A DNA stretch of 64,000 nt from Geothrix sp. (GTDB taxonomy: Bacteria; Acidobacteriota; Holophagae; Holophagales; Holophagaceae). Every line of letters starts with the position of its first letter. The first letter of the stretch is position 1. The stretch spans positions 1,414,857 through 1,478,856 of the forward strand of contig NZ_CP126625.1 of the NCBI RefSeq assembly GCF_030219325.1, given 5' to 3'. Position numbers and translations under genes: made by a program. The notes under the pieces are model-generated. The model saw nothing but the letters and a program-made list of their open reading frames with translations, did not search any database and was not told where the DNA came from. Positions 1 to 64,000 of the stretch are shown here, in pieces.

Positions 1-1
1 C

Positions 2-847
2 CAGTCCGTGGCCTCCGATGGCTCAGGCGTTTTCGAGACGCTGCGCGGCATCACCAAGCTCTCCCTCTCCCACATCAAGGCCCATGTCCTGGGCGAGTCC
101 CAGGTGGCGGCCCCGGCGCCCCCGGCCGACGTGCGGCCGGCCCGTCCGGAGATCGAGGCCCTCACCCTGTCGGACCTTCCCTCCGTCACCGACCTGCTGG
201 ATCTGGAGGGCTCGGCCCCCGCCGGACCCTCGGCCGGTTCCACGCCCCTGCCGGACGAGGACGACGACAGCGGGTTCTTCATCGAGGCGCCGGTGCTCCC
301 GGAGCATCCCGGGATGGCCGCAGACGACATCGCCTTCCTGATGGACGAGGGGGAATCCCTGCCTCCGGCGGCCCTGCCCGAGGTTGAAGAGCTTCCCGTT
401 CCAGCCTTCGAGCCTGAGCCTGTGCAGGCGTCTGAACTGGTCCCACCTCCAGCCGAGGTCGCCCCGGAGGTGGCGGAGGAGCCGGAACCGGCAATTCCCG
501 TTGAAGTCCATACAACTCCGCGTCCCGCCAAGGTCGGCGTGAAGATGGACCCGCTGGCCGCCCTGGCCTCCCTGAATGTGGAGACCAAGCGCCTCCCCGC
601 CAAGCCCAAGGCCGTGGACCACAAGGATGCGATCAACTCCCTCATGGGCGAGCTGACTCTGGTGGGACGATCCGGTGCCCCTTCGGTCCTGCGCCTGGAG
701 GTCCCCCCGGAAGTGGATGGGCATGAGATCGAGGTCGTGGTCCAGCTTCGGCACCAGGGTCAGGTTCTGGTGGAAGGCCAAGTCCGCCGTCCGGCGCCCG
801 GGAAGGGCAGCACGGCCAAGCTCAGCGTCGAGATGAAGCGGAGCTGA
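2..847 (+). CDS. C-terminal part of an acidic, proline-rich protein of unknown function (5' end outside window)
   Basis: The reading frame is open from the first complete codon at base 2, so the true start probably lies upstream; a GTG at 8 is the first possible start inside the window. What is visible is a short helical stretch, then about 150 residues rich in Pro, Ala, Glu and Val (a linker-like region), then a basic segment and a C-terminal block of about 75 residues with alternating hydrophobic residues that looks like a small beta-domain. No family is recognised. The next gene starts one base after the stop codon, so the two are probably co-transcribed. Confidence 0.6.
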   Translation, partial: QSVASDGSGVFETLRGITKLSLSHIKAHVLGESQVAAPAPPADVRPARPEIEALTLSDLPSVTDLLDLEGSAPAGPSAGSTPLPDEDDDSGFFIEAPVLPEHPGMAADDIAFLMDEGESLPPAALPEVEELPVPAFEPEPVQASELVPPPAEVAPEVAEEPEPAIPVEVHTTPRPAKVGVKMDPLAALASLNVETKRLPAKPKAVDHKDAINSLMGELTLVGRSGAPSVLRLEVPPEVDGHEIEVVVQLRHQGQVLVEGQVRRPAPGKGSTAKLSVEMKRS

Positions 848-848
848 G

Positions 849-1430
849 GTGCGCCTGCCCATCCTGATCTGGCTGGCGGTGTCCCCGTGCTTCGCGTCCA
901 TGCCCGGCTGGTGGACCACCTTCACCAGGATGCCCTCCCTGGAGAGCCGCTTCCGGCAGGAGAGCGACAGCCTGGTGTTCGGCAAGCTGGCCCGTCAGGG
1001 GCGCCTGGCCCTGGCCCGGGGCGGGCGGCTGCGGGTCACCTACGAGGGCGGGCTCACCGTCACCTGTGATGGGCGCCATCTGGTGCAGTACGACCCGGAT
1101 ACGCGGACGGCCCAGCGGGTGGAGCTGGCCCGGGCGGTGCGCGATTTTCCCCTGCTGGGCATCCTCCTGGATCCGGCCCGCCTCGACCGGCTGTACAAGG
1201 CGGAGTCCCTCGGTGGCGAGGCCGTGAAGCTCTCGCCCAGGGAGCCGGGCCTGCCCGAACTGAACCTCACGGGGCGCAAGGGTCTCCTGCATTCCCTGGC
1301 CTGGACCGATCCCTCCGGGGCGCGCCAGACCCTGGAGCTGCTCGATCCGAAGTCGCCGGCCCCCTTGGCGCCGGACGCATTCAAGCTACAGGTTCCGGCG
1401 GGCACCCGCTGGTCTACTCCGAACGGCTGA
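849..1430 (+). CDS. LolA-like outer-membrane lipoprotein carrier family protein
   Basis: A 193-residue protein beginning at a GTG one base after the preceding stop. Residues 1-17 form a hydrophobic, signal-peptide-like stretch. The body has the LolA layout: a segment like ESRFRQESDSLVFGKLARQG, then the strand with LRVTYEGG, a 'cDGrhLvqYdP' stretch, and short beta strands to the end. LolA proteins carry lipoproteins across the periplasm to the outer membrane, which would make this a diderm organism. The identification rests on pattern recognition of the fold, not on a unique motif. The last 17 bases overlap the convergent HAD phosphatase gene. Confidence 0.65.
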   Translation: MRLPILIWLAVSPCFASMPGWWTTFTRMPSLESRFRQESDSLVFGKLARQGRLALARGGRLRVTYEGGLTVTCDGRHLVQYDPDTRTAQRVELARAVRDFPLLGILLDPARLDRLYKAESLGGEAVKLSPREPGLPELNLTGRKGLLHSLAWTDPSGARQTLELLDPKSPAPLAPDAFKLQVPAGTRWSTPNG

Positions 1431-2115
1431 AGGCGTCGAAGCGCTCGGGCTGCGGAAAGCGGATCCGGAGCCAGGCATCGAGGTCGGCGACCGTGTCGAA
1501 GATCCTGGCGGCCCCGGCCCTGGTCAGTTCTTCGCGGCTGCCGTAGCCCCAGCCCACGCCGATGGCCTCCAGGCCATGATCCAGGGCGGCCACCATGTCC
1601 AGGCCCCGGTCGCCGATGAAGACGCCCCCGGGCCAGATGGTGCCCCGCTCCGCCAGACCTCCCAGCACCTCGGTCTTGGGCTGCCAGCGGCCTTTCAAGG
1701 TGCTGCCGAAGATGTCGTCGAAGATCAGGTTCAGGTCGAACTGGTAGGCGATGCGCCGGGCGAAGAGGCTGGGCTTGGCGGATACGACGTAGATGCGGTG
1801 GCCCTGGCGCTTCAGGCGGTGCAGCAGGTGGAAGACGCCTGGGTAGAGCTCGTGCTCGAAGACCCCGTCCTGCCGGTAGCGCTCCCAGTAGAAGTCGAGG
1901 GCCGCCTCCAGCCGCTCGGGGTCCTCGAGGCCCCGGAGGGAAGCCAGGGACTCCCGCATGCCCAAGCCGATCCAGCCCCGGATGGTGGCCTCGTCCGGCA
2001 GCTGCAGGTCGAAGGCCTCGCAGGTCTTCGCAAGGCAGTTTTGCACGCCGAGCAGGGGATCCACGAGGGTCCCGTCGAGGTCGAAGCAGACGAGCCCGGG
2101 AGTCGCCGCGGTCAT
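1414..2115 (-). CDS. HAD-superfamily phosphatase (phosphoglycolate phosphatase-like)
   Basis: A 233-residue HAD hydrolase. Motif I is FDLDGTLVD near the N-terminus (catalytic Asp pair), followed by a helical cap domain at about residues 20-90. Motif II is the VVSAKP stretch, a Lys lies in the region RWQPKTEVL, and motif IV is VFIGDRGLDMVAA. This is the Gph/PpaX-type layout (C1 cap), so small phosphorylated metabolites such as 2-phosphoglycolate are the likely substrates, but HAD substrate prediction is unreliable. It is the last gene of a long minus-strand run and starts 6 bases after the ppa stop, so the two are surely co-transcribed; pyrophosphatase and phosphatase activities fit a housekeeping pair. 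Confidence 0.8.
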   Translation of the reverse strand: MTAATPGLVCFDLDGTLVDPLLGVQNCLAKTCEAFDLQLPDEATIRGWIGLGMRESLASLRGLEDPERLEAALDFYWERYRQDGVFEHELYPGVFHLLHRLKRQGHRIYVVSAKPSLFARRIAYQFDLNLIFDDIFGSTLKGRWQPKTEVLGGLAERGTIWPGGVFIGDRGLDMVAALDHGLEAIGVGWGYGSREELTRAGAARIFDTVADLDAWLRIRFPQPERFDAFSRSE

Positions 2116-2121
2116 GCAGCC

Positions 2122-2652
2122 CTACTTCTTCTGCTGCTGCTTGGTGTAATTCTCGATGGAAGCTCGCACGAAGGCGTGGGCCTCGTCCTTGCCGCCCCAG
2201 CCGTCGCTGGAGACGCTCTTCCGCTCGAGATCCTTGTAGGTGAGGAAGAAGTGCTCCACCTCGAGGAGGAAGTGCGGCGGCAGGTCGCTGCGCGACGTCA
2301 CGTGGGCGTAGGTGGGGTCGTCCGTGGCCACGGCGAGGATCTTGGCGTCATGGCCCTTGTCGTCGGTCATGCGCAGCAGGCCGATGGGCCGGGCGCGGAT
2401 CACCACGCCGGGGTAGGTGGAGCCGTTGATGAGCACGAGGATGTCGGCCGGATCGCCATCATCCGCGAGGGTGCCCGGAATGAACCCGTACTCGGCCGGG
2501 TAGTGGAAGGGCGAGAAGAGCACGCGGTCCACGTGCACCAGGCCCGTGTGGTGGTCGATTTCGTACTTGATGCGCGATCCGGTCGGGATTTCGATGATCG
2601 CGTTGACGATTTCGGGCGCCTGGTTGCCGGGGTGGAGATGGATGAAGGACAT
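2122..2652 (-). CDS. ppa: Inorganic pyrophosphatase (family I)
   Basis: A 176-residue cytoplasmic enzyme that hydrolyses pyrophosphate to phosphate and drives biosynthetic reactions forward. The family I signature D-G-D-P-A-D is visible in the middle of the protein, preceded by EIPTGSRIKYE and HYPAEYGFIPGT, both conserved in bacterial Ppa. The length matches the family. The ATG at 2652 is chosen because it begins the conserved N-terminus and has a GGAG 6 bases upstream; an in-frame start 30 bases further out adds a non-conserved tail. The gene lies 45 bases after the histidine kinase stop and 6 bases before the HAD gene. Confidence 0.95.
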   Translation of the reverse strand: MSFIHLHPGNQAPEIVNAIIEIPTGSRIKYEIDHHTGLVHVDRVLFSPFHYPAEYGFIPGTLADDGDPADILVLINGSTYPGVVIRARPIGLLRMTDDKGHDAKILAVATDDPTYAHVTSRSDLPPHFLLEVEHFFLTYKDLERKSVSSDGWGGKDEAHAFVRASIENYTKQQQKK

Positions 2653-2697
2653 GGGCGCTCCGCGAGGGATCGATGTTCGCATGGTCCACGACCGGCG

Positions 2698-3783
2698 TCA
2701 CGCGCGGGAGGCCGCCGCCAGCCGCAGGTGCACCGTGGTTCCGCGGCCCATCTGGCTTTCGATGAAGAGCAGGCCGCCGTGGGCCACGATGATGCGGTGG
2801 CAGACGGCGAGCCCCAGTCCGGTGCCGCCTCCGAAGGTGCTGAAGAAGGGATCGAACACCTTCGCCAGGGCCTCCTCCGGGATGCCGCAGCCGTTGTCGG
2901 TGAGCGTCAGGTGCCAGCAGGGCTGGCCCTCCAGCCGCTCCTCGACGGCGGACAGGATGATGCGCGGGGCCTCGGCATCCTCGAGCGCGCGGATGGCGTT
3001 CTGGAGCAGGTTCTGGGCGACCTGGCGCAGGAGGTCGGGATCGCCGAGCCAGGTGGCCTGCTCGGGGATCTGGTTCTCCCAGGGGACGGCTTCGGCCAGC
3101 GTCGCGCTGCGCAGCGTCTCCTCCCAGAAGCTCCGCAGGGGCAGGGTGCCCTCCTTGGGGTGCAGGTCCCGGGTGAAGGCCAGGGTGTTGCCGACCACGC
3201 TGTTCAGCCGGCCCACGCCCTCCTGCATCTTCCGGGCGAGCTCCAGCGGGCCGGCCTGCTCCGCGAGATCCTCCACGAGCATCCCGGAGAAGAGGGCCAG
3301 GCTGCCCAGGGGATTCCGGATCTCGTGGGCCAGCTCCGCGGCCATGCGGCCCATGGCGGCCAGGCGGTCTTCGCGGGTGGCCTGCTGGGCGCGCAGCACG
3401 GCCTCCGTGACGTCCCGCAGCGTGACGATGGTGCCACCGTGGGGGGCGGACCGCCGCTCCTCCTCGAAGATCAGCTCGCGCCCTTCCGCGGTCTGGACCC
3501 GGCGCTGGCCACCTGGGCTGCCGGCTTCCCAGGGCGCAGGTCCCTGCAGGAAGCGGCCCTCCAGGCCCTGGGGCCGGTTGGTGAACCGCAGGGAGCCGTC
3601 TTCGGCCAGCACCCAGATGGCGAAGGGGACCGCTTCGAGGACGGTCTGCAACTCGCCCTGGAGCTGCCCCAGCTGGGACTGGAGGGCCTCGTAGCGGGTC
3701 TGGAGGTGTTCGGAGGCCGCCGTGAAGGCCTCGAAGGCTTCGAGCAGCTGGCGGGGATCGGGATGGGTCTGGGCCCCCGTCAC
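2698..3783 (-). CDS. Cytoplasmic PAS-type sensor histidine kinase
   Basis: A 361-residue kinase without membrane segments. It has an N-terminal coiled coil (about 10-50), a PAS-like domain (about 45-130), a HisKA dimerisation domain with phospho-acceptor H153 in LAHEIRNPLGSL, and an HATPase_c domain with the N box NLLQNAIRAL, the G1 box DNGCGIPEE and the G2 box GTGLGLAV. This is the NtrB-like class. The start is the GTG at 3783, which overlaps the stop of the HEAT-repeat gene in a GTGA; longer frames upstream only shadow that gene. No response regulator lies nearby, so the partner is unknown. Coupling to the HEAT, HD and hutH genes suggests a shared signalling role. Confidence 0.9.
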   Translation of the reverse strand: MTGAQTHPDPRQLLEAFEAFTAASEHLQTRYEALQSQLGQLQGELQTVLEAVPFAIWVLAEDGSLRFTNRPQGLEGRFLQGPAPWEAGSPGGQRRVQTAEGRELIFEEERRSAPHGGTIVTLRDVTEAVLRAQQATREDRLAAMGRMAAELAHEIRNPLGSLALFSGMLVEDLAEQAGPLELARKMQEGVGRLNSVVGNTLAFTRDLHPKEGTLPLRSFWEETLRSATLAEAVPWENQIPEQATWLGDPDLLRQVAQNLLQNAIRALEDAEAPRIILSAVEERLEGQPCWHLTLTDNGCGIPEEALAKVFDPFFSTFGGGTGLGLAVCHRIIVAHGGLLFIESQMGRGTTVHLRLAAASRA

Positions 3784-6146
3784 GGCTGCACCGGGCGGTC
3801 CAGCAGGCGACGCATGACCTCGCGATCTTCGCCCTTGGATTCGCCTTCCACGGCCTTCCTCAGGGCCGCAAGGGCATCCGGCGTGCCCAGGGCGGCCAGG
3901 GCCTTCGCGGCGGCCAACCGGATGGGCTGCGATTCGCCACCGCCGAAGAAGCCCTTGCGGCGCAGGCACTCCAGGAGGACCGGCAGGGACTTCGCGGAGG
4001 CGATGTGGCCGAGGGTGTCCAGGGCCTGGATGCGCAGCTTCTCGATGATGCGTTTGTCCTGGGCCAGCTCCGTGACCTGGGGCAGGCTGCCCTCCGATCT
4101 CAGCTGCCCCAGGGCGAAGAGGATCTCCTGCATGGTCTCCAGGTCGGTGTCCTTCATCTGGGCGACCAGGTGCGGTTCGGCCACGGGACCGCCCAGCTTC
4201 CAGAGGGCGCGCACCGCCGTGCGGCGCACCCTGGGCTCGGGGTGGCGGAGCAGGGGGAGGATGGCGGGGACGCAGCCGGCATCGCCGAGGTCCGAGAGGA
4301 GCATGAGGGCGTTCCGCACCAGGAACCAGGCCGGCGCGGTCAGGGCGTGCATCAGGGCGGGCAGGGCCATGGGTCCCATGCTCCGGACCGACTCGACCAG
4401 GCGGCCGCGCCGCGTGCGGTCGTTCTCCTCTCCGAGCCGGGCCACCAGGTGCCGGGCCATGGGATCGCCGATGAATTCGAAGTAGGGATGGACCTCGAGG
4501 ATCATCTGATCCCGTTCCAGGGCGAAGGCCCGGGCGATGGCCGCGTCGAGCAGGGGGGGGCGCTGGAGGGAGGTCCGGAGCCGGGCGAGGGCATCGTTCC
4601 GCCAGGGATGCTGCTCCTCCAGGAAGGCGCAGAGCCCCTCGAGTTCGTGGAGATCGGAAAGCACCGGGGCGAGCTCTCCACGCTGGACCAGGGCCGCGAG
4701 CAGGGACTCCAGGGCCTCGGTGGACCAGCGGTGGACCGGGGGCTCCGGTTCCCAGGCGAAGTGGGCCCTCAGCCCTTCTGCGAGGGGGCCCTCGCCTTCC
4801 GGTGGCAGGCCCGGATCGTGGGCCCAGCGGGTCACGCCGTTGAGGGTCTGGATGGCCTTGAGGCGGAGCTCCGACTGGTCACTGCGGAGGGTCTCCAGGA
4901 GCACTTCCTGGATGCGGACGAAGTCGTCGAAGCGCCGCAGGTCCAGCAGCTCGCGCAGGAGGGCCAGGCGCTCCTCCAGGCTCAGCTCGAACAGATGGCC
5001 CTGCTCGAGCACCTTGAGCAGCTTGGCCTCCAGGCTGAGGGCCTCCCACTCCAGGTGACGCAGGATGGCCTCGGCCTGGGTGGGGTCCTGTCCGGCCAGG
5101 CGCAGGTGCGAGGACAGGGTGCGGACGAGCCGCTCCCGGTCGGCGATGGGTCGGAGGATGTCCTGGAGGGGGCCCCGCAGCTGGGCCCAGGTGGTTCCCT
5201 GGGCCAGGACCGTGCTGGTGGCCACGGCGAGGACCTCACCCGCCAGGGCCTTCACCCCCAGGGCCAGCCCCGCGGGATGTTCGGGGAGGCTGCCCAGGCC
5301 GGCCAGGAGGCCCAGCTGGGCTTCCGGGCTGAGTCCCATCAGCACCTGGCGCAGGGTCCCGAGCTGGCCGGGGGTCGGCATGCCCTCGCCGAGCCCGAGC
5401 TCCCGTCCCAGGGGGCCGAGGCCGCTCAGGTCCGAGGGGCCGAAGCCGGCCAGGGGCCCGGAGCCCCCATCGTCGAAGAGACCCCCGATGGATCCGCTGT
5501 CCCCGCCCAGGGTGCCGCTGCTGGTTCCTCCCGCCGCAGGGCCGAACGATGAGGCTCCGGTCGCCCGTTGGGTCGAGCCGCTCGTGGAGGTGGCCCCTTT
5601 GGCGATGGAGCTCAGCATGGCGTCCCGGATGAACTTGACGAGGTTCTCCGGTGAGGGGGAGGGCGCGACCGGCGGGGCCGGTGACAGGGCCGGCGCCTTC
5701 TCCGAGCCGAAGTCCTCCCCTTCGGAAATCTCCTGGTAGCGGGTCTGGGAAACCTTGATGTTCACCACGCCCGAGGATCGGAGCAGGGCCTCGAAGCCAC
5801 CCTGCTCCTCCAGCTTCGGGGGCTTGGTGGCCAGGCCCTCGAGGAAGGTGAGCAGCTCGTCCGGCCGGACGCCCCGCTCGAAGACGAAGCCGCTGATGCC
5901 CCGCTCGGAGACCAGCCTCACGAGGGCAGCGACGTGGGGGCTGCGGGTGTCCTGCACCTGCCCGTCCACGAAGGCCTTGGTGCCGGACACCACGAACTGC
6001 AGGCGCCCCGGCTGGAGCAGCCACCGCTCGAAGGCGGCATGGGCTCCGGCGAGGCCCTCCTGGGCCCGGGGGTGCTGGGCGGTGTACATCTGCAGCGCCT
6101 TGAGGGCCACGGCCAGACTCTGGGCGAGCTGCAGGAAGTCGCTCAT
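3780..6146 (-). CDS. Large HEAT-repeat scaffold protein with Gly/Ser-rich linker
   Basis: A 788-residue protein. Residues 1-170 form a mixed domain that starts with a long helix (MSDFLQLAQSLAVALKALQM). Residues of about 190-285 are a low-complexity stretch rich in Gly, Ser, Ala and Pro. The rest is helical, and the last 200 residues show HEAT/PBS-lyase-type repeats (for example 'HPEPRVRRTAVRALWKLGG' and a later 'IRLAAAKALAALG'). Such repeats usually bind other proteins, so a scaffold role is inferred; no catalytic motif is seen. The ATG at 6146 overlaps the HD gene stop in an ATGA, and its own stop overlaps the kinase start in a GTGA, so expression is tightly coupled to both. Confidence 0.8.
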   Translation of the reverse strand: MSDFLQLAQSLAVALKALQMYTAQHPRAQEGLAGAHAAFERWLLQPGRLQFVVSGTKAFVDGQVQDTRSPHVAALVRLVSERGISGFVFERGVRPDELLTFLEGLATKPPKLEEQGGFEALLRSSGVVNIKVSQTRYQEISEGEDFGSEKAPALSPAPPVAPSPSPENLVKFIRDAMLSSIAKGATSTSGSTQRATGASSFGPAAGGTSSGTLGGDSGSIGGLFDDGGSGPLAGFGPSDLSGLGPLGRELGLGEGMPTPGQLGTLRQVLMGLSPEAQLGLLAGLGSLPEHPAGLALGVKALAGEVLAVATSTVLAQGTTWAQLRGPLQDILRPIADRERLVRTLSSHLRLAGQDPTQAEAILRHLEWEALSLEAKLLKVLEQGHLFELSLEERLALLRELLDLRRFDDFVRIQEVLLETLRSDQSELRLKAIQTLNGVTRWAHDPGLPPEGEGPLAEGLRAHFAWEPEPPVHRWSTEALESLLAALVQRGELAPVLSDLHELEGLCAFLEEQHPWRNDALARLRTSLQRPPLLDAAIARAFALERDQMILEVHPYFEFIGDPMARHLVARLGEENDRTRRGRLVESVRSMGPMALPALMHALTAPAWFLVRNALMLLSDLGDAGCVPAILPLLRHPEPRVRRTAVRALWKLGGPVAEPHLVAQMKDTDLETMQEILFALGQLRSEGSLPQVTELAQDKRIIEKLRIQALDTLGHIASAKSLPVLLECLRRKGFFGGGESQPIRLAAAKALAALGTPDALAALRKAVEGESKGEDREVMRRLLDRPVQP

Positions 6147-6823
6147 GGGGGCGTCATCTCCGCAGGGTCGGACCACTCGCGCCGGAGCTGGGCGTAGTGG
6201 GCTTCGAGGAAGGCGAGGCGGCGCCGGCCCTCCTCCCGGGCCGGTTCGGTGTTGAAGCTGGTGGTGATGCTCCGGGCCAGATCCAGCCAGGCCGTGCCGC
6301 GGCGGAGGATCTCCGCCGTGGTGATGGGCTGGAAGGCCCCGCTGATGCAGCCGAAGTGGATGAGGCTGGCCGCGCCGATCTTGCTGAGCTTGTCGCAGTC
6401 CCAGAGACAGGCCGTCTCGAGGGGCTCCAGCCGCTTCGTGAGCTTGAGGCCGACGTGGTGCTCGATGGCATGGCGCACGGCGGGGATCTTTTCCGCCGGG
6501 AAGTCGGTCCCGGCCAGGATCTCCGCCACCTTGGCGGAGGCGTCCTGGGCATGCGAATCCTTCGCGTGGGGATCCTTCAGGCGCTTGGCCACGTCGTGCA
6601 GCCAGGCCGCGCACTCCACCACTTCGGCATCGGCCCCCGTGGCGGGGGCCAGCCAGCGCGCCAGCAGCACGGCTGCGTAGGTGTGCTCGAAACGGTAGTT
6701 GAAGATGGGTTGGTAGGTGCCTTCCACTTCATGGCCGATGCCCCAGAACCGGATCGAGTCCGCGTCTGAGAAACGCCGCAGCGCTTGTTCGCAGGCGCTC
6801 CGCCAGGGAGTGGGCTGGGTCAT
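6143..6823 (-). CDS. HD-domain phosphohydrolase
   Basis: A 226-residue HD-superfamily protein. Metal-binding residues are visible: H47 in RFEHTYAA, the H76-D77 pair in AAWLHDVAK, His residues around 118-123 in RHAIEHHVG, and D144 in WDCDKLSKIG. These follow the H...HD...D pattern of metal-dependent phosphohydrolases; substrates in this superfamily range from nucleotides to cyclic nucleotides, so the reaction is unknown. It overlaps both neighbours by 4 bases (the hutH stop upstream, the HEAT start downstream). Confidence 0.85.
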   Translation of the reverse strand: MTQPTPWRSACEQALRRFSDADSIRFWGIGHEVEGTYQPIFNYRFEHTYAAVLLARWLAPATGADAEVVECAAWLHDVAKRLKDPHAKDSHAQDASAKVAEILAGTDFPAEKIPAVRHAIEHHVGLKLTKRLEPLETACLWDCDKLSKIGAASLIHFGCISGAFQPITTAEILRRGTAWLDLARSITTSFNTEPAREEGRRRLAFLEAHYAQLRREWSDPAEMTPP

Positions 6824-8310
6824 GGTTGGGCTGCCTCATAGGCGCAGAGGGCGCCGAGGGTTTTGTTGATCTCCTCAAACATGACCCGGTCGGCCCAGGG
6901 TGCGCAAGCCTCGGATAGGCGGTCCATCAAAGGCTGCAGGCCCTTGGCCGGGGCCAGGCCGATGATGCGGAGGCCCTCCAGGGCCATGCGGGCCTCGATG
7001 GCCAGCACCTGCTCCAGGGCATCCACGGCCCGCAGCAGCTTGCGGGCTGCGATGGGGCCCATGCTCACATGGTCCTCCTTGCCGGCGCTGGTGGGGATGG
7101 TGTCCACGCAGGCCGGGTGGGCCAGGCCCTTCATCTCGCTGACCAAGGCGGCCGAGGTGACGTGGGCCATCATGAACCCGGATTCCAGACCGCCGTTCTG
7201 GGTGAGGAAGGCAGGCAGGTCCGAGTAGGCCGGGTTCACCAGGCGCTCCTGGCGCCGCTCGGAGATGCTGGCGAGATCGGCCGCCGCGATGGCGAGCACG
7301 TCGCAGGCGAAGGCGGGGTACTGGCCGTGGAAGTTGCCGCCGGAGCGGGATTCCTGGGTATCCGTGAAGATCATGGGATTGTCGGTGGCACTGTTGAGTT
7401 CCCGCTCAAGAATGGCACCGGCAAATTGAAGCGCATCGCGGGTGACGCCGTGCACCTGGGGGATGCAGCGCAGGCTGTAGGCGTCCTGCACGCGGTGGCA
7501 GTCCTGGTGGCTGTCGGCGATGGCGCTGGTGGTGCCGAGGATGCTGCGCATGTGCTCGGCCACGGCGATCTGGCCGGGGTGGGGACGGGCGGCGTGGATG
7601 CGCGGATCGAAGGCGGCGCGGGTGCCCCGCAGGGCCTCCAGGCTGAGGGCGGCGATCTCGTCCGCCAGTCCCGCCAGGCGCGTGAACTTCTCCACCGCCA
7701 GGTTGCCCAGCGACGTGATGAGCTGGGTGCCGTTGATGAGGGCCAGGCCCTCCTTGGCCTGCAGCGTCACAGGCTGAAGGCCGGCCTGGGCCAGGGCTGC
7801 TCCACCGGGAACCTGCTTTTCACCAGACCAGGCCAAGCCTTCACCGACCAGCAGCAGGGCCATGTGGGCCAGGGGGGCCAGGTCGCCGCTGGCGCCGACG
7901 CTGCCCTGGCTGGGCACCACGGGCACCACGTCGCGGTTTAGGCACTCCGTGAGCAGGCGGATGGGCTCGGGGCGGATGCCGCTGTGGGCCTTCAGCAGGC
8001 AGTTGATGCGGGCGGCCATGAGGGCGCGGGTCTGGTGCCTGGGCAGGGGCTCACCCACGCCGGCGGCGTGGCTGCGGATGAGGTTGAGCTGCAGCTGCTG
8101 CAGCTGGTCCGGCGCGATGACCACGGTGGCGAACTGGCCAAAGCCGGTGTTGATGCCATAGACCGTGCGGCCCTCAGCCACGATGCGGTCCACCACGGCG
8201 CGGTTCTCGGCGACGAGGGCGAGCGCGCCCTCGTCGAGCGTGACGCCTTCTCCGGCGGCGATGCGCGCCAACAGGGGCGCGGTCAGTGAGTGGCCATCGA
8301 GGTGGATCAT
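6820..8310 (-). CDS. hutH: Histidine ammonia-lyase
   Basis: A 496-residue enzyme that eliminates ammonia from L-histidine to give urocanate. The Ala-Ser-Gly triad that cyclises into the MIO prosthetic group is residues 140-142 in GSVGASGDLAPLAHM, and the catalytic Tyr lies in TVYGINTGFG. Other conserved blocks are SATDNPMIF and GNFHGQYPAF. The length is close to that of bacterial HutH (about 500-510). The ATG at 8310 begins the conserved N-terminus and overlaps the MFS stop as ATGA. No hutU, hutI or hutG is in the window, so either the rest of the pathway is elsewhere or urocanate serves another purpose. The closely related aromatic ammonia-lyases are an alternative, but the overall match is to HutH. 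Confidence 0.93.
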   Translation of the reverse strand: MIHLDGHSLTAPLLARIAAGEGVTLDEGALALVAENRAVVDRIVAEGRTVYGINTGFGQFATVVIAPDQLQQLQLNLIRSHAAGVGEPLPRHQTRALMAARINCLLKAHSGIRPEPIRLLTECLNRDVVPVVPSQGSVGASGDLAPLAHMALLLVGEGLAWSGEKQVPGGAALAQAGLQPVTLQAKEGLALINGTQLITSLGNLAVEKFTRLAGLADEIAALSLEALRGTRAAFDPRIHAARPHPGQIAVAEHMRSILGTTSAIADSHQDCHRVQDAYSLRCIPQVHGVTRDALQFAGAILERELNSATDNPMIFTDTQESRSGGNFHGQYPAFACDVLAIAAADLASISERRQERLVNPAYSDLPAFLTQNGGLESGFMMAHVTSAALVSEMKGLAHPACVDTIPTSAGKEDHVSMGPIAARKLLRAVDALEQVLAIEARMALEGLRIIGLAPAKGLQPLMDRLSEACAPWADRVMFEEINKTLGALCAYEAAQP

Positions 8311-9575
8311 CGGGATTCCTTGGGGGAGAGCGTCAGTGCCAGTGCGAGGGCCAGGCCCAGGGTGAGTCCGGCGACGGTGTAGGTGGTCTGGCCGCCCCAG
8401 CGGGCGAAGGTGAAGGTGCCCACCGCGGGGCCGATGATGCGGCCCATGCCGGTCATGGCGTTGAGCACGCCGAAGAGCGCGCCCTGGTCCTCGGGGGGCG
8501 TCAGCTGGCTGGCCAGGGCCGAGCCCGCCGTATTGCCCATGCCGCTGCCCCAGGAGAGGGGGATGAAGAGCAGCACGAAGGGCCACATCCAGGGGGCCAT
8601 GGGCATCAGGGGCAGGGCGATGCCCATGAGCAGCAGGCCGGTGATGAGGGCCGCGCGCTCCGGGAAGCGCTTGGCCACGAGCCGGACGAGGCCACCCTGG
8701 TAGATCACCATCAGGATGCCGATGCCCGCGAAGAGGAAACCCACCTCCCGCTGGTGGAAGTCGAAGCGCTGGTGGACCAGCAGGGCGAAGGTGCCCTCCA
8801 TCATGGCGAAGCCGGCCATGGCCAGCAGGGACACCATGAGCAGCTGCGCCATGCCTGGGATCTTCATCGCCTTCACCAGGGCGTGGCCGCGGCTTTCGTG
8901 GGCGCGGGCGCGGGCGCGGACCTCGGGCGTGAGGGTCTCCGGCAGCCAGAACAACACCATGAGCGAGGCCAGCAGGGAGAGCCCCGCCGCCACGAAGAAG
9001 GGCAGGTGCCAGCCGCGGGTCTGCAGGAGCTGCATGCCGAAGTGGCTGCCGCTCAGGACCCCTGCCATGGCAGGCCCGAGCACGAAGCCGAGGCCGAAGG
9101 CGGCGCCGATCATGCCAAGGACTTTGGAGCGCTCTTCCGGTGTCGAGGTGTCCGCCATGGCCGCCTGGGCCACGGAGATGTTGCCGCCGGTGATGCCGTC
9201 CAGGATGCGGGCCGCGAGCATCCACTCGAAGCGGCTGGTGAGGGCGAGCATCAGGTAGCCGAGGGCGGAGCCCACGAGGCTGATCCAGAGCACGGGCTTG
9301 CGTCCCACCTTGTCCGAGGCGCGGCCCAGGATCGGCGATGCGATGAACTGCATGACGCTGAAGCTGAGGAAGCCCACGCCGGCCCAGAAGGCGCCGGGGG
9401 TGGTGCCCGTGCCACCGAGTCCCAGGAAGTGGTTGACGCTGGCCATCCAGGCACTGGGATGGTCGGCGATGGCCTGCGCATAGAGCGGGAGGATGGGAAT
9501 GACGATGCCGAAGCCCAGGAGGTCGACGAAGACCGTGAGAAAGATGGCCGTCCGGGCGCGTTTGGTCGACTGCAT
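8307..9575 (-). CDS. MFS transporter, TCR/Tet-like (DHA1) family
   Basis: A 422-residue inner-membrane protein with about 12 hydrophobic segments. The N-terminus LTVFVDLLGFGIVIPILPLY is typical of the tetracycline-exporter-like group, and the loop motif between segments 2 and 3 appears as GRASDKVGRKPVLW, followed by ARILDGITGGNISVA. Proteins of this group export drugs or metabolites by proton antiport. It is placed immediately upstream of hutH with a 4-base overlap, so it may move histidine-derived compounds, but the family predicts export rather than histidine uptake. It starts 45 bases after the stop of the multi-PAS kinase on the same strand. Confidence 0.88.
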   Translation of the reverse strand: MQSTKRARTAIFLTVFVDLLGFGIVIPILPLYAQAIADHPSAWMASVNHFLGLGGTGTTPGAFWAGVGFLSFSVMQFIASPILGRASDKVGRKPVLWISLVGSALGYLMLALTSRFEWMLAARILDGITGGNISVAQAAMADTSTPEERSKVLGMIGAAFGLGFVLGPAMAGVLSGSHFGMQLLQTRGWHLPFFVAAGLSLLASLMVLFWLPETLTPEVRARARAHESRGHALVKAMKIPGMAQLLMVSLLAMAGFAMMEGTFALLVHQRFDFHQREVGFLFAGIGILMVIYQGGLVRLVAKRFPERAALITGLLLMGIALPLMPMAPWMWPFVLLFIPLSWGSGMGNTAGSALASQLTPPEDQGALFGVLNAMTGMGRIIGPAVGTFTFARWGGQTTYTVAGLTLGLALALALTLSPKESR

Positions 9576-9620
9576 GAGGCTCTCCAGCCCCCAGTGTAGC
9601 CCGGCTGCAGGGCCGGCTCC

Positions 9621-13526
<3,906 letters not shown>

Positions 13527-13571
13527 GCCCCCATCATCGGCCCGGAACAGGCCGGGGCAAAGTCCTGTGGA

Positions 13572-14630
13572 TCAGGCCCAGCGGAAGCGCCGGACGGCCA
13601 GCACGAAGGCCGCCAGGCCCCAGGCGAGGACGATGACCAGGCCCACGCCGTGACCCGCCAGTCCGGCGCCGTCGTTGAACACGGCCCGCAGGGCCCGGAT
13701 GAAGGGCGCGAGGGGCATCCCGGCCACCAGGTGCTGCAGCCAGGCGGGGGCGGAATCCAGGGTGAAGTAGACGCCGCTCAGCATCATGAGGGGGAAGAAG
13801 ACCAGGTTCGAGATGGCCGCATAGCCTTCGGAGGTCTCGGCGAAGCCGCTCAGGGCGAAGCCGAAGGCCATGAAGCAGCCGGTCCCCAGGGTCATGACGA
13901 GCAGCAGGTCGAGGAAGGAGCCCTGGTTCTGGATGCCGAAGACCACCCGTCCGACCAGCAGCAGGATGGCGGCCTGGACCACGGTCACCGTCAGGCGGTG
14001 CAGCACCTGGCCCAGAAGGAAGATCCACTTGGGCAGCGGCGTGACGGCCAGGCGCCGGAACTTGCCCTTCTCGCGGTAGGACACGTTCACCATGCCCACG
14101 CTGAAGAGGCCCATGCTGACGAGGTTCAGGCCCAGCAGGCCCGGCAGCAGGAACGAGGCGTAGTTGGTGGAGCGCTTGTGGCCGGGGCTCTCCACCTGCA
14201 CGGGAATCCGCTGGGGTTCCGGGGCGCCGCTCAGGCGGGCCTGGGCCACCAGCCAGGCCTGGTTCGCCAGCCCTGCCGTGGCGCCCGCCTGGGCCATGAG
14301 GTAGCTGTTCAGGCGCAGGCGGTAGCCCGCGCCATCGGGCTCCAGCTGCGCGGCGGTCTCGCCCCGGGACCAGCGTGCTTCGGCCTCAGCCTTGGGGAGG
14401 GACTGGACCTGGAGGTGGAGGTCCTTCAGGGCCTGGTCGAGGGCCTCGTCCCGGGGCGTGGGGACGGGGGACTGCACGCGCACCACGGAGAGCTTCGGGC
14501 CCCCGCCATCCCGGAAGATCGTCCCGAAGCCCAGCAGCAGGACCACCGGGAAGGCGAAGGTCCAGAACATGGCCACGCGGTCCCGGCTGTAGAGCCGCCA
14601 CTCCATCACGAACTGCCGCCAGATCATCAT
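13572..14630 (-). CDS. ABC-2 type exporter, membrane subunit
   Basis: A 352-residue permease. One membrane segment lies near residues 20-40 (MFWTFAFPVVLLLGFG), followed by a periplasmic-side domain of about 130 residues and then five or six hydrophobic segments to the C-terminus, which is the ABC-2/YhgE-like arrangement. It starts 2 bases after the stop of the ATPase gene, so the two form one exporter. The substrate is unknown; this class moves drugs, lipids or polysaccharide precursors outward. Confidence 0.88.
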   Translation of the reverse strand: MMIWRQFVMEWRLYSRDRVAMFWTFAFPVVLLLGFGTIFRDGGGPKLSVVRVQSPVPTPRDEALDQALKDLHLQVQSLPKAEAEARWSRGETAAQLEPDGAGYRLRLNSYLMAQAGATAGLANQAWLVAQARLSGAPEPQRIPVQVESPGHKRSTNYASFLLPGLLGLNLVSMGLFSVGMVNVSYREKGKFRRLAVTPLPKWIFLLGQVLHRLTVTVVQAAILLLVGRVVFGIQNQGSFLDLLLVMTLGTGCFMAFGFALSGFAETSEGYAAISNLVFFPLMMLSGVYFTLDSAPAWLQHLVAGMPLAPFIRALRAVFNDGAGLAGHGVGLVIVLAWGLAAFVLAVRRFRWA

Positions 14631-14632
14631 GG

Positions 14633-15553
14633 CTACTCCCTCAGGCTCCGGCCCGTGCGATGCAGGAACACGTCCTCCAGGGTGGCCCGGCGGATGTGGA
14701 CCTGCTGGAAGGGGACGGCGGTCGATTCAGCGGCTTCCAGCAGCCGGGGCAGCAGGGCCTTGGGGTCCGGCGTGGGGATCTCCCAGAGGTCGGCCCGAGG
14801 CTCCACGGCCTGGCCCAGCCGGGTCGCGAAGGCGGCGGGATCCGGAGCGGCCCCCTCGAAGGTGAGCTCCACCACGCTGGGGAGCTCCAGATCCGCGATC
14901 AGCGAGGCGGGCGTGCCCGTGGCGATGACCTTGCCGTGGTCCATGATGGACAGCCGGTCGCAGAGGGCTTCGGCCTCGTCCATGTAGTGCGTGGTCAGCA
15001 CCACGGTGCGGCCCTCGCCCTTCATGCGGCGCACCACGTCCCAGAGGCTGCGCCGGGCCTGGGGATCGAGGCCCGTGGTGGGCTCATCGAGAAACACCAT
15101 CTCCGGATCGTTGACCAGGGCCAGGGCCAGGGCCAGTCGCTGCTGCTGCCCGCCGCTGAGGGTGATGTGGTAGGCGTCGGCCTTGTCCTCGAGCTGCACG
15201 AGCTCCAGCAGATCCTTGGAGGTCCGGCACTTGGGGTAGTAGCTCCCGTAGAGATCCAGGGCCTCCCGGGGGGTGATCTTGTTGAAGAGGCTGGTGCTCT
15301 GCAGCTGGACGCCGATGCGGGACCGGATCTCCTGTCCGTCCCTCTCCCAGGTCAGGCCCAGGATCTCGATCTCGCCGGCATCTGAGCTGGTGAGGCCCTC
15401 GATGATCTCCAGCGTCGTGGTCTTCCCCGCGCCGTTGGGCCCCAGCAGCCCGAAGACTTCGCCCCGGGCGACCTCCAGGTCCACGCCGTCCACGGCGACC
15501 ACCTTGGGGAAGGCCTTGCGGAGACCGCGGATGCGAAGGGCCGGAACTGACAT
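14633..15553 (-). CDS. ABC-2 type exporter, ATP-binding subunit
   Basis: A 306-residue ATPase. Walker A is GPNGAGKTTT, the signature is LSGGQQQR, Walker B is MVFLDEPTTGLDP, and the H-loop His lies in VLTTHYMDEA. After residue 220 comes the extra C-terminal domain typical of the CcmA/DrrA/NatA exporters. The ATG at 15553 is preferred because it begins the conserved MSVPALRIRGLRK and has an AGG upstream; an in-frame GTG 27 bases further out adds a non-conserved tail. It pairs with the permease gene downstream and follows ispE after 50 bases. Confidence 0.93.
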   Translation of the reverse strand: MSVPALRIRGLRKAFPKVVAVDGVDLEVARGEVFGLLGPNGAGKTTTLEIIEGLTSSDAGEIEILGLTWERDGQEIRSRIGVQLQSTSLFNKITPREALDLYGSYYPKCRTSKDLLELVQLEDKADAYHITLSGGQQQRLALALALVNDPEMVFLDEPTTGLDPQARRSLWDVVRRMKGEGRTVVLTTHYMDEAEALCDRLSIMDHGKVIATGTPASLIADLELPSVVELTFEGAAPDPAAFATRLGQAVEPRADLWEIPTPDPKALLPRLLEAAESTAVPFQQVHIRRATLEDVFLHRTGRSLRE

Positions 15554-15603
15554 GGAAACCTCGGATGTCACAGATACCACAGGGAATGGCTGTCGGGACA
15601 GGG

Positions 15604-16440
15604 TCAGAGCGTCCAGACGCGCCAGGCCCTGTGGAAGGAGCGCAGGGACTCGGCGGCGGCATCCCGGCGGCCGATCGAATCGTATCGGGCCGCCCAGCAG
15701 CTGCCGGAGCCGCAGAGCAGGGGTTCGCCGCCGCTGGCGCGCAGGGCATCGCGCACCGCGCTCAGGGGTGGGCAGACCCGCAGGGCCGCCTCGGTCAGGT
15801 CGTTGCGCCAGGGCGGCGGGGCGCCCTCCGGCAGGGAGGACAGCGGCTCGGGATCGGGGTACCCCACCTCCTGCAGGGCCCGGTACACGGCCGGGGTGCT
15901 GACGTGCAGACCGGGATGGGCGATCAGGATCGGCTCCAGGGGCGCGGGGCGGAGCGGGAAGACCCGCTCGCCGCGGTCCAGCCCCAGAACGGTTCCGCCC
16001 AGGAGGAAGAGGGGGACGTCGCTGCCGAGTTCGCTGGCCAGGATCAGGAGGGCCTGGTCTTCCAGCCCCAGGTCGAACAGACGGTTGCCCAGGCGCAGGG
16101 CGGCGGCGGCGTCACTGCTGCCCCCGCCGAGCCCGGCGCCATGGGGGATGTGCTTCTCCAGCTTCAGCAGGGCGGGCAGGGGACGGTCTGCCACGCGCTC
16201 CAGCTGGCGCCAGGCCCGGAGGACCAGGTTGGATTCGTCGGCCGTCAGGCCGTGTCCGGCGGGGCCGGAGATCTGCAGCGAAAGGCTGGCCGCAGGTTCC
16301 CCGGACAGCAGGTCCGTGAGCCCCGGCACGCCCGCCAGCACCGTGGTCACCAGCTCCAGGTCGTGGAAGCCGTCGGCCCGCCGTCCGAGCACGGCGAGGA
16401 AGCGGTTGAGCTTGGCGGGGGCCTGGACCTTGAGCGCCAT
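15604..16440 (-). CDS. ispE: 4-diphosphocytidyl-2-C-methyl-D-erythritol kinase
   Basis: A 278-residue GHMP-family kinase that phosphorylates CDP-methylerythritol, the fourth enzyme of the MEP isoprenoid pathway. The N-terminus ALKVQAPAKLNRFLAV matches the conserved APAKINL start. The glycine-rich ATP loop is PHGAGLGGGSSDAAAAL, and the third GHMP motif appears near the end as LCGSGSCWAA. The length is usual. The start at 16440 gives the conserved N-terminus; the stop of map is 5 bases upstream. ispH, another MEP enzyme, is in the same window at 42379. Having a complete MEP route is an inference. Confidence 0.94.
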   Translation of the reverse strand: MALKVQAPAKLNRFLAVLGRRADGFHDLELVTTVLAGVPGLTDLLSGEPAASLSLQISGPAGHGLTADESNLVLRAWRQLERVADRPLPALLKLEKHIPHGAGLGGGSSDAAAALRLGNRLFDLGLEDQALLILASELGSDVPLFLLGGTVLGLDRGERVFPLRPAPLEPILIAHPGLHVSTPAVYRALQEVGYPDPEPLSSLPEGAPPPWRNDLTEAALRVCPPLSAVRDALRASGGEPLLCGSGSCWAARYDSIGRRDAAAESLRSFHRAWRVWTL

Positions 16441-16445
16441 GGCTC

Positions 16446-17237
16446 CTACAGCCCGTCTTCCAGCTCGAACTCGGGATCCGGGATGCTCAGAATCTCCGGA
16501 CCGTTCCGGGTGATGGCGATGTCGTGCTCGAACTGGGCGGAGAGGCCGCCGTCCTTGGTGCGCACGGTCCAGCCGTCGGATTCCACCAGGCACTTGTGGC
16601 TGCCGGTGTTGAGGATCGGCTCGATGGTGATGGTCATGCCCGGTTCCATGCGGAAGCCCGTGCCGACCTTCTGCTCGGCGAACACCACCTGGGGGTCCTC
16701 GTGCAGATCGCGGCCGAGGCCGTGGCCGATGTACTCGCGCACCACGGAATAGCCCCGCTCCTCGGCGAAGGACTGCACGGCGGTGGCCATGTCGCCCAGG
16801 CGCAGGCCGGGCCGGCAGTGCTCGATGCCCACGAACATGGCCAGCTGCGCCGTCTGGATGAGCATCCGGGCTTCTTCGGTGATCTTCCCCACCCCCACCG
16901 TAAGGCAGGTGTCGCCGTGGAAGCCATCCAGCTTGGCCCCGCAGTCGATGGCGATGATGTCGCCCTCCTGCAGCACGTATTTGGAGGGGATGCCATGCAC
17001 GACCTTGTCGTTCACGGACGTGCAGAGGGTGCCGGGGAAGCCGTGGTAGCCCTTGAAGCTGGGGGTGGCGCCCTGCTGGCGGATGTAGGTCTCGGCGATC
17101 TTGTCCAGCTCCAGGAGGCTCACGCCGGGTCGGGCGGCCCGGGCGGCGATGCGCAGGGCATTGGCTGCCAGCCGGCAGGATTCCCTGAGCTTGTCGATCT
17201 CCTTCTTGCTCTTGTAGCGGATCTGTTCGCGGATCAG
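16446..17237 (-). CDS. map: Type I methionine aminopeptidase, probably initiated at a CTG codon
   Basis: Removes the initiator Met from nascent proteins. Metal ligands of the pita-bread fold are all present: Asp in IAIDCGAK, Asp in FHGDTCLTV, His in YIGHGLGRDLH, Glu in TITIEPIL and Glu in AQFEHDIAIT. From the first ATG/GTG (17123) the protein would lack about 38 conserved N-terminal residues. In the same frame, the stretch from the CTG at 17237 reads IREQIRYKSKKEIDKLRESC, exactly the family N-terminus, and a GGGAGGAG lies about 9 bases upstream of that CTG. No ATG, GTG or TTG precedes it before an in-frame TAG. With this start the protein is 263 residues, matching E. coli Map (264). Confidence 0.93.
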   Translation of the reverse strand: MIREQIRYKSKKEIDKLRESCRLAANALRIAARAARPGVSLLELDKIAETYIRQQGATPSFKGYHGFPGTLCTSVNDKVVHGIPSKYVLQEGDIIAIDCGAKLDGFHGDTCLTVGVGKITEEARMLIQTAQLAMFVGIEHCRPGLRLGDMATAVQSFAEERGYSVVREYIGHGLGRDLHEDPQVVFAEQKVGTGFRMEPGMTITIEPILNTGSHKCLVESDGWTVRTKDGGLSAQFEHDIAITRNGPEILSIPDPEFELEDGL

Positions 17238-17281
17238 GGCGGCGCCCTCCTCCCGTCCAGTCTAACGGGTAGAATGTCGGC

Positions 17282-17623
17282 ATGGCGCGACCTTCGATGA
17301 TTCCAGTGATGACAGCGGTTCTGGCGGGGCTCCTCCTCGGTTGCCGCGGCATTCCCGCCCGGCCCGCCTCGGTGCCGCCTGAGGCCGCCTGGGGGGGCGA
17401 GGGGCCCCGGGGCGTCTTCCTGAAGGTCGATGGGCACCAGGGCACGCTTTGGCAGCTGCAGGTCTGGGACCGGAAGGGCCAGCCGCTGGGCTCGGGATCG
17501 TTCCGGCTCCGGGGCTTTGCCAAGGCGCGGATCATCCCTGAAGAGGTACTCGGCTGGGAGCAGGGGGCGCTGCACCTGAAGGACGGCACCTGGCTCGTGC
17601 CCGAAGCGCCGGCCTCGAAGTGA
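17282..17623 (+). CDS. Small predicted lipoprotein, unknown function
   Basis: A 113-residue protein with an N-terminal hydrophobic segment ending in the lipobox LLLGC (Cys at about 21), so it should be lipid-anchored in the envelope. The remaining 90 residues contain a Trp/Gln-rich beta-like stretch (LWQLQVWDRKGQPLGSGSF). No family is recognised. A TAGAAT at 17270-17275, close to the start, could be its -10 element. It is the first gene of a four-gene operon; its stop overlaps the next start in a GTGA. It is divergent from map with only 44 bases between them. Confidence 0.7.
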   Translation: MARPSMIPVMTAVLAGLLLGCRGIPARPASVPPEAAWGGEGPRGVFLKVDGHQGTLWQLQVWDRKGQPLGSGSFRLRGFAKARIIPEEVLGWEQGALHLKDGTWLVPEAPASK

Positions 17624-18246
17624 CCGCCTATACCCGCGAGGAGAAGGACTGGCTGGAGCGCGAGTGGGCCTTCCGGGCCTGGGGCCGGGCCGGACTGCTC
17701 TCCACCGACGACTACCGGCAGGTGCTGGCCTGGGAGGCGGAGGCCGTGCCCATGGACCTGGTGGTGGCCGCGCTCAACACCTTCTTCGACCGCCGGGAGA
17801 AGCGCGAAAAGCTGCGCACCTTCGTGGCCCTCAAGCACCTGGACCGGGACGTGGCCAAGGCCGTGAAGCTGCGCGAATCCCTGCTGCGCGCGGGACCCGC
17901 CATGGATGCCGGCAAAGAGTGGGCCCAGGTCAAGGCGCCCCTGCGGGACGACCCCGCCGCCAAGGCGGCCTTCGAGGTCTGGCAGCGCCTCCAGGCCTCG
18001 GCCCCTTCGCCGGAGGCCGCGGGCTACCTGGCTCACCACGACCAGGAGCGCGAAGCCCGTGCCACCCTGCTGGGCCTGGCCGAGGCCGCCCTGGGCCCGG
18101 CCGCCGAGGCCCTGCGGGAAGAACTCCGCCAGCGGCTCGAGGCTGCGGACATGAAGGAGGGCAGCCTCGTCTGGAAGCGGGCCTGGAACCACCACTGGGC
18201 CCGGCTGGTGGCTTCGGCCTGGGGACTGCCGCTGGGGGGCGCGTGA
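17620..18246 (+). CDS. Helical protein of unknown function
   Basis: A 208-residue, entirely helical, charged protein rich in Ala, Glu, Arg and Trp, without signal peptide or membrane segment (opening MTAYTREEKDWLEREWAFRA). No catalytic motif or family is recognised. It starts at a GTG overlapping the lipoprotein stop (GTGA) and ends in a GTGA overlap with the 435-residue gene, so all three are translated together. Its job is presumably tied to those neighbours. Confidence 0.75.
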   Translation: MTAYTREEKDWLEREWAFRAWGRAGLLSTDDYRQVLAWEAEAVPMDLVVAALNTFFDRREKREKLRTFVALKHLDRDVAKAVKLRESLLRAGPAMDAGKEWAQVKAPLRDDPAAKAAFEVWQRLQASAPSPEAAGYLAHHDQEREARATLLGLAEAALGPAAEALREELRQRLEAADMKEGSLVWKRAWNHHWARLVASAWGLPLGGA

Positions 18247-19550
18247 ACACGGAATCGACGTGGATCCAGGAACTCGAGACGCCTTCCGAGGCCTTCTTCA
18301 CGGCCTTCGCTGAGCGCGTGGCCGCCCCAGATGGCCAGCGGGACCTCCTGCGCGAGGCCTTGAAGACCCTCATCCCCCGCATCGACTGGGAGGCCTACCA
18401 GCCCCATGTCCCCCATGGCCTGCTGGGCCTGCGGGCCGTGCTGCGGCTCCAGCCCCTGCTCGGAGAGCACAGCTTCCTCCGGGCCCTGGCCATCCAGCTG
18501 CACATGGCGGCCACGGAGGGAAGGCGCGCGGCCCCGGCGGCCGCCCAGGTCCTGGCGGCCAAGGGCAGCGGCAGCTGGCGCAACCTGGAGGGTTTCATCC
18601 AGTCCCGCCGACCGGGCCTGGCCTACGCCGAGGCCCAGGGCTTCGAGCTGCCGGGCCCGGAGGACTTCCAGCGGCTGGGGCGGCTGACGGAACTGGATAT
18701 GGCCAATGTCGGGCACAAGGCCGTCGTCTGTGATCACTTCGCGGATCTGCACGAGCGGCTGGAGCGCCCGAAGGCCACGGGCCGGCGCTTGTTCGGCCTC
18801 GCGGCCTGGCTGGCGGGCACGCCGGAGGACACCTTCTGGGCCCGCCGGGCCGCGAAGCGGCTGGTGGGTTCAGAGGCATCGGTGCCCTGGACCGATGCCA
18901 GCCTCGGCGCCGACGCCCTCGAAGGCCAGGTGCGCGACCTCTGCGACCTGGGCCTGGTGGCCCTGCTGGATCGCTTCGCGGAGCGCCTGAAGGCCGGGCA
19001 GGGGGCCGGGGACACCCTGGCCGCCCTGGTCCTGGCCGCCGCGGAGAAGCAGCTGGATGCGCGGCGTGATCTCGAAGGCAAGACCGCCTGGACCTTCGCC
19101 TACCTGGCCACCCTCGCCCGCACCCGTCCCGCCGATCCCCGCGTCTGGTGCCAGGCCGCGGCCCTGGTGAACCTCTTCCCCACGGACGAGCCCGAGGACC
19201 GGGTGCAGCCGGGGCTGGTGCCTGCCGTCGCGCCGGAAGCCCTGCTGGAGGCCATCCTGGACAGCGAGGCCGCGCTGGCCATGGGCCAGGCCCAGAGCCT
19301 CATGCGGGGCGGCAAGGCCGAGGCCGTGCTGGCGACCCTGGCCGAAGCCGCCACCCGCAACGACCCCACCTTCAACCACGCCCACCAGCTGATCGCCGTG
19401 GCCGCCGCCGCGGACCTGGCGCCGCACCTGCCGACCATGGCGAGCGAGGCCATGCTGGTGGCCCTGGCCAAGAGCCTGGCCAACAGCCAGGGCAGCGGGG
19501 ATCTGGGCCGCCTGGCGGACCGGGCGCTGGATGCCCGGGGCGCATCATGA
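18243..19550 (+). CDS. Helical, histidine-containing protein of unknown function
   Basis: A 435-residue cytoplasmic helical protein. The frame is open far upstream, but the GTG at 18243 overlapping the preceding stop is the sensible start because the upstream part only shadows the other gene. His residues sit in helices at PHVPHGLLGL, NVGHKAVVCDHFADLHERL and FNHAHQLIAVA, which might bind a metal or cofactor. The layout faintly recalls helical questin-oxidase-like proteins, but I cannot assign it. The stop overlaps the DUF1697 start in an ATGA. Confidence 0.72.
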   Translation: MNTESTWIQELETPSEAFFTAFAERVAAPDGQRDLLREALKTLIPRIDWEAYQPHVPHGLLGLRAVLRLQPLLGEHSFLRALAIQLHMAATEGRRAAPAAAQVLAAKGSGSWRNLEGFIQSRRPGLAYAEAQGFELPGPEDFQRLGRLTELDMANVGHKAVVCDHFADLHERLERPKATGRRLFGLAAWLAGTPEDTFWARRAAKRLVGSEASVPWTDASLGADALEGQVRDLCDLGLVALLDRFAERLKAGQGAGDTLAALVLAAAEKQLDARRDLEGKTAWTFAYLATLARTRPADPRVWCQAAALVNLFPTDEPEDRVQPGLVPAVAPEALLEAILDSEAALAMGQAQSLMRGGKAEAVLATLAEAATRNDPTFNHAHQLIAVAAAADLAPHLPTMASEAMLVALAKSLANSQGSGDLGRLADRALDARGAS

Positions 19551-20089
19551 GCCGCACCTTCGCCTTCCTGCGGGCCATCAACGTCGGTGGCCACACCGTG
19601 ACCATGGCGCAGCTGAAGGACCTGTTCGAGGCGCTGGGCCTGAAGCGGGTGGAGACCTTCATCGCCAGCGGCAACGTCGTCTTCGATGGACCGACGTCCA
19701 GCGAGGCGGCCCTGCGCAAGCGCATCGAAGGCCACCTGGAGAAGGCCCTGGGCTATGAGGTGGCCACCTTCCTCCGGTCGGACCGGGAGCTGGCCGCCCT
19801 GGTGAAGGGCTGTCCCTTCAGCCCTGCCGAGGTGGCCGAGGCCCAGGCCCTGAACGTGGCCTTCCTCCAGGAGCCCCTGACGACCACGGCCGAGGCGCGG
19901 CTCCAGGGGCTGCGCACGGAGCTGGATGCCTTCCGCACCCGGGGCCGTGAAGTGTGGTGGCTCTGCCAGGCGAAGCAGAGCGAGTCCACCTTCTCCAACA
20001 AGGTCTTCGAGAAGGCCCTGGGCGTGAAGGCCACCTTCCGCGGGTTCTCCACCCTGCAGCGCCTGGCGGCGAAATACCTGGAACCCTGA
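19547..20089 (+). CDS. DUF1697 family protein
   Basis: A 180-residue cytoplasmic protein. The opening FAFLRAINVGGHTVTMAQLKD and the IASGNVVF stretch are hallmarks of DUF1697, a widespread family of unknown function with a ferredoxin-like fold. The later block STFSNKVFEKALGVKATFR is also typical. Length is normal. It is the fourth gene of the overlapping operon that begins with the lipoprotein at 17282. Confidence 0.88.
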   Translation: MSRTFAFLRAINVGGHTVTMAQLKDLFEALGLKRVETFIASGNVVFDGPTSSEAALRKRIEGHLEKALGYEVATFLRSDRELAALVKGCPFSPAEVAEAQALNVAFLQEPLTTTAEARLQGLRTELDAFRTRGREVWWLCQAKQSESTFSNKVFEKALGVKATFRGFSTLQRLAAKYLEP

Positions 20090-20114
20090 CCGGCGGCTTC
20101 GAAGGGAGGTACCC

Positions 20115-21146
20115 ATGACGATGCACGGTATCCGACGGCTTCGCGCCCTCATCCTGGCGTTGGCTGGTCTGTGGGTCTCGGCCCAGGCACCGGCACCGGA
20201 GTCCCAACCCAGGACCGCCGTCTACGGCCCGGAGCTGGAGGGCTTCGACTACCCCTTCCCGGTGCGGCGCTTCGAGTTCACCTCCCAGGGGGTGAAGCTC
20301 CGCATGGCCTTCATGGAGGTGGCGCCCGAGAAACCGAATGGCCAGACCGTGGTGCTGCTCCACGGGAAGAACTTCACGGCCGCCACCTGGGAGCGCAGCA
20401 TCCGCGTCCTCGCGCAGGCCGGGTACCGGGTGGTGGCCCCGGATCAGATCGGGTTCGGCAAGTCCACCAAGCCGGCCCACTACCAGTACAGCTTCCAGCA
20501 GCTGGCCTCGAACACCCGGGCCCTGCTGGCCTCCCTCGGCATCGAGCGCGCCATCCTGGTGGGGCACTCCACGGGCGGGATGCTGGCCGTGCGTCATGCC
20601 CTGATGTATCCGCAGCAGGTGGACCAGCTCGTCCTGGTGAACCCCATCGGGCTGGAGGACTGGAAGGCCGAGGGCGTGCCGTCCCTCACGGTGGACCAGT
20701 GGTACCAGCGCGAGCTGGGCGTCACGGCCCAGCGGATCCGCGCCTACGAGCAGGCCACCTACTACGCCGGCCAGTGGCGGCCCGAGTTCGAGGCGCCGGT
20801 GCAGATGCTGGCCGGCCTGTTCCAGGGGCCGGGCAGGGAGCTCGTGGCCTGGAACTCGGCCCTCCTCTACGACATGATCTGCACCCAGCCCGTGGTCTAC
20901 GAGTTCGAGCGCCTGAAGGTGCCGACCCTGCTGCTCATCGGCCAGCGCGACACCACGGCCATCGGCAAGGACCTGGCGCCGCCCGAGGTGGCGGCGCGGC
21001 TCGGCCACTACCCGGAGCTGGGCCGGCGGGCCGCCCAGCGCATTCCCGGGGCCAAGCTGGTGGAGTTCCCCAGCCTCGGCCACGCGCCGCAGATCCAGGA
21101 TCCCGAGGCCTTCCACGCGGTGCTCCTGAAGGGGCTGGTGCACTAG
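20115..21146 (+). CDS. Secreted alpha/beta hydrolase
   Basis: A 343-residue alpha/beta-hydrolase with a signal peptide at residues 1-23 (cleavage near VSAQA). The oxyanion stretch is VVLLHGKNF, the nucleophile elbow is GHSTGG, a likely acid Asp is in IGQRDTTAIG and the catalytic His is in LGHAPQIQ. The sequence resembles the 2-hydroxymuconate-semialdehyde hydrolase / haloalkane-dehalogenase-like group, so the reaction (ester or C-C hydrolysis) is open. The ATG is preceded by GGGAGG. Export to the periplasm is inferred from the signal peptide. Confidence 0.88.
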   Translation: MTMHGIRRLRALILALAGLWVSAQAPAPESQPRTAVYGPELEGFDYPFPVRRFEFTSQGVKLRMAFMEVAPEKPNGQTVVLLHGKNFTAATWERSIRVLAQAGYRVVAPDQIGFGKSTKPAHYQYSFQQLASNTRALLASLGIERAILVGHSTGGMLAVRHALMYPQQVDQLVLVNPIGLEDWKAEGVPSLTVDQWYQRELGVTAQRIRAYEQATYYAGQWRPEFEAPVQMLAGLFQGPGRELVAWNSALLYDMICTQPVVYEFERLKVPTLLLIGQRDTTAIGKDLAPPEVAARLGHYPELGRRAAQRIPGAKLVEFPSLGHAPQIQDPEAFHAVLLKGLVH

Positions 21147-21154
21147 ACCGGGCA

Positions 21155-21170
21155 AAGGCTCTGGAGCCTT
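21155..21170 (+). terminator. Short hairpin after the hydrolase gene
   Basis: AAGGCTC-TG-GAGCCTT is a perfect 7-base inverted repeat starting 9 bases after the hydrolase stop. No U-tract follows, so a terminator role is only possible, and chance formation is not excluded. Confidence 0.3.
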
Positions 21171-21215
21171 GACGCGAAGCCGTGGAACAATCGCGGATCG
21201 AATTCGAGGTCATGC

Positions 21216-21791
21216 ATGGGCAAGAATCGGCTCGAGGCCTTCAGCGACGGCGTGCTGGCCATCATCCTCACCATCATGGTGCTGGAGCTGAAGGTGCCCC
21301 ACGGCGACTCGTTCGCGGCTCTGGGCGCGCTGCTGCCCACCTTCGTGAGCTACGCGCTGAGCTTCATCTACATCGCCATCTACTGGAACAACCACCACCA
21401 CCTGCTCCACGCCGTGAAGAAGGTGAACGGGCCCATCCTCTGGGCCAACACCCACCTGCTGTTCTGGTTGTCGCTCGTTCCCTTCGCCACGGCCTGGATG
21501 GGTGAGAACCACTTCGCGGCCCGGCCCGTGGCGCTCTACGGCGGTGTGCTGCTCATGGCAGGGCTGGCCTACTACCTGCTGAGCCAGTGCCTCATCCACT
21601 ACCACAGGGAGGGCTCGCTCCTGGGCACCGCCGTGGGCAGCGACTTCAAGGGCAAGGTCTCCATCGCCATCTACGCCGCGGCCATCCTGCTGTCCTTCGC
21701 CAATCGCTGGCTGGGCTTCGGCCTCTACTGGGTGGTGGCCCTGATCTGGCTGGTGCCGGATCGGCGCATCGAGCGCGTCATTTCTGAATAA
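21216..21791 (+). CDS. TMEM175-family (DUF1211) potassium channel-like membrane protein
   Basis: A 191-residue integral membrane protein with six hydrophobic segments. The N-terminal RLEAFSDGVLAIILTIMVLE carries the FSDG motif that defines bacterial TMEM175 proteins, whose characterised members conduct K+. A His cluster (NNHHHLLHAV) follows segment 2. The length matches the bacterial family, in which one six-helix unit forms a tetramer. It stands alone and converges on purT with a 6-base gap. Confidence 0.88.
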   Translation: MGKNRLEAFSDGVLAIILTIMVLELKVPHGDSFAALGALLPTFVSYALSFIYIAIYWNNHHHLLHAVKKVNGPILWANTHLLFWLSLVPFATAWMGENHFAARPVALYGGVLLMAGLAYYLLSQCLIHYHREGSLLGTAVGSDFKGKVSIAIYAAAILLSFANRWLGFGLYWVVALIWLVPDRRIERVISE

Positions 21792-21797
21792 ACCCGC

Positions 21798-22979
21798 CTA
21801 CTGCAGCTCAATGGTAACGGCCGCCGCCATGGCCTTGGCGTTGGAGCGGGCTTCTTCCAGGGTTGCGGCGGCGGCGATGGCCACTGCCAGGCGGCGGTGG
21901 CCCCTGCATTCGGGCTTGCCGAACAGCCGCAGCTGACTGTCCGGAATCTCCAGGGCCTTTTCCAGGCCATGGAAACTCGGGACACCTTCGCCGTGCCCCA
22001 GCAAGGGCACGCTGGCGGCGGGAGACGACAACCGGATGGAGGGAACCGGCAGGCCCAGGATGGCGCGGGCGTGCAGGGCGAATTCGCTCATGTTCTGGCT
22101 GCCCAAGGTCACCAGGCCCGTGTCGTGGGGGCGGGGGCTCACCTCGCTGAAGATGACCTCCTCCCCGCGGATGAAGAGCTCCACCCCGAAGATGCCGTAG
22201 CCGCCGAGGCCCTTCACGACCTTCCGGGCGATGGTCTGGGCCTTGTCCCAGGTGGCTTCGCTCATGGGCATGGGCTGCCAGCTCTCGCGGTAATCGCCGT
22301 CGATCTGGATGTGCCCGATGGGAGGGCAGCACTGGATGCCGTTCACGGCGGATACCGTCAGGGCCGTGATTTCGTAGTCGAAGGGAATGAATCCCTCCAC
22401 GATGCAGCGTCCGGCTCCGGTGCGGCCGCCCTCCTGAGCGTAGGCCCAGGCCTGGTCGATCTGGTCCTCGGCCTTGATGACACTCTGCCCTTTGCCGGAG
22501 CTGGACATGATGGGCTTCACCACGCAGGGCAGGCCCAGGGCCTCCACCGCCTCGCGCAGCTCGGCCTCCGTGGAGACGAACCGGTAGGGAGATGTGGGCA
22601 AGCCCAGTTCTTCCGCGGCGAACCGCCGGATGCCCTCGCGGTTCATGGTGAGGTTCGCGGCGCGAGCCGAGGGGATCACGGTGTGTCCCTCGGCCTCCAG
22701 CTTCAGCAGCTCCTGGGTGGCGATGGCCTCGATCTCCGGCACGATGAGGTGCGGTTTCTCCAAATCCACGATCCGGCGAAGCTCAGCGGCGTCCAGCATG
22801 GAGAACACATGGCTCCGGTGGGCTACCTGCATGGCGGGGGCGTTGGCGTAGCGGTCGCAGGCGATCACTTCGCAGCCCAGCCGCTGGAGCTCGATGGCGA
22901 CTTCCTTGCCGAGCTCGCCGGAGCCGAGGAGCAGGACGCGCGTGGCGGAGGGGGACAGGGGCGTGCCGAGGGTGGTCAT
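21798..22979 (-). CDS. purT: Formate-dependent phosphoribosylglycinamide formyltransferase
   Basis: A 393-residue ATP-grasp enzyme of purine synthesis that uses formate and ATP to formylate GAR. The N-terminal nucleotide-binding loop is [13 protein letters not shown], and ATP-grasp blocks follow ([45 protein letters not shown]). Length equals E. coli PurT (392). The ATG at 22979 begins the conserved region; the open frame upstream extends into the intergenic region without conservation. It lies 68 bases downstream of the Lrp-family gene on the same strand, so it may share that transcript. purD is at 57051. Confidence 0.95.
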
Positions 22980-23047
22980 GGCGATTCCCGAAAGGCCCCA
23001 TTCTGCCCTGGAATCCACGGCTTGAGGCTGTCGCCAGCGCCCCGCGG

Positions 23048-23530
23048 TCAGCGGCCAGCGGCCCGGTAATTCGGCATCACCTTGCCCTTGGCGCACTCGA
23101 AGATGAGGCTGGTCTGGATGTGGGCCACTTCGGGGCGGGTGGTGAAGGCGTCCAGGGCCAGGTCGCGCAGGTGGTGGGCGTCGCGCACGGCCACGTGGAC
23201 CTGGAAGTCGTGGGTGCCCGCCACATGGAAGACGGTGAGGACTTCCGGCAAGCCGAGCACGTGCTTCCAGAAGGCCTTCACCTGGGCCCGGCTGTGCTGG
23301 CGGAGCTGCACGGCGATGAGGGCCTGGAGGCCCACGCCGAGAGCGTCCGGATCCACTTCGGCGTGGGCCCCCTTCAGCACCCCCTCGCTGCGCAGGCGCT
23401 GCACCCGGGCCAGGCAGGAGGAGGGCGCCAGACCCACGGCCGAGGCGAGTTCCTTGTTGGAGAGCCGAGCATCATTCTGCAAATGCTCGATCAATTCGCA
23501 GTCAATTCGGTCAAGTTCCATATTTGGCAT
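23048..23530 (-). CDS. Lrp/AsnC-family transcriptional regulator
   Basis: A 160-residue regulator. Residues 1-60 are the AsnC-type winged helix-turn-helix ([20 protein letters not shown], then [18 protein letters not shown]), and residues 70-150 are the ligand-binding RAM domain ([17 protein letters not shown]). It is divergent from the PLP-enzyme gene 70 bases away. The same arrangement is known for mdeR/mdeA in Pseudomonas putida, where the Lrp-type protein controls methionine gamma-lyase. A palindrome between the genes, plus two related half-sites inside the start of this gene, suggests it regulates both the enzyme and itself. Confidence 0.92.
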
Positions 23531-23542
23531 TGTTTCACGAAA

Positions 23543-23567
23543 TCAATTCGGCGGATCGCCGAATTGA
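23543..23567. promoter_or_regulatory. Palindromic operator between the Lrp-type gene and the PLP-enzyme gene
   Basis: A perfect inverted repeat: TCAATTCGGCG, 3-base spacer GAT, CGCCGAATTGA. Copies of the half-site TCAATTCG also occur at 23491 and 23502 (inside the regulator's first codons), spaced 11 and 41 bases apart, so near whole helical turns. This is what cooperative Lrp-type binding would need. The role is inferred from position and symmetry. Confidence 0.7.
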
Positions 23568-23600
23568 TCGAACCTACATTGGGGACATAGGAGTCCTGTC

Positions 23601-24809
23601 ATGGCCCACCCCGCCCGTCCCCAGTCGCTGGAAACCCAGGCCGTCCACGCGGGCCGTGAGGTGCTGCACGAGCAGGGCATCCACGCCATGCCCATCGACC
23701 TCAGCAGCACCTATCCCGTGCAGGATCTGGATGAGGGCGGCCGCAGCCTCGAAGCCATGGCCATGGGTGGCCTGCCCATCGGCAGCCCGGTCTACGCCCG
23801 CCTCTACAACCCCACCGTGGCCCGTTACGAGCAGGCCCTGGCCCAGCTGGAAGGCGCGGAGGAGTGCGTGGCCTTCGGTTCTGGCATGGCCGCGGTGACC
23901 GCCAGCCTCATGGCCGCCAAGCAGCGCGGCAACCACATCGTGGCCGTGCGTCCCCTTTACGGTGGCACGGACCACCTGCTGGCCTCGGGCATGCTGGGCC
24001 TGGAGGTGACCTGGGCCGAGGCCGATGGCATCGCGGCGGCGATTCGTCCCGACACGGCCATGGTGATCGTGGAAACCCCTGCGAATCCGACCCTGGCCTT
24101 GCTGGACCTCGAGGACGTGGTGCGCCAGGCGGGCAAGGTGCCCGTGCTGGTGGACAACACCTTCGCCACGCCCGTGCTGCAGAACCCCATCCAGCAGGGC
24201 GCCACCCTGGTCCTCCACAGCGCCACGAAGTTCCTGGGCGGCCATGGCGACGTGCTGGCGGGCCTGGTGGCCACCAACAACGACTGGGCCACGGAGCTGC
24301 GCAAGGTCCGCGTCATCACCGGCAACGTCCTGCACCCGCTGGCGGCCTACCTGCTGCACCGCAGCCTGCCCACGCTACCCCTGCGCGTGCGCAGCCAGCA
24401 GGCGGGCGCCCAGATCCTCGCCGAGCGCCTGGCCAAGCATCCGGCCGTATCCGCCGTGCACTTCCCCGGCCTCACGGGCCAGGATCCCAAGGGCCTGCTG
24501 GGCCGCCAGATGAAGGGCCCCGGCTCGCTGATGGCCTTCGAGCTGGTGGGCGGCTTCGAGGCCGCCTCGGTGGTGATGTCCGAGGTGAAGCTCATGACGC
24601 CGGCCGTGTCGCTGGGCAGCGTGGACACGCTGATCCAGCATCCCGCCGCCCTCACGCACCGCGTGGTGAATGCCGATGCCCGCGAGCACGCCGGCGTGTC
24701 CCAGTCCCTCATGCGGATGTCCGTGGGCCTCGAGAGCCCCGAGGACCTCTGGGCCGATCTGGAGCAGGCCCTGGTGAAGGCCATGGCCCGCACCGCTGCG
24801 CACGTCTAG
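23601..24809 (+). CDS. Cys/Met-metabolism PLP-dependent enzyme (methionine gamma-lyase / cystathionine lyase-synthase family)
   Basis: A 402-residue fold-type I enzyme. The PLP lysine lies in HSATKFLGGHGD, the phosphate-binding Tyr/Arg in YARLYNPTV, the Asp that contacts the pyridine N in LVDNTFATP, and a glycine turn in AFGSGMAAV. The family covers cystathionine synthase, cystathionine lyases and methionine gamma-lyase. An adjacent Lrp-type gene argues for an mdeA-like lyase role, but the Cys that follows the active-site Tyr in Pseudomonas methionine gamma-lyase is Gly here (RPLYGGTD), as in cystathionine synthases. The exact substrate is therefore open. A GGAG precedes the ATG. Confidence 0.88.
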   Translation: MAHPARPQSLETQAVHAGREVLHEQGIHAMPIDLSSTYPVQDLDEGGRSLEAMAMGGLPIGSPVYARLYNPTVARYEQALAQLEGAEECVAFGSGMAAVTASLMAAKQRGNHIVAVRPLYGGTDHLLASGMLGLEVTWAEADGIAAAIRPDTAMVIVETPANPTLALLDLEDVVRQAGKVPVLVDNTFATPVLQNPIQQGATLVLHSATKFLGGHGDVLAGLVATNNDWATELRKVRVITGNVLHPLAAYLLHRSLPTLPLRVRSQQAGAQILAERLAKHPAVSAVHFPGLTGQDPKGLLGRQMKGPGSLMAFELVGGFEAASVVMSEVKLMTPAVSLGSVDTLIQHPAALTHRVVNADAREHAGVSQSLMRMSVGLESPEDLWADLEQALVKAMARTAAHV

Positions 24810-24834
24810 CCCGGTTCCTTCCGCGTAACCTTTC

Positions 24835-24862
24835 GGGGCCACCCTGGGCACGGGGTGGCCCC
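24835..24862 (+). terminator. GC-rich hairpin after the PLP-enzyme gene
   Basis: GGGGCCACCC, 8-base loop, GGGTGGCCCC: a perfect 10-base stem 25 bases after the stop. No U-run follows, but position and stability fit a terminator or transcript-end structure before the next small operon. Confidence 0.5.
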
Positions 24863-24904
24863 GGTCGTATGCTGGGGGCCCCTTCCCGGACAAGAGGAGA
24901 CCCC

Positions 24905-25024
24905 ATGGCGGACAAACCCGTGCCCACCGGCTTCGGCGCCTTCTGCTGGAGCCAGGTGAACGCCAGCGGTGCGGTGACGGACCCCACGGGCGGAACCTTC
25001 ACCTTGTTCAAGGGCCTGGCGTGA
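24905..25024 (+). CDS. Micro-ORF of 39 residues, unknown
   Basis: ATG at 24905 with AGAGGAG 6 bases upstream, encoding a 39-residue peptide that begins MADKPVPTGFGAFCWSQV and ends GTFTLFKGLA. Its stop overlaps the GTG start of the next gene as GTGA, the same coupling used elsewhere in this window, which argues it is translated. It has no membrane segment or known motif; it may be a small protein or a leader that feeds ribosomes to the downstream gene. Confidence 0.55.
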   Translation: MADKPVPTGFGAFCWSQVNASGAVTDPTGGTFTLFKGLA

Positions 25025-25734
25025 CCCGTCCTTCCCAGGGGCTGATCCACCTGCACTGTGGCGATGCCGCCGCGGCGGTCCACCGGAAGTCCGGGCTTCC
25101 GGGCGAGCTTCGCATCTGGCGGGATTCCCCGGCGGTGGGTCCCTGGACGGCGGCGGAGGACGGTCTGATCCCGCTGCGGGCCACCTGGTGGGGCCTTGTC
25201 CCGGTCGACATGGGCGACATCCCCCACCTCCGGGATCTGGCACGGTCCACGGAGCCGGTGCTGTGGTTCGGCCCGGATCCCTGGGAACAGGCCTGCCTGC
25301 TCTGGGTGCTGGGGGCCCTGCCGGAAGGCACCCTGCCGGATCTCGTCCCCCTCGGGATCGGGGTCGGCCGGATGGCCCCCGGTGCGCTGCCCCGCTGCTT
25401 CGCCGAGAGGAACCTCCTCGAGGCCGACACCCTCGCGGAGGCCAGGCTTCTCTGGCACGCCTTCCTGCAGGGTGGCTGGGGCGCCCTGGCCGGTGCCGGC
25501 CAGGCGGCGCTGCCCTGGCTGGGCCCGGCCCTGGCCCGGCTCGCGGAAGACCACCCGGCCGTCGGCCCCGGGCGGACGCGGCTCCAGATCCAGGGGCTGG
25601 TGGATGCCGGTGTGCGGGACCTCCCCGGACTCATGAAGGGCCTGGGAGAGTTGGAGCATCCCGCCCACGGGGCCTGGTACGGGGACCTCTTCGTCGCCCG
25701 GATGGTGGAGGCCATGGGGGTGCGGATAGGCTGA
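25021..25734 (+). CDS. DUF1835-like protein
   Basis: A 237-residue soluble protein starting at a GTG that overlaps the micro-ORF stop. The opening LIHLHCGDAAAAV, then RIWRDSPAVGPW, and later VLWFGPDPWEQACLLWVL follow the pattern of DUF1835 proteins (a 'hvlnGDs', a 'wrd...GP' and a 'vlWfehDlfdQ..Ll..L' block). The function of the family is unknown. recG follows after 10 bases, so all three genes probably share a transcript. Confidence 0.65.
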   Translation: MTRPSQGLIHLHCGDAAAAVHRKSGLPGELRIWRDSPAVGPWTAAEDGLIPLRATWWGLVPVDMGDIPHLRDLARSTEPVLWFGPDPWEQACLLWVLGALPEGTLPDLVPLGIGVGRMAPGALPRCFAERNLLEADTLAEARLLWHAFLQGGWGALAGAGQAALPWLGPALARLAEDHPAVGPGRTRLQIQGLVDAGVRDLPGLMKGLGELEHPAHGAWYGDLFVARMVEAMGVRIG

Positions 25735-25744
25735 GTCAGCTGCC

Positions 25745-27829
25745 ATGTCGCTCGCTCCGCTCCCCCTCTCATCCAAGGTCACGGTCCTCCGGGGCCTGGG
25801 ACCGGCGCGGGCCGCGGCGCTGCAGGAGGCGGGCATCGACACGCTCCAGGACCTGCTCTGGAGCCTGCCCTACCGCTACGTGGACCGGGGCAGCCTGCGC
25901 TCCCTGGGCAGTCTGGAGATGCGGGGCTTCGAGGCCCAGGAACCGGGTCTGGTTACGGTGCTGGGAACCATCCAGGACCTGCGCCAGAGCACGACGCGGG
26001 TGCAGCGCATGGCCCTCACGGAGGTGCTGCTGGCGGACGGCACCGGCACCCTGCGCCTGCTCTGGTTCAACCAGCCCTACCTGGGTCGCAGCTTGAAGGT
26101 GGGCGACCGGCTGCTGGTGTTCGGAACCCTCGCGGGGGGGCGGCACGGGGTCGAGATGCGCGGCCCGCAGTTCGAGGTGATGGAGCGCAGTGGGGACGTC
26201 GGCTGGGTGCAGCGCCACCTCCCCCTCTACCGGAAGCTGGGGCCCCTCCCGGGCCGGGTGCGCCAGAAGCTCGTGGCCGAGGCCCTGGGCCGGGTCCACC
26301 TCGGCGAGGACTGGCTGCCCCTGGAGCTCTCCAAGGATCTGCCGGACACCCTCACGGCCCTGCGCCTGTTGCACGATCCTCCGGACCAGAGCGAGGCGCG
26401 GGACCTGGAGGAGGGGACGACGCCGGCCCACCGGCGCCTGGCCTCGGAGGAACTCTTCGCCTTCTCCCTGGGGGTGGCGCTCCGGCGAGCGGGGCGCCTG
26501 CAGAGGCCGGGACAGAAGGTCCCCACCTCTCCGGAACTGCGGGAGCGCCTCCGCTCCTTCCTGCCCTTCCACCTCACCGGCGCCCAGCGGCGCTCCTTCA
26601 AGGAGATCGTGGGGGATCTCACCTCGGGCCGGGTGATGAACCGCCTCCTGCAGGGCGACGTGGGCAGCGGCAAGACCCTGGTGGCCCTGCTCGCCATGGC
26701 CATGGTGGCCGAGACGGGCGGGCAGGGCGCGCTCCTGGTGCCCACGGAAGTCCTGGCGCGCCAGCATGCCGCCAGCTTCCGCCGCTACCTGGGTGACGAG
26801 GCGGGCGCCCTCCAGCTGCTGCTGGGCGGCATGAAGGCCGCGGAGAAGCGCGCCGCCCTGGCCCGCATCGCCAGCGGCGAGGCGCGCTACGTGATCGGAA
26901 CCCACGCCCTGTTCCAGGAGTCGGTGGCCTTCCACCGGCTCCAGCTGGTGGTGGTGGATGAGCAGCACCGCTTCGGGGTGAAGCAGCGCGAGGCCCTGAA
27001 GGAGAAGGGCGGGGATCCCCACTGGCTGGTCATGAGTGCCACGCCCATCCCCCGTTCGCTGGCCCTGGCGGTCTTCGGCGACCTGGACCAGAGCGTGCTG
27101 GACGAGCTGCCGCCAGGCCGCCAGCCCATCACCTCCAAGCTGTATTCCACCGGAACGGCGGGCCGGGCCTGGGAGCAGGTGCGCCGGGAACTGGCCGAGG
27201 GCCGCCAGGCCTTCGTGGTGAGCCCGAGCATCGACCCTTCGGACGAAGGCAAGGTGCAGCTCCGCGACATTCAGGCCATGGAGGCCCTGCTGCGGGGCGT
27301 CTTCCCGGACGAGGCCATCGAGGTGGTCCATGGCCGCCTGAAGGCTGATGACATGGCCGCGCGCATGGGCCGCTTCGTGGCCGGCGGGGCGAAGATCCTC
27401 CTCGCCACCACGGTGATCGAGGTGGGCGTGGACGTGCCCAATGCCACGGTGATGGTGGTGGACCACGCCGAGCGCTTCGGCCTGAGCCAGCTGCACCAGC
27501 TGCGCGGCCGCGTGGGTCGTGGCGAATACCGCAGCCACTTCCTCATGATTAGTGATTCGGAGAGCGAGCGTCTGCAGACCCTCGTCGAGACGCAGGACGG
27601 TTTCCGCATCGCCCAGCGGGACCTCGAACTGCGCGGGCCCGGCGAGTTCTTCGGCGTCCGGCAGGCGGGGTTGCCGCAGTTCCAGGTGGCGGATCTCGTC
27701 CGGGACCGGGATCTCCTGCTGCGCTGCCGCGAGGCCGCGGGCCGAGCCCTGGCCATCGGTCTCAGCGAGGCCCAGGCTGGATGGCTGAAGCGGGAGCAGG
27801 TCCGGCTGAAGCTGGCGGACGTGAGCTGA
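25745..27829 (+). CDS. recG: ATP-dependent DNA helicase RecG
   Basis: A 694-residue helicase that remodels stalled forks and branched DNA. An N-terminal wedge/OB domain (about 1-160) is followed by two RecA-like lobes: Walker A GDVGSGKT, motif II DEQHRFG, motif III VMSATPIPRSLAL, motif V ATTVIEVGVDVPNA and motif VI QLRGRVGRG. The C-terminal TRG region follows with GPGEFFGVRQAGLP. The length is normal for the family. It converges on the propeller sensor kinase with 15 bases between stops. Confidence 0.96.
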   Translation: MSLAPLPLSSKVTVLRGLGPARAAALQEAGIDTLQDLLWSLPYRYVDRGSLRSLGSLEMRGFEAQEPGLVTVLGTIQDLRQSTTRVQRMALTEVLLADGTGTLRLLWFNQPYLGRSLKVGDRLLVFGTLAGGRHGVEMRGPQFEVMERSGDVGWVQRHLPLYRKLGPLPGRVRQKLVAEALGRVHLGEDWLPLELSKDLPDTLTALRLLHDPPDQSEARDLEEGTTPAHRRLASEELFAFSLGVALRRAGRLQRPGQKVPTSPELRERLRSFLPFHLTGAQRRSFKEIVGDLTSGRVMNRLLQGDVGSGKTLVALLAMAMVAETGGQGALLVPTEVLARQHAASFRRYLGDEAGALQLLLGGMKAAEKRAALARIASGEARYVIGTHALFQESVAFHRLQLVVVDEQHRFGVKQREALKEKGGDPHWLVMSATPIPRSLALAVFGDLDQSVLDELPPGRQPITSKLYSTGTAGRAWEQVRRELAEGRQAFVVSPSIDPSDEGKVQLRDIQAMEALLRGVFPDEAIEVVHGRLKADDMAARMGRFVAGGAKILLATTVIEVGVDVPNATVMVVDHAERFGLSQLHQLRGRVGRGEYRSHFLMISDSESERLQTLVETQDGFRIAQRDLELRGPGEFFGVRQAGLPQFQVADLVRDRDLLLRCREAAGRALAIGLSEAQAGWLKREQVRLKLADVS

Positions 27830-27844
27830 GGCCGGGGCGGCCGT

Positions 27845-30895
<3,051 letters not shown>

Positions 30896-30962
30896 CTTGC
30901 TTGGGATATCGGTTGATCGGGCTGGCCGCTTCAATTTCCGGCTCCGTGGCGGAGGCAGCCCC

Positions 30963-31442
30963 CTACTTGGCCAGCCGGCGGGCCACGCGCTCCCGGAGGG
31001 CCTCAGGCACCAGCTCGGAGAGGTTGCCCCCCATGGTGCCGATCTCGCGGACCAGGCGGCTGCTGACGGCGCTGTACTTCTCCTTGGGCATGAGGAAGAC
31101 GGTCTCCAGCTCCGGGGCCAGCTTGCGGTTCATGAGAGCCATCTGGAACTCGTACTCGAAGTCGCTGAAGGCCCGCACGCCGCGGACGATGAACTGGGCG
31201 TTCTGGGCCTTGGCGAAATCCACGAGCAGGCCGTGGAAGGTGGTGATCTCCACGTTCGGCAGGGAGGTCGTCAGCTCCTCGAGCATGGCCGCCCGCTCTT
31301 CGACGGTGAAGGCGGGCGTCTTGGCGGGGTTGTGCAGCACGGCCACCACCAGACGGTCCACGAGCTTGGCCGCCCGCTGGATGAGGTCCCAGTGGCCGAG
31401 GGTCACGGGATCGAAAGAGCCTGGATAGATGGCCGACCGCAC
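30963..31442 (-). CDS. coaD: Phosphopantetheine adenylyltransferase
   Basis: A 159-residue nucleotidyltransferase of coenzyme A synthesis (phosphopantetheine + ATP to dephospho-CoA). The N-terminus AIYPGSFDPVTLGHWDLI contains the T-x-G-H type ATP motif, FIVRGVRAFSDFEYE is the conserved central block, and YSAVSSRLVREI is the family's 'SSt.vRei' motif. GTG start at 31442 with GGAG upstream. It is divergent from ddl (85 bases between). Confidence 0.96.
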   Translation of the reverse strand: MRSAIYPGSFDPVTLGHWDLIQRAAKLVDRLVVAVLHNPAKTPAFTVEERAAMLEELTTSLPNVEITTFHGLLVDFAKAQNAQFIVRGVRAFSDFEYEFQMALMNRKLAPELETVFLMPKEKYSAVSSRLVREIGTMGGNLSELVPEALRERVARRLAK

Positions 31443-31527
31443 GGTTGCTCCGAAGGTAGGCCCTCAGCCTAGCGCATCGGCCGCGCGCGGGTGTCAAAGT
31501 ACCTGGGGTTCGGAGTACAGTGGACGC

Positions 31528-32628
31528 ATGCACAAGACCCTGAGCATCGGCCTCCTCTTCGGCGGGGAATCCCCCGAGCACGAAGTCTCCATCGTCACGG
31601 CCCGGGCCATCGCGGAGCACCTGGATCCGGCCCGCTTCACCGTGCGTCCCATGGGCATCGCGCGGAACGGCGTGTGGGTGGTGACCGGCGATCCCTTCGC
31701 GCGCCTGGCCGCGGGTGAGCTGCCACGGCGCAGCGACCACCCCTTCCTGCCATTGGAACAGGGGGCGGAAGCGGCGCCCCTGCCGGACCTCTTCTTCAAT
31801 GCGCTCCATGGGGCCGGCGGCGAGGACGGGCAGATCCAGGGCTACCTGGAGCTGCTGCACCGCCCCTACACCGGCGCGGGTCTGCTGGCCATGGCGGCGG
31901 GCATGGACAAGTGGATCACCAAGCGCCTGTGGGAATCCGAAGGGCTGCCCGTGGTGCCCTACGTGGGCCTCACCGAGGAACGCTGGACCCGCGAACGGGC
32001 CGTCTGCCTCGCGGACTGCGGGAAGCTGGGCCTGCCGCTGTTCGTGAAGCCCGCCAACCTGGGCAGCAGCATCGGCGTCGAGAAGGTGAAGCAGGCCGGA
32101 GACCTGGCCCCAGCCCTCGACCGGGCCTTCACCTTCGACCGCCGGGTGCTGGTGGAGCAGGGGCTGGACATCCGCGAAATCGAGGTAGCGGTGCTGGGCG
32201 GGGACGAGCCCCTGGTCTCCCAGCCCGGCGAAGTGATCGTGGCCGACGAGTTCTACACCTTCGAGGACAAGTACCTCCACGGCAAGAGCCGCACGGAGAT
32301 CCCGGCCCAGATCCCCGAGGAGCTGGCCGACCTGGTCCGCAAGCTGGCCGCCCGGGCCTTCGCGGCCTCGGATGGCCACGGCATGGCCCGGGTGGACTTC
32401 TTCCTCGAGCGGCTGACGGGACGGATTTTCCTCAATGAGCTGAACTTCATCCCCGGATTCACCAGCATCTCCATGTATCCGAAAATGATGGCGGCCAGCG
32501 GCGTGCCCTACGGGGAGCTGCTGACCCGGCTCATCCAGCTCGCCCAGGACCGGCATGCCCAGATGGCGGCCAAGCAGAAGGGTTTCCAGTCCGGCAGCAA
32601 CTGGTTCCAGGGATCTAAGAAGGCCTGA
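31528..32628 (+). CDS. ddl: D-alanine-D-alanine ligase
   Basis: A 366-residue ATP-grasp enzyme joining two D-Ala for peptidoglycan. The opening IGLLFGGESPEHEVSIVTAR is diagnostic, LFFNALHGAGGEDGQIQG follows, then KPANLGSSIGVEKV (ATP-grasp loop) and RVDFFLERLTGRIFLNELN (Mg2+ ligands). The omega-loop Tyr in FEDKYLHGKS supports D-Ala rather than D-lactate as second substrate. The ATG at 31528 begins the conserved N-terminus. A flagellar-type promoter and a small gene follow 45 bases after its stop. Confidence 0.95.
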   Translation: MHKTLSIGLLFGGESPEHEVSIVTARAIAEHLDPARFTVRPMGIARNGVWVVTGDPFARLAAGELPRRSDHPFLPLEQGAEAAPLPDLFFNALHGAGGEDGQIQGYLELLHRPYTGAGLLAMAAGMDKWITKRLWESEGLPVVPYVGLTEERWTRERAVCLADCGKLGLPLFVKPANLGSSIGVEKVKQAGDLAPALDRAFTFDRRVLVEQGLDIREIEVAVLGGDEPLVSQPGEVIVADEFYTFEDKYLHGKSRTEIPAQIPEELADLVRKLAARAFAASDGHGMARVDFFLERLTGRIFLNELNFIPGFTSISMYPKMMAASGVPYGELLTRLIQLAQDRHAQMAAKQKGFQSGSNWFQGSKKA

Positions 32629-32638
32629 TGAAAAACCG

Positions 32639-32666
32639 TCAAGTCCTACCCGGAGGCAGCCGATAG
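32639..32666 (+). promoter_or_regulatory. Sigma-28 (FliA)-like promoter
   Basis: TCAAGTCC, 12 bases, GCCGATAG. This closely fits the flagellar sigma factor consensus of several proteobacteria (TCAAG..., 11-13 bases, GCCGATA). It lies just upstream of a gene for a flagellar-rod-like protein, which strongly supports the reading. The GGAGG at 32652-32656 lies between the two boxes and is not the ribosome site. Confidence 0.65.
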
Positions 32667-33003
32667 GTTCCTCATGGACGTCGTCGGCATCGCACTCTCC
32701 GGTCTCCGCGCCTCGGGCGCAGGGCTGGCCGTGCAGGCCAGCAACGTGGCCAACCAGCTGTCGGACGGATACAAGGCCAAGCGCGTCGACCTGGTGGCTG
32801 AAGCCTCGGGGGGGGTGCGGGTGTCAGGGGTCTCTGCGGACCCCTCACCCGCCGGCCCCGCCCCCTCGAACGTCGATCTCGCCACTGAAGCCGTGCAGGG
32901 CATGGGCTTCGAGCTGATGTACAAGGCCAACCTCAAGGTCCTCAAGACCGCGGACGAGCTGGCCCAGGCCACCCTGGACCTGAAGGCGTAGGTCCTACCC
33001 GGA
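32643..33003 (+). repeat. Direct 12-base repeats flanking the mini-rod gene
   Basis: GTCCTACCCGGA occurs at 32643-32654 (inside the FliA-like promoter) and again at 32992-33003 immediately after the mini-rod stop, where it is followed by CGATAG at 33011-33016. The second copy looks like a decayed duplicate of the promoter. Confidence 0.5.
32674..32991 (+). CDS. Orphan mini flagellar rod-like protein (FlgB/FlgC-type ends)
   Basis: A 105-residue protein. Residues 1-38 (IALSGLRASGAGLAVQASNV, then ANQLSDGYKAKRV) match the N-terminal motif of flagellar rod/hook proteins, and residues 70-105 (LATEAVQGMGFELMYKANLK, then VLKTADELAQATLD) match their C-terminal coiled-coil motif. The middle is much shorter than in FlgC (about 130-150 residues in total) and contains only a small loop. 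No other flagellar gene is in the window. The sigma-28-like promoter just upstream suggests it is expressed late with the flagellar regulon, perhaps as a structural or assembly accessory. Confidence 0.78.
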   Translation: MDVVGIALSGLRASGAGLAVQASNVANQLSDGYKAKRVDLVAEASGGVRVSGVSADPSPAGPAPSNVDLATEAVQGMGFELMYKANLKVLKTADELAQATLDLKA

Positions 33004-33054
33004 CTCGACTCGATAGCCGACGGCCCCAGGGCCGTTTCCTCGTACACTGTCCGC

Positions 33055-34218
33055 ATGCACGCGCGCACCTGGCTCTCGGTCCTGTCGCTCCCCCTGGTGG
33101 CGGCCTTCACCCTGCCGGTGGTGCAGCAGGGCAATCCGCCGAAGCCCCAGCCGAAGGCCGGCGCGAAGGCCGCGCCCCAGGATCCCCTCGCCGGGCTCTC
33201 GGACATCCAGGACGTGCTGTCGCTGGTGCAGCAGAACTACGTGGACCCCCCCGACATGGAGAAGGTCGTCTCGGGTGGCGTCCAGGCGGTCCTGGAACGC
33301 TCCCATCCCCTGAATGCCTACCTGACCGCCGAGGACGTGCGGCTGCCCGACCCGGGCCCGGCCGAGGCCGGCCTCATCGTCGTGAAACGCGGGATCTATG
33401 GCACGGTCGTCGCCGTGACGCCCGGGGGACCCGCTGCCAAGGCGGGGCTCCAGGCCGGTGACGTCATCCGCAAGGTGGATGGCGACTCCGTGGGTCGGCT
33501 CAGCGCCTGGGCCCTGGAGCGCAAGCTGCGCGGCCCCGAAGGATCCTCCCTCGATCTCTACCGCTACAACGCCACCGGGGACCTCACCAAGACGACCATC
33601 ACGCGGCAGCGGCTGGCCCCCGGCGCCCTGACCCTCAAGCAGGGGCAGGGATCGCTGCTCCTGTCCCTGCCGGACCTTGGGCCTGGACGGGCTGAAGAAG
33701 TCCGGAAGACCCTCGCCACTGCGGATCATGGACAGACCCTGGTGCTGGATCTGCGCCAGTGCCAGAAGGGCTCCGTGGAGGAAGCCGCCTCGCTGGCCGG
33801 CCTGCTGGGCATGAAGGGCACCTTCGCCACGCTCCAGGAGGCCGGCAAGCCTGAGCGGAGCCTTGCGGTGGCAGGCTCCGGCACGCCCTTCGTCCGCCTG
33901 GCCCTCCTTGTGGGGCGCTCCACCCTCGGAGCCTCGGAGGTCCTCGCCTCCTGTCTGAAGAAGGCGGGGGTCCGCAGCTTCGGTGAGCGCACGCCGGGCC
34001 TGGGCGTGGAACGCATGCGCTTCGCCCTCAAGCAGGGCGGGGCGGTCGAACTGGTCTCCCGGCGCTGGGTGGGCCTGGGGGGCGAGAAGCTGGATCGCCA
34101 GGGCATCGTCCCGGACCAGGTGCTTCGCATGGCCGATACGGAGGATGCGCTGGCCCGCGTCATGGCGGCCCTCCAGGCCCCCCCCGCGGCACCGCCCGCC
34201 GCCGTGAAGGCCTCCTAG
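33055..34218 (+). CDS. S41-like (CtpA-type) protein with PDZ domain, catalytic residues apparently lost
   Basis: A 387-residue exported protein: signal peptide about 1-22, a helical lead-in (VLSLVQQNYVDPPDMEKVVS, as in CtpA), a PDZ domain (about 95-175; VVAVTPGGPAAKAGLQAGDV) and a C-terminal tail-processing protease fold. In active S41 enzymes the nucleophile is the second Ser of SASASE and the base is Lys in FGKG. Here the aligned sites are G292 (STLGASEV) and L316 (TPGLG). The protein is probably a binding or scaffold form rather than a protease. The YibQ-type gene starts 1 base after its stop, so the two are linked. Confidence 0.8.
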   Translation: MHARTWLSVLSLPLVAAFTLPVVQQGNPPKPQPKAGAKAAPQDPLAGLSDIQDVLSLVQQNYVDPPDMEKVVSGGVQAVLERSHPLNAYLTAEDVRLPDPGPAEAGLIVVKRGIYGTVVAVTPGGPAAKAGLQAGDVIRKVDGDSVGRLSAWALERKLRGPEGSSLDLYRYNATGDLTKTTITRQRLAPGALTLKQGQGSLLLSLPDLGPGRAEEVRKTLATADHGQTLVLDLRQCQKGSVEEAASLAGLLGMKGTFATLQEAGKPERSLAVAGSGTPFVRLALLVGRSTLGASEVLASCLKKAGVRSFGERTPGLGVERMRFALKQGGAVELVSRRWVGLGGEKLDRQGIVPDQVLRMADTEDALARVMAALQAPPAAPPAAVKAS

Positions 34219-34219
34219 C

Positions 34220-35128
34220 TTGGCCCGAGCCAAGGGCCGGCGCACGTCCACCCTGGCCCTGGTGGGATGGGCCCTGCTCATGCTCGCCCTTGGGCTGGGT
34301 GCAGGATTGCTGCTGGGACAACAGGGCTGCAACCGTCGGGAGGCTCCGGCCAAGCGCGAGGGACCCAAACCCGCCGTCAAGAAACCCGAGCTCAGACAGG
34401 CCGAACCGAAACCCGCTGAGCCGAAGGCGAAGCCTCCGAGTCCGGAACCGGAACGCCCGCTGCCCCGCCTGGCCCTCGTCATCGATGACCTCGGCTACAT
34501 CCAGCCGGAGCTGGTCACGCGCCTGTGCAGCCAGCCCGTGCCCTTCAGCGTGGCGGTCCTGCCCTACCAGGAGCACACCCGCGAGAGCGCCGACATCGCC
34601 CATCGTCTCGGCAAGGAGGTGATGCTCCACCTGCCCATGGAGCCCATCGGCTATCCTGGGCCGGGCCGCGATCCGGGCCCCAACGCAATCCTCTACAACC
34701 TGACCGAATCCGAAGTCCGCCGCCGGGTGCGCATGGCCCTGGACGACATCCCCCACCGCACCGGCGTGAACAACCACATGGGCAGCCGCATCACGCCCGA
34801 CCGGACGCGCATGGGCTGGGTCCTCCAGGAGGTCAAGGCCCGGAAGTATTTCTTCGTGGACAGCCGCACGGAGAAGGACAGCGTGGCCTACGACCTGGCG
34901 GAGGAGCTGGGCGTTCCCGCCGTGCAGCGCCGGGTCTTCCTCGATGACGACAAGGCCTTCCCGGAAATGGAGAAGCAGTGGGAGCGGGCCCTCAAGCTGG
35001 CCGAGAAGGAAGGGGCGGCGCTGATCATCGGGCACATCTATCCTGAGACGGTGGAGGCCCTGGAGAAGCTCGTGCCCCGCAGCAAGGGGCGGGTGCGCTT
35101 CGTGAGGGCAGGGGAGCTGGTGAAATGA
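34220..35128 (+). CDS. YibQ-type divergent polysaccharide deacetylase family protein
   Basis: A 302-residue membrane-anchored protein: one hydrophobic segment (about 12-33), a Lys/Pro/Glu-rich linker (about 40-85), then the divergent polysaccharide deacetylase domain. Conserved blocks are [10 protein letters not shown] (Asp pair), [21 protein letters not shown] and [11 protein letters not shown]. In Gram-negatives such genes are often coupled to a CtpA-type gene and the envelope-associated EnvC, as here with the S41-like gene one base upstream. Cell-wall polysaccharide is the inferred substrate. It starts at TTG; no better ATG or GTG precedes the membrane segment. Confidence 0.85.
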
Positions 35129-35168
35129 CACACGCATGGCTGGATCCGCTGGCTGGGGAGGCACCCCG

Positions 35169-35555
35169 ATGAATCCGGCACCGGCCCTGGCCGTGGGCAT
35201 CGGCGCGGCGCTGGGCGCTTGGCTGCGGTGGGGCTTCGGGGCCTGGCTGAACGCCCATTTCCCCACGCTGCCCCTGGGCACCCTTTCGGCGAACCTGGTC
35301 GGGGGCTATCTGGTGGGCCTGGCCGTGGCCTTCTTCTCGCAGCACCCGGGGCTTTCCCCGGAGCTGCGCCTGTTCGTGATCACGGGCTTCCTCGGCGGAT
35401 TGACCACCTTTTCCACCTTCTCCGCCGAAGCCGTGAGCCTGCTGGGCCGCGGGGAATATGGCTGGGCCCTGGCGCACGTGTCATCCCACCTGGCGGGATC
35501 GCTGCTGCTGACCTTCCTGGGCATGGCGACCGTCAAGGCTGTCCTGAGAGGCTGA
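35169..35555 (+). CDS. crcB: Fluoride ion channel/exporter CrcB (Fluc)
   Basis: A 128-residue membrane protein with four hydrophobic segments. [15 protein letters not shown] is the signature with the Phe/Thr track, and [14 protein letters not shown] is the central helix break. Fluc dimers expel fluoride. The ATG at 35169 has GGGGAGG 9 bases upstream; an earlier in-frame start would add 11 non-conserved residues. No fluoride riboswitch is apparent in the short upstream gap. The DUF190 gene follows after 10 bases, a pairing seen in many bacteria. Confidence 0.94.
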
Positions 35556-35565
35556 GGGAGGTGCC

Positions 35566-35892
35566 ATGCAGGGAATCTGCCTGAAGTTCTACGTCCAGGA
35601 AGACCGGAAGCACCACCATGTCCTGGTCTACGAGTGGCTGCTGGAGCAGGCGCGGCAGCTGGGCCTGAACGGCGGTTCGGCGTTCAAGGCCATGGCAGGC
35701 TTCGGCCGCCACGGCCTGCTGCACGAGGATCATTTCTTCGAACTGGCCGGGAAGCTGCCGATGGTGGTGGAGTTCATCGTGACCGAGGCGGAGGCGGATC
35801 GGCTCCTGACCCGGGTCCAGGCCGAGGAGGTCACGCTCTTCTACGCCAAGACGGTCGTGGAATTCGGCTGGGTGAAGGGCCCGAAAGCCTGA
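35566..35892 (+). CDS. DUF190 family (PII-like) protein
   Basis: A 108-residue soluble protein. The 'lrIYv.E.dk...h.pLyeai...a...GlaGatv..g..GfG' pattern of DUF190 is seen as KFYVQEDRKHHHVLVYEWLL and LNGGSAFKAMAGFG. These PII-like trimers accompany CrcB and are thought to be regulatory. It lies 10 bases after crcB, with GGGAGG upstream of the ATG. Confidence 0.88.
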   Translation: MQGICLKFYVQEDRKHHHVLVYEWLLEQARQLGLNGGSAFKAMAGFGRHGLLHEDHFFELAGKLPMVVEFIVTEAEADRLLTRVQAEEVTLFYAKTVVEFGWVKGPKA

Positions 35893-35902
35893 GGCTCCGC
35901 GG

Positions 35903-36526
35903 CTAGTGTCCGCAGCCGCAGCCGCCCGTGAAGGCGGCGCTGCGGGCCGCCTTCACCATGCCGAGGCCCTCCTTGCCGATGAGCAGGGCGAGGCCCAGGG
36001 CCGCCGCCGCATCCACCCACCACAGCGCGGGCAGGAGCAGGAACAGCAGACTGCCGGCGAAGAGCACGGCCGAAAGCTGGATGCAGGCCAGGCTGCAGGC
36101 GGCGTCGGCTTCCAGGGTGGCACTGTCCAGGGCCCTGGCGGCTGCCCGCTTGGCGCGCCACAGGAAGAACATGCAGGAGAGGGACAGGGCCGAGATGACC
36201 AGGCCTGGAGCGGTGGTGGGCGGATGGCGCCGGGCCGCCATCTGCAGGATCGCGCCCCCGGCGATGCCCATGGCCAGGGCGAGGAAGAGCCAGCCGATGC
36301 CCAGGGTGGCCTTCCGTTCGCGGGCGAGGTTGCCGTGGTCCAGTAGCTTCCAGAGCACCAGCAGGGCCGAGGCCACCTCGATGAAGCTGTCGGCGCCGAA
36401 GCCGAAGAGGGCGATGGAGTCGTCGGCCCAGCCGAAGGCCATGGAGACGAGCCCCTCGACGAGGTTGTAGGCGATGGTCAGGGCGCAGAGCCAGAGGGCC
36501 CGCCGGCGCCACTGGTCAGGATTCAC
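35903..36526 (-). CDS. Short cation-diffusion-facilitator-like membrane protein
   Basis: A 207-residue protein with about six hydrophobic segments. Segment 2 carries ADSFIEVAS and segment 5 carries EADAACSLAC, matching the positions of the metal-binding Asp residues in CDF (ZitB/FieF) transporters. The usual cytoplasmic C-terminal domain (about 80 residues) is missing, and the protein ends in GGCGCGH, a possible metal-binding tail. It is therefore a reduced CDF-type transporter; the metal (Zn, Fe, Mn, Co) is not predicted. The GTG start overlaps the RsbW-like stop as GTGA. Confidence 0.8.
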   Translation of the reverse strand: MNPDQWRRRALWLCALTIAYNLVEGLVSMAFGWADDSIALFGFGADSFIEVASALLVLWKLLDHGNLARERKATLGIGWLFLALAMGIAGGAILQMAARRHPPTTAPGLVISALSLSCMFFLWRAKRAAARALDSATLEADAACSLACIQLSAVLFAGSLLFLLLPALWWVDAAAALGLALLIGKEGLGMVKAARSAAFTGGCGCGH

Positions 36527-36963
36527 GGATGGGGCTCGCGCACCTTGCGCGCCTTCACCAGCACGAGGGTGGAGCCTTCGGGCCGGCGCTCCATGTGAAC
36601 CTCGTCCATCACCTGGCGCATGAAGAAGACGCCGCGGCCGCCGGGTTTGAGCAGGTTCTCCGGCAGGTTCGGGTCCGGCAGGGCCTCCAGGTCAACGCCC
36701 GGCCCCCGGTCCTCGATGCGGATCTCGAAGCGGTCCACCCGGGGCGTGAAGGTGACCTTCACGGGCTTGTCCTTCTGCAGCTTGTTCCCGTGGCGCATGG
36801 CGTTGGCGATGCCCTCCTGGATGGCCAGCCAGAGGCGCTCACCGTCCTCCTGGGTGAAGCTGAGGTGCTTGAGGAACTCCGCACCCACCACCTGGATCAG
36901 GTCAATGAAGCGCAGGTCTGTGTTGCACGTGAGGACGACGGGCAGAAGGGCGGGGTGGGCCAT
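36523..36963 (-). CDS. RsbW-like ATP-binding anti-sigma/serine kinase
   Basis: A 146-residue GHKL-fold ATP-binding domain: N box EGIANAMRHGN, G1 box IEDRGPGVDL, G2 region LKPGGRGVFFMRQVMDE. This is the HATPase_c_2 (RsbW/SpoIIAB) group, usually kinases of anti-anti-sigma (STAS) proteins. No STAS or sigma gene is adjacent. The ATG at 36963 is preferred (GGGA upstream; MAHPALLPV); an upstream start adds 14 residues. It overlaps the CDF-like gene by 4 bases and is divergent from norZ. Confidence 0.83.
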   Translation of the reverse strand: MAHPALLPVVLTCNTDLRFIDLIQVVGAEFLKHLSFTQEDGERLWLAIQEGIANAMRHGNKLQKDKPVKVTFTPRVDRFEIRIEDRGPGVDLEALPDPNLPENLLKPGGRGVFFMRQVMDEVHMERRPEGSTLVLVKARKVREPHP

Positions 36964-37079
36964 GGACGCGGATTCCCTTTCACAGACCAGAAGAGCCAAG
37001 CCCAAGGTACTTGGAATCCCGGCGATTGGGCAGGGGTTTTGCCAGAAGGGCCCGCCCCGGGGAGGGGGCGTGCGTGTCC

Positions 37080-37109
37080 TGGATCACAATTAAGAATAGT
37101 TGGTCTTAA
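37080..37109 (+). promoter_or_regulatory. FNR/DNR-like box plus inverted repeat upstream of the NO reductase gene
   Basis: TGGATCACAATTAA (37080-37093) matches 8 of 10 positions of the FNR/DNR consensus TTGAT-N4-ATCAA. Overlapping it, TTAAGA (37090-37095) and TCTTAA (37104-37109) form an inverted repeat with an 8-base spacer, a possible second site (an Rrf2/NsrR-type repressor is one candidate). The region is strikingly AT-rich for this genome. Binding proteins are inferred. Confidence 0.55.
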
Positions 37110-37169
37110 ATATGGAAAATCATGAAACACTGCTTTCCGGCGAGCAGATCCGCCCTGATGGAGGTTCCA

Positions 37170-39401
37170 ATGAAGGCAAGGTGGTGGCTGGTATTGCTGG
37201 TGCTCCTGGCAGGCTTCGGCGTGCTGGGATTGGGTGGGCGGCAGATTGCCCAGAACGCACCGCCGATTCCGCAGCGGGTGGTGGCCGAGGATGGCACCCT
37301 GCTCGTGGGGCCAGGCCAGATCCTCGAGGGCCAGGTCAGCTACCTGGGCCATGGCGGCCAGCACATCGGTTCCATCTGGGGCCACGGAGCCTACCTGGCG
37401 CCCGACTGGACGGCCAAGGCCCTGCATCAGTGGGCCTCCCACACCCTCGATGGCGTGAAGGCCCAGGGCGGATCGGTCGCGGACGCCAAGGCCGGCACCA
37501 TTTCCTTATTTCAGAATAATAGGTATGAATCATCTACCGGCACCCTCACCCTGGGCGCCGCCCAGGCGGTTGCCTACCTGAAGACCCGTGGTGAGTTGGC
37601 TAAGATCGCGGTGGAAGGGGACAAGGGCGCCGCCATCCCGGCCCGCTGGATTCCCACGCTGCAGGAAGGCGAGCGCGTGGCCGATTTCTGGCTCTGGACC
37701 GCCTGGACCGCAGCGGCCCGCCGGCCCGGCGCCGACCACAGCTTCACCCAGAACTGGCCCCAGGAACCGCTCGTGGGCAACACCATCACGCCCATCAGCC
37801 ACTTGTGGAGCATCCTCTCGATCATCCTGCTGATCCTGGGCGTGGGCCTCATGATCTGGCACCACGCCAGCCAGCCTGCGGAGGAATTCCCCGCGCCCCA
37901 GGCCATTCCCGCGGCACCTGCCACTCCCAGCCAGCGCTGGTCGGCCATCTATTTCGCCGTGGCCATGGCCTTGTTCCTGGTGCAGATCGGCATGGGCGTC
38001 CTGACGGCCCACGACGCGGTGGAAGGCAACGGCCTCTACGGCGTGGACCTCTCCCACATCCTGCCCTACGCGGCCTCCCGCACCTGGCACCTGCAGCTGG
38101 CCGTGTTCTGGATCGCCACCTGCTGGCTGGCCACGGGCCTCTACTTGGGCCCCAAGCTCAGCGCCAAGGAGCCCAAGGGCCAGTGGCTGGGCGTGGCGGG
38201 CCTGCTGGCAGCGCTCGTGGTGGTCGTGGTCGGGGCCCTGACCGGCGCGCACCAGGCCATCGTGGGCAAGCTCTCCGGCTCCTTCATGCTGGGCCACCAG
38301 GGCTATGAATACGTGGAACTGGGCCGCCTCTGGCAGATCCTGCTGACGGTCGGCATGCTCATCTGGCTGGTGCTGGTGGTGCGCGCCCTGATTCCGGCCC
38401 TGAAGGGCGAGAAGGGCCGCCTGGGTTTGCTCAAGCTCTTCGTGCTGTCGGCCATCGCCATCCCGCTCTTCTACTCCGCGGGCTTCATGTACACCCGCGA
38501 GACCCACGTCGCCCTCGCCGAATACTGGCGCTGGTGGGTGGTCCACCTCTGGGTGGAAGGGTTCTTCGAAGTCTTCGCCACCGTCGCCATCGCGCTGCTC
38601 TCCACCCGCATGGGCCTGCTGCGCGAAAGCACCGCGCTGCGTGCCGTGAGCACCTCCATGGGCCTCTTCCTGGGCAGCGGCGTCATCGGCACCTTCCACC
38701 ACCTCTACTACACCGGTTCCCCGGCCTCCATCTCGGCCCTGGGTTCCGTGTTCAGTGCCCTGGAGATCGTGCCCCTCACCATCGTGGGCTTCGAGATCGC
38801 CCAGAGCCTGAAAGCCGGCAAGGCCATCGGCAGCGGCTACGAGTGGCCCTTCAAGTTCTTCGCGGCGGTCTGCTTCTGGAACCTCATCGGCGCGGGCGTC
38901 TTCGGCATGCTCATCAACCCGCCCTCGGTGCTCTACTTCGGCCAGGGCCTCAACACCACACCCATCCACAGCCATGCCGCGCTCTTCGGCGTCTACGGCT
39001 TCCTCGCCATCTCGCTCATGCTCTTCGCCCTGCGCGGCATGACGCCGGACAAGGCCTGGGATGAGAAGTGGCTGAAGGTGGGCTTCTGGGGCCTGAACAT
39101 CGGCCTCGTGCTGATGCTGGTGTTCTCGCTGATCCCCAGCGGCTTCTATCAGATCGCCCAGAGCCTCGAACACGGCACCTGGTATGCGCGCAGCGCCGAG
39201 GTGGTGCAGAGCCCCCTCATGCGCACCTTCACCTGGCTGCGCATGCCTGGCGACGTCCTCTTCGGCATCGGCGCCCTCGCCGTCATCCTCTTCACCTTCA
39301 AGGCGGTCATCGGCGCCTGGGGCTGGAGGACGGCGGAGGAGATCGAGCCCGCCAAGGAACACCTGCCCGTGGCTCCCGCCTTTGCGGTGGCCGAGGACTG
39401 A
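37170..39401 (+). CDS. norZ: Quinol-dependent nitric oxide reductase (qNOR)
   Basis: A 743-residue inner-membrane enzyme reducing NO to N2O with electrons from quinol. After an N-terminal segment (1-30) comes the periplasmic cytochrome-c-like extension without haem-c motif (about 35-225), then about 12-13 membrane helices of the NorB-type catalytic core: GTFHHLYYTG supplies two FeB-type His ligands, HSHAALFGVYG another His, and VEGFFEVFATVAIALL the conserved Glu. The ATG at 37170 has GGAGG 7 bases upstream. No norQ/D gene is near, so NO detoxification is a likely role. It has its own regulatory region. Confidence 0.93.
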   Translation: MKARWWLVLLVLLAGFGVLGLGGRQIAQNAPPIPQRVVAEDGTLLVGPGQILEGQVSYLGHGGQHIGSIWGHGAYLAPDWTAKALHQWASHTLDGVKAQGGSVADAKAGTISLFQNNRYESSTGTLTLGAAQAVAYLKTRGELAKIAVEGDKGAAIPARWIPTLQEGERVADFWLWTAWTAAARRPGADHSFTQNWPQEPLVGNTITPISHLWSILSIILLILGVGLMIWHHASQPAEEFPAPQAIPAAPATPSQRWSAIYFAVAMALFLVQIGMGVLTAHDAVEGNGLYGVDLSHILPYAASRTWHLQLAVFWIATCWLATGLYLGPKLSAKEPKGQWLGVAGLLAALVVVVVGALTGAHQAIVGKLSGSFMLGHQGYEYVELGRLWQILLTVGMLIWLVLVVRALIPALKGEKGRLGLLKLFVLSAIAIPLFYSAGFMYTRETHVALAEYWRWWVVHLWVEGFFEVFATVAIALLSTRMGLLRESTALRAVSTSMGLFLGSGVIGTFHHLYYTGSPASISALGSVFSALEIVPLTIVGFEIAQSLKAGKAIGSGYEWPFKFFAAVCFWNLIGAGVFGMLINPPSVLYFGQGLNTTPIHSHAALFGVYGFLAISLMLFALRGMTPDKAWDEKWLKVGFWGLNIGLVLMLVFSLIPSGFYQIAQSLEHGTWYARSAEVVQSPLMRTFTWLRMPGDVLFGIGALAVILFTFKAVIGAWGWRTAEEIEPAKEHLPVAPAFAVAED

Positions 39402-39454
39402 AGCTATTTGGACTAAGGAAGGGGTCCCTGCCGGAAGGTGGGGGCCTCGTTCTG

Positions 39455-42202
39455 TCAGCCGCTGTTGCGGAGACCCGCGGCGATGCCATTGATGGTGAGC
39501 AGGATGCCGCGCGCGGTGCGGTCGTCGCCATCCCCGGAGCGGTAGCGGCGGAGCAATTCCACCTGAAGGTGGTTCAGGGGATCCAGGTAGGGGAAGCGAT
39601 GCTGGATGGACCGCCGGAGGGTCGCATTGTCCTCCAGGAGATCGGCCTGGCCGGTGATGGCCTTCAGGGCCGCGATGGAAGCCTCGCACTCTTCCTGCAG
39701 GCGGCCGAAGATCCGGTCGCGCAGCGCCGGGTCGCGCACCAGATCCGCATAGCGGGAGGCGATGGCCAGGTCCACCTTGGCGAGCACCATGTCCATGTTG
39801 GAGAGCAGGCTCCGGAAATAGGGCCAGCGGGCGTGCATCTCCTTCAGCAGAACCAGGCCGTCCTCGCCACGCTCCCGCCGGAAGGCGCGGACCGCCGCGC
39901 CGAACCCGTACCAGCCCGGCAGCATCAGGCGGCACTGGCTCCAGCTGAACACCCAGGGGATGGCCCGCAGGTCCGTGATGGCGCGCCCGGCCTTCCGGCT
40001 GGCGGGCCGCGAGCCGATGTTGAGCTGGGCGATCTCGGCGATGGGGGTGGATTCCCAGAAGAAGCGCTCGAAGTCCGGGGTGCCGTATACGAGGTCCCGG
40101 TAGGCCCCGCAGGCGTGATCCGACAGGGCATCCATGACCTGCAGGAAGCGTGGATCCGGTCCTGCGCTGCTTCCGGCCGGGAGGCTGGCCTCCAGGGCGG
40201 CCGCCACCAGCACCTCGAGGTTGCGCCGCCCCACGGCCGGGTGGCCGTACTTGGCGGCGACGACCTCGCCCTGCTCGGTCAGGCGGATCTGGCCCTGCAC
40301 GGCCCCGGGCGGTTGGGCGAGGATGGCTTCGTAACTGGGGCCGCCACCGCGGCCCACGGATCCGCCACGGCCGTGGAACAGGCGCAACCGGATGCCATGG
40401 CGCTGCGCCACCGCCACCAGGTTCAGCTCGGCCTTGTAGAGTTCCCAGCGCGAGGTGAGGAATCCCCCGTCCTTGTTGCTGTCCGAATAGCCCAACATGA
40501 CTTCCTGAATGCCATCGCGGCCATCCAACATGCGCCGGTAGAGGGGAACGCGCAGCAGGCCATCCATGATGTCGCCGCAGCGCTGGAGGTCCTCGATGGT
40601 CTCGAAGAGCGGGATGAGGTTGAGGTCCAGGCGGGCCTCGGCCGGGCGCAGGATCCCCGCCTCCCGCAGCATCACGGCCGCCTCGAGCAGGTCGGAGACG
40701 CCTTCGGTGTGGCTGATGATGCAGCTGGGCAGGGCCTCGGTCCCCAGGCGCTGCTGGGCCTCTGCGGCCGTCCGGAACAGGGCCAGCTCCTGGCGGGTCT
40801 CCTCGCCGTAGGGGAGGTAGGGCGAGGCCAGGGGGCGCGGGCTTTCCAGCTCGGCCGCCAGCAGGTCGATCTTCTGCGGCTCATCCAGCGAGAGGTAGCC
40901 TGTGCCCGGGCGGACCGCCTCCAGCAGCTCGGCCACCACGCGGCCGTGGACTTCCGAAGCCTGCCGCAGGTCCACGGGGGCCATGTGGAAGCCGAAGACC
41001 GACACCGCGCGCCGCAGCCCCCGCAGGCGCCCCCGGGCCAGCCGCCGTCCTCCATGTTTGCGGAGGGAATCATCCAGCGTGTCCAGGTCGGCCTTCAGGT
41101 CCTCCGGGGTCTGGTACGGTGCCAGTCCCCGGGGGCCGGTGGGTTCGGGATCGGATACTCCCTGCCGGGTCGCGGCCAGCCGTCCCGAGATCAGGGTCAG
41201 GGCGAGACGGTAGGTTTCGTCGGCCCGCTGGGGGGACGGGTCCGGGGCGCGCGCCGCGAGGTCCAGCACCGCCTGGGAGGCGCGGGACACCTGGAGACTG
41301 AGGGAGAGTTCCGAGGCCAGCGCCTGCAGTTCCTGCAGCAGGAAGTCCAGGACGGTCCGGGACTGGGTGCGCAGGGTCTGTTCCAGCACCTCGGCGGTGA
41401 CGAAGGGGTGGCCATCCCGGTCACCGCCGATCCAGCTGCCCAGCCGGAAGAAGGGTGGCAGCTCGGCGTCACCCCAGGCGGGGTCCAGCGCGAGTCGGTC
41501 CTCCAGGTCTGCGTAGAGGGCCGGGATCTCCCGCAGGAAGGTGCGGTCGAAGTAGGAGAGGGCGCTGGCGACTTCGTCGGCGACGGCGGGTCGCTGGGGG
41601 CGCAGCATGCGGGTCTGCCACAGCAGCAGCACCTGGCGCTGGAGGTGCTCGTCGCGGAGCGCGGTTTCCCGGGGCGTCGAGGCGCTGCGGTCCCGCTCGT
41701 CCAGCAGGCGGGCGATCTCCATCTGCGCGTTGAGGATGCTCTTGCGCTGCACTTCGGTGGGGTGGGCGGTGAGCACCGGGCGCACCTGGGCGCTGGCAAA
41801 GAAGGTGCGCAGGTCCGCCGCGTTCCACCCCGCCTCGCCGGCCCGGAGCAGGGCATGGCCCAGGGAGCTGGGCCGGGGCAGGGCGTTCCCCATGCGGTGG
41901 GCCCGGGAGCGCCGGATGTGGTGCTGGTCTTCGGCCAGATTGGCCAGCTGGGAGAAGTAACTGAAGGCACGGACCACCAGGATGGCGCGGCCGGGGCTGA
42001 GTGCCTTCAGGATGCTCCGGAGCTCATCGCCCGCGCCGGAGTCCTGGGCCCGGCGGAAGCGCACGGCGCTCTGCCGGATCCGCTCGATGAGCTGGAAGGT
42101 CTCGTCGCCCTCCTGCTCCCGCACCGTATCTCCCAGCACCCGGCCCAGGAGGCGGATGTCCTCCTTCAGGGGCAGGTCCTTGTCGGGGGGGGCAGGGTCC
42201 AT
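39455..42202 (-). CDS. ppc: Phosphoenolpyruvate carboxylase
   Basis: A 915-residue cytoplasmic enzyme forming oxaloacetate from PEP and bicarbonate, which refills the TCA cycle. Catalytic His in PVLTAHPTEVQRKS, metal and phosphate blocks MLGYSDSNKDGGFL and FHGRGGSVGRGGGP, and the C-terminal LTINGIAAGLRNSG (the family ends ...RNTG). Length is usual (about 880-940). The ATG at 42202 has AGAGAGG upstream. It is divergent from the IspH fusion with about 176 bases between and converges on norZ. Confidence 0.96.
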   Translation of the reverse strand: MDPAPPDKDLPLKEDIRLLGRVLGDTVREQEGDETFQLIERIRQSAVRFRRAQDSGAGDELRSILKALSPGRAILVVRAFSYFSQLANLAEDQHHIRRSRAHRMGNALPRPSSLGHALLRAGEAGWNAADLRTFFASAQVRPVLTAHPTEVQRKSILNAQMEIARLLDERDRSASTPRETALRDEHLQRQVLLLWQTRMLRPQRPAVADEVASALSYFDRTFLREIPALYADLEDRLALDPAWGDAELPPFFRLGSWIGGDRDGHPFVTAEVLEQTLRTQSRTVLDFLLQELQALASELSLSLQVSRASQAVLDLAARAPDPSPQRADETYRLALTLISGRLAATRQGVSDPEPTGPRGLAPYQTPEDLKADLDTLDDSLRKHGGRRLARGRLRGLRRAVSVFGFHMAPVDLRQASEVHGRVVAELLEAVRPGTGYLSLDEPQKIDLLAAELESPRPLASPYLPYGEETRQELALFRTAAEAQQRLGTEALPSCIISHTEGVSDLLEAAVMLREAGILRPAEARLDLNLIPLFETIEDLQRCGDIMDGLLRVPLYRRMLDGRDGIQEVMLGYSDSNKDGGFLTSRWELYKAELNLVAVAQRHGIRLRLFHGRGGSVGRGGGPSYEAILAQPPGAVQGQIRLTEQGEVVAAKYGHPAVGRRNLEVLVAAALEASLPAGSSAGPDPRFLQVMDALSDHACGAYRDLVYGTPDFERFFWESTPIAEIAQLNIGSRPASRKAGRAITDLRAIPWVFSWSQCRLMLPGWYGFGAAVRAFRRERGEDGLVLLKEMHARWPYFRSLLSNMDMVLAKVDLAIASRYADLVRDPALRDRIFGRLQEECEASIAALKAITGQADLLEDNATLRRSIQHRFPYLDPLNHLQVELLRRYRSGDGDDRTARGILLTINGIAAGLRNSG

Positions 42203-42333
42203 GGAGCCTCTCTGGGGTGGAGGGGGCGGTGGGTTCCAGAGTAGTGGATGCCTGGGCCCCCAGGCTTCTTGGATGTTGAGACAGCTAGACCCGGCCCGGT
42301 CCATCGCTCCGTGCGTCGACGCCCTGCTGGCGG

Positions 42334-42364
42334 TATGATAAGTAACCTGACAAACCTGGTCAGG
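42334..42364 (+). promoter_or_regulatory. Likely -10 element and IscR-like operator in front of the IspH fusion
   Basis: TATGAT at 42334-42339 is a good -10; no clear -35 is seen. At 42346-42364, CCTGACAAACCTGGTCAGG is an inverted repeat (CCTGAC/GTCAGG, 7-base spacer). Its core fits the IscR type-1 pattern SYYGAC-N7-GTCRRS at almost every position. Since IspH carries an Fe-S cluster, control by an Fe-S-sensing Rrf2/IscR protein is plausible. Confidence 0.5.
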
Positions 42365-42378
42365 ATTGTGGAGTCGGG

Positions 42379-44100
42379 ATGAAGGTCATCGTCGCCAAGA
42401 CCGCGGGGTTCTGCTGGGGCGTCAAGCGCGCCATGGACGCGGTGCTGGAGGCCTCGGTGCGCAACGACGGCCGCGTCGTGCAGACGCTGGGCCCGCTCAT
42501 CCACAATCCCCAGGCCCTGGACCTCATCGGGAAGCGGGGCGTGGCCGTGGCGGAGGCGCCGGACAAGGTGCAGAACGGCACGGTGGTGATCCGGGCCCAC
42601 GGCATCCCCATCCAGGACCTGCGGGGCCTCAAGGAACGGCAGGCCAGGGGCGAGCTGAAGATCGTGAACGCCACCTGCCCCGAGGTGGCCAAGGTCCACC
42701 ACAAGATCAAGAAGTGGAGCCCCAAGGGCTACTTCACGGTGATCCTGGGCAGTCACGGCCATGCCGAGAGCGTGGCCCACCGCAGCTTCGCGGAGAGTGG
42801 TTCGGTGATCGTCTCGAACCTGGCCGAAGCCGAGGCCCTGACGGACGAGCAGCTGCGGAAAGTTCTGGTGGTGGCCCAGACCACCTTCACGGTGAAGGAT
42901 TACCACGTCATCAGCGACTACATCCGGAACCGCGCGGGCGAGGCGGTCCTGGAGAACACCATCTGCGAGGACACCTGGATGCGCCAGGACGAGGCCGGGG
43001 AACTGGCCCGGACCGTGGACGTGGTGATCGTCGTGGGCGGCAAGGCCTCCAGCAACACCAAGCACCTGGCCGAGCTGGCCCAGCACTACGGCAAGCCCGT
43101 CCAGTACGTGGAGACCGCCTCGGAGCTGGATCTGGGCGGCTTCACCGGCCAGGAGACCGTGGGCGTGCTGGCGGGAGCCTCCACGCCCACCTGGCTGGTG
43201 GACGAGGTGGTGGACGTGCTCGAGCAGCTGGGCGACGGTCCCAGCCGGTGGCGCAGCTTCCTGCAGGGAGCCTACGGCAGTTCCTCCCTGATGGCCGTGG
43301 GGGCCGGGCTGATGACCCTGGGCGTCCACCGCTGGCTCGGCCTGCCCCTGGGCTGGCGCTATCCCGTCCTGACGGCGGCCTACGTGGTGGCCATGTACCT
43401 GCTCAGCCCCTTCCTGGACCCGCTCGGCCTCGGAGCCAAAGGCCCGGCGCGGGCCCGGTTTCTCGAGCGCCACCGGAACGTCCTGCTGATCTCCGCCACC
43501 GCGGCGCTGGTGATCACCCTGGGGCTGGCCGCCAGCCTGGGCGTGAAGGTGCTGACGGTCGTCCTGGGGGCAAGTCTGGTGGGAGCGGCCTACAAGCGGC
43601 GTTTCCGCGTGGGCCACCGGGAGATCAGCCTGCGGAGCATCCCCGGATCCAAGGATGTGGTGGTGTCCCTGGCCCTGGCCACGGTGGCCGTCATCACCCC
43701 GGTCTGGCAGGAGGGGCGGACCTGGGACCTGCGGGCCTTCGCGGCGGTCTTCCTGGTGGGGGTCCTGGCCTTCGTGCGCACGGTGATCTATGAATTCCGC
43801 GACATGCAGAACGATCAGATCGTGGGCAAGGAGACCCTGCCGATCCTGCTGGGCAAGCGCGCCACCAAGGTCGTGCTCATCGCCCTGCTGGGGACCCTGC
43901 TGGCGGGCACCCTCTGGCTGACCTACGAAAACCGGAGCCAGGGCCATCCGCTGGCCGTGGCCCTGGTGCTGGTCACCTGTGCCGCCTACCCGGTGCTCTA
44001 CCTGTGGCTCTACCATGAGCGCTTCACGACCGGGAAGAACCGCTTTGAACTGAGCGTGGACTTCAGCTTCTACCTGGTGGGGCTGCTGGCCCTGGTCTGA
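42379..44100 (+). CDS. ispH: Fusion of IspH (HMBPP reductase) with a UbiA-like membrane domain
   Basis: A 573-residue two-part protein without a stop between parts. Residues 1-290 are IspH, the last MEP-pathway enzyme making IPP/DMAPP: cluster ligands C12 (GFCWGV), C100 (NATCPEV) and C196 (NTICEDT), active-site His in GPLIHN, RAHGIP and GSHGHAE. Residues of about 300-573 form eight or so hydrophobic segments like UbiA prenyltransferases, with IPGSKDVVV and the second Asp motif as RDMQNDQIVGKETLP. The first Asp-rich motif (N..xD...D) is not evident. The domain order suggests isoprenoid precursor production coupled at the membrane to a prenyl transfer. Upstream SD is GTGGAG. Confidence 0.88.
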   Translation: MKVIVAKTAGFCWGVKRAMDAVLEASVRNDGRVVQTLGPLIHNPQALDLIGKRGVAVAEAPDKVQNGTVVIRAHGIPIQDLRGLKERQARGELKIVNATCPEVAKVHHKIKKWSPKGYFTVILGSHGHAESVAHRSFAESGSVIVSNLAEAEALTDEQLRKVLVVAQTTFTVKDYHVISDYIRNRAGEAVLENTICEDTWMRQDEAGELARTVDVVIVVGGKASSNTKHLAELAQHYGKPVQYVETASELDLGGFTGQETVGVLAGASTPTWLVDEVVDVLEQLGDGPSRWRSFLQGAYGSSSLMAVGAGLMTLGVHRWLGLPLGWRYPVLTAAYVVAMYLLSPFLDPLGLGAKGPARARFLERHRNVLLISATAALVITLGLAASLGVKVLTVVLGASLVGAAYKRRFRVGHREISLRSIPGSKDVVVSLALATVAVITPVWQEGRTWDLRAFAAVFLVGVLAFVRTVIYEFRDMQNDQIVGKETLPILLGKRATKVVLIALLGTLLAGTLWLTYENRSQGHPLAVALVLVTCAAYPVLYLWLYHERFTTGKNRFELSVDFSFYLVGLLALV

Positions 44101-44114
44101 GGCCAGAGCCATGG

Positions 44115-44149
44115 CTGCAAACGGGGCGCCAACGGCGCCCCGTTTGCAG
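44115..44149. terminator. Perfect 16-base inverted repeat (terminator-like)
   Basis: CTGCAAACGGGGCGCC, AAC, GGCGCCCCGTTTGCAG. The hairpin would be very stable and sits 15 bases after the fusion gene's stop and 20 bases before the SDR start. Neither side has a clear U-run, so it is a terminator-like element of uncertain efficiency. Confidence 0.65.
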
Positions 44150-44168
44150 GATGTGAAAGGATGGACGG

Positions 44169-44993
44169 ATGCGCCACTGGGTCCTCATCACGGGCTGTTC
44201 CACGGGCATCGGGCGGGCTCTGGTGCCGCTCTGCCGCGAGGCGGGCTGGGGCGTGGTGGCCACAGCCAGGAACCCAGATTCCCTGGCGGAGCTGCCGCCG
44301 GGAGAGGACCTGCGCGTCCTGCCGCTGGACGTGACCGATGCCGCCAGCATCGCCGCGGCGGCCGCTGCCTGCGCGGACCTGCCGCTCAAGGCCCTGGTGA
44401 ACAACGCCGGGTACGCCCAGGTGGGTCCCCTGGAACTCATCCGTCCGGAGGAACTCCGGGCGCAGTTCGAGACCAATGTCGTTGGCCTGCACATGGTGAC
44501 CAACGCCTTCCTGCCCCTGCTGCGCCGCGAGCCCGGCGCGCGGATCCTGCAGGTGGCCTCCATGCTCGGGCGCCTGTCCATCCCCCTGGCCGGGCCCTAC
44601 AACGCCTCGAAGCATGCCGTGGTGGCCCTGACGGAAAGCCTGCGGCTGGAGGTGGGCCGCGAGGTGGCCGTGGTGCTGGTGGAGCCGGGGGCCGTCCGGA
44701 CCGCGTTCCGCGACACCCTGGCCAGGGCCTGGGGGGACCTGCCGGAGCGGGCCCGGGGCACGCGGTACGAGGCCGTCCTCGCCCACTACCTGCAAGGGCG
44801 GAACCGGCAGGCGGAGCGCTATGGCATGGACGCGGAGGCCTGCGCGCGCAAGCTGCTCCGCGCCCTCGATGCCGAACGACCGCCGCGCCGGGTAACGGTG
44901 GGCTGGGATGCCTTCTGGGTTGGCAAGCTGAAGGCCCTGCTGCCGGCGGCCTGGTGGGAGAAGGTGATGCGCCGCTTCTACGGCCTGGCTTGA
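44169..44993 (+). CDS. Short-chain dehydrogenase/reductase
   Basis: A 274-residue classical SDR. The NAD(P) loop is TGCSTGIG (about residues 8-15), NNAG (about 78-81) follows, and the catalytic Tyr-Lys is YNASK. The C-terminal third diverges and holds a basic, Trp-rich segment (LLPAAWWEKVMRRFYG). The Ser before the Tyr motif (ASMLGRLS) completes the triad. The substrate is unknown; its C-terminal length resembles the retinol-/17-beta-HSD-like group. An AAAGG lies upstream of the ATG. Confidence 0.9.
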   Translation: MRHWVLITGCSTGIGRALVPLCREAGWGVVATARNPDSLAELPPGEDLRVLPLDVTDAASIAAAAAACADLPLKALVNNAGYAQVGPLELIRPEELRAQFETNVVGLHMVTNAFLPLLRREPGARILQVASMLGRLSIPLAGPYNASKHAVVALTESLRLEVGREVAVVLVEPGAVRTAFRDTLARAWGDLPERARGTRYEAVLAHYLQGRNRQAERYGMDAEACARKLLRALDAERPPRRVTVGWDAFWVGKLKALLPAAWWEKVMRRFYGLA

Positions 44994-44994
44994 G

Positions 44995-45447
44995 CTACTT
45001 GTAGATGCCGCAGCCCACCATCCAGCCGTCCAGGGACTCCACGTACGAGGTCTTGGCCTCGATCTTCCCGCTCTTGGGGTTGGGGTACTTGTAGTCCACC
45101 CAGCCGCTGCCCTTGGTCTTGGCGAGGTTGATCATCTCCTGGAGGAAGAGCTTCCCGTCCGGGTCCTTCACGCCCCAGCGGTTCACGCCCACCATCTGGC
45201 TCTGGAAGCCGATGGCCTGGCAGACGCCCGCCATGTCGTAGATGAAGATGTAGAGGTCATCGCCGCTCTTCACGTGGAAGCGTCCCTGGCCTTGGTTGGT
45301 CTCCTTCAGGAGGGCGTCCTTGCCGTTCTTCTTGGCGAAGGCCACGGCCTCCTTGACGAGGGCCTGGGCCTTCGGCTTCTGATCCTGGGCCTGAAGGGTG
45401 CCGGCCAGGCAGATGGTGGCGATGGTCAGGATGGATCGCAGGTTCAT
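44995..45447 (-). CDS. Stand-alone periplasmic Cache-domain protein
   Basis: A 150-residue protein with a signal peptide (1-20; cleavage near LQAQD) and a single-Cache domain (about 35-150; 'gsgWvdYkypnP.sgkieaKtsYve' pattern with GSGWVDYKYPNPKSG). Cache domains bind small organic ligands, usually as part of chemoreceptors or kinases; here no signalling domain is attached. Whether it works as a binding protein for a separate receptor is unknown. It converges on the SDR gene with one base between stops. Confidence 0.82.
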   Translation of the reverse strand: MNLRSILTIATICLAGTLQAQDQKPKAQALVKEAVAFAKKNGKDALLKETNQGQGRFHVKSGDDLYIFIYDMAGVCQAIGFQSQMVGVNRWGVKDPDGKLFLQEMINLAKTKGSGWVDYKYPNPKSGKIEAKTSYVESLDGWMVGCGIYK

Positions 45448-45537
45448 GGCGGACTCCCCCAGGTAGGTGGTGCGCCAACCGTATCGTCCAGGCGGCCGGG
45501 GGGCTTGATTTCCGGCCCGCCCTGCCAGACTGGAGAC

Positions 45538-48336
45538 ATGTCCGAAGACCGCCTCTACCTGATCGATACCTTCGCCTTCATTTTTCGGGCCTACTTCGCC
45601 AATCCACGGCTGAAGAACGGGGCGGCGTACACGTTCACGCGGCTGGTGCTGCAGCTGCTGGAGAAGCACAAGCCGACGCACATCGCCTGCGTGTTCGACA
45701 CGCCGGAACCCACCTTCCGGCACGAGATCTATCCGGAGTACAAGGCCAACCGGGATGCCATGCCCGAGGACCTGCGCCCGCAGATCCCGATGATCCGGCA
45801 GCTGGTGGAGGCCCTGAACATCCCCATCGTGGAGCTGCACGGCTACGAGGCCGACGACGTCATGGGCACATTGGCGCGGGAATCCGCAGCCATGGGCCTG
45901 CCGGCCGTCATCGTCAGTCCGGACAAGGACCTGCTGCAGCTGGTGGACGATGACCTCCGCATCCAAGTGCTGAACACCAAGGACGGCGAGGTCTGGCACG
46001 ACCGCGAGGGCGTGAAGGCCCGCATGGGCGTGTGGCCTGAGCAGGTGGTGGACTTCCTCAGCCTGGTGGGCGACGCCTCCGACAACGTGAAGGGCGTGCC
46101 CGGCATCGGCGAGAAGGGCGCCGCGCTCCTGCTGGAAAAGTTCCACAGCCTCGACGGGGTGATCGCCTCCAAGGCGGAGCTGAAGCCCAAGCAGCGCGAA
46201 GGGCTCGAAACCGCTTCCGAGTGGCTGGACCTCACGAAGCGCCTCGTCACCGTGGTGACGGACCTCAACCTCGCCCTGCATCCCAAAGACCTGGCCTATC
46301 CCGGCGTGGACGAGGCCAAGGCCCGCGAAACCTTCAAGGAGCTGGGCTTCCAATCCCTCACCAAGGAGTTCACCCAGAGCGCCGAGCAGGCGGGCAGCGC
46401 GCGGAAATACCGGTCGGCGGCCACCCTCGGCGATCTCGAAGCGGCCGTGGCCGCCTGCCGGGCCGCCGGCCGGTTCGGCCTGGATACCGAAACCACCAGC
46501 ATCGATCCCACGCGGGGCCACCTCGTGGGTCTGAGTTTGGCCTGGGCGCCCAATGAGGGGCTCTACGTGCCCCTGGCCCACCTCAAGCCCGCGACGGCGG
46601 ATACGGAGGGTTCGCTGCCCGGGCTGCTGCCCGACAGCGGCCTGCCGGAGGCCCTGCTCGACCTTCGGGGCGATGCGGCGGCCTTCTTCGCGGAGCTGGC
46701 GCCCCACCTGGATTCCCGGAACCTTCCCTTTGCGGAGGCCCGGCGCATCCTGGCCCCCCTGCTGGCGGACCCCGCCGTCGGGAAGTGCGGCCAGAACCTC
46801 AAGTACGACCTCCAGGTCCTGGCCCGTCACGGTCTGCCGGTGGTTGGCCTGGCCGATGACAGCATGATCCTGAGCTTCCTGCTGGAGAGCGGCGTCCGCC
46901 ACAACCTGGATGATCTGTCCGTCCGCCTGCTGGACGTGAAGCCCATCGCCTTCGAGGAGGTGGTGGGCAAGGGCAAGGCCCAGAAGCGCTTCGACGAAGC
47001 CGACTTCGACCACGCCGTGCAGTACGCCGCCGAGGATGCCGACCTCGCCCTGCAGCTCTGCGACAAGCTGCGGGCGACCTTCCCCGATGACCAGCTGAAG
47101 CGGCTCTACGAGGAGGTGGATCTGCCCCTGGTGGAGGTCCTCGCGGCCCTGGAAGGGCACGGAGTCAGGCTCGACCTTGAGGTCCTCTCCAAGCTCGGCG
47201 TGCAGATGAACGGTGAGCGGAAGCGGGCCGAAGCCCGGGTTCTCGAACTCGCCGGCGAGCCCTTCAACCTCAACAGCCCCACCCAGCTGGGGGCCATCCT
47301 CTTTGGCAAGCTGGGCTACCAGCCCGTGAAGTACACGGGCAAGACCAAGGTGCCCAGCACCGACGAGGAGACCCTGGAGGAGCTGGCCACCAGGCACGAC
47401 GCCGAGATCGCCCGGGAGCTGCTGCGCCACCGCCAGATGGTGAAGCTGCTGGGCACCTACGTGGAGGCCCTGCCGCAGATGGTGAATCCCGTGACGGGTC
47501 GTGTGCACACCAAGCTGCACCAGGCGGTGGTGGCCTCGGGCCGCCTCGCCTCCAACGATCCGAACCTGCAGAACATTCCCATCCGCACGGAGGAGGGCCG
47601 CGCCATCCGCGGCGCCTTCGTGCCCGAGCCTGGCTGGGTGCTGCTGGACGCGGACTACAGCCAGATCGAGCTGCGGGTGGTGGCGGCCGTGGCGGAGGAC
47701 CCCGTGCTGCTGGGCGCCTTCGAGGCCGGCGAGGATATCCACCGCCGCACCGCCTCGGAAGTCTTCAACGTCCCCATGGACCAGGTCACCTCGGACCAGC
47801 GCAGCGCCTCCAAGGCGGTCAATTTCGGCCTGCTCTACGGCCAGGGGGCCTTCGCCCTCGCCGCCAACATCGGCGTCAGTCAGAAGGAGGCCAAGGCCTT
47901 CATCGAGCGCTATTTCGAGCGCATGCCCAAGGTGGCGGAGTGGATCGAGACCACCAAGGCCCGGGCCATCGCCGAAGGCCTGGTCCGCACCCACTGGGGC
48001 CGCATCCGCCGCATCCCGGAGCTGCAGAGCAGTGACAAGCGCTTCCAGGCCGGGGGCCTGCGAGAAGCGGTGAACACCGTCATCCAGGGCACCGCGGCGG
48101 ACTTGATGCGCCGGGCCATGGTGCGCCTGCATCGCAGCCTCCAGGCCGCAGGCCTGAAGGCGCGGCTGCTGCTGCAGGTTCACGACGAGCTGCTGATGGA
48201 GGCCCCGCCGGAGGAAGTGGAGCGTGCTTCGGCCCTGCTGAAGGAGGCCATGGAGGGCGCCGACGACCTCGGAGCCCTGGGCGTGAAGCTGGCCGCCGAG
48301 GTCAGGACTGGAGACAGCTGGCTGGCCTGCAAGTGA
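45538..48336 (+). CDS. polA: DNA polymerase I
   Basis: A 932-residue enzyme with three parts: a 5'-3' exonuclease (about 1-290; VIVSPDKDLLQLV, GDASDNVKGVPGIGEKGA), a 3'-5' proofreading domain (about 310-510; FGLDTETTSID, KYDLQVLARHG, YAAEDADLALQL keep the catalytic Asp/Glu residues), and the polymerase (about 530-932; LLDADYSQIELR, SASKAVNFGLLYGQG, LLQVHDELLME). All active-site residues are in place. ATG at 45538 with a GGAG 4 bases upstream. A hairpin with a T-run follows the gene. Confidence 0.97.
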   Translation: MSEDRLYLIDTFAFIFRAYFANPRLKNGAAYTFTRLVLQLLEKHKPTHIACVFDTPEPTFRHEIYPEYKANRDAMPEDLRPQIPMIRQLVEALNIPIVELHGYEADDVMGTLARESAAMGLPAVIVSPDKDLLQLVDDDLRIQVLNTKDGEVWHDREGVKARMGVWPEQVVDFLSLVGDASDNVKGVPGIGEKGAALLLEKFHSLDGVIASKAELKPKQREGLETASEWLDLTKRLVTVVTDLNLALHPKDLAYPGVDEAKARETFKELGFQSLTKEFTQSAEQAGSARKYRSAATLGDLEAAVAACRAAGRFGLDTETTSIDPTRGHLVGLSLAWAPNEGLYVPLAHLKPATADTEGSLPGLLPDSGLPEALLDLRGDAAAFFAELAPHLDSRNLPFAEARRILAPLLADPAVGKCGQNLKYDLQVLARHGLPVVGLADDSMILSFLLESGVRHNLDDLSVRLLDVKPIAFEEVVGKGKAQKRFDEADFDHAVQYAAEDADLALQLCDKLRATFPDDQLKRLYEEVDLPLVEVLAALEGHGVRLDLEVLSKLGVQMNGERKRAEARVLELAGEPFNLNSPTQLGAILFGKLGYQPVKYTGKTKVPSTDEETLEELATRHDAEIARELLRHRQMVKLLGTYVEALPQMVNPVTGRVHTKLHQAVVASGRLASNDPNLQNIPIRTEEGRAIRGAFVPEPGWVLLDADYSQIELRVVAAVAEDPVLLGAFEAGEDIHRRTASEVFNVPMDQVTSDQRSASKAVNFGLLYGQGAFALAANIGVSQKEAKAFIERYFERMPKVAEWIETTKARAIAEGLVRTHWGRIRRIPELQSSDKRFQAGGLREAVNTVIQGTAADLMRRAMVRLHRSLQAAGLKARLLLQVHDELLMEAPPEEVERASALLKEAMEGADDLGALGVKLAAEVRTGDSWLACK

Positions 48337-48354
48337 TTTGACACTTTGTCGGGC

Positions 48355-48396
48355 AGGCTCCCCGGATCATGCGATTTCGGGGGGTTTTGTGATGGC
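48355..48396 (+). terminator. Probable terminator after polA
   Basis: A stem of CCCCG (around 48360) with CGGGG, joined through a loop, followed by TTTTG. The stem is short (five perfect pairs, more with mismatches) but T-rich sequence follows, as in a rho-independent terminator. Confidence 0.45.
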
Positions 48397-48488
48397 TGTC
48401 CGGGTCCGAATTTAACGGGGAGGTCATCATTGGCGGGTCCGGTGCTTTGGCGCACCGCAGCCCCAGTCCCCTTCTGCAGGAGCCCAAC

Positions 48489-49607
48489 ATGAGCCAGTTC
48501 AACATCGCGTGGTTGCCCGGTGACGGCGTCGGCGTCGAAGTCATGGAGGCGGCCAAGATCTGCCTCGATGCCCTGAAGTTCGATGCCAAGTACACCCATG
48601 GCGACATCGGCTGGGAGTTCTGGTGCAAGGAGGGCGAGTCCTTCCCTCAGCGCACCATCGACCTGCTCCACAGCAGCCACGCCGCCATGTTCGGCGCCAT
48701 CACCTCCAAGCCCGTGAAAGACGCCGAGGCCGAGTTGGTGCCCGAGCTCAAGGGCAAGGGCCTCATCTACCGCAGCCCCATCGTCCGCATGCGCCAGATG
48801 TTCGACCTTTTCACCTGCCTGCGGCCCTGCAAGGCCTACCCCGGCAATCCCCTGAACTACAAGGAAGGCATCGACATGGTGGTGTTCCGCGAGAACACCG
48901 AGGATCTCTACGCCGGCGTGGAATTCAGCCCCGTGCCCGACGAGCTGAAGGAGAGCCTGCGGAAGCTCAGCAAGCCCTTCGGCCACTTCGCCGACATCCC
49001 CGGCGACCAGTTCGCCATCACCTGCAAGGTGAACACGCAGAAGGGCTGCGACCGCATCATCCGCGCCGCCTTCGAATACGCGAAGACGTTCGGCTATCCC
49101 AAGGTCACGGTCATCCACAAGGCCAACGTGGTGCGCGCCACCGAGGGCATGTTCCTGGAGACCGGCAAGCGCATCGCCAAGGAATATCCGGGCATCGAGA
49201 TGGACGACGCCAACGTCGATGCCATCACCATGTGGATGCTGAAGAACCCCAAGAACTACGGCGTGATGGTGGCCACCAACCTCTTCGGCGACATCATCAG
49301 CGACCTGGCGGCCCAGATGGTGGGCGGCCTGGGCTTCGGCTGCTCCGGCAACATCGGCGAGAAGCTGGCCGTGTTCGAACCGAGCCACGGCAGCGCGCCG
49401 AAGTACGCCGGCCAGTACAAGGTGAACCCCATCGCCACCATCCTGGCCGCCAAGATGATGCTGGACTGGCTGGGCGAGACCGAGAAGGGCGCCCGCCTCG
49501 AAGCCGCCACTGCCGCCGTCATCGCCGAGGGCAAGGTCCGCACCTACGACATGGGCGGCAGCGCCACCACGCTCGACATGGGCGAAGCGATTGCCCGAAA
49601 GCTATAA
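48489..49607 (+). CDS. Isocitrate/isopropylmalate-family dehydrogenase
   Basis: A 372-residue beta-decarboxylating 2-hydroxyacid dehydrogenase. The substrate block RSPIVRMRQMFDLFTCLRPC, the loop RENTEDLYAGVEF, and NLFGDIISDLAAQMVGG (metal Asp) define the family. RENTED is closer to isocitrate or homoisocitrate dehydrogenases than to LeuB, but related enzymes act on 3-methylmalate or tartrate. It opens a five-gene set with a CoA-lyase, a CoA-transferase and a LeuCD-like dehydratase. GCAGGAG lies before the ATG. A 97-base gap holding a palindromic repeat separates it from the lyase gene, so the next four genes may use another promoter or readthrough. Confidence 0.88.
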   Translation: MSQFNIAWLPGDGVGVEVMEAAKICLDALKFDAKYTHGDIGWEFWCKEGESFPQRTIDLLHSSHAAMFGAITSKPVKDAEAELVPELKGKGLIYRSPIVRMRQMFDLFTCLRPCKAYPGNPLNYKEGIDMVVFRENTEDLYAGVEFSPVPDELKESLRKLSKPFGHFADIPGDQFAITCKVNTQKGCDRIIRAAFEYAKTFGYPKVTVIHKANVVRATEGMFLETGKRIAKEYPGIEMDDANVDAITMWMLKNPKNYGVMVATNLFGDIISDLAAQMVGGLGFGCSGNIGEKLAVFEPSHGSAPKYAGQYKVNPIATILAAKMMLDWLGETEKGARLEAATAAVIAEGKVRTYDMGGSATTLDMGEAIARKL

Positions 49608-49612
49608 ATTGA

Positions 49613-49685
49613 AACCGCAGATGATGCAGATTTCGCAGATGCAGTTCTGAAGTTTTTATCTGCGCCATCTGCGTCATCTGCGGTT
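49613..49685. repeat. Palindromic CGCAGAT-type repeat element
   Basis: Outer arms of 19 bases: left AACCGCAGATGATGCAGAT (49613-49631), right ATCTGCGTCATCTGCGGTT (49667-49685), complementary except one position. Inside lie CGCAGAT and ATCTGCG again. Such 'CGCAGAT'-rich palindromes look like dispersed REP-type elements. It lies in the gap between the dehydrogenase and the lyase, with an internal T-run (agttttta), and may act as a transcript stabiliser or partial terminator. Confidence 0.7.
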
Positions 49686-49703
49686 AAAGAAAAGAGTCCG
49701 CTT

Positions 49704-50612
49704 ATGAAGCAGATCCTCATCCACGAAGTCGGTCCCCGCGATGGCCTCCAGGCCGAATCCGCCGTGGTGCCGACGGAGGTCAAGCTCGACTGGATCCGCC
49801 GCGTGGCGGCATCCGGCGTGGACATCGTCCAGGTGGGCTCCTTCGTGCGGGGCGACAAGATGCCCCAGATGGCGGACACGGACGAGCTGTTCCGCATTCT
49901 CTCGAAGGAAACCCACCGGGCCATGCTGTCGGGTCTGGTGCTCAACGAGAAGGGGCTCGAACGGGCCCTGGAGGTGGGCGTCCATCTCATCTGCATGGGC
50001 GTGTCGGCCTCTGACACCCACAGCCGCAAGAACACGGGCATGAGCACCGAGGATGCCACCCGCCGCATCGTCGCCACGGCTCTCGAGGCGAAGAAGGTCG
50101 GCCGCAAGGTGCAGGTGAGCGTGCAGAGCGCCTTTGGCTGCGGTTTCGAAGGCGCCATCGATGAGGCTCGCGTGCTGGCCATCGTGGCCGCCTATCTGGA
50201 GGCAGGGTTGACCTCCATCAGCCTGGCGGACACGGCGGGCCACGCCCATCCCGCCCAGGTTCGGCGCTACGTGCAGAAGGTGCTGGAGCTGGATCCGGCC
50301 GCCGAGATCACGGCCCACATCCACGATACCTATGGCCTGGGCATGGCCAGCGTCTATGCGGCCATGGAGGCCGGAGCCAAGGCCATCGAGACCAGCTTCG
50401 GCGGCCTCGGTGGCTGCCCCTTTACGAAGGTCGCCGCGGGTAACGTCGCCACCGAGGATCTGGTGCACGGCCTCCAGCGCACCGGGCAGCGCCTGGACAT
50501 CGACCTGGCGGCGCTGGTGGGCATCACCAGGGATGTGGCCCGGCACTTCGGTCGTGAACTGCCCGGCTGCGTCTACAAGACCGGTCCCATTCAAGCGAAG
50601 GTCACCGCATGA
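49704..50612 (+). CDS. HMG-CoA-lyase-family enzyme (candidate (R)-citramalyl-CoA lyase)
   Basis: A 302-residue TIM-barrel lyase. EVGPRDGLQ (metal Asp, catalytic Arg), HIHDTYGLG (two metal His) and GGLGGCPFTKVAAGNVATED (loop Cys) are the HMGL signatures. Known activities are HMG-CoA to acetyl-CoA + acetoacetate, or (R)-citramalyl-CoA to acetyl-CoA + pyruvate (in Chloroflexus the latter enzyme is HMGL-like and sits next to a CaiB-type transferase). The CoA-transferase overlapping it by 4 bases favours the second. HMG-CoA lyase for leucine breakdown remains possible, but no leucine-degradation gene is near. Confidence 0.88.
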   Translation: MKQILIHEVGPRDGLQAESAVVPTEVKLDWIRRVAASGVDIVQVGSFVRGDKMPQMADTDELFRILSKETHRAMLSGLVLNEKGLERALEVGVHLICMGVSASDTHSRKNTGMSTEDATRRIVATALEAKKVGRKVQVSVQSAFGCGFEGAIDEARVLAIVAAYLEAGLTSISLADTAGHAHPAQVRRYVQKVLELDPAAEITAHIHDTYGLGMASVYAAMEAGAKAIETSFGGLGGCPFTKVAAGNVATEDLVHGLQRTGQRLDIDLAALVGITRDVARHFGRELPGCVYKTGPIQAKVTA

Positions 50613-51808
50613 GCAGGAAGATTCTCGAAGGCATCAAGGTCCTGGACCTCACGAACGTCTTGTCCGGCCCCTTCACGACGCTCCACATGGCGCTGCTCGG
50701 CGCCGAGGTCATCAAGGTGGAGAACCCCAAGGATGGGGACCTGGCCCGCAAGCTGGGCATCGTGCCTGGGCTGAACAAGCAGCTCATGGGCACCAGCTTC
50801 CTGGCCCAGAACTGCAACAAGCTGTCCATCACGCTCAACACCAAGTCGTCGGAGGGCAAGGAGCTCTTCCGCAAGCTGGTGAAGGACGCCGATGTGGTGG
50901 TGGAGAACTTCCGCCCCGGCGTCATGGATCGGCTGGGCCTGGGCTACAGGACCTTGGCTGAGATCAATCCGAAGCTCATCTACTGCGCCATTTCGGGATT
51001 CGGCCAGACGGGCCCCGATGCCCTCAAGCCCGCCTACGACCAGATCATCCAGGGCCTGTCGGGTGAGATGGCGGTGAACGGCGACGAGCGTCTGAATCCC
51101 CTCCGCACGGGCTTTCCCGTCTGCGACACGGTGGGCGGTCTCAACGCGGCCTTCGCCGTGATGGCGGCCCTCTTCCACCGCGAGCGCACAGGCGAAGGCC
51201 AGTTCATCGACGTGGCGCTGCTGGACAGCATCATGCCCCTCATGGGCTGGGTGGCGGCCAACCTGCTCATCGGCGGCGAGCAGCCGGTGCTCATGGGCAA
51301 CGACAACTTCACGGCGGCGCCCAGCGGCACCTTCCGCACTCAGGACGGCCACATCAACATTGCGGCCAACAAGCAGGAGCAGTGGGAGGCGGTCTGCGAC
51401 GTGTTGGAGGTCCCCGAGCTGAAGACGGATCCCCGGTTCCAGGAGCGCGACACTCGCAAGAAGAATCGCAAGGCCCTTACGCCACTGCTGGAGGCCAAGC
51501 TGGCCCAGCGGCCCACCGCGCACTGGGTGGAGGCACTGAACGCCAAGGATGTGCCCAGCGGCGACATCCTCAGCCTGGAGGACGCCCTGCGCCAGCCCCA
51601 GGTGCAGCACCGGCAGGTGCTCCAGAAGGTGACCGTGGCGGGCGTGGGCGACGTGGAGGTCTTCGGGCTCACGGCGCTGTTCGAGAAGACGCCGGGCTCG
51701 GTGGATGCGCCGCCGCCGACCCTGGGCGAGCACAATGCGAGGATCTTCGGGGCCCTGGGCCTGTCGGAAGCAGAGCAAGCTGAACTGAAAGCCAAAGGCG
51801 TCATCTAG
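50609..51808 (+). CDS. CaiB/BaiF (class III) CoA-transferase
   Basis: A 399-residue CoA-transferase. N-terminal VLDLTNVLSGPFTTLHMALL and GAEVIKVENP, then ENFRPGVMDRLGLGY and the catalytic Asp in PAYDQIIQGLSG, the family pattern. C-terminal part MGNDNFTAAPSGTFRTQDG. Class III enzymes move CoA between acids such as succinyl-CoA and citramalate, malate or formate/oxalate. With the lyase overlapping by 4 bases (ATGA), succinyl-CoA:citramalate transfer is the best guess. A GGAGG precedes the following gene. Confidence 0.9.
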   Translation: MSRKILEGIKVLDLTNVLSGPFTTLHMALLGAEVIKVENPKDGDLARKLGIVPGLNKQLMGTSFLAQNCNKLSITLNTKSSEGKELFRKLVKDADVVVENFRPGVMDRLGLGYRTLAEINPKLIYCAISGFGQTGPDALKPAYDQIIQGLSGEMAVNGDERLNPLRTGFPVCDTVGGLNAAFAVMAALFHRERTGEGQFIDVALLDSIMPLMGWVAANLLIGGEQPVLMGNDNFTAAPSGTFRTQDGHINIAANKQEQWEAVCDVLEVPELKTDPRFQERDTRKKNRKALTPLLEAKLAQRPTAHWVEALNAKDVPSGDILSLEDALRQPQVQHRQVLQKVTVAGVGDVEVFGLTALFEKTPGSVDAPPPTLGEHNARIFGALGLSEAEQAELKAKGVI

Positions 51809-51817
51809 GAGGTTCCC

Positions 51818-53104
51818 ATGGGCATGACAGTTGTTGAAAAGATCCTGGCCCGCGCAGCGGGACAGGCATCCGTGAAGGTCGGCGACGTGGTGGAGCCCAA
51901 GGTGGACCTCGCCATGTCCCATGAGAACGCGGCGCTGGTGATCAACCAGTTCCAGGAGGTGTTCCAGGGCACGGGGATCGAACCCAAGGTGTGGGACCCC
52001 TCCCGCATCGCCATCATCTTCGACCACCGCGTCCCGGCGGAATCGCCGAAGACCGCCACCAACCACAAGAAGATCCGCGGCTTCGTGGCGGCCAACGGCA
52101 TCACCAAGTTCCACGACGTGCGCGGCGACGTGGGGGGCATCTGCCACCAGATCCTCCCCGAGTACGGCTACGTGCGGCCAGGCTTCGTGGTGCTGGGCAC
52201 GGACTCCCACACCACCAGCCACGGCGCCCTGGGCGCCTTCAGCTTCGGGGTGGGCGCCACGGAGATGGCCTCGGCCTGGAGCCTGGGCATCGCCGTGAAC
52301 ATCGAAGTGCCCGCCACCATCAAGGTGGTGGTGAAGGGCGCGTTCCCGCCCATGGTGGGCCCCAAGGACCTGATCCTGCACCTCATCGGCAAGCTCACGG
52401 CCCAGGGTGCCAACTTCAAGGTGCTGGAGTTCCACGGCGAGACCATCCGCAACATGAGCACCAGCGGCCGCATCGCCATCTGCAACATGAGCGTGGAAGC
52501 CGGTGCCACCTCGGGCATCGTGCCCGGCGACGAGGAGACGGTCCGCTACCTTCGCGAAGAGGCGGGCGTCACGGAAGCCATCCCCTGCGTCACGCCGGAT
52601 GCGGATGCCACCTACGTGCAGACCGTGGAGATCGACGTGTCAGCCCTGGCCCCCCAGATCGCCTGCCCGCACATGGTGGACAACGTGAAGTCCATCGAGC
52701 ACGTGGTCGGCACCAAGGTCCAGCAGATCGTCATCGGCAGCTGCACCAACGGCCGCCTGGACGATCTGGCGGATGCTGCCGCCATCCTGCGGGGCAAGAA
52801 GGTCGCGGAAGGCACCCGCATGCTGGTGTTCCCGGCGTCGAGCAAGATCTTCGCGAAGGCCCTGGACATGGGCTACATCCACGACTTCATGAAGGCCGGC
52901 GCCGTGGTGATGAACTCCGGCTGTGGCCCCTGCCTCGGCGTCCACGAGGGCGCCCTGGGCGATAACGAGGTGGCGCTCAGCACCACGAACCGCAACTTCA
53001 AGGGCCGCATGGGCAACCCCACGGGCGAGGTCTACCTCTGCAGCCCCGTGGTGGCCGCGGCCTCTGCCATCACCGGCGTCATCACCGATCCGCGAAAGGG
53101 CTGA
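51818..53104 (+). CDS. Aconitase-family dehydratase, large subunit (LeuC/homoaconitase type)
   Basis: A 428-residue subunit of a [4Fe-4S] hydro-lyase. Cluster cysteines are in GSCTNGRLDD and SGCGPCLGVHEG, and the substrate/active-site blocks are FDHRVPAES and VLGTDSHTTSHGALGAFSFG. The short length and split subunits fit the LeuC/HacA group, members of which isomerise isopropylmalate, homocitrate, citramalate/3-methylmalate or hydrate dimethylmaleate. AGGAGG lies upstream of the ATG. It is followed after 3 bases by the small subunit. Confidence 0.92.
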   Translation: MGMTVVEKILARAAGQASVKVGDVVEPKVDLAMSHENAALVINQFQEVFQGTGIEPKVWDPSRIAIIFDHRVPAESPKTATNHKKIRGFVAANGITKFHDVRGDVGGICHQILPEYGYVRPGFVVLGTDSHTTSHGALGAFSFGVGATEMASAWSLGIAVNIEVPATIKVVVKGAFPPMVGPKDLILHLIGKLTAQGANFKVLEFHGETIRNMSTSGRIAICNMSVEAGATSGIVPGDEETVRYLREEAGVTEAIPCVTPDADATYVQTVEIDVSALAPQIACPHMVDNVKSIEHVVGTKVQQIVIGSCTNGRLDDLADAAAILRGKKVAEGTRMLVFPASSKIFAKALDMGYIHDFMKAGAVVMNSGCGPCLGVHEGALGDNEVALSTTNRNFKGRMGNPTGEVYLCSPVVAAASAITGVITDPRKG

Positions 53105-53107
53105 ACC

Positions 53108-53599
53108 ATGTCCAAGGTCATCATCAAGCTCGAGAACGACATCAGCACGGATGACATCTATCCGGGCCGCTTCATGGCCACGGTGCTGCCCACGGAGACG
53201 CCCCAGTTCGCCTTCTTCGACCGCACGGAGTTCAATGCTCAGCTCAAGGCCAAGGCCTTCCCCGCGGGCTCCATCATCGTGGGCGGCGAGAACTTCGGCT
53301 GCGGCTCCAGCCGCGAGCAGGCCTGCTCCACGCTGAAGGGCCACGAGGTGGCCGTGGTGGCGAAGAGCATCTCGCGCATCTTCCTGCAGAACAGCATCAA
53401 CCTGGGCCTGCAGGTCGTGATCTGCCCCAGCATCGAGGCCAGCGAAGGCGACGAGCTGGAGATCACCGCGGATCAGGTGCTCAACAAGACCACGGGCAAG
53501 GCCTTCGAGCAGGTGAAGCTGCCCGCCGCCCGCAAGGGCATCATGGATGCGGGGGGGCTGATTCCCTACACCCGCGCCCGGCTGATGGCCAGGGCCTGA
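53108..53599 (+). CDS. Aconitase-family dehydratase, small subunit (LeuD type)
   Basis: A 163-residue small subunit. GGENFGCGSSREQACSTLKG is the swivel-domain signature, preceded by DDIYPGRFM. The length matches archaeal-type LeuD subunits, in keeping with a 428-residue large subunit. Substrate specificity is set partly by the loop around YPGRF, but I cannot derive it. It is the last gene of the cluster; a strong terminator follows 13 bases after the stop. Confidence 0.92.
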   Translation: MSKVIIKLENDISTDDIYPGRFMATVLPTETPQFAFFDRTEFNAQLKAKAFPAGSIIVGGENFGCGSSREQACSTLKGHEVAVVAKSISRIFLQNSINLGLQVVICPSIEASEGDELEITADQVLNKTTGKAFEQVKLPAARKGIMDAGGLIPYTRARLMARA

Positions 53600-53612
53600 G
53601 CGACCCAGAACA

Positions 53613-53646
53613 GGAAGAGGGCCGGTGGGATCACCGGCCATCTTCC
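53613..53646. terminator. Bidirectional terminator between the LeuD-like gene and tpx
   Basis: Arms GGAAGA-G-GGCCGGTG and CACCGGCC-A-TCTTCC with a 4-base loop; 14 of 15 positions pair. It lies between converging genes and is followed by TCTATT on the plus strand. Confidence 0.75.
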
Positions 53647-53647
53647 T

Positions 53648-54193
53648 CTATTCGGAGCTCTCAAGCGCGTCTTCGGGACAGGGGTGGTGCCGGTTCCGGA
53701 TGGCGTGGATGGCCAGGTCGTAGTCTGGTTCCCGGGTGAGCTCCGACACCAGCTCCGTGTGCACCACCGTTCCGTTCTCGTCCAGGGCCACCACGGCCCG
53801 GGCAAGGAGGCCGCGCATGGGGCCATCAATGAGGGTGACGCCGAAGGCCGTGCCGAAGTCGAGATGCCGGAAGGCGGAGGCGGGCACGACCCGCTCCAGG
53901 TGCTCAGCCCCGCAGAACTGGGACTGGGCGAAGGGCAGGTCCATGGATACGCACAGCATCACCGCGTCCTGGAGGTCGGCCGTCAGGTGGTTGAACTTCC
54001 GGACACTCTCCGCGCAGGTGGAAGTGTCCAGGCTGGGGAAGATGCTGAGGATCACCCGCTGGCCCGCCAGATCCACACTGCTGACTTCACTCAGGTCCTT
54101 GCGGGTGAGGGTGAAGGAGGGGGTGGCATGGCCGACGAGCGGCAGCTCTCCGCAGGTGTGGGTGGGGTTACCGTTCAGGGTGATGGTGGCCAT
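53648..54193 (-). CDS. tpx: Thiol peroxidase (atypical 2-Cys peroxiredoxin)
   Basis: A 181-residue peroxiredoxin reducing hydroperoxides with thioredoxin. The peroxidatic Cys is in SLDTSTCAESVRKFN (family 'D.p.Ca.svrkFn'), and the resolving Cys is in DLPFAQSQFCG. Length is slightly longer than E. coli Tpx (168). The ATG at 54193 is preceded by GGGAGG on the minus strand. It converges on the LeuD-like gene across a shared terminator. Confidence 0.95.
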   Translation of the reverse strand: MATITLNGNPTHTCGELPLVGHATPSFTLTRKDLSEVSSVDLAGQRVILSIFPSLDTSTCAESVRKFNHLTADLQDAVMLCVSMDLPFAQSQFCGAEHLERVVPASAFRHLDFGTAFGVTLIDGPMRGLLARAVVALDENGTVVHTELVSELTREPDYDLAIHAIRNRHHPCPEDALESSE

Positions 54194-54351
54194 GTGGAAC
54201 CTCCCGGCGGGGCCATGCTACTCCCAAGACCGCCGTGATGGGAGGCATTCCTGACCCAGGTATCCGCTCGACCTGCGGGTCACCCCCCGGAACCCTCGCC
54301 TCGCCCCTGGATCGCTGGTGGGAACCCGTTCACTCATCTAGGCTTTGGGGT

Positions 54352-55434
54352 ATGGAACGAGTGCAACCGAAGTGGGGGTGGTATTGGGGCATCTGGGCCC
54401 TGATGGGGCTCTACATGGCCAGCTGGGACCTGGCCATGTACCCCTCGGCTTCGATTTTCCGCATGCTGGTGCTGAACCTGCTCCAGAACGGAACCTGGGG
54501 CCTGCTGGGCCTCTTCCTGCTCTGGCTCGCCAACCGAAGGCCCATCGAGACCCTGGCCTGGTCCCATTGGCGGGTCTGGGCGCTCCACCTGCTGGCCAGC
54601 GTGGCCGTGGCCGCCCTGGGCCTCTTCCTCGCCTACCTGATCTCCCTGTGGGTGCAGTCCGACGAATGGAAGAAGCCCCTGGACCTGGCCATGGTGTTGA
54701 AGGGCCTGCCCCGCTTCTACCGGGCCTACTTCCACACGAACCTGCTCTTCATGTGGGCGGTGGTGGCGGCCTTCCACGGCCTGAGGATCTACCGGAAGTA
54801 CAAGGCCCGGGAGGTGGAGGCCGCCCGCCTGGAGACCCGCTTCGCAGAGGCCCAGAACCTGGCCCTCCGCATGCAGCTGCAACCCCACTTCCTCTTCAAC
54901 ACGCTCAACTCCATCTCGGCCCTGGTCCACTCGAATCCCGATGGGGCGGATGAGATGATCAGCCGCCTGGGGGACTTCCTCCGGACCACCCTGGACGCCC
55001 CGCACGAGCAGCTGCTGACGCTCCGGCGGGAGCTGGCCTTCATCCAGGACTACCTGGCCATCGAGCAGATCCGCTTCCAGGACCGGCTCCGGGTCGAGGT
55101 CCAGATTCCGGCCGACCTGATGGAACTCCGGGTCCCGAGCTTCATCCTCCAGCCCCTGGTGGAGAACGCCCTGAAACACGGACTGGCCGATCGGCCGCAA
55201 GGCGGGACCCTGACGATCCGGGGCCGCCGGGAGCCCGGCAGCCTGGTCCTGGAAGTCCAGGACGATGGCGAGGGCTTCGTGCCGGGCCGGGAAGGCGTCG
55301 GCCTGGCCAACGTGAGATCCCGCCTGGGCCTGCTCTACAAGGGCAGGGGGCAGCTGGACCTTCTCGGCGCCGCCGGCCGGGGAACCCTGGTCGTCCTGCG
55401 CCTGCCCATCGATCCGCCCGGTGGTGACCTTTGA
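54352..55434 (+). CDS. LytS/YehU-type sensor histidine kinase
   Basis: A 360-residue kinase with four hydrophobic segments (about 8-30, 40-62, 78-100, 125-145), a short coiled coil, and the His_kinase domain (PF06580 type) with phospho-acceptor His in QLQPHFLFNTLNSISALV, N box ENALKHG and G box DDGEGFV. The ATG at 54352 lies just before the first membrane segment. The LytTR regulator overlaps the stop by 4 bases, so the two form a pair. The signal is unknown; AlgZ/YehU-like systems sense metabolites or envelope state. Confidence 0.92.
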   Translation: MERVQPKWGWYWGIWALMGLYMASWDLAMYPSASIFRMLVLNLLQNGTWGLLGLFLLWLANRRPIETLAWSHWRVWALHLLASVAVAALGLFLAYLISLWVQSDEWKKPLDLAMVLKGLPRFYRAYFHTNLLFMWAVVAAFHGLRIYRKYKAREVEAARLETRFAEAQNLALRMQLQPHFLFNTLNSISALVHSNPDGADEMISRLGDFLRTTLDAPHEQLLTLRRELAFIQDYLAIEQIRFQDRLRVEVQIPADLMELRVPSFILQPLVENALKHGLADRPQGGTLTIRGRREPGSLVLEVQDDGEGFVPGREGVGLANVRSRLGLLYKGRGQLDLLGAAGRGTLVVLRLPIDPPGGDL

Positions 55435-56183
55435 ACCTCCGGGCCCTGGTGGTGGATGACGAACCGTTGGCCCGGCAGCGGATCCGGCATCTGCTGCGCA
55501 GGGCCACGGACATCGACGTGGCGGGGGAATGTGGCAATGGCCTCGAGGCGGTGAAGGCCATCGAGGACCTCAAGCCGGACCTGGTGTTCCTGGACATCCA
55601 GATGCCCGAGCTCGATGGCTTCGGGGTGGTGGAGGCCGTGGGCGCCGAGGCCATGCCGCCCACCCTCTTCATCACCGCCTACGACCAGCATGCCCTCCGC
55701 GCCTTCGAGGTCCATGCCCTCGACTACCTCCTGAAGCCCTTCTCGGTGGAGCGCTTCCACCAGGCCCTGGAGCGGGCCCGCCGCTGGTGCATCCACCAGA
55801 AGGATGGGACCGGCCCCAACCTGGAGGCTCTCATCGATGGCCTCCGCCAGGAGCGGCCCTGGGTGGACCGCCTGCTGGTGAAGCAGGGCGACCGGCACGT
55901 CCTGGTCCGGACCGCCGCCATCCAGTGGATCGAGGCCGAGGACAACTACGTGCGCCTGCACGTGGAGGGCACCTCCCACCTGCTCCGCCAGACCATGACG
56001 GGGGTCCTGGGTCGTCTGGATCCGGCCCAGTTCCGCCGCATCCACCGCTCCGCCATCGTGAACCTGGACTGCATCAAGGAATTCCAGCCCTGGTCCGGCG
56101 GGGACCACCTGGTGATCATGCGGGACGGCACCAAGCTGACCCTGAGCCGCACCTTCCGGGACCAGTTCGGGGAGTGGCTCTGA
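55431..56183 (+). CDS. LytTR-family response regulator
   Basis: A 250-residue regulator: receiver domain (1-120) with VVDDEP, phospho-acceptor Asp in LVFLDIQMPELDG and conserved Lys in LLKPFS, then a LytTR DNA-binding domain (about 145-250; IEAEDNYVRLHV, RIHRSAIVNLD). TTG start overlapping the kinase stop as TTGA. LytTR proteins bind paired imperfect repeats near target promoters; no such target is obvious here. A strong terminator follows. Confidence 0.95.
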   Translation: MNLRALVVDDEPLARQRIRHLLRRATDIDVAGECGNGLEAVKAIEDLKPDLVFLDIQMPELDGFGVVEAVGAEAMPPTLFITAYDQHALRAFEVHALDYLLKPFSVERFHQALERARRWCIHQKDGTGPNLEALIDGLRQERPWVDRLLVKQGDRHVLVRTAAIQWIEAEDNYVRLHVEGTSHLLRQTMTGVLGRLDPAQFRRIHRSAIVNLDCIKEFQPWSGGDHLVIMRDGTKLTLSRTFRDQFGEWL

Positions 56184-56190
56184 ACCACCA

Positions 56191-56217
56191 AAAAAGCCCG
56201 GCGGCGCCGGGCTTTTT
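56191..56217 (+). terminator. Rho-independent terminator of the two-component operon
   Basis: Perfect stem AAAAAGCCCGGC / GCCGGGCTTTTT with a 3-base loop (GGC), ending in a T-run, 8 bases after the regulator stop. The A-run on the other strand lets it also act for the convergent minus-strand gene. Confidence 0.95.
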
Positions 56218-56233
56218 CTTTGATGGCTGGCGG

Positions 56234-56803
56234 TCATTCGGCGGCGCGCACCGAGACGGTGGCCATGCCCTCCCGCCGCAGGACCAGGCTGGCCTTCTCG
56301 CTGGCCTTGGGATCCGGCAGGATCACGTCCACGGTGCCGATGAGCCGGTCCGTGACGAGGATCTGGCCCTCGGTGCCGTCGCCCACGCTGAAGACGGCCC
56401 CCTGCTTCAGGGCCACGGGCGTGGTGCCGATGGCGGGCACACCCCGGCTTGCCAGGTGGTTCACGGCCACCGTCGCGGCGAAGGAACCGTCACGGAAATA
56501 GCGGTCTCCGGGCATGAGGACGAGGTAGTCGGCCTTCTGGTTGGCCAGGAGGAGGGCCGCGGCGCCGGACTGGTCCGCCGTGCGGGCGTCCACCACGGTG
56601 ATGAGGGCGCCCTCTCCGGCAGCCCTGGCCAGGGCCCACACCTGGGCTTCGTTCGCCCGGTAGTTGCAGATCACGCCGATGTGGCGCTTCTCGGGCCAGG
56701 TGGCCTGGGTGGTCTTCATCAGCGGCTGGAAATCCTCCGCGGAAAGGGCGAGGCTGGCCAGCGCGAGGGCGGCCACACTGAGCGACATGGAAAGGCGGTT
56801 CAT
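56234..56803 (-). CDS. Exported protein resembling the end of an ABC substrate-binding domain
   Basis: A 189-residue protein with a signal peptide (1-22; LASLALSAED). The rest resembles the C-terminal lobe of ABC_sub_bind-type (PF04392) periplasmic proteins: DYLVLMPGDRYFRD, VPAIGTTPVALKQGAVFSVG. It is shorter than such proteins (about 300), so it could be a trimmed paralogue. Function unknown; no transporter genes are adjacent. The ATG at 56803 precedes the signal peptide. Confidence 0.65.
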   Translation of the reverse strand: MNRLSMSLSVAALALASLALSAEDFQPLMKTTQATWPEKRHIGVICNYRANEAQVWALARAAGEGALITVVDARTADQSGAAALLLANQKADYLVLMPGDRYFRDGSFAATVAVNHLASRGVPAIGTTPVALKQGAVFSVGDGTEGQILVTDRLIGTVDVILPDPKASEKASLVLRREGMATVSVRAAE

Positions 56804-57050
56804 GGTGCCTCCGGACTGTGGGCCACCGGCATCCCCTTCGGCGGCTGGATAGGATGGGGCCCGGAGCGGCGATCCGACGGGCGGGGGATGACGCCCACCA
56901 GGATGGGGAGGGGCTGGCCCCCCAGCCAGGATCCTGGGGCGGGGCGACGCCCGGCACGGCAAGAGGAGCGTCCATTGGGGTGAGCCGTCCGGGGCATTCG
57001 GACCCCGGCCACCGTCTGGCTCGGCGATACTGGAAGCCCCAGGAGGTTCC

Positions 57051-58355
57051 ATGAAGATCCTGCTCCTCGGCTCCGGCGGCCGGGAATACGCACTGGCCCT
57101 GAAGCTCAGGGCCTCGGCGACGCCCGTGGAGCTGGTCTCGGCGCCAGGCAGCGATGCCCTGGCCGAGCTGGGCCAGCGAGTGGAGCTGGACCTCGAGCAG
57201 CCCGCCAGCGTCGCCGAGTGGTGCGCGCTCCACCACCCGGATCTGGTCGTGGCCGGGCCCGAGGTTCCGCTCGTCGCCGGGGTCGCGGACGCGGTCCGGG
57301 CGCTCGGGATCCCCTGTTTCGGCCACGATGCGGCCACGGCGAGGCTGGAGGGCAGCAAGGCCTTTGCCAAGGATTTCATGTCAAGGCATGGCATCCCCTG
57401 CGCCGCCAGCCACACCGTATCCGACCTGGCCACCGGCGAGGCGCTGATCGGCTCCTGGTCCCACGGCTTCCCCATCGTGCTGAAGGCCGATGGCCTGGCT
57501 GCGGGCAAGGGCGTGGTGCTGGCCCAGAGCGAGGCCGAGGCGCTGGACACCTTCCGCGCCTTCATGGCCGGGCAGTTCGGGGACGCCAGCCGCACGGTGG
57601 TCTTCGAAGCGCCCCTGGTGGGCATGGAGCTGTCCCTGCACGTGCTGGTGGACGTGGACGCCGACCATGCCGCCTACGCCCTGCTCCCCGCCTGCCAGGA
57701 TCACAAGCGCATCTTCGAACAGGACCGGGGACCCAACACCGGCGGCATGGGTGCCTTCGGACCGCTGCCCTTCCTGCACTCCGGTGACATCGAGCGCATG
57801 CGCGTGGACCTGGTGCAACCCACGGTGCGAGGCCTCCAGAAAGATGGCCTGACCGGGCGCGGCGTTCTGTTCCTGGGCGTCATGTGGACGGCCAAGGGCC
57901 CCGAGCTGCTCGAATACAACGTCCGCTTCGGCGATCCCGAAACCCAGGTGCTCATGCAGCTGCTGGACGAGGACCTGGCGGCCCTGCTGCTGGAGGTGGC
58001 CGAGGGCCGACTCGCTTCCCGGGACCTGAAGCTCAAGCCCCACACCGCCATCGCCGTGGTGCTGGCGGCGGAGGATTATCCCGAGGGCGCCAGGAAGGGC
58101 GTGTCCATCACCATCGGGAATCCCCAAGCCACGCTCATCCATGCGGGCACCCGGAAGCAGGATGGACAGTGGCTCACGAACGGGGGCCGGGTGCTGAACC
58201 TGGCCACCTCGGCGCCGGACCTGGCCGCGGCCCGCGCCGTGATCGAGGCCTCCCTGCCCGAGGTCCACTGGCCCGGCATGCAGGTCCGCCGCGACATCGG
58301 CCTCAAGGCCCTAAGGCACGCGGAGGCGGGCAGGACCGTTCAAGACCCCTGGTGA
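57051..58355 (+). CDS. purD: Phosphoribosylamine-glycine ligase
   Basis: A 434-residue ATP-grasp enzyme of purine synthesis. N-terminal KILLLGSGGREYALALKL, then GPEVPLVAGV, VLKADGLAAGKGVVLA (ATP loop), EQDRGPNTGGMGAFGP (signature) and EYNVRFGDPETQ (metal ligands). Length is normal. AGGAGG lies before the ATG. The 247-base gap to the upstream divergent gene is GC-rich, with a possible -10 GATACT near 57026 and no recognisable PurR site or riboswitch. Confidence 0.97.
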   Translation: MKILLLGSGGREYALALKLRASATPVELVSAPGSDALAELGQRVELDLEQPASVAEWCALHHPDLVVAGPEVPLVAGVADAVRALGIPCFGHDAATARLEGSKAFAKDFMSRHGIPCAASHTVSDLATGEALIGSWSHGFPIVLKADGLAAGKGVVLAQSEAEALDTFRAFMAGQFGDASRTVVFEAPLVGMELSLHVLVDVDADHAAYALLPACQDHKRIFEQDRGPNTGGMGAFGPLPFLHSGDIERMRVDLVQPTVRGLQKDGLTGRGVLFLGVMWTAKGPELLEYNVRFGDPETQVLMQLLDEDLAALLLEVAEGRLASRDLKLKPHTAIAVVLAAEDYPEGARKGVSITIGNPQATLIHAGTRKQDGQWLTNGGRVLNLATSAPDLAAARAVIEASLPEVHWPGMQVRRDIGLKALRHAEAGRTVQDPW

Positions 58356-58361
58356 ACTCGC

Positions 58362-58712
58362 CTAGGTCCGGTTGCGAAGCAGCCACACGAGGGTGGTCAA
58401 GGCCAACCCGATCAGGGTCAAGGCGCCCATGGTCCGGTGGACGCGGGGATAGACCGTTTGAGTGCTGCGCGCTTCCCGCCAGGCCAGGGCCTTCCGGCCG
58501 AGGAGGAGCGTGGTGCCGGCCAGACCGAGGGTCGCGAGCCAGAGGGCGAAGTGCTGGGGCCTGAGTGCGCGGGGATGGAGCAGGACGCGCAGGCCGATGA
58601 AGGTGAACGCGGCCGTCATCAGGTGGCCATGCAGCCGATGCTCACCCCGGCGGACGGCTCCCAGGGCGAACGCCAGCAGCAGGGCGGCGGGGATCAGCAG
58701 GAGGTCGAGCAT
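58362..58712 (-). CDS. Small four-helix membrane protein, DUF420-like
   Basis: A 116-residue protein with four hydrophobic segments. Conserved-looking His residues lie at the membrane borders (EHRLHGHLMTAAF and RVHRTMGALTL), a layout reminiscent of DUF420 and other haem-linked small membrane proteins. Assignment is weak. It is between purD (6 bases from its stop, convergent) and the hydroxyacyl-CoA dehydrogenase. Confidence 0.6.
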   Translation of the reverse strand: MLDLLLIPAALLLAFALGAVRRGEHRLHGHLMTAAFTFIGLRVLLHPRALRPQHFALWLATLGLAGTTLLLGRKALAWREARSTQTVYPRVHRTMGALTLIGLALTTLVWLLRNRT

Positions 58713-58735
58713 GCCGCCAGCCTACCCGGAGTGGG

Positions 58736-59623
58736 TCAAAGAGGCATGGCCTCCTGGCGCTTCTCGCCCTCCCAGCGGTAGAACCCCGAGCCGGTCTTGC
58801 GTCCCAGCCGGCCGGAGGCGACCAGCTGCCGGAGTAGGGCGGGCGCCTTGAACCGCGGCTCGCCGAAGGCCTCGAACAGCACCTCGGCCACGCTCTGCAT
58901 GGTGTCGAGGCCGATGAAGTCGCTGAGGTGGAGGGGCCCCATGGGGTGCCCGCAGCCCAGCTTCATGCCGGTGTCGATGTCCTCCACGCTGGCCAGCCGC
59001 TGCTCGGCGCAGCGCATGGCGTCCAGCAGGTAGGGCACCAGCAGGCGGTTCACGATGAACCCGGGCGCATCTGGGGCCATGACGGCAGTCTTGCCGAGCT
59101 GCTGGACGAAGGTCCGCAGGGAGGCGAGGGTGTTCTCCTCCGTGGCGAGGGTGCGGATGACCTCCACCAGGGGCATGGCCGGCACGGGGTTGAAGAAGTG
59201 CAGTCCGGCGAGGCGGGGCAGGCGGTGGGGCGCCAGGACGGGGCTGAGCTGGGCCACGGAGAGGCTGGAGGTGTTCGTGCAGAGGAGGGCCGAGGCGCCC
59301 AGCACGCGGTCGAGCTCGGCGAAGGTCTGCAGCTTGAGGTCGAGCCGCTCCGGGATGGCCTCCACCACCAGGTCGCAGGTGGCCAGGTCCGGGAAGGCGA
59401 GGGTGCCTCGCAAGTTCCCGGTCCAGGTGTCCCGTTGCGCATCCGTCGCCTTGCCCTTGGCCACGGCCCGGTCCCAGGCGCCGTGGACGCGGGCCAGGCC
59501 CCGGGTCAGCAGGGCCTCGTCGGCCTCCTTCACCCAGACTTCGCACCCGGATTCTGCCGCGCACTGGGCGATGCCCGAGCCCATGAGTCCGCAGCCGACG
59601 ACGCCGACGCGATGGATGTCCAT
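58736..59623 (-). CDS. 3-hydroxyacyl-CoA (3-hydroxybutyryl-CoA) dehydrogenase
   Basis: A 295-residue NAD-dependent enzyme interconverting 3-hydroxyacyl-CoA and 3-oxoacyl-CoA. NAD loop VGVVGCGLMGSGIAQ, catalytic His in LAGLHFFNPVPAMPLVEV with Glu in VEAIPERLDLK, and the C-terminal DNxxH-like region GHPMGPLHLSDFIGLDT. The single-domain length fits PaaH/Hbd. GGAGG lies upstream of the ATG. A perfect palindrome lies about 45 bases upstream. Confidence 0.92.
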   Translation of the reverse strand: MDIHRVGVVGCGLMGSGIAQCAAESGCEVWVKEADEALLTRGLARVHGAWDRAVAKGKATDAQRDTWTGNLRGTLAFPDLATCDLVVEAIPERLDLKLQTFAELDRVLGASALLCTNTSSLSVAQLSPVLAPHRLPRLAGLHFFNPVPAMPLVEVIRTLATEENTLASLRTFVQQLGKTAVMAPDAPGFIVNRLLVPYLLDAMRCAEQRLASVEDIDTGMKLGCGHPMGPLHLSDFIGLDTMQSVAEVLFEAFGEPRFKAPALLRQLVASGRLGRKTGSGFYRWEGEKRQEAMPL

Positions 59624-59665
59624 TCGTTCCTCCAGGTGGCTGTAGGGGATGACCTGGGCCCATTG

Positions 59666-59681
59666 TCCGGGAAATCCCGGA
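59666..59681. promoter_or_regulatory. Palindrome between the divergent hydroxyacyl-CoA dehydrogenase and DinB-like genes
   Basis: TCCGGGA-AA-TCCCGGA, a perfect 7-2-7 inverted repeat in a 107-base divergent gap. A TAGAAT at 59704-59709 could be the -10 of the plus-strand gene. An operator role for a dimeric regulator (for example TetR-type) is an inference. Confidence 0.45.
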
Positions 59682-59730
59682 TCCCCGGGGGTATGACCTC
59701 CGGTAGAATCCGCCCAGCGATGGGGGGACC

Positions 59731-60213
59731 ATGATCGGCCCGCTGAAGGACCTGCTCGGCCACCACGCCTGGGCGGACGCGATGTTCTTCCGGGCCTGGG
59801 AGGGTTCCGCGTTGTTGGAGGATGAGGAGCTGCGGACCCGGACCGACCATCTGGTGACCACCCAGGAGGCCTTCCTGAAGGTCCTGAAGGGGGACCCCGT
59901 ACTCTTCCCCGAGCGGCCCCTGCCGGACTTCCAGCAGCTGAAGGGCCGGTGCGAGGTCGTCCACCAGGTCTTCAAGGCCCTGGGCCACGGGCTGGATGCG
60001 GACTCGCTGGCCCGCACCGTCCGGGTGCCCTGGTTTCCGGATCCCCCCTGCGTGGTCTCGGTCTCCGATGCGCTCCTGCAGGTCTGCCTGCACAGCCAGC
60101 ACCACCGTGGCCAGAACATGGCCCGGCTGAAGGCCCTGGGCGCCGTGCCCAAGAATGTGGACTACATCATCTGGCTCTGGAAGCAGAAGCCCGAGGCGCG
60201 CTGGACCCGGTGA
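59731..60213 (+). CDS. DinB-family protein
   Basis: A 160-residue four-helix-bundle protein of the DinB/YfiT group. Metal-binding His residues are in LLGHHAWADAMFF, TRTDHLVTTQEAF and CLHSQHHRGQNMARL, in the pattern H...H...H that binds Ni/Zn. These proteins include thiol-dependent transferases and many of unknown function. The convergent speA stop is one base away. Confidence 0.85.
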   Translation: MIGPLKDLLGHHAWADAMFFRAWEGSALLEDEELRTRTDHLVTTQEAFLKVLKGDPVLFPERPLPDFQQLKGRCEVVHQVFKALGHGLDADSLARTVRVPWFPDPPCVVSVSDALLQVCLHSQHHRGQNMARLKALGAVPKNVDYIIWLWKQKPEARWTR

Positions 60214-60214
60214 A

Positions 60215-62110
60215 TCAGATCTCCAGATAGGTGTGCAGGTTCCGCTCCTCGGTGAGAAGGGTGCGGAGGGCCTCGGCGGCGTCGTTCTTGACGCTGGCCC
60301 GCCGCTTGGTCTGGGGGCCCTGGATCAGCACGTCGGGATCGTAGTGGACGCTGCGCAGGACGTGGTCCACCGTGTCGCCCTTGACGATGTGCTGGACCTT
60401 GAACGTGTCGTCCTCGTGGACCATGATGTGCGCCTCGTTGGGCGCCCCGAACAGGTTGTGCCGCATGCCCAGGATGTCCTGGTACGCGCCGGTCAGGAAG
60501 AAGGCCACGTAGTAGGATTCGCCGCCCCGGGGCTCGTGGAGCGGGATCTCGTCGCGCACGTCCTTCAGGTCGATGAACTTCTCCATCTTGCCGTCGCTGT
60601 CGCAGGTGATGTCGCAGAGCGTGGCGGAGAGGCCCGGCTTCTCCTTCAGGCGGTGGATGGGCATCACCGGGAAGAGCTGTTCGATGGCCCAGTGGTCGGG
60701 CATGGACTGGAAGATGCTGAAGTTGGCGATGAGCTTGTCGGCCAGGCTCTTGTTGAGGTCCTGGAACTCCTCCGGCACGTATTTCAGGCTCTTGTTGCTG
60801 AGGATGCGCGAGAGCTTGCGGCAGACCTCCCAGAACAGTGTCTCGCCCTTGCTGCGGTCCTCCAGACCCAGGTAGCCCAGGTTGAAGAGCGTGAGCATCT
60901 CGTCCTTCTGGGTGATGGCGTCGTGGTACATCTCCGAGAAGTTCTTGATAGAGATGTTGTCCCGCGTGTAGGCCAGCTCCTTTAGGATCTGGGGTTCGTT
61001 GCCCGTGAGCGTCACGGTGTATTTCGTGTGCGTGGTGTCGATGAGGCCGATGATGTCCACCACCACCACCTGGTGGTAGGCCACGATGGCGCGGCCCGAC
61101 TCGCTGAGCAGGTCCGGCATGGGCACCTGCTCCTGGGCGCAGATGTCCTTGGTGGTGTAGACCACGTCGGCGGCGTACTCGGAGATGGTGTAGTTCATGG
61201 AGCTGCTGAAGGTGGTCTTGGAGCCGTCGTAGTCCACGCCGAGGCCGCCGCCCACGTTGAGGTAGCGGATGGGCACGCCCATCTTGCGGAGCTTGGCGTA
61301 GATGCGGGTAGCCTCCTTCATGGCCGACTTGATCTTGCGGATGTCCGTGATCTGGCTGCCGATGTGGAAGTGCAGCTCGATGACGCTGTCCAGCAGGTCG
61401 CGCTTCTCCAGCACCTCGATGGCGTCGAGGATCTCGCGGGTGGTGAGGCCGAACTTGGCGTGGTCGCCGGCGCTGGTCTCCCACTTGCCCGAGCCCTGGG
61501 CGTTGAGCTTGGCCCGCAGGCCGATGAGGGGCTCGACCTTGAGTTCCTTGGCCACCTTGAGGATGAGAGGCAGCTCGGTCATCTTTTCGACCGTGATGAC
61601 CACCTTGCGCCCGGCCTTGCGGGCCAGCAGGGCCATGCGGATGAAGGACTCGTCCTTGTAGCCGTTGCACAGCACCAGAGCCTCGGGGTGGAGGTCGAGG
61701 CTGAGCGCGATCATCAGTTCGGGCTTGGAGCCCGCCTCCAGGCCGTAGTGGTACTTGTTCCCGGCCCGGATGATCTCCTCGACCACTTCCTTGGTCTGGT
61801 TGGTCTTCACCGGGTAGACGCCCTGGTAGCCACCCTCGTAGCCGAACTCGATGATGGCGTGGCGGAAGGCCTCGTTCACTTCGATCACCCGGTGGGCCAG
61901 GACCTGGGGGAAGCGGAGGTTCACGGGAGTGCGGATGCCCTTCTTCTTGAGGTGCTGGACGATCTCGTAGACGTCGCAACTCAGGGACTCGTCCTTGGTG
62001 GGGGTGATCTCCAGATGGCCCTTGGCGTTGATGCCGAAGTAGCCGTTTCCCCACTCGCGGATGCCGTACAGGCTCGCGGCGTCCTGGACCGTCCAGTGCT
62101 TCATGGGCAT
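60215..62110 (-). CDS. speA: Biosynthetic arginine decarboxylase
   Basis: A 631-residue PLP enzyme making agmatine for polyamine synthesis. The PLP Lys is in GVYPVKTNQTKEV, glycine-rich phosphate binding lies in YLNVGGGLGVDYDGSKT, and ADVVYTTKDICAQ, LLSESGRAIVAYH and the C-terminal CDITCDSDGKMEKF (active-site Cys of the partner subunit) are conserved. Length matches SpeA (about 630-660). The ATG at 62110 has GAGGAGG 9 bases upstream. It has its own promoter right after the queG stop; a hairpin sits in the leader. Agmatinase is not in the window. Confidence 0.96.
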   Translation of the reverse strand: MPMKHWTVQDAASLYGIREWGNGYFGINAKGHLEITPTKDESLSCDVYEIVQHLKKKGIRTPVNLRFPQVLAHRVIEVNEAFRHAIIEFGYEGGYQGVYPVKTNQTKEVVEEIIRAGNKYHYGLEAGSKPELMIALSLDLHPEALVLCNGYKDESFIRMALLARKAGRKVVITVEKMTELPLILKVAKELKVEPLIGLRAKLNAQGSGKWETSAGDHAKFGLTTREILDAIEVLEKRDLLDSVIELHFHIGSQITDIRKIKSAMKEATRIYAKLRKMGVPIRYLNVGGGLGVDYDGSKTTFSSSMNYTISEYAADVVYTTKDICAQEQVPMPDLLSESGRAIVAYHQVVVVDIIGLIDTTHTKYTVTLTGNEPQILKELAYTRDNISIKNFSEMYHDAITQKDEMLTLFNLGYLGLEDRSKGETLFWEVCRKLSRILSNKSLKYVPEEFQDLNKSLADKLIANFSIFQSMPDHWAIEQLFPVMPIHRLKEKPGLSATLCDITCDSDGKMEKFIDLKDVRDEIPLHEPRGGESYYVAFFLTGAYQDILGMRHNLFGAPNEAHIMVHEDDTFKVQHIVKGDTVDHVLRSVHYDPDVLIQGPQTKRRASVKNDAAEALRTLLTEERNLHTYLEI

Positions 62111-62134
62111 CCGAGGGGCCTCCTCAAACCGGGG

Positions 62135-62150
62135 CGGCCACCTTTGGCCG
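62135..62150 (-). other. Small leader hairpin upstream of speA
   Basis: CGGCCA-loop of 4-TGGCCG in the 5' untranslated leader, between the promoter and the ribosome-binding site. It is too short to prove regulation. Confidence 0.3.
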
Positions 62151-62158
62151 GAAGTTCG

Positions 62159-62188
62159 TTTATATGGGCAAAAGCCAAACACTTCCAA
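62159..62188 (-). promoter_or_regulatory. Sigma-70-type promoter for speA
   Basis: On the minus strand TTGGAA (-35; plus coordinates 62183-62188) and TATAAA (-10; plus 62159-62164) are 18 bases apart, within an AT-richer patch immediately downstream of queG. Position and sequence fit a housekeeping promoter. Confidence 0.65.
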
Positions 62189-62195
62189 TGAAAAA

Positions 62196-63140
62196 TCACG
62201 GGCCGAGGATCCGAGTCAGGGTGGCCCGCCAGTGGCGGTCCCGCACGCGCCTCAGGGCGGTCCGCCGGGTGAGCTTCCGCCACTGGGCGGCGCCTCGGGG
62301 CAATTCATCCGCAGAACGGGTGTGGAGCGGGCTCGGACCGCCCCAGAGGGCCGGGTCGCCCCAGACCGGCGCCCGGTTCCAGGGGCAGGCCTCCTGGCAG
62401 GCATCGCAGCCGGCGGCCCAGCGGCTGTGGGCCAGGGCGGCAACCACCCCGGCGGGTGGCTCCGCCTCGGTTTCGATGGTGTAGGTGGTGAGGCAGCGGG
62501 CCGGATCCAGGAGGAAGGGCTCCAGGGCCCCGGAGGGGCAGGCCTCCAGGCAGGCCGTGCAGGTGCCGCAGAATTCGGTGGCCACGGGCTCGTCCGGAGG
62601 CAGGTCCACCGACAGCAGCAGCACGCCGAGGAAACCCCAGGAGCCGTCCTTGCCGGCGATGAGCAGGGTGTGCTTGCCCTGCCAGCCCAGCCCGGCCCGG
62701 GCCGCCAGCTGGCGCTCGAGCAGGGGGGCCGTGTCCACGCACACGCGGCCCTCGAGCCCGGGCCAGCGGGCCTGGGCCGCCTCCAGCAAGCGGGTCAGCC
62801 GGGGCTTCAGGAGCATGTGATAGTCGGGGCCCCAGAGGTAGCGGCTCAGCTTGAGGCTGCCCGGGACCGAGCCCGGGATGGCCTCGGGCCGGGCGTAGGG
62901 GAAGAAACCCACCAGGGCGGTGCGGGCCAGGGGCCAGAGGGCCCTGGGCTCCAAAAGGGTTGTCGGATCCAAGTAAGGCAGGAGGGTGCCGCGGCCCTCC
63001 TGGAACCAGGCCTGGAGCCGCGCCTCCTCCGCCTGGAACGCCTCGCAGGCCGCGAAGCCGACCCGCGCCAAGCCCGCGGACAGGGCCTCGGATCGAAGCC
63101 AGGCCTTGAACGCCAGCGGATCCAGGTGTTCAACTGGCAC
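62196..63140 (-). CDS. queG: Epoxyqueuosine reductase
   Basis: A 314-residue cobalamin-dependent, iron-sulfur enzyme for the last step of queuosine tRNA modification. Cluster cysteines: FCGTCTACLEACPSGA and GCDACQEACPWN. N-terminal LARVGFAACEAF, and LLERQLAARAGLGWQGKH is the substrate/cobalamin region. Length is a little short (E. coli 379) because the C-terminal HEAT-like part is absent. Start: the GTG at 63140 has GGGAGGTGG upstream, and this avoids overlap with the divergent gene; an in-frame ATG at 63158 would overlap that gene's start. Confidence 0.93.
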   Translation of the reverse strand: MPVEHLDPLAFKAWLRSEALSAGLARVGFAACEAFQAEEARLQAWFQEGRGTLLPYLDPTTLLEPRALWPLARTALVGFFPYARPEAIPGSVPGSLKLSRYLWGPDYHMLLKPRLTRLLEAAQARWPGLEGRVCVDTAPLLERQLAARAGLGWQGKHTLLIAGKDGSWGFLGVLLLSVDLPPDEPVATEFCGTCTACLEACPSGALEPFLLDPARCLTTYTIETEAEPPAGVVAALAHSRWAAGCDACQEACPWNRAPVWGDPALWGGPSPLHTRSADELPRGAAQWRKLTRRTALRRVRDRHWRATLTRILGP

Positions 63141-63156
63141 GAGAAGGCCACCTCCC

Positions 63157-63723
63157 ATGGATATCCTCACCCTCGAGCTGCTTGATGTCACGGTCTTCCA
63201 GGCCCTCCTCGAGCTGCGGGGCCTGCTGGCAGACCACCCGGGCGAAGCCATGCTCATCCGGGGCGAGGACGACCTCCTCCGCGTGAACGTCACGGGATTT
63301 CTCGAGAAACAGGGGCGGGCGGTCCGGGTGGTCCGCCAGGGCGCGCTGTGGGAGCTGCAGGTGGCCCAGGCTTCCCGGCCGGTGCCCCTGGTGTCGCCCG
63401 CGGCTCCGACGGTTCGGCCCGTGCTGCTGCTGCGCTCCGCCTTCGCCCCCGGCGACCGTGCCCTGGGCCGACGCCTGCTGTTGGAGACCCTCGAACAGCT
63501 TGAGCCGGGTACGCCCTGGCTCTGCCTGGCCCACCAGGCGGTGGAGCTGCTGGACGATCCCGGCGCGGTGGGCATCCTGGAGGGCCTGAGGGCCCGGGGC
63601 ATCCCGGTCCACCTTTCCGCCGCGAGCCTGGCCCATGGCGGACAGGAGGCTGGCGGGTTCGACCAGGTCCCGGACGGCGGCTGGCAGAAGCTCCTGGCGC
63701 GCGGCGGGGTGACCGTCCTGTAA
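63157..63723 (+). CDS. YedF/TusA-DsrE-like two-domain protein with lost cysteines
   Basis: A 188-residue protein with a TusA/SirA-like N-terminal half (1-70; LELLDVTVFQALLELRGLL) and a DsrE-like C-terminal half (about 88-185; RPVLLLRSAFAPGDRALGRR, then GILEGLRARGIPVHLSAAS). This is the layout of the selenium-metabolism protein YedF. In YedF the TusA-type C-P motif and the C-terminal CG.CL motif carry reactive cysteines; here the equivalents are T-V and S-A-A-S-L, and only one Cys remains (WLCLAH). It probably does not transfer sulfur or selenium in the usual way. It is divergent from queG. Confidence 0.72.
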   Translation: MDILTLELLDVTVFQALLELRGLLADHPGEAMLIRGEDDLLRVNVTGFLEKQGRAVRVVRQGALWELQVAQASRPVPLVSPAAPTVRPVLLLRSAFAPGDRALGRRLLLETLEQLEPGTPWLCLAHQAVELLDDPGAVGILEGLRARGIPVHLSAASLAHGGQEAGGFDQVPDGGWQKLLARGGVTVL

Positions 63724-63760
63724 AAGGCGTTAGGCTGGAAGCGGAGTCGATCCCCACCCC

Positions 63761-64000
63761 ATGAACCTGCCGAACCTGCTCTCGCTCGCACGCATCCTGA
63801 TGGTTCCCGTCCTGGTCGTGGTGCTCATGACCAAGGTGACGAACCATGAGGTCATCGGCGTGGTGGTGTTCTGGGTGGCCTCGATCACCGACTGGCTGGA
63901 CGGCTACCTGGCCCGCCGCTGGAAGCAGGTGACGACCCTGGGCAAGCTGCTGGATCCGCTGGCGGACAAGCTGCTGGTGGCCGGCGCCCTGATCTCCCTG
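63761..64000 (+). CDS. pgsA: CDP-diacylglycerol-glycerol-3-phosphate 3-phosphatidyltransferase (N-terminal part, cut by window end)
   Basis: The first 80 residues of a membrane enzyme of phospholipid synthesis. MNLPNLLSLARILMVPVLVV is the usual PgsA opening, and the CDP-alcohol phosphotransferase signature D-G-x2-A-R-x8-G-x3-D-x3-D is complete in DWLDGYLARRW and GKLLDPLADK. The frame stays open to the end of the window. Confidence 0.88.
   Translation, partial: MNLPNLLSLARILMVPVLVVVLMTKVTNHEVIGVVVFWVASITDWLDGYLARRWKQVTTLGKLLDPLADKLLVAGALISL

Follow-up and report, generated by a model that had tools for sequence, protein, structure and literature searches.

A solitary gene for a core-only rod/hook-type protein with a putative sigma28 promoter in Geothrix

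Geothrix is a bacterium of soils and sediments (Holophagaceae, Acidobacteriota). The Geothrix genome analysed here carries a solitary gene for a 105-residue protein that, going by domain matches and a structural model, is a member of the axial superfamily of the flagellum (rod, hook and HAP proteins), consisting solely of the D0 core and the Dc hairpin. Comparison of sequences points to this fold class, to a reading frame under selection, to a conserved promoter and to retention of the gene only together with the flagellum, and both sigma28 control and a dedication to the flagellum are well supported by it. We lean towards reading the product as a late-made, exported, core-only axial protein, transcribed by FliA, that would serve as a minor subunit or an assembly adaptor.

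The locus and its promoter

The gene lies in a 64-kb window (the whole stretch of DNA analysed, positions 1414857-1478856 of a 3.73-Mb single-contig genome; coordinates below are those of the window unless given as genome positions). The features discussed are the following:

31519..32628, + strand: ddl, D-alanine--D-alanine ligase, the upstream neighbour (domain and family matches; context only)
32639..32643, + strand: -35 box TCAAG; T, A, A and G are the same in all 32 orthologue upstreams, and the second base is C in 24 of them, A in 6 and T in 2
32659..32665, + strand: -10 box GCCGATA; CCGA invariant, first G in 31/32, T in 29/32, last A in 27/32
32674..32991 (stop included), + strand: gene of the 105-residue D0-Dc-only rod/hook-type protein, ATG at 32674 (domain match, dN/dS, fold match)
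32680..32751, + strand: predicted N-terminal D0 helix, residues 3-26, with the (A)xNVAN rod/hook motif at its end (model; A22, N24, A26 and N27 invariant)
32779..32838, + strand: Dc-like beta hairpin, residues 36-55, GGV invariant (model and alignment)
32866..32982, + strand: Flg_bbr_C match, residues 65-103, beginning at SNVD; the C-terminal D0 helix is formed by residues 69-104
33055..34218, + strand: PDZ/S41-type peptidase gene, the downstream neighbour (domain and family matches; context only)

The nearest flagellar gene that we located, flgG, is 108 kb away, in agreement with the preliminary description, which had placed the gene far from any other flagellar gene. An exact 12-nt repeat, GTCCTACCCGGA, flanks the gene (32643-32654 and 32992-33003); its first copy falls within the spacer of the promoter, and the closest orthologue, although 98% identical, does not share it. 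A search against Rfam gave no match anywhere in the 64-kb window.

The two promoter boxes, TCAAG and GCCGATA, are separated by a 15-nt spacer. Allowing for either A or C at the second base and for spacers of 14 to 16 nt (TMAAG-N14-16-GCCGATA), the pattern has four matches in the 3.73-Mb genome and none in a reversed control. A promoter-like pattern of this kind is by itself weak evidence, because the four matches compare with approximately one expected from base composition (a hand estimate), and the other three (genome positions 110585, 455868 and 3276978) are candidate sites only. What raises the match above chance is its conservation, assessed on 32 distinct upstream sequences of orthologues from the genus. 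All 32 have a -35 box of the form TNAAG and a -10 box of the form [GA]CCGA followed by T or A, with a spacer of 14-15 nt and 7-8 nt between the -10 box and the ATG. Nineteen match the consensus at 12 of 12 letters, nine at 11 and four at 10, and a score of at least 10 of 12 was reached by only 7 of 960 shuffled upstreams. Among the orthologue upstreams the two boxes are on average 95-96% identical, while the spacer has diverged, with a mean identity of 51%.

Elsewhere in the genome, the same scoring matrix picks out good sites ahead of flgM, flgL and the second fliS, and a weaker one ahead of the first fliS; the identities of FlgM and of the second FliS were checked by Pfam. The sigma factor itself is encoded (fliA, 263.8 bits, above cut-off). 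The proposal of a sigma28-type promoter made in the preliminary description is thus borne out by the conservation in 32/32 upstreams, by the occurrence of the motif at flgM, flgL and fliS, and by the presence of fliA. Upstream of the two flagellin genes there is a weak sigma28-like site at best, and given these weak sites the picture of the sigma28 regulon is incomplete for this genome.

The predicted mRNA is probably leaderless or nearly so, because the -10 box ends only 8 nt before the ATG and sigma28 promoters have a usual distance between the -10 box and the start site. A GGAGG at about 32652 falls between the two promoter boxes and is unlikely to serve this transcript as a ribosome-binding site.

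Three further loci were recorded in the same genome. The window holds another sigma28-like site (TCAAG-N15-GACGATA, 45482-45508, - strand), 34 nt ahead of a gene (44995-45447, - strand) whose 150-residue product carries one Cache domain (PF17200, E 2e-21) and is possibly a chemotaxis-related sensor. A full TCAAG-N15-GCCGATA lies upstream of a gene for a 253-residue protein with repeats of the type LFDQLGQALQAGDLSAARxAFAAL (L088, genome 3276156-3276998, - strand). Lastly, genome positions 99939-102289 (L092, + strand) hold two near-identical tandem pairs, each composed of a short flagellin gene (about 201 residues) and a FlaG-like gene of 115 residues.

An axial protein reduced to its core

The C-terminal half of the protein matches PF06429 (Flg_bbr_C) over residues 65-103 (E 1e-7, 31.8 bits against a gathering cut-off of 23). 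Its N-terminal half (residues 5-56) is matched by the NCBIfam FlgE and FlgK models (best E 3e-10), far under their cut-offs, and likewise by the FlgC model. PF00460 (Flg_bb_rod) does not match the 105-residue protein and matches 8 of 13 stand-alone relatives. A confident structural model (pLDDT 89.5, pTM 0.74), built from a diverse alignment of 32 sequences of which six rows are of the FlgC family, shows a helix at residues 3-26, a hairpin at 36-55 and a second helix at 69-104; an AF2 model from the genus sequences only (pLDDT 59) has the elements in the same order. In a Foldseek search, proximal-rod chains come out on top (E 1.5e-7). With VIA-align, the whole protein of 105 residues superposes on FlgC (Z 14.3, 1.9 Å), skipping about 27 extra residues of FlgC, and 100-105 residues superpose on FlgG, FlgE and HAP1/hook-filament-junction chains, the Z for FlgG and FlgE being similar to that for FlgC. 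The earlier suggestion of a protein with both ends of the rod/hook proteins and almost no middle therefore holds, given this full-length superposition with its skipped FlgC residues.

The genome has its own FliE, FlgB, FlgC, FlgF, FlgG, FlgE and FlgK, and since this full set of rod and hook proteins is encoded separately, the 105-residue protein is an extra. It shares the D0 helices and the Dc hairpin with FlgC, the proximal-rod protein (TIGR01395), but reaches only 27.9 bits against that model's cut-off of 102.1, with only residues 65-103 aligned, and its gene, unlike flgC, is solitary, distant from the flagellar clusters and preceded by a late-type promoter. A recent duplication of the genome's own flgC was considered and rejected, as the profile of the small protein scores FlgE and FlgG highest within the genome and FlgC low. 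The D0 ends of FlgE, FlgG and FlgF (hook and distal rod) do match it in sequence, yet it has no counterpart of their D1 and D2 domains, counts 105 residues against about 250-420, and stays far under the NCBIfam cut-offs. With FlgK (HAP1) and FlgL it shares the late timing, a sigma28-like site being found also before flgL, and its N-terminal half matches the FlgK model (E 1.8e-9); it differs from both in having no outer domains, in a C-terminal half closer to the rod and hook proteins, and in a gene that is not beside flgM, flgK or flgL. Finally, the rod adaptor FliE is a small protein of the axis of similar length (104-106 residues), but the genome's own fliE (genome 830061-830381) stands beside flgC, and the 105-residue protein has no FliE match in NCBIfam or Pfam.

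Constraint, loss and relatives elsewhere

All intact genus orthologues that we read encode exactly 105 residues, and their median dN/dS is 0.25. A22, N24, A26, N27, G46-G47-V48, N66-V67-D68 and Y83 are invariant in a 25-sequence alignment. These comparisons indicate that the reading frame is under selection. They bear on the idea of a remnant, that is, a rod or hook gene shortened by deletion and retained although it does little or nothing. The protein does contain only parts known from larger axial proteins, and one flagellated member of the family is without the gene; against this stand the constant length, the low dN/dS, the gene's own promoter conserved across the genus, and the fact that copies have decayed only where FlgC is gone. 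We regard a remnant as improbable.

An intact copy is present in 29 of 37 genus genomes, the present one included. Full-length FlgC occurs in 28 of these 29 carriers, the exception being a 77%-complete MAG, versus none of the eight genomes without an intact copy (Fisher 2e-7, a value that ignores kinship). The co-occurrence with flagellar loci that the preliminary description had asked about is thus found. Presence of the gene in non-flagellated relatives, which that description had named as part of a refutation, was looked for and not observed; an intact copy in a genus genome without FlgC was seen in that incomplete MAG only. Five further genomes of the genus (four with both gene and FlgC, one with neither) and other Holophagaceae (four genera with both, two with neither) give the same picture, and FlgC was present in 17/17 further carriers tested. 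The gene is not essential in the family, because a flagellated Holophagaceae genome (G307) does without it.

Seven of the eight non-carriers form one clade (support 0.997 in a tree of two neighbouring genes), in which ddl and the peptidase gene stand adjacent across a short gene-free stretch. The eighth (G005) is distant from them on the neighbour-gene tree and carries a pseudogene that stops early and has lost its C-terminus; this genome is an 85%-complete, fragmented MAG, in which the absence of FlgC is less certain. As read from these genomes, there have been two separate losses of the gene in the genus, one of them still visible as a pseudogene. The ddl-peptidase junctions of non-flagellated relatives (L072-L079) contain repeats of the kind GACAGCTGATAGCTGACAGCTGA.

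The order ddl - 105-residue gene - peptidase is conserved across the genus, which could speak for a role in the envelope together with these two neighbours, for instance where the rod crosses the cell wall, the flagellar-like promoter being secondary. However, the gene was lost with the flagellum while both neighbours were retained, it has its own flagellar-type promoter, and it is located differently in other genera and families (L102-L105). We consider such a role very improbable.

The seven Geothrix genomes without FlgC still have fliA (over 250 bits in all). In the two that we inspected, L183 (G018:C9, ~216958-218729) and L184 (G025:C7, ~195423-197248), it still adjoins an flhG-type ATPase gene, the surrounding flagellar genes being gone. 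The predicted FliA of these FlgC-less genomes must serve another regulon.

When 297 Acidobacteriota were searched with a profile, stand-alone versions came up in four other genera of Holophagaceae and in two other families (L100-L105), in several different chromosomal places. Among 398 Pseudomonadota genomes many of the matches were FlgC, FlgE, FlgG or FlgK, and some were stand-alone genes coding for D0 ends only. These stand-alone relatives are single genes of 76-116 residues with the D0 ends and no middle, and those outside the family are about 27-43% identical; most of the flagellated bacteria sampled have no gene of this type. A sigma28-like site (at least 10 of 12 letters, within 120 nt upstream) precedes 15 of 27 small genes outside the genus, versus 1 of 19 flgC genes (Fisher 4e-4; shuffles reach the same score in 2.4%), although the 27 make up about 11 sequence groups and hence represent fewer independent cases. 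The small genes outside the family may have arisen more than once. In a plasmid collection, neither the protein of the window nor that of L105 had a match; two Pseudomonadota versions matched there mostly larger axial genes or unannotated places, with no described function.

Possible roles of a putatively late-made axial protein

For the favoured reading, a minor subunit or adaptor of the axis, we infer the following course of events. FliA (sigma28) would drive the gene from the promoter directly ahead of it, giving a probably leaderless mRNA, so that synthesis would coincide with that of FlgM, FlgL and other late proteins. The product would leave the cell through the flagellar type III export channel, as other rod/hook-type subunits do, and enter the inner (D0) layer of the rod, the hook or the hook-filament junction, where it would act as a minor subunit or assembly adaptor.

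Sigma28 is freed once the hook is complete, and early-type subunits are thought to be no longer exported by then; late sigma28 timing therefore fits a rod-type subunit badly. This mismatch makes a serious rival of a brake on the export gate, in which the D0-Dc protein would remain inside the cell and fill the site for early substrates on the FlhB C-terminal domain, or bind another export component, stopping the export of rod and hook subunits. The timing suits such a regulator, as its synthesis would start when early export should end. There is also a precedent in Salmonella, where engineered or truncated early subunits that dock at FlhB and are not exported block the gate and motility (PMC10936197). 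FlgE carries a gate-recognition motif, with F39 as its first residue, and a C-terminal export signal that includes a Q/R pair (PMC10936197). Compared by eye with this C-terminal stretch, the Geothrix proteins keep E, V and Y and have the Q/R pair replaced, a loss of export-signal residues that would also favour a regulator; at the place of F39 they have leucine. Both the lost Q/R pair and the leucine can be read either way, as features of an axial subunit or of a gate brake. On the other side, both D0 ends have been preserved under constraint, as has the hairpin, beyond what a gate plug would appear to need, and most of the flagellated bacteria sampled do without the gene. We judge an export regulator to be unlikely, and continue to favour a minor subunit or adaptor of the axis.

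The preliminary description had also suggested that the protein could be novel. This stands in so far as no described function was found in the literature searched, and does not in so far as known Pfam families cover its parts and other bacteria have stand-alone versions. In the open-licence literature searched we found no description of a D0-only stand-alone rod protein, which is weak evidence of absence as synonyms were not matched. Domain and fold are already known; what we did not find described in that literature is the combination of a core-only axial protein, a solitary locus, its own late promoter and loss together with the flagellum.

In textbook flagella, rod and hook subunits are made early, and the genes for the filament, for motor torque and for chemotaxis come late. 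A rod-type protein controlled by the late sigma factor would depart from this pattern. We propose tentatively, and with rather less confidence than the axial role itself, that the Geothrix protein belongs to a widespread, unrecognised class of late core-only axial proteins, whose solitary, sigma28-driven genes are spread over at least two phyla. Such proteins may act after hook completion, either by contributing a minor subunit to the boundary between rod and hook or between hook and filament, or by restraining the export of early substrates. In the axis, a protein of this kind would be an extra component, one not seen in Salmonella-type structures; at the export gate, it would represent a new way to lock the substrate switch.
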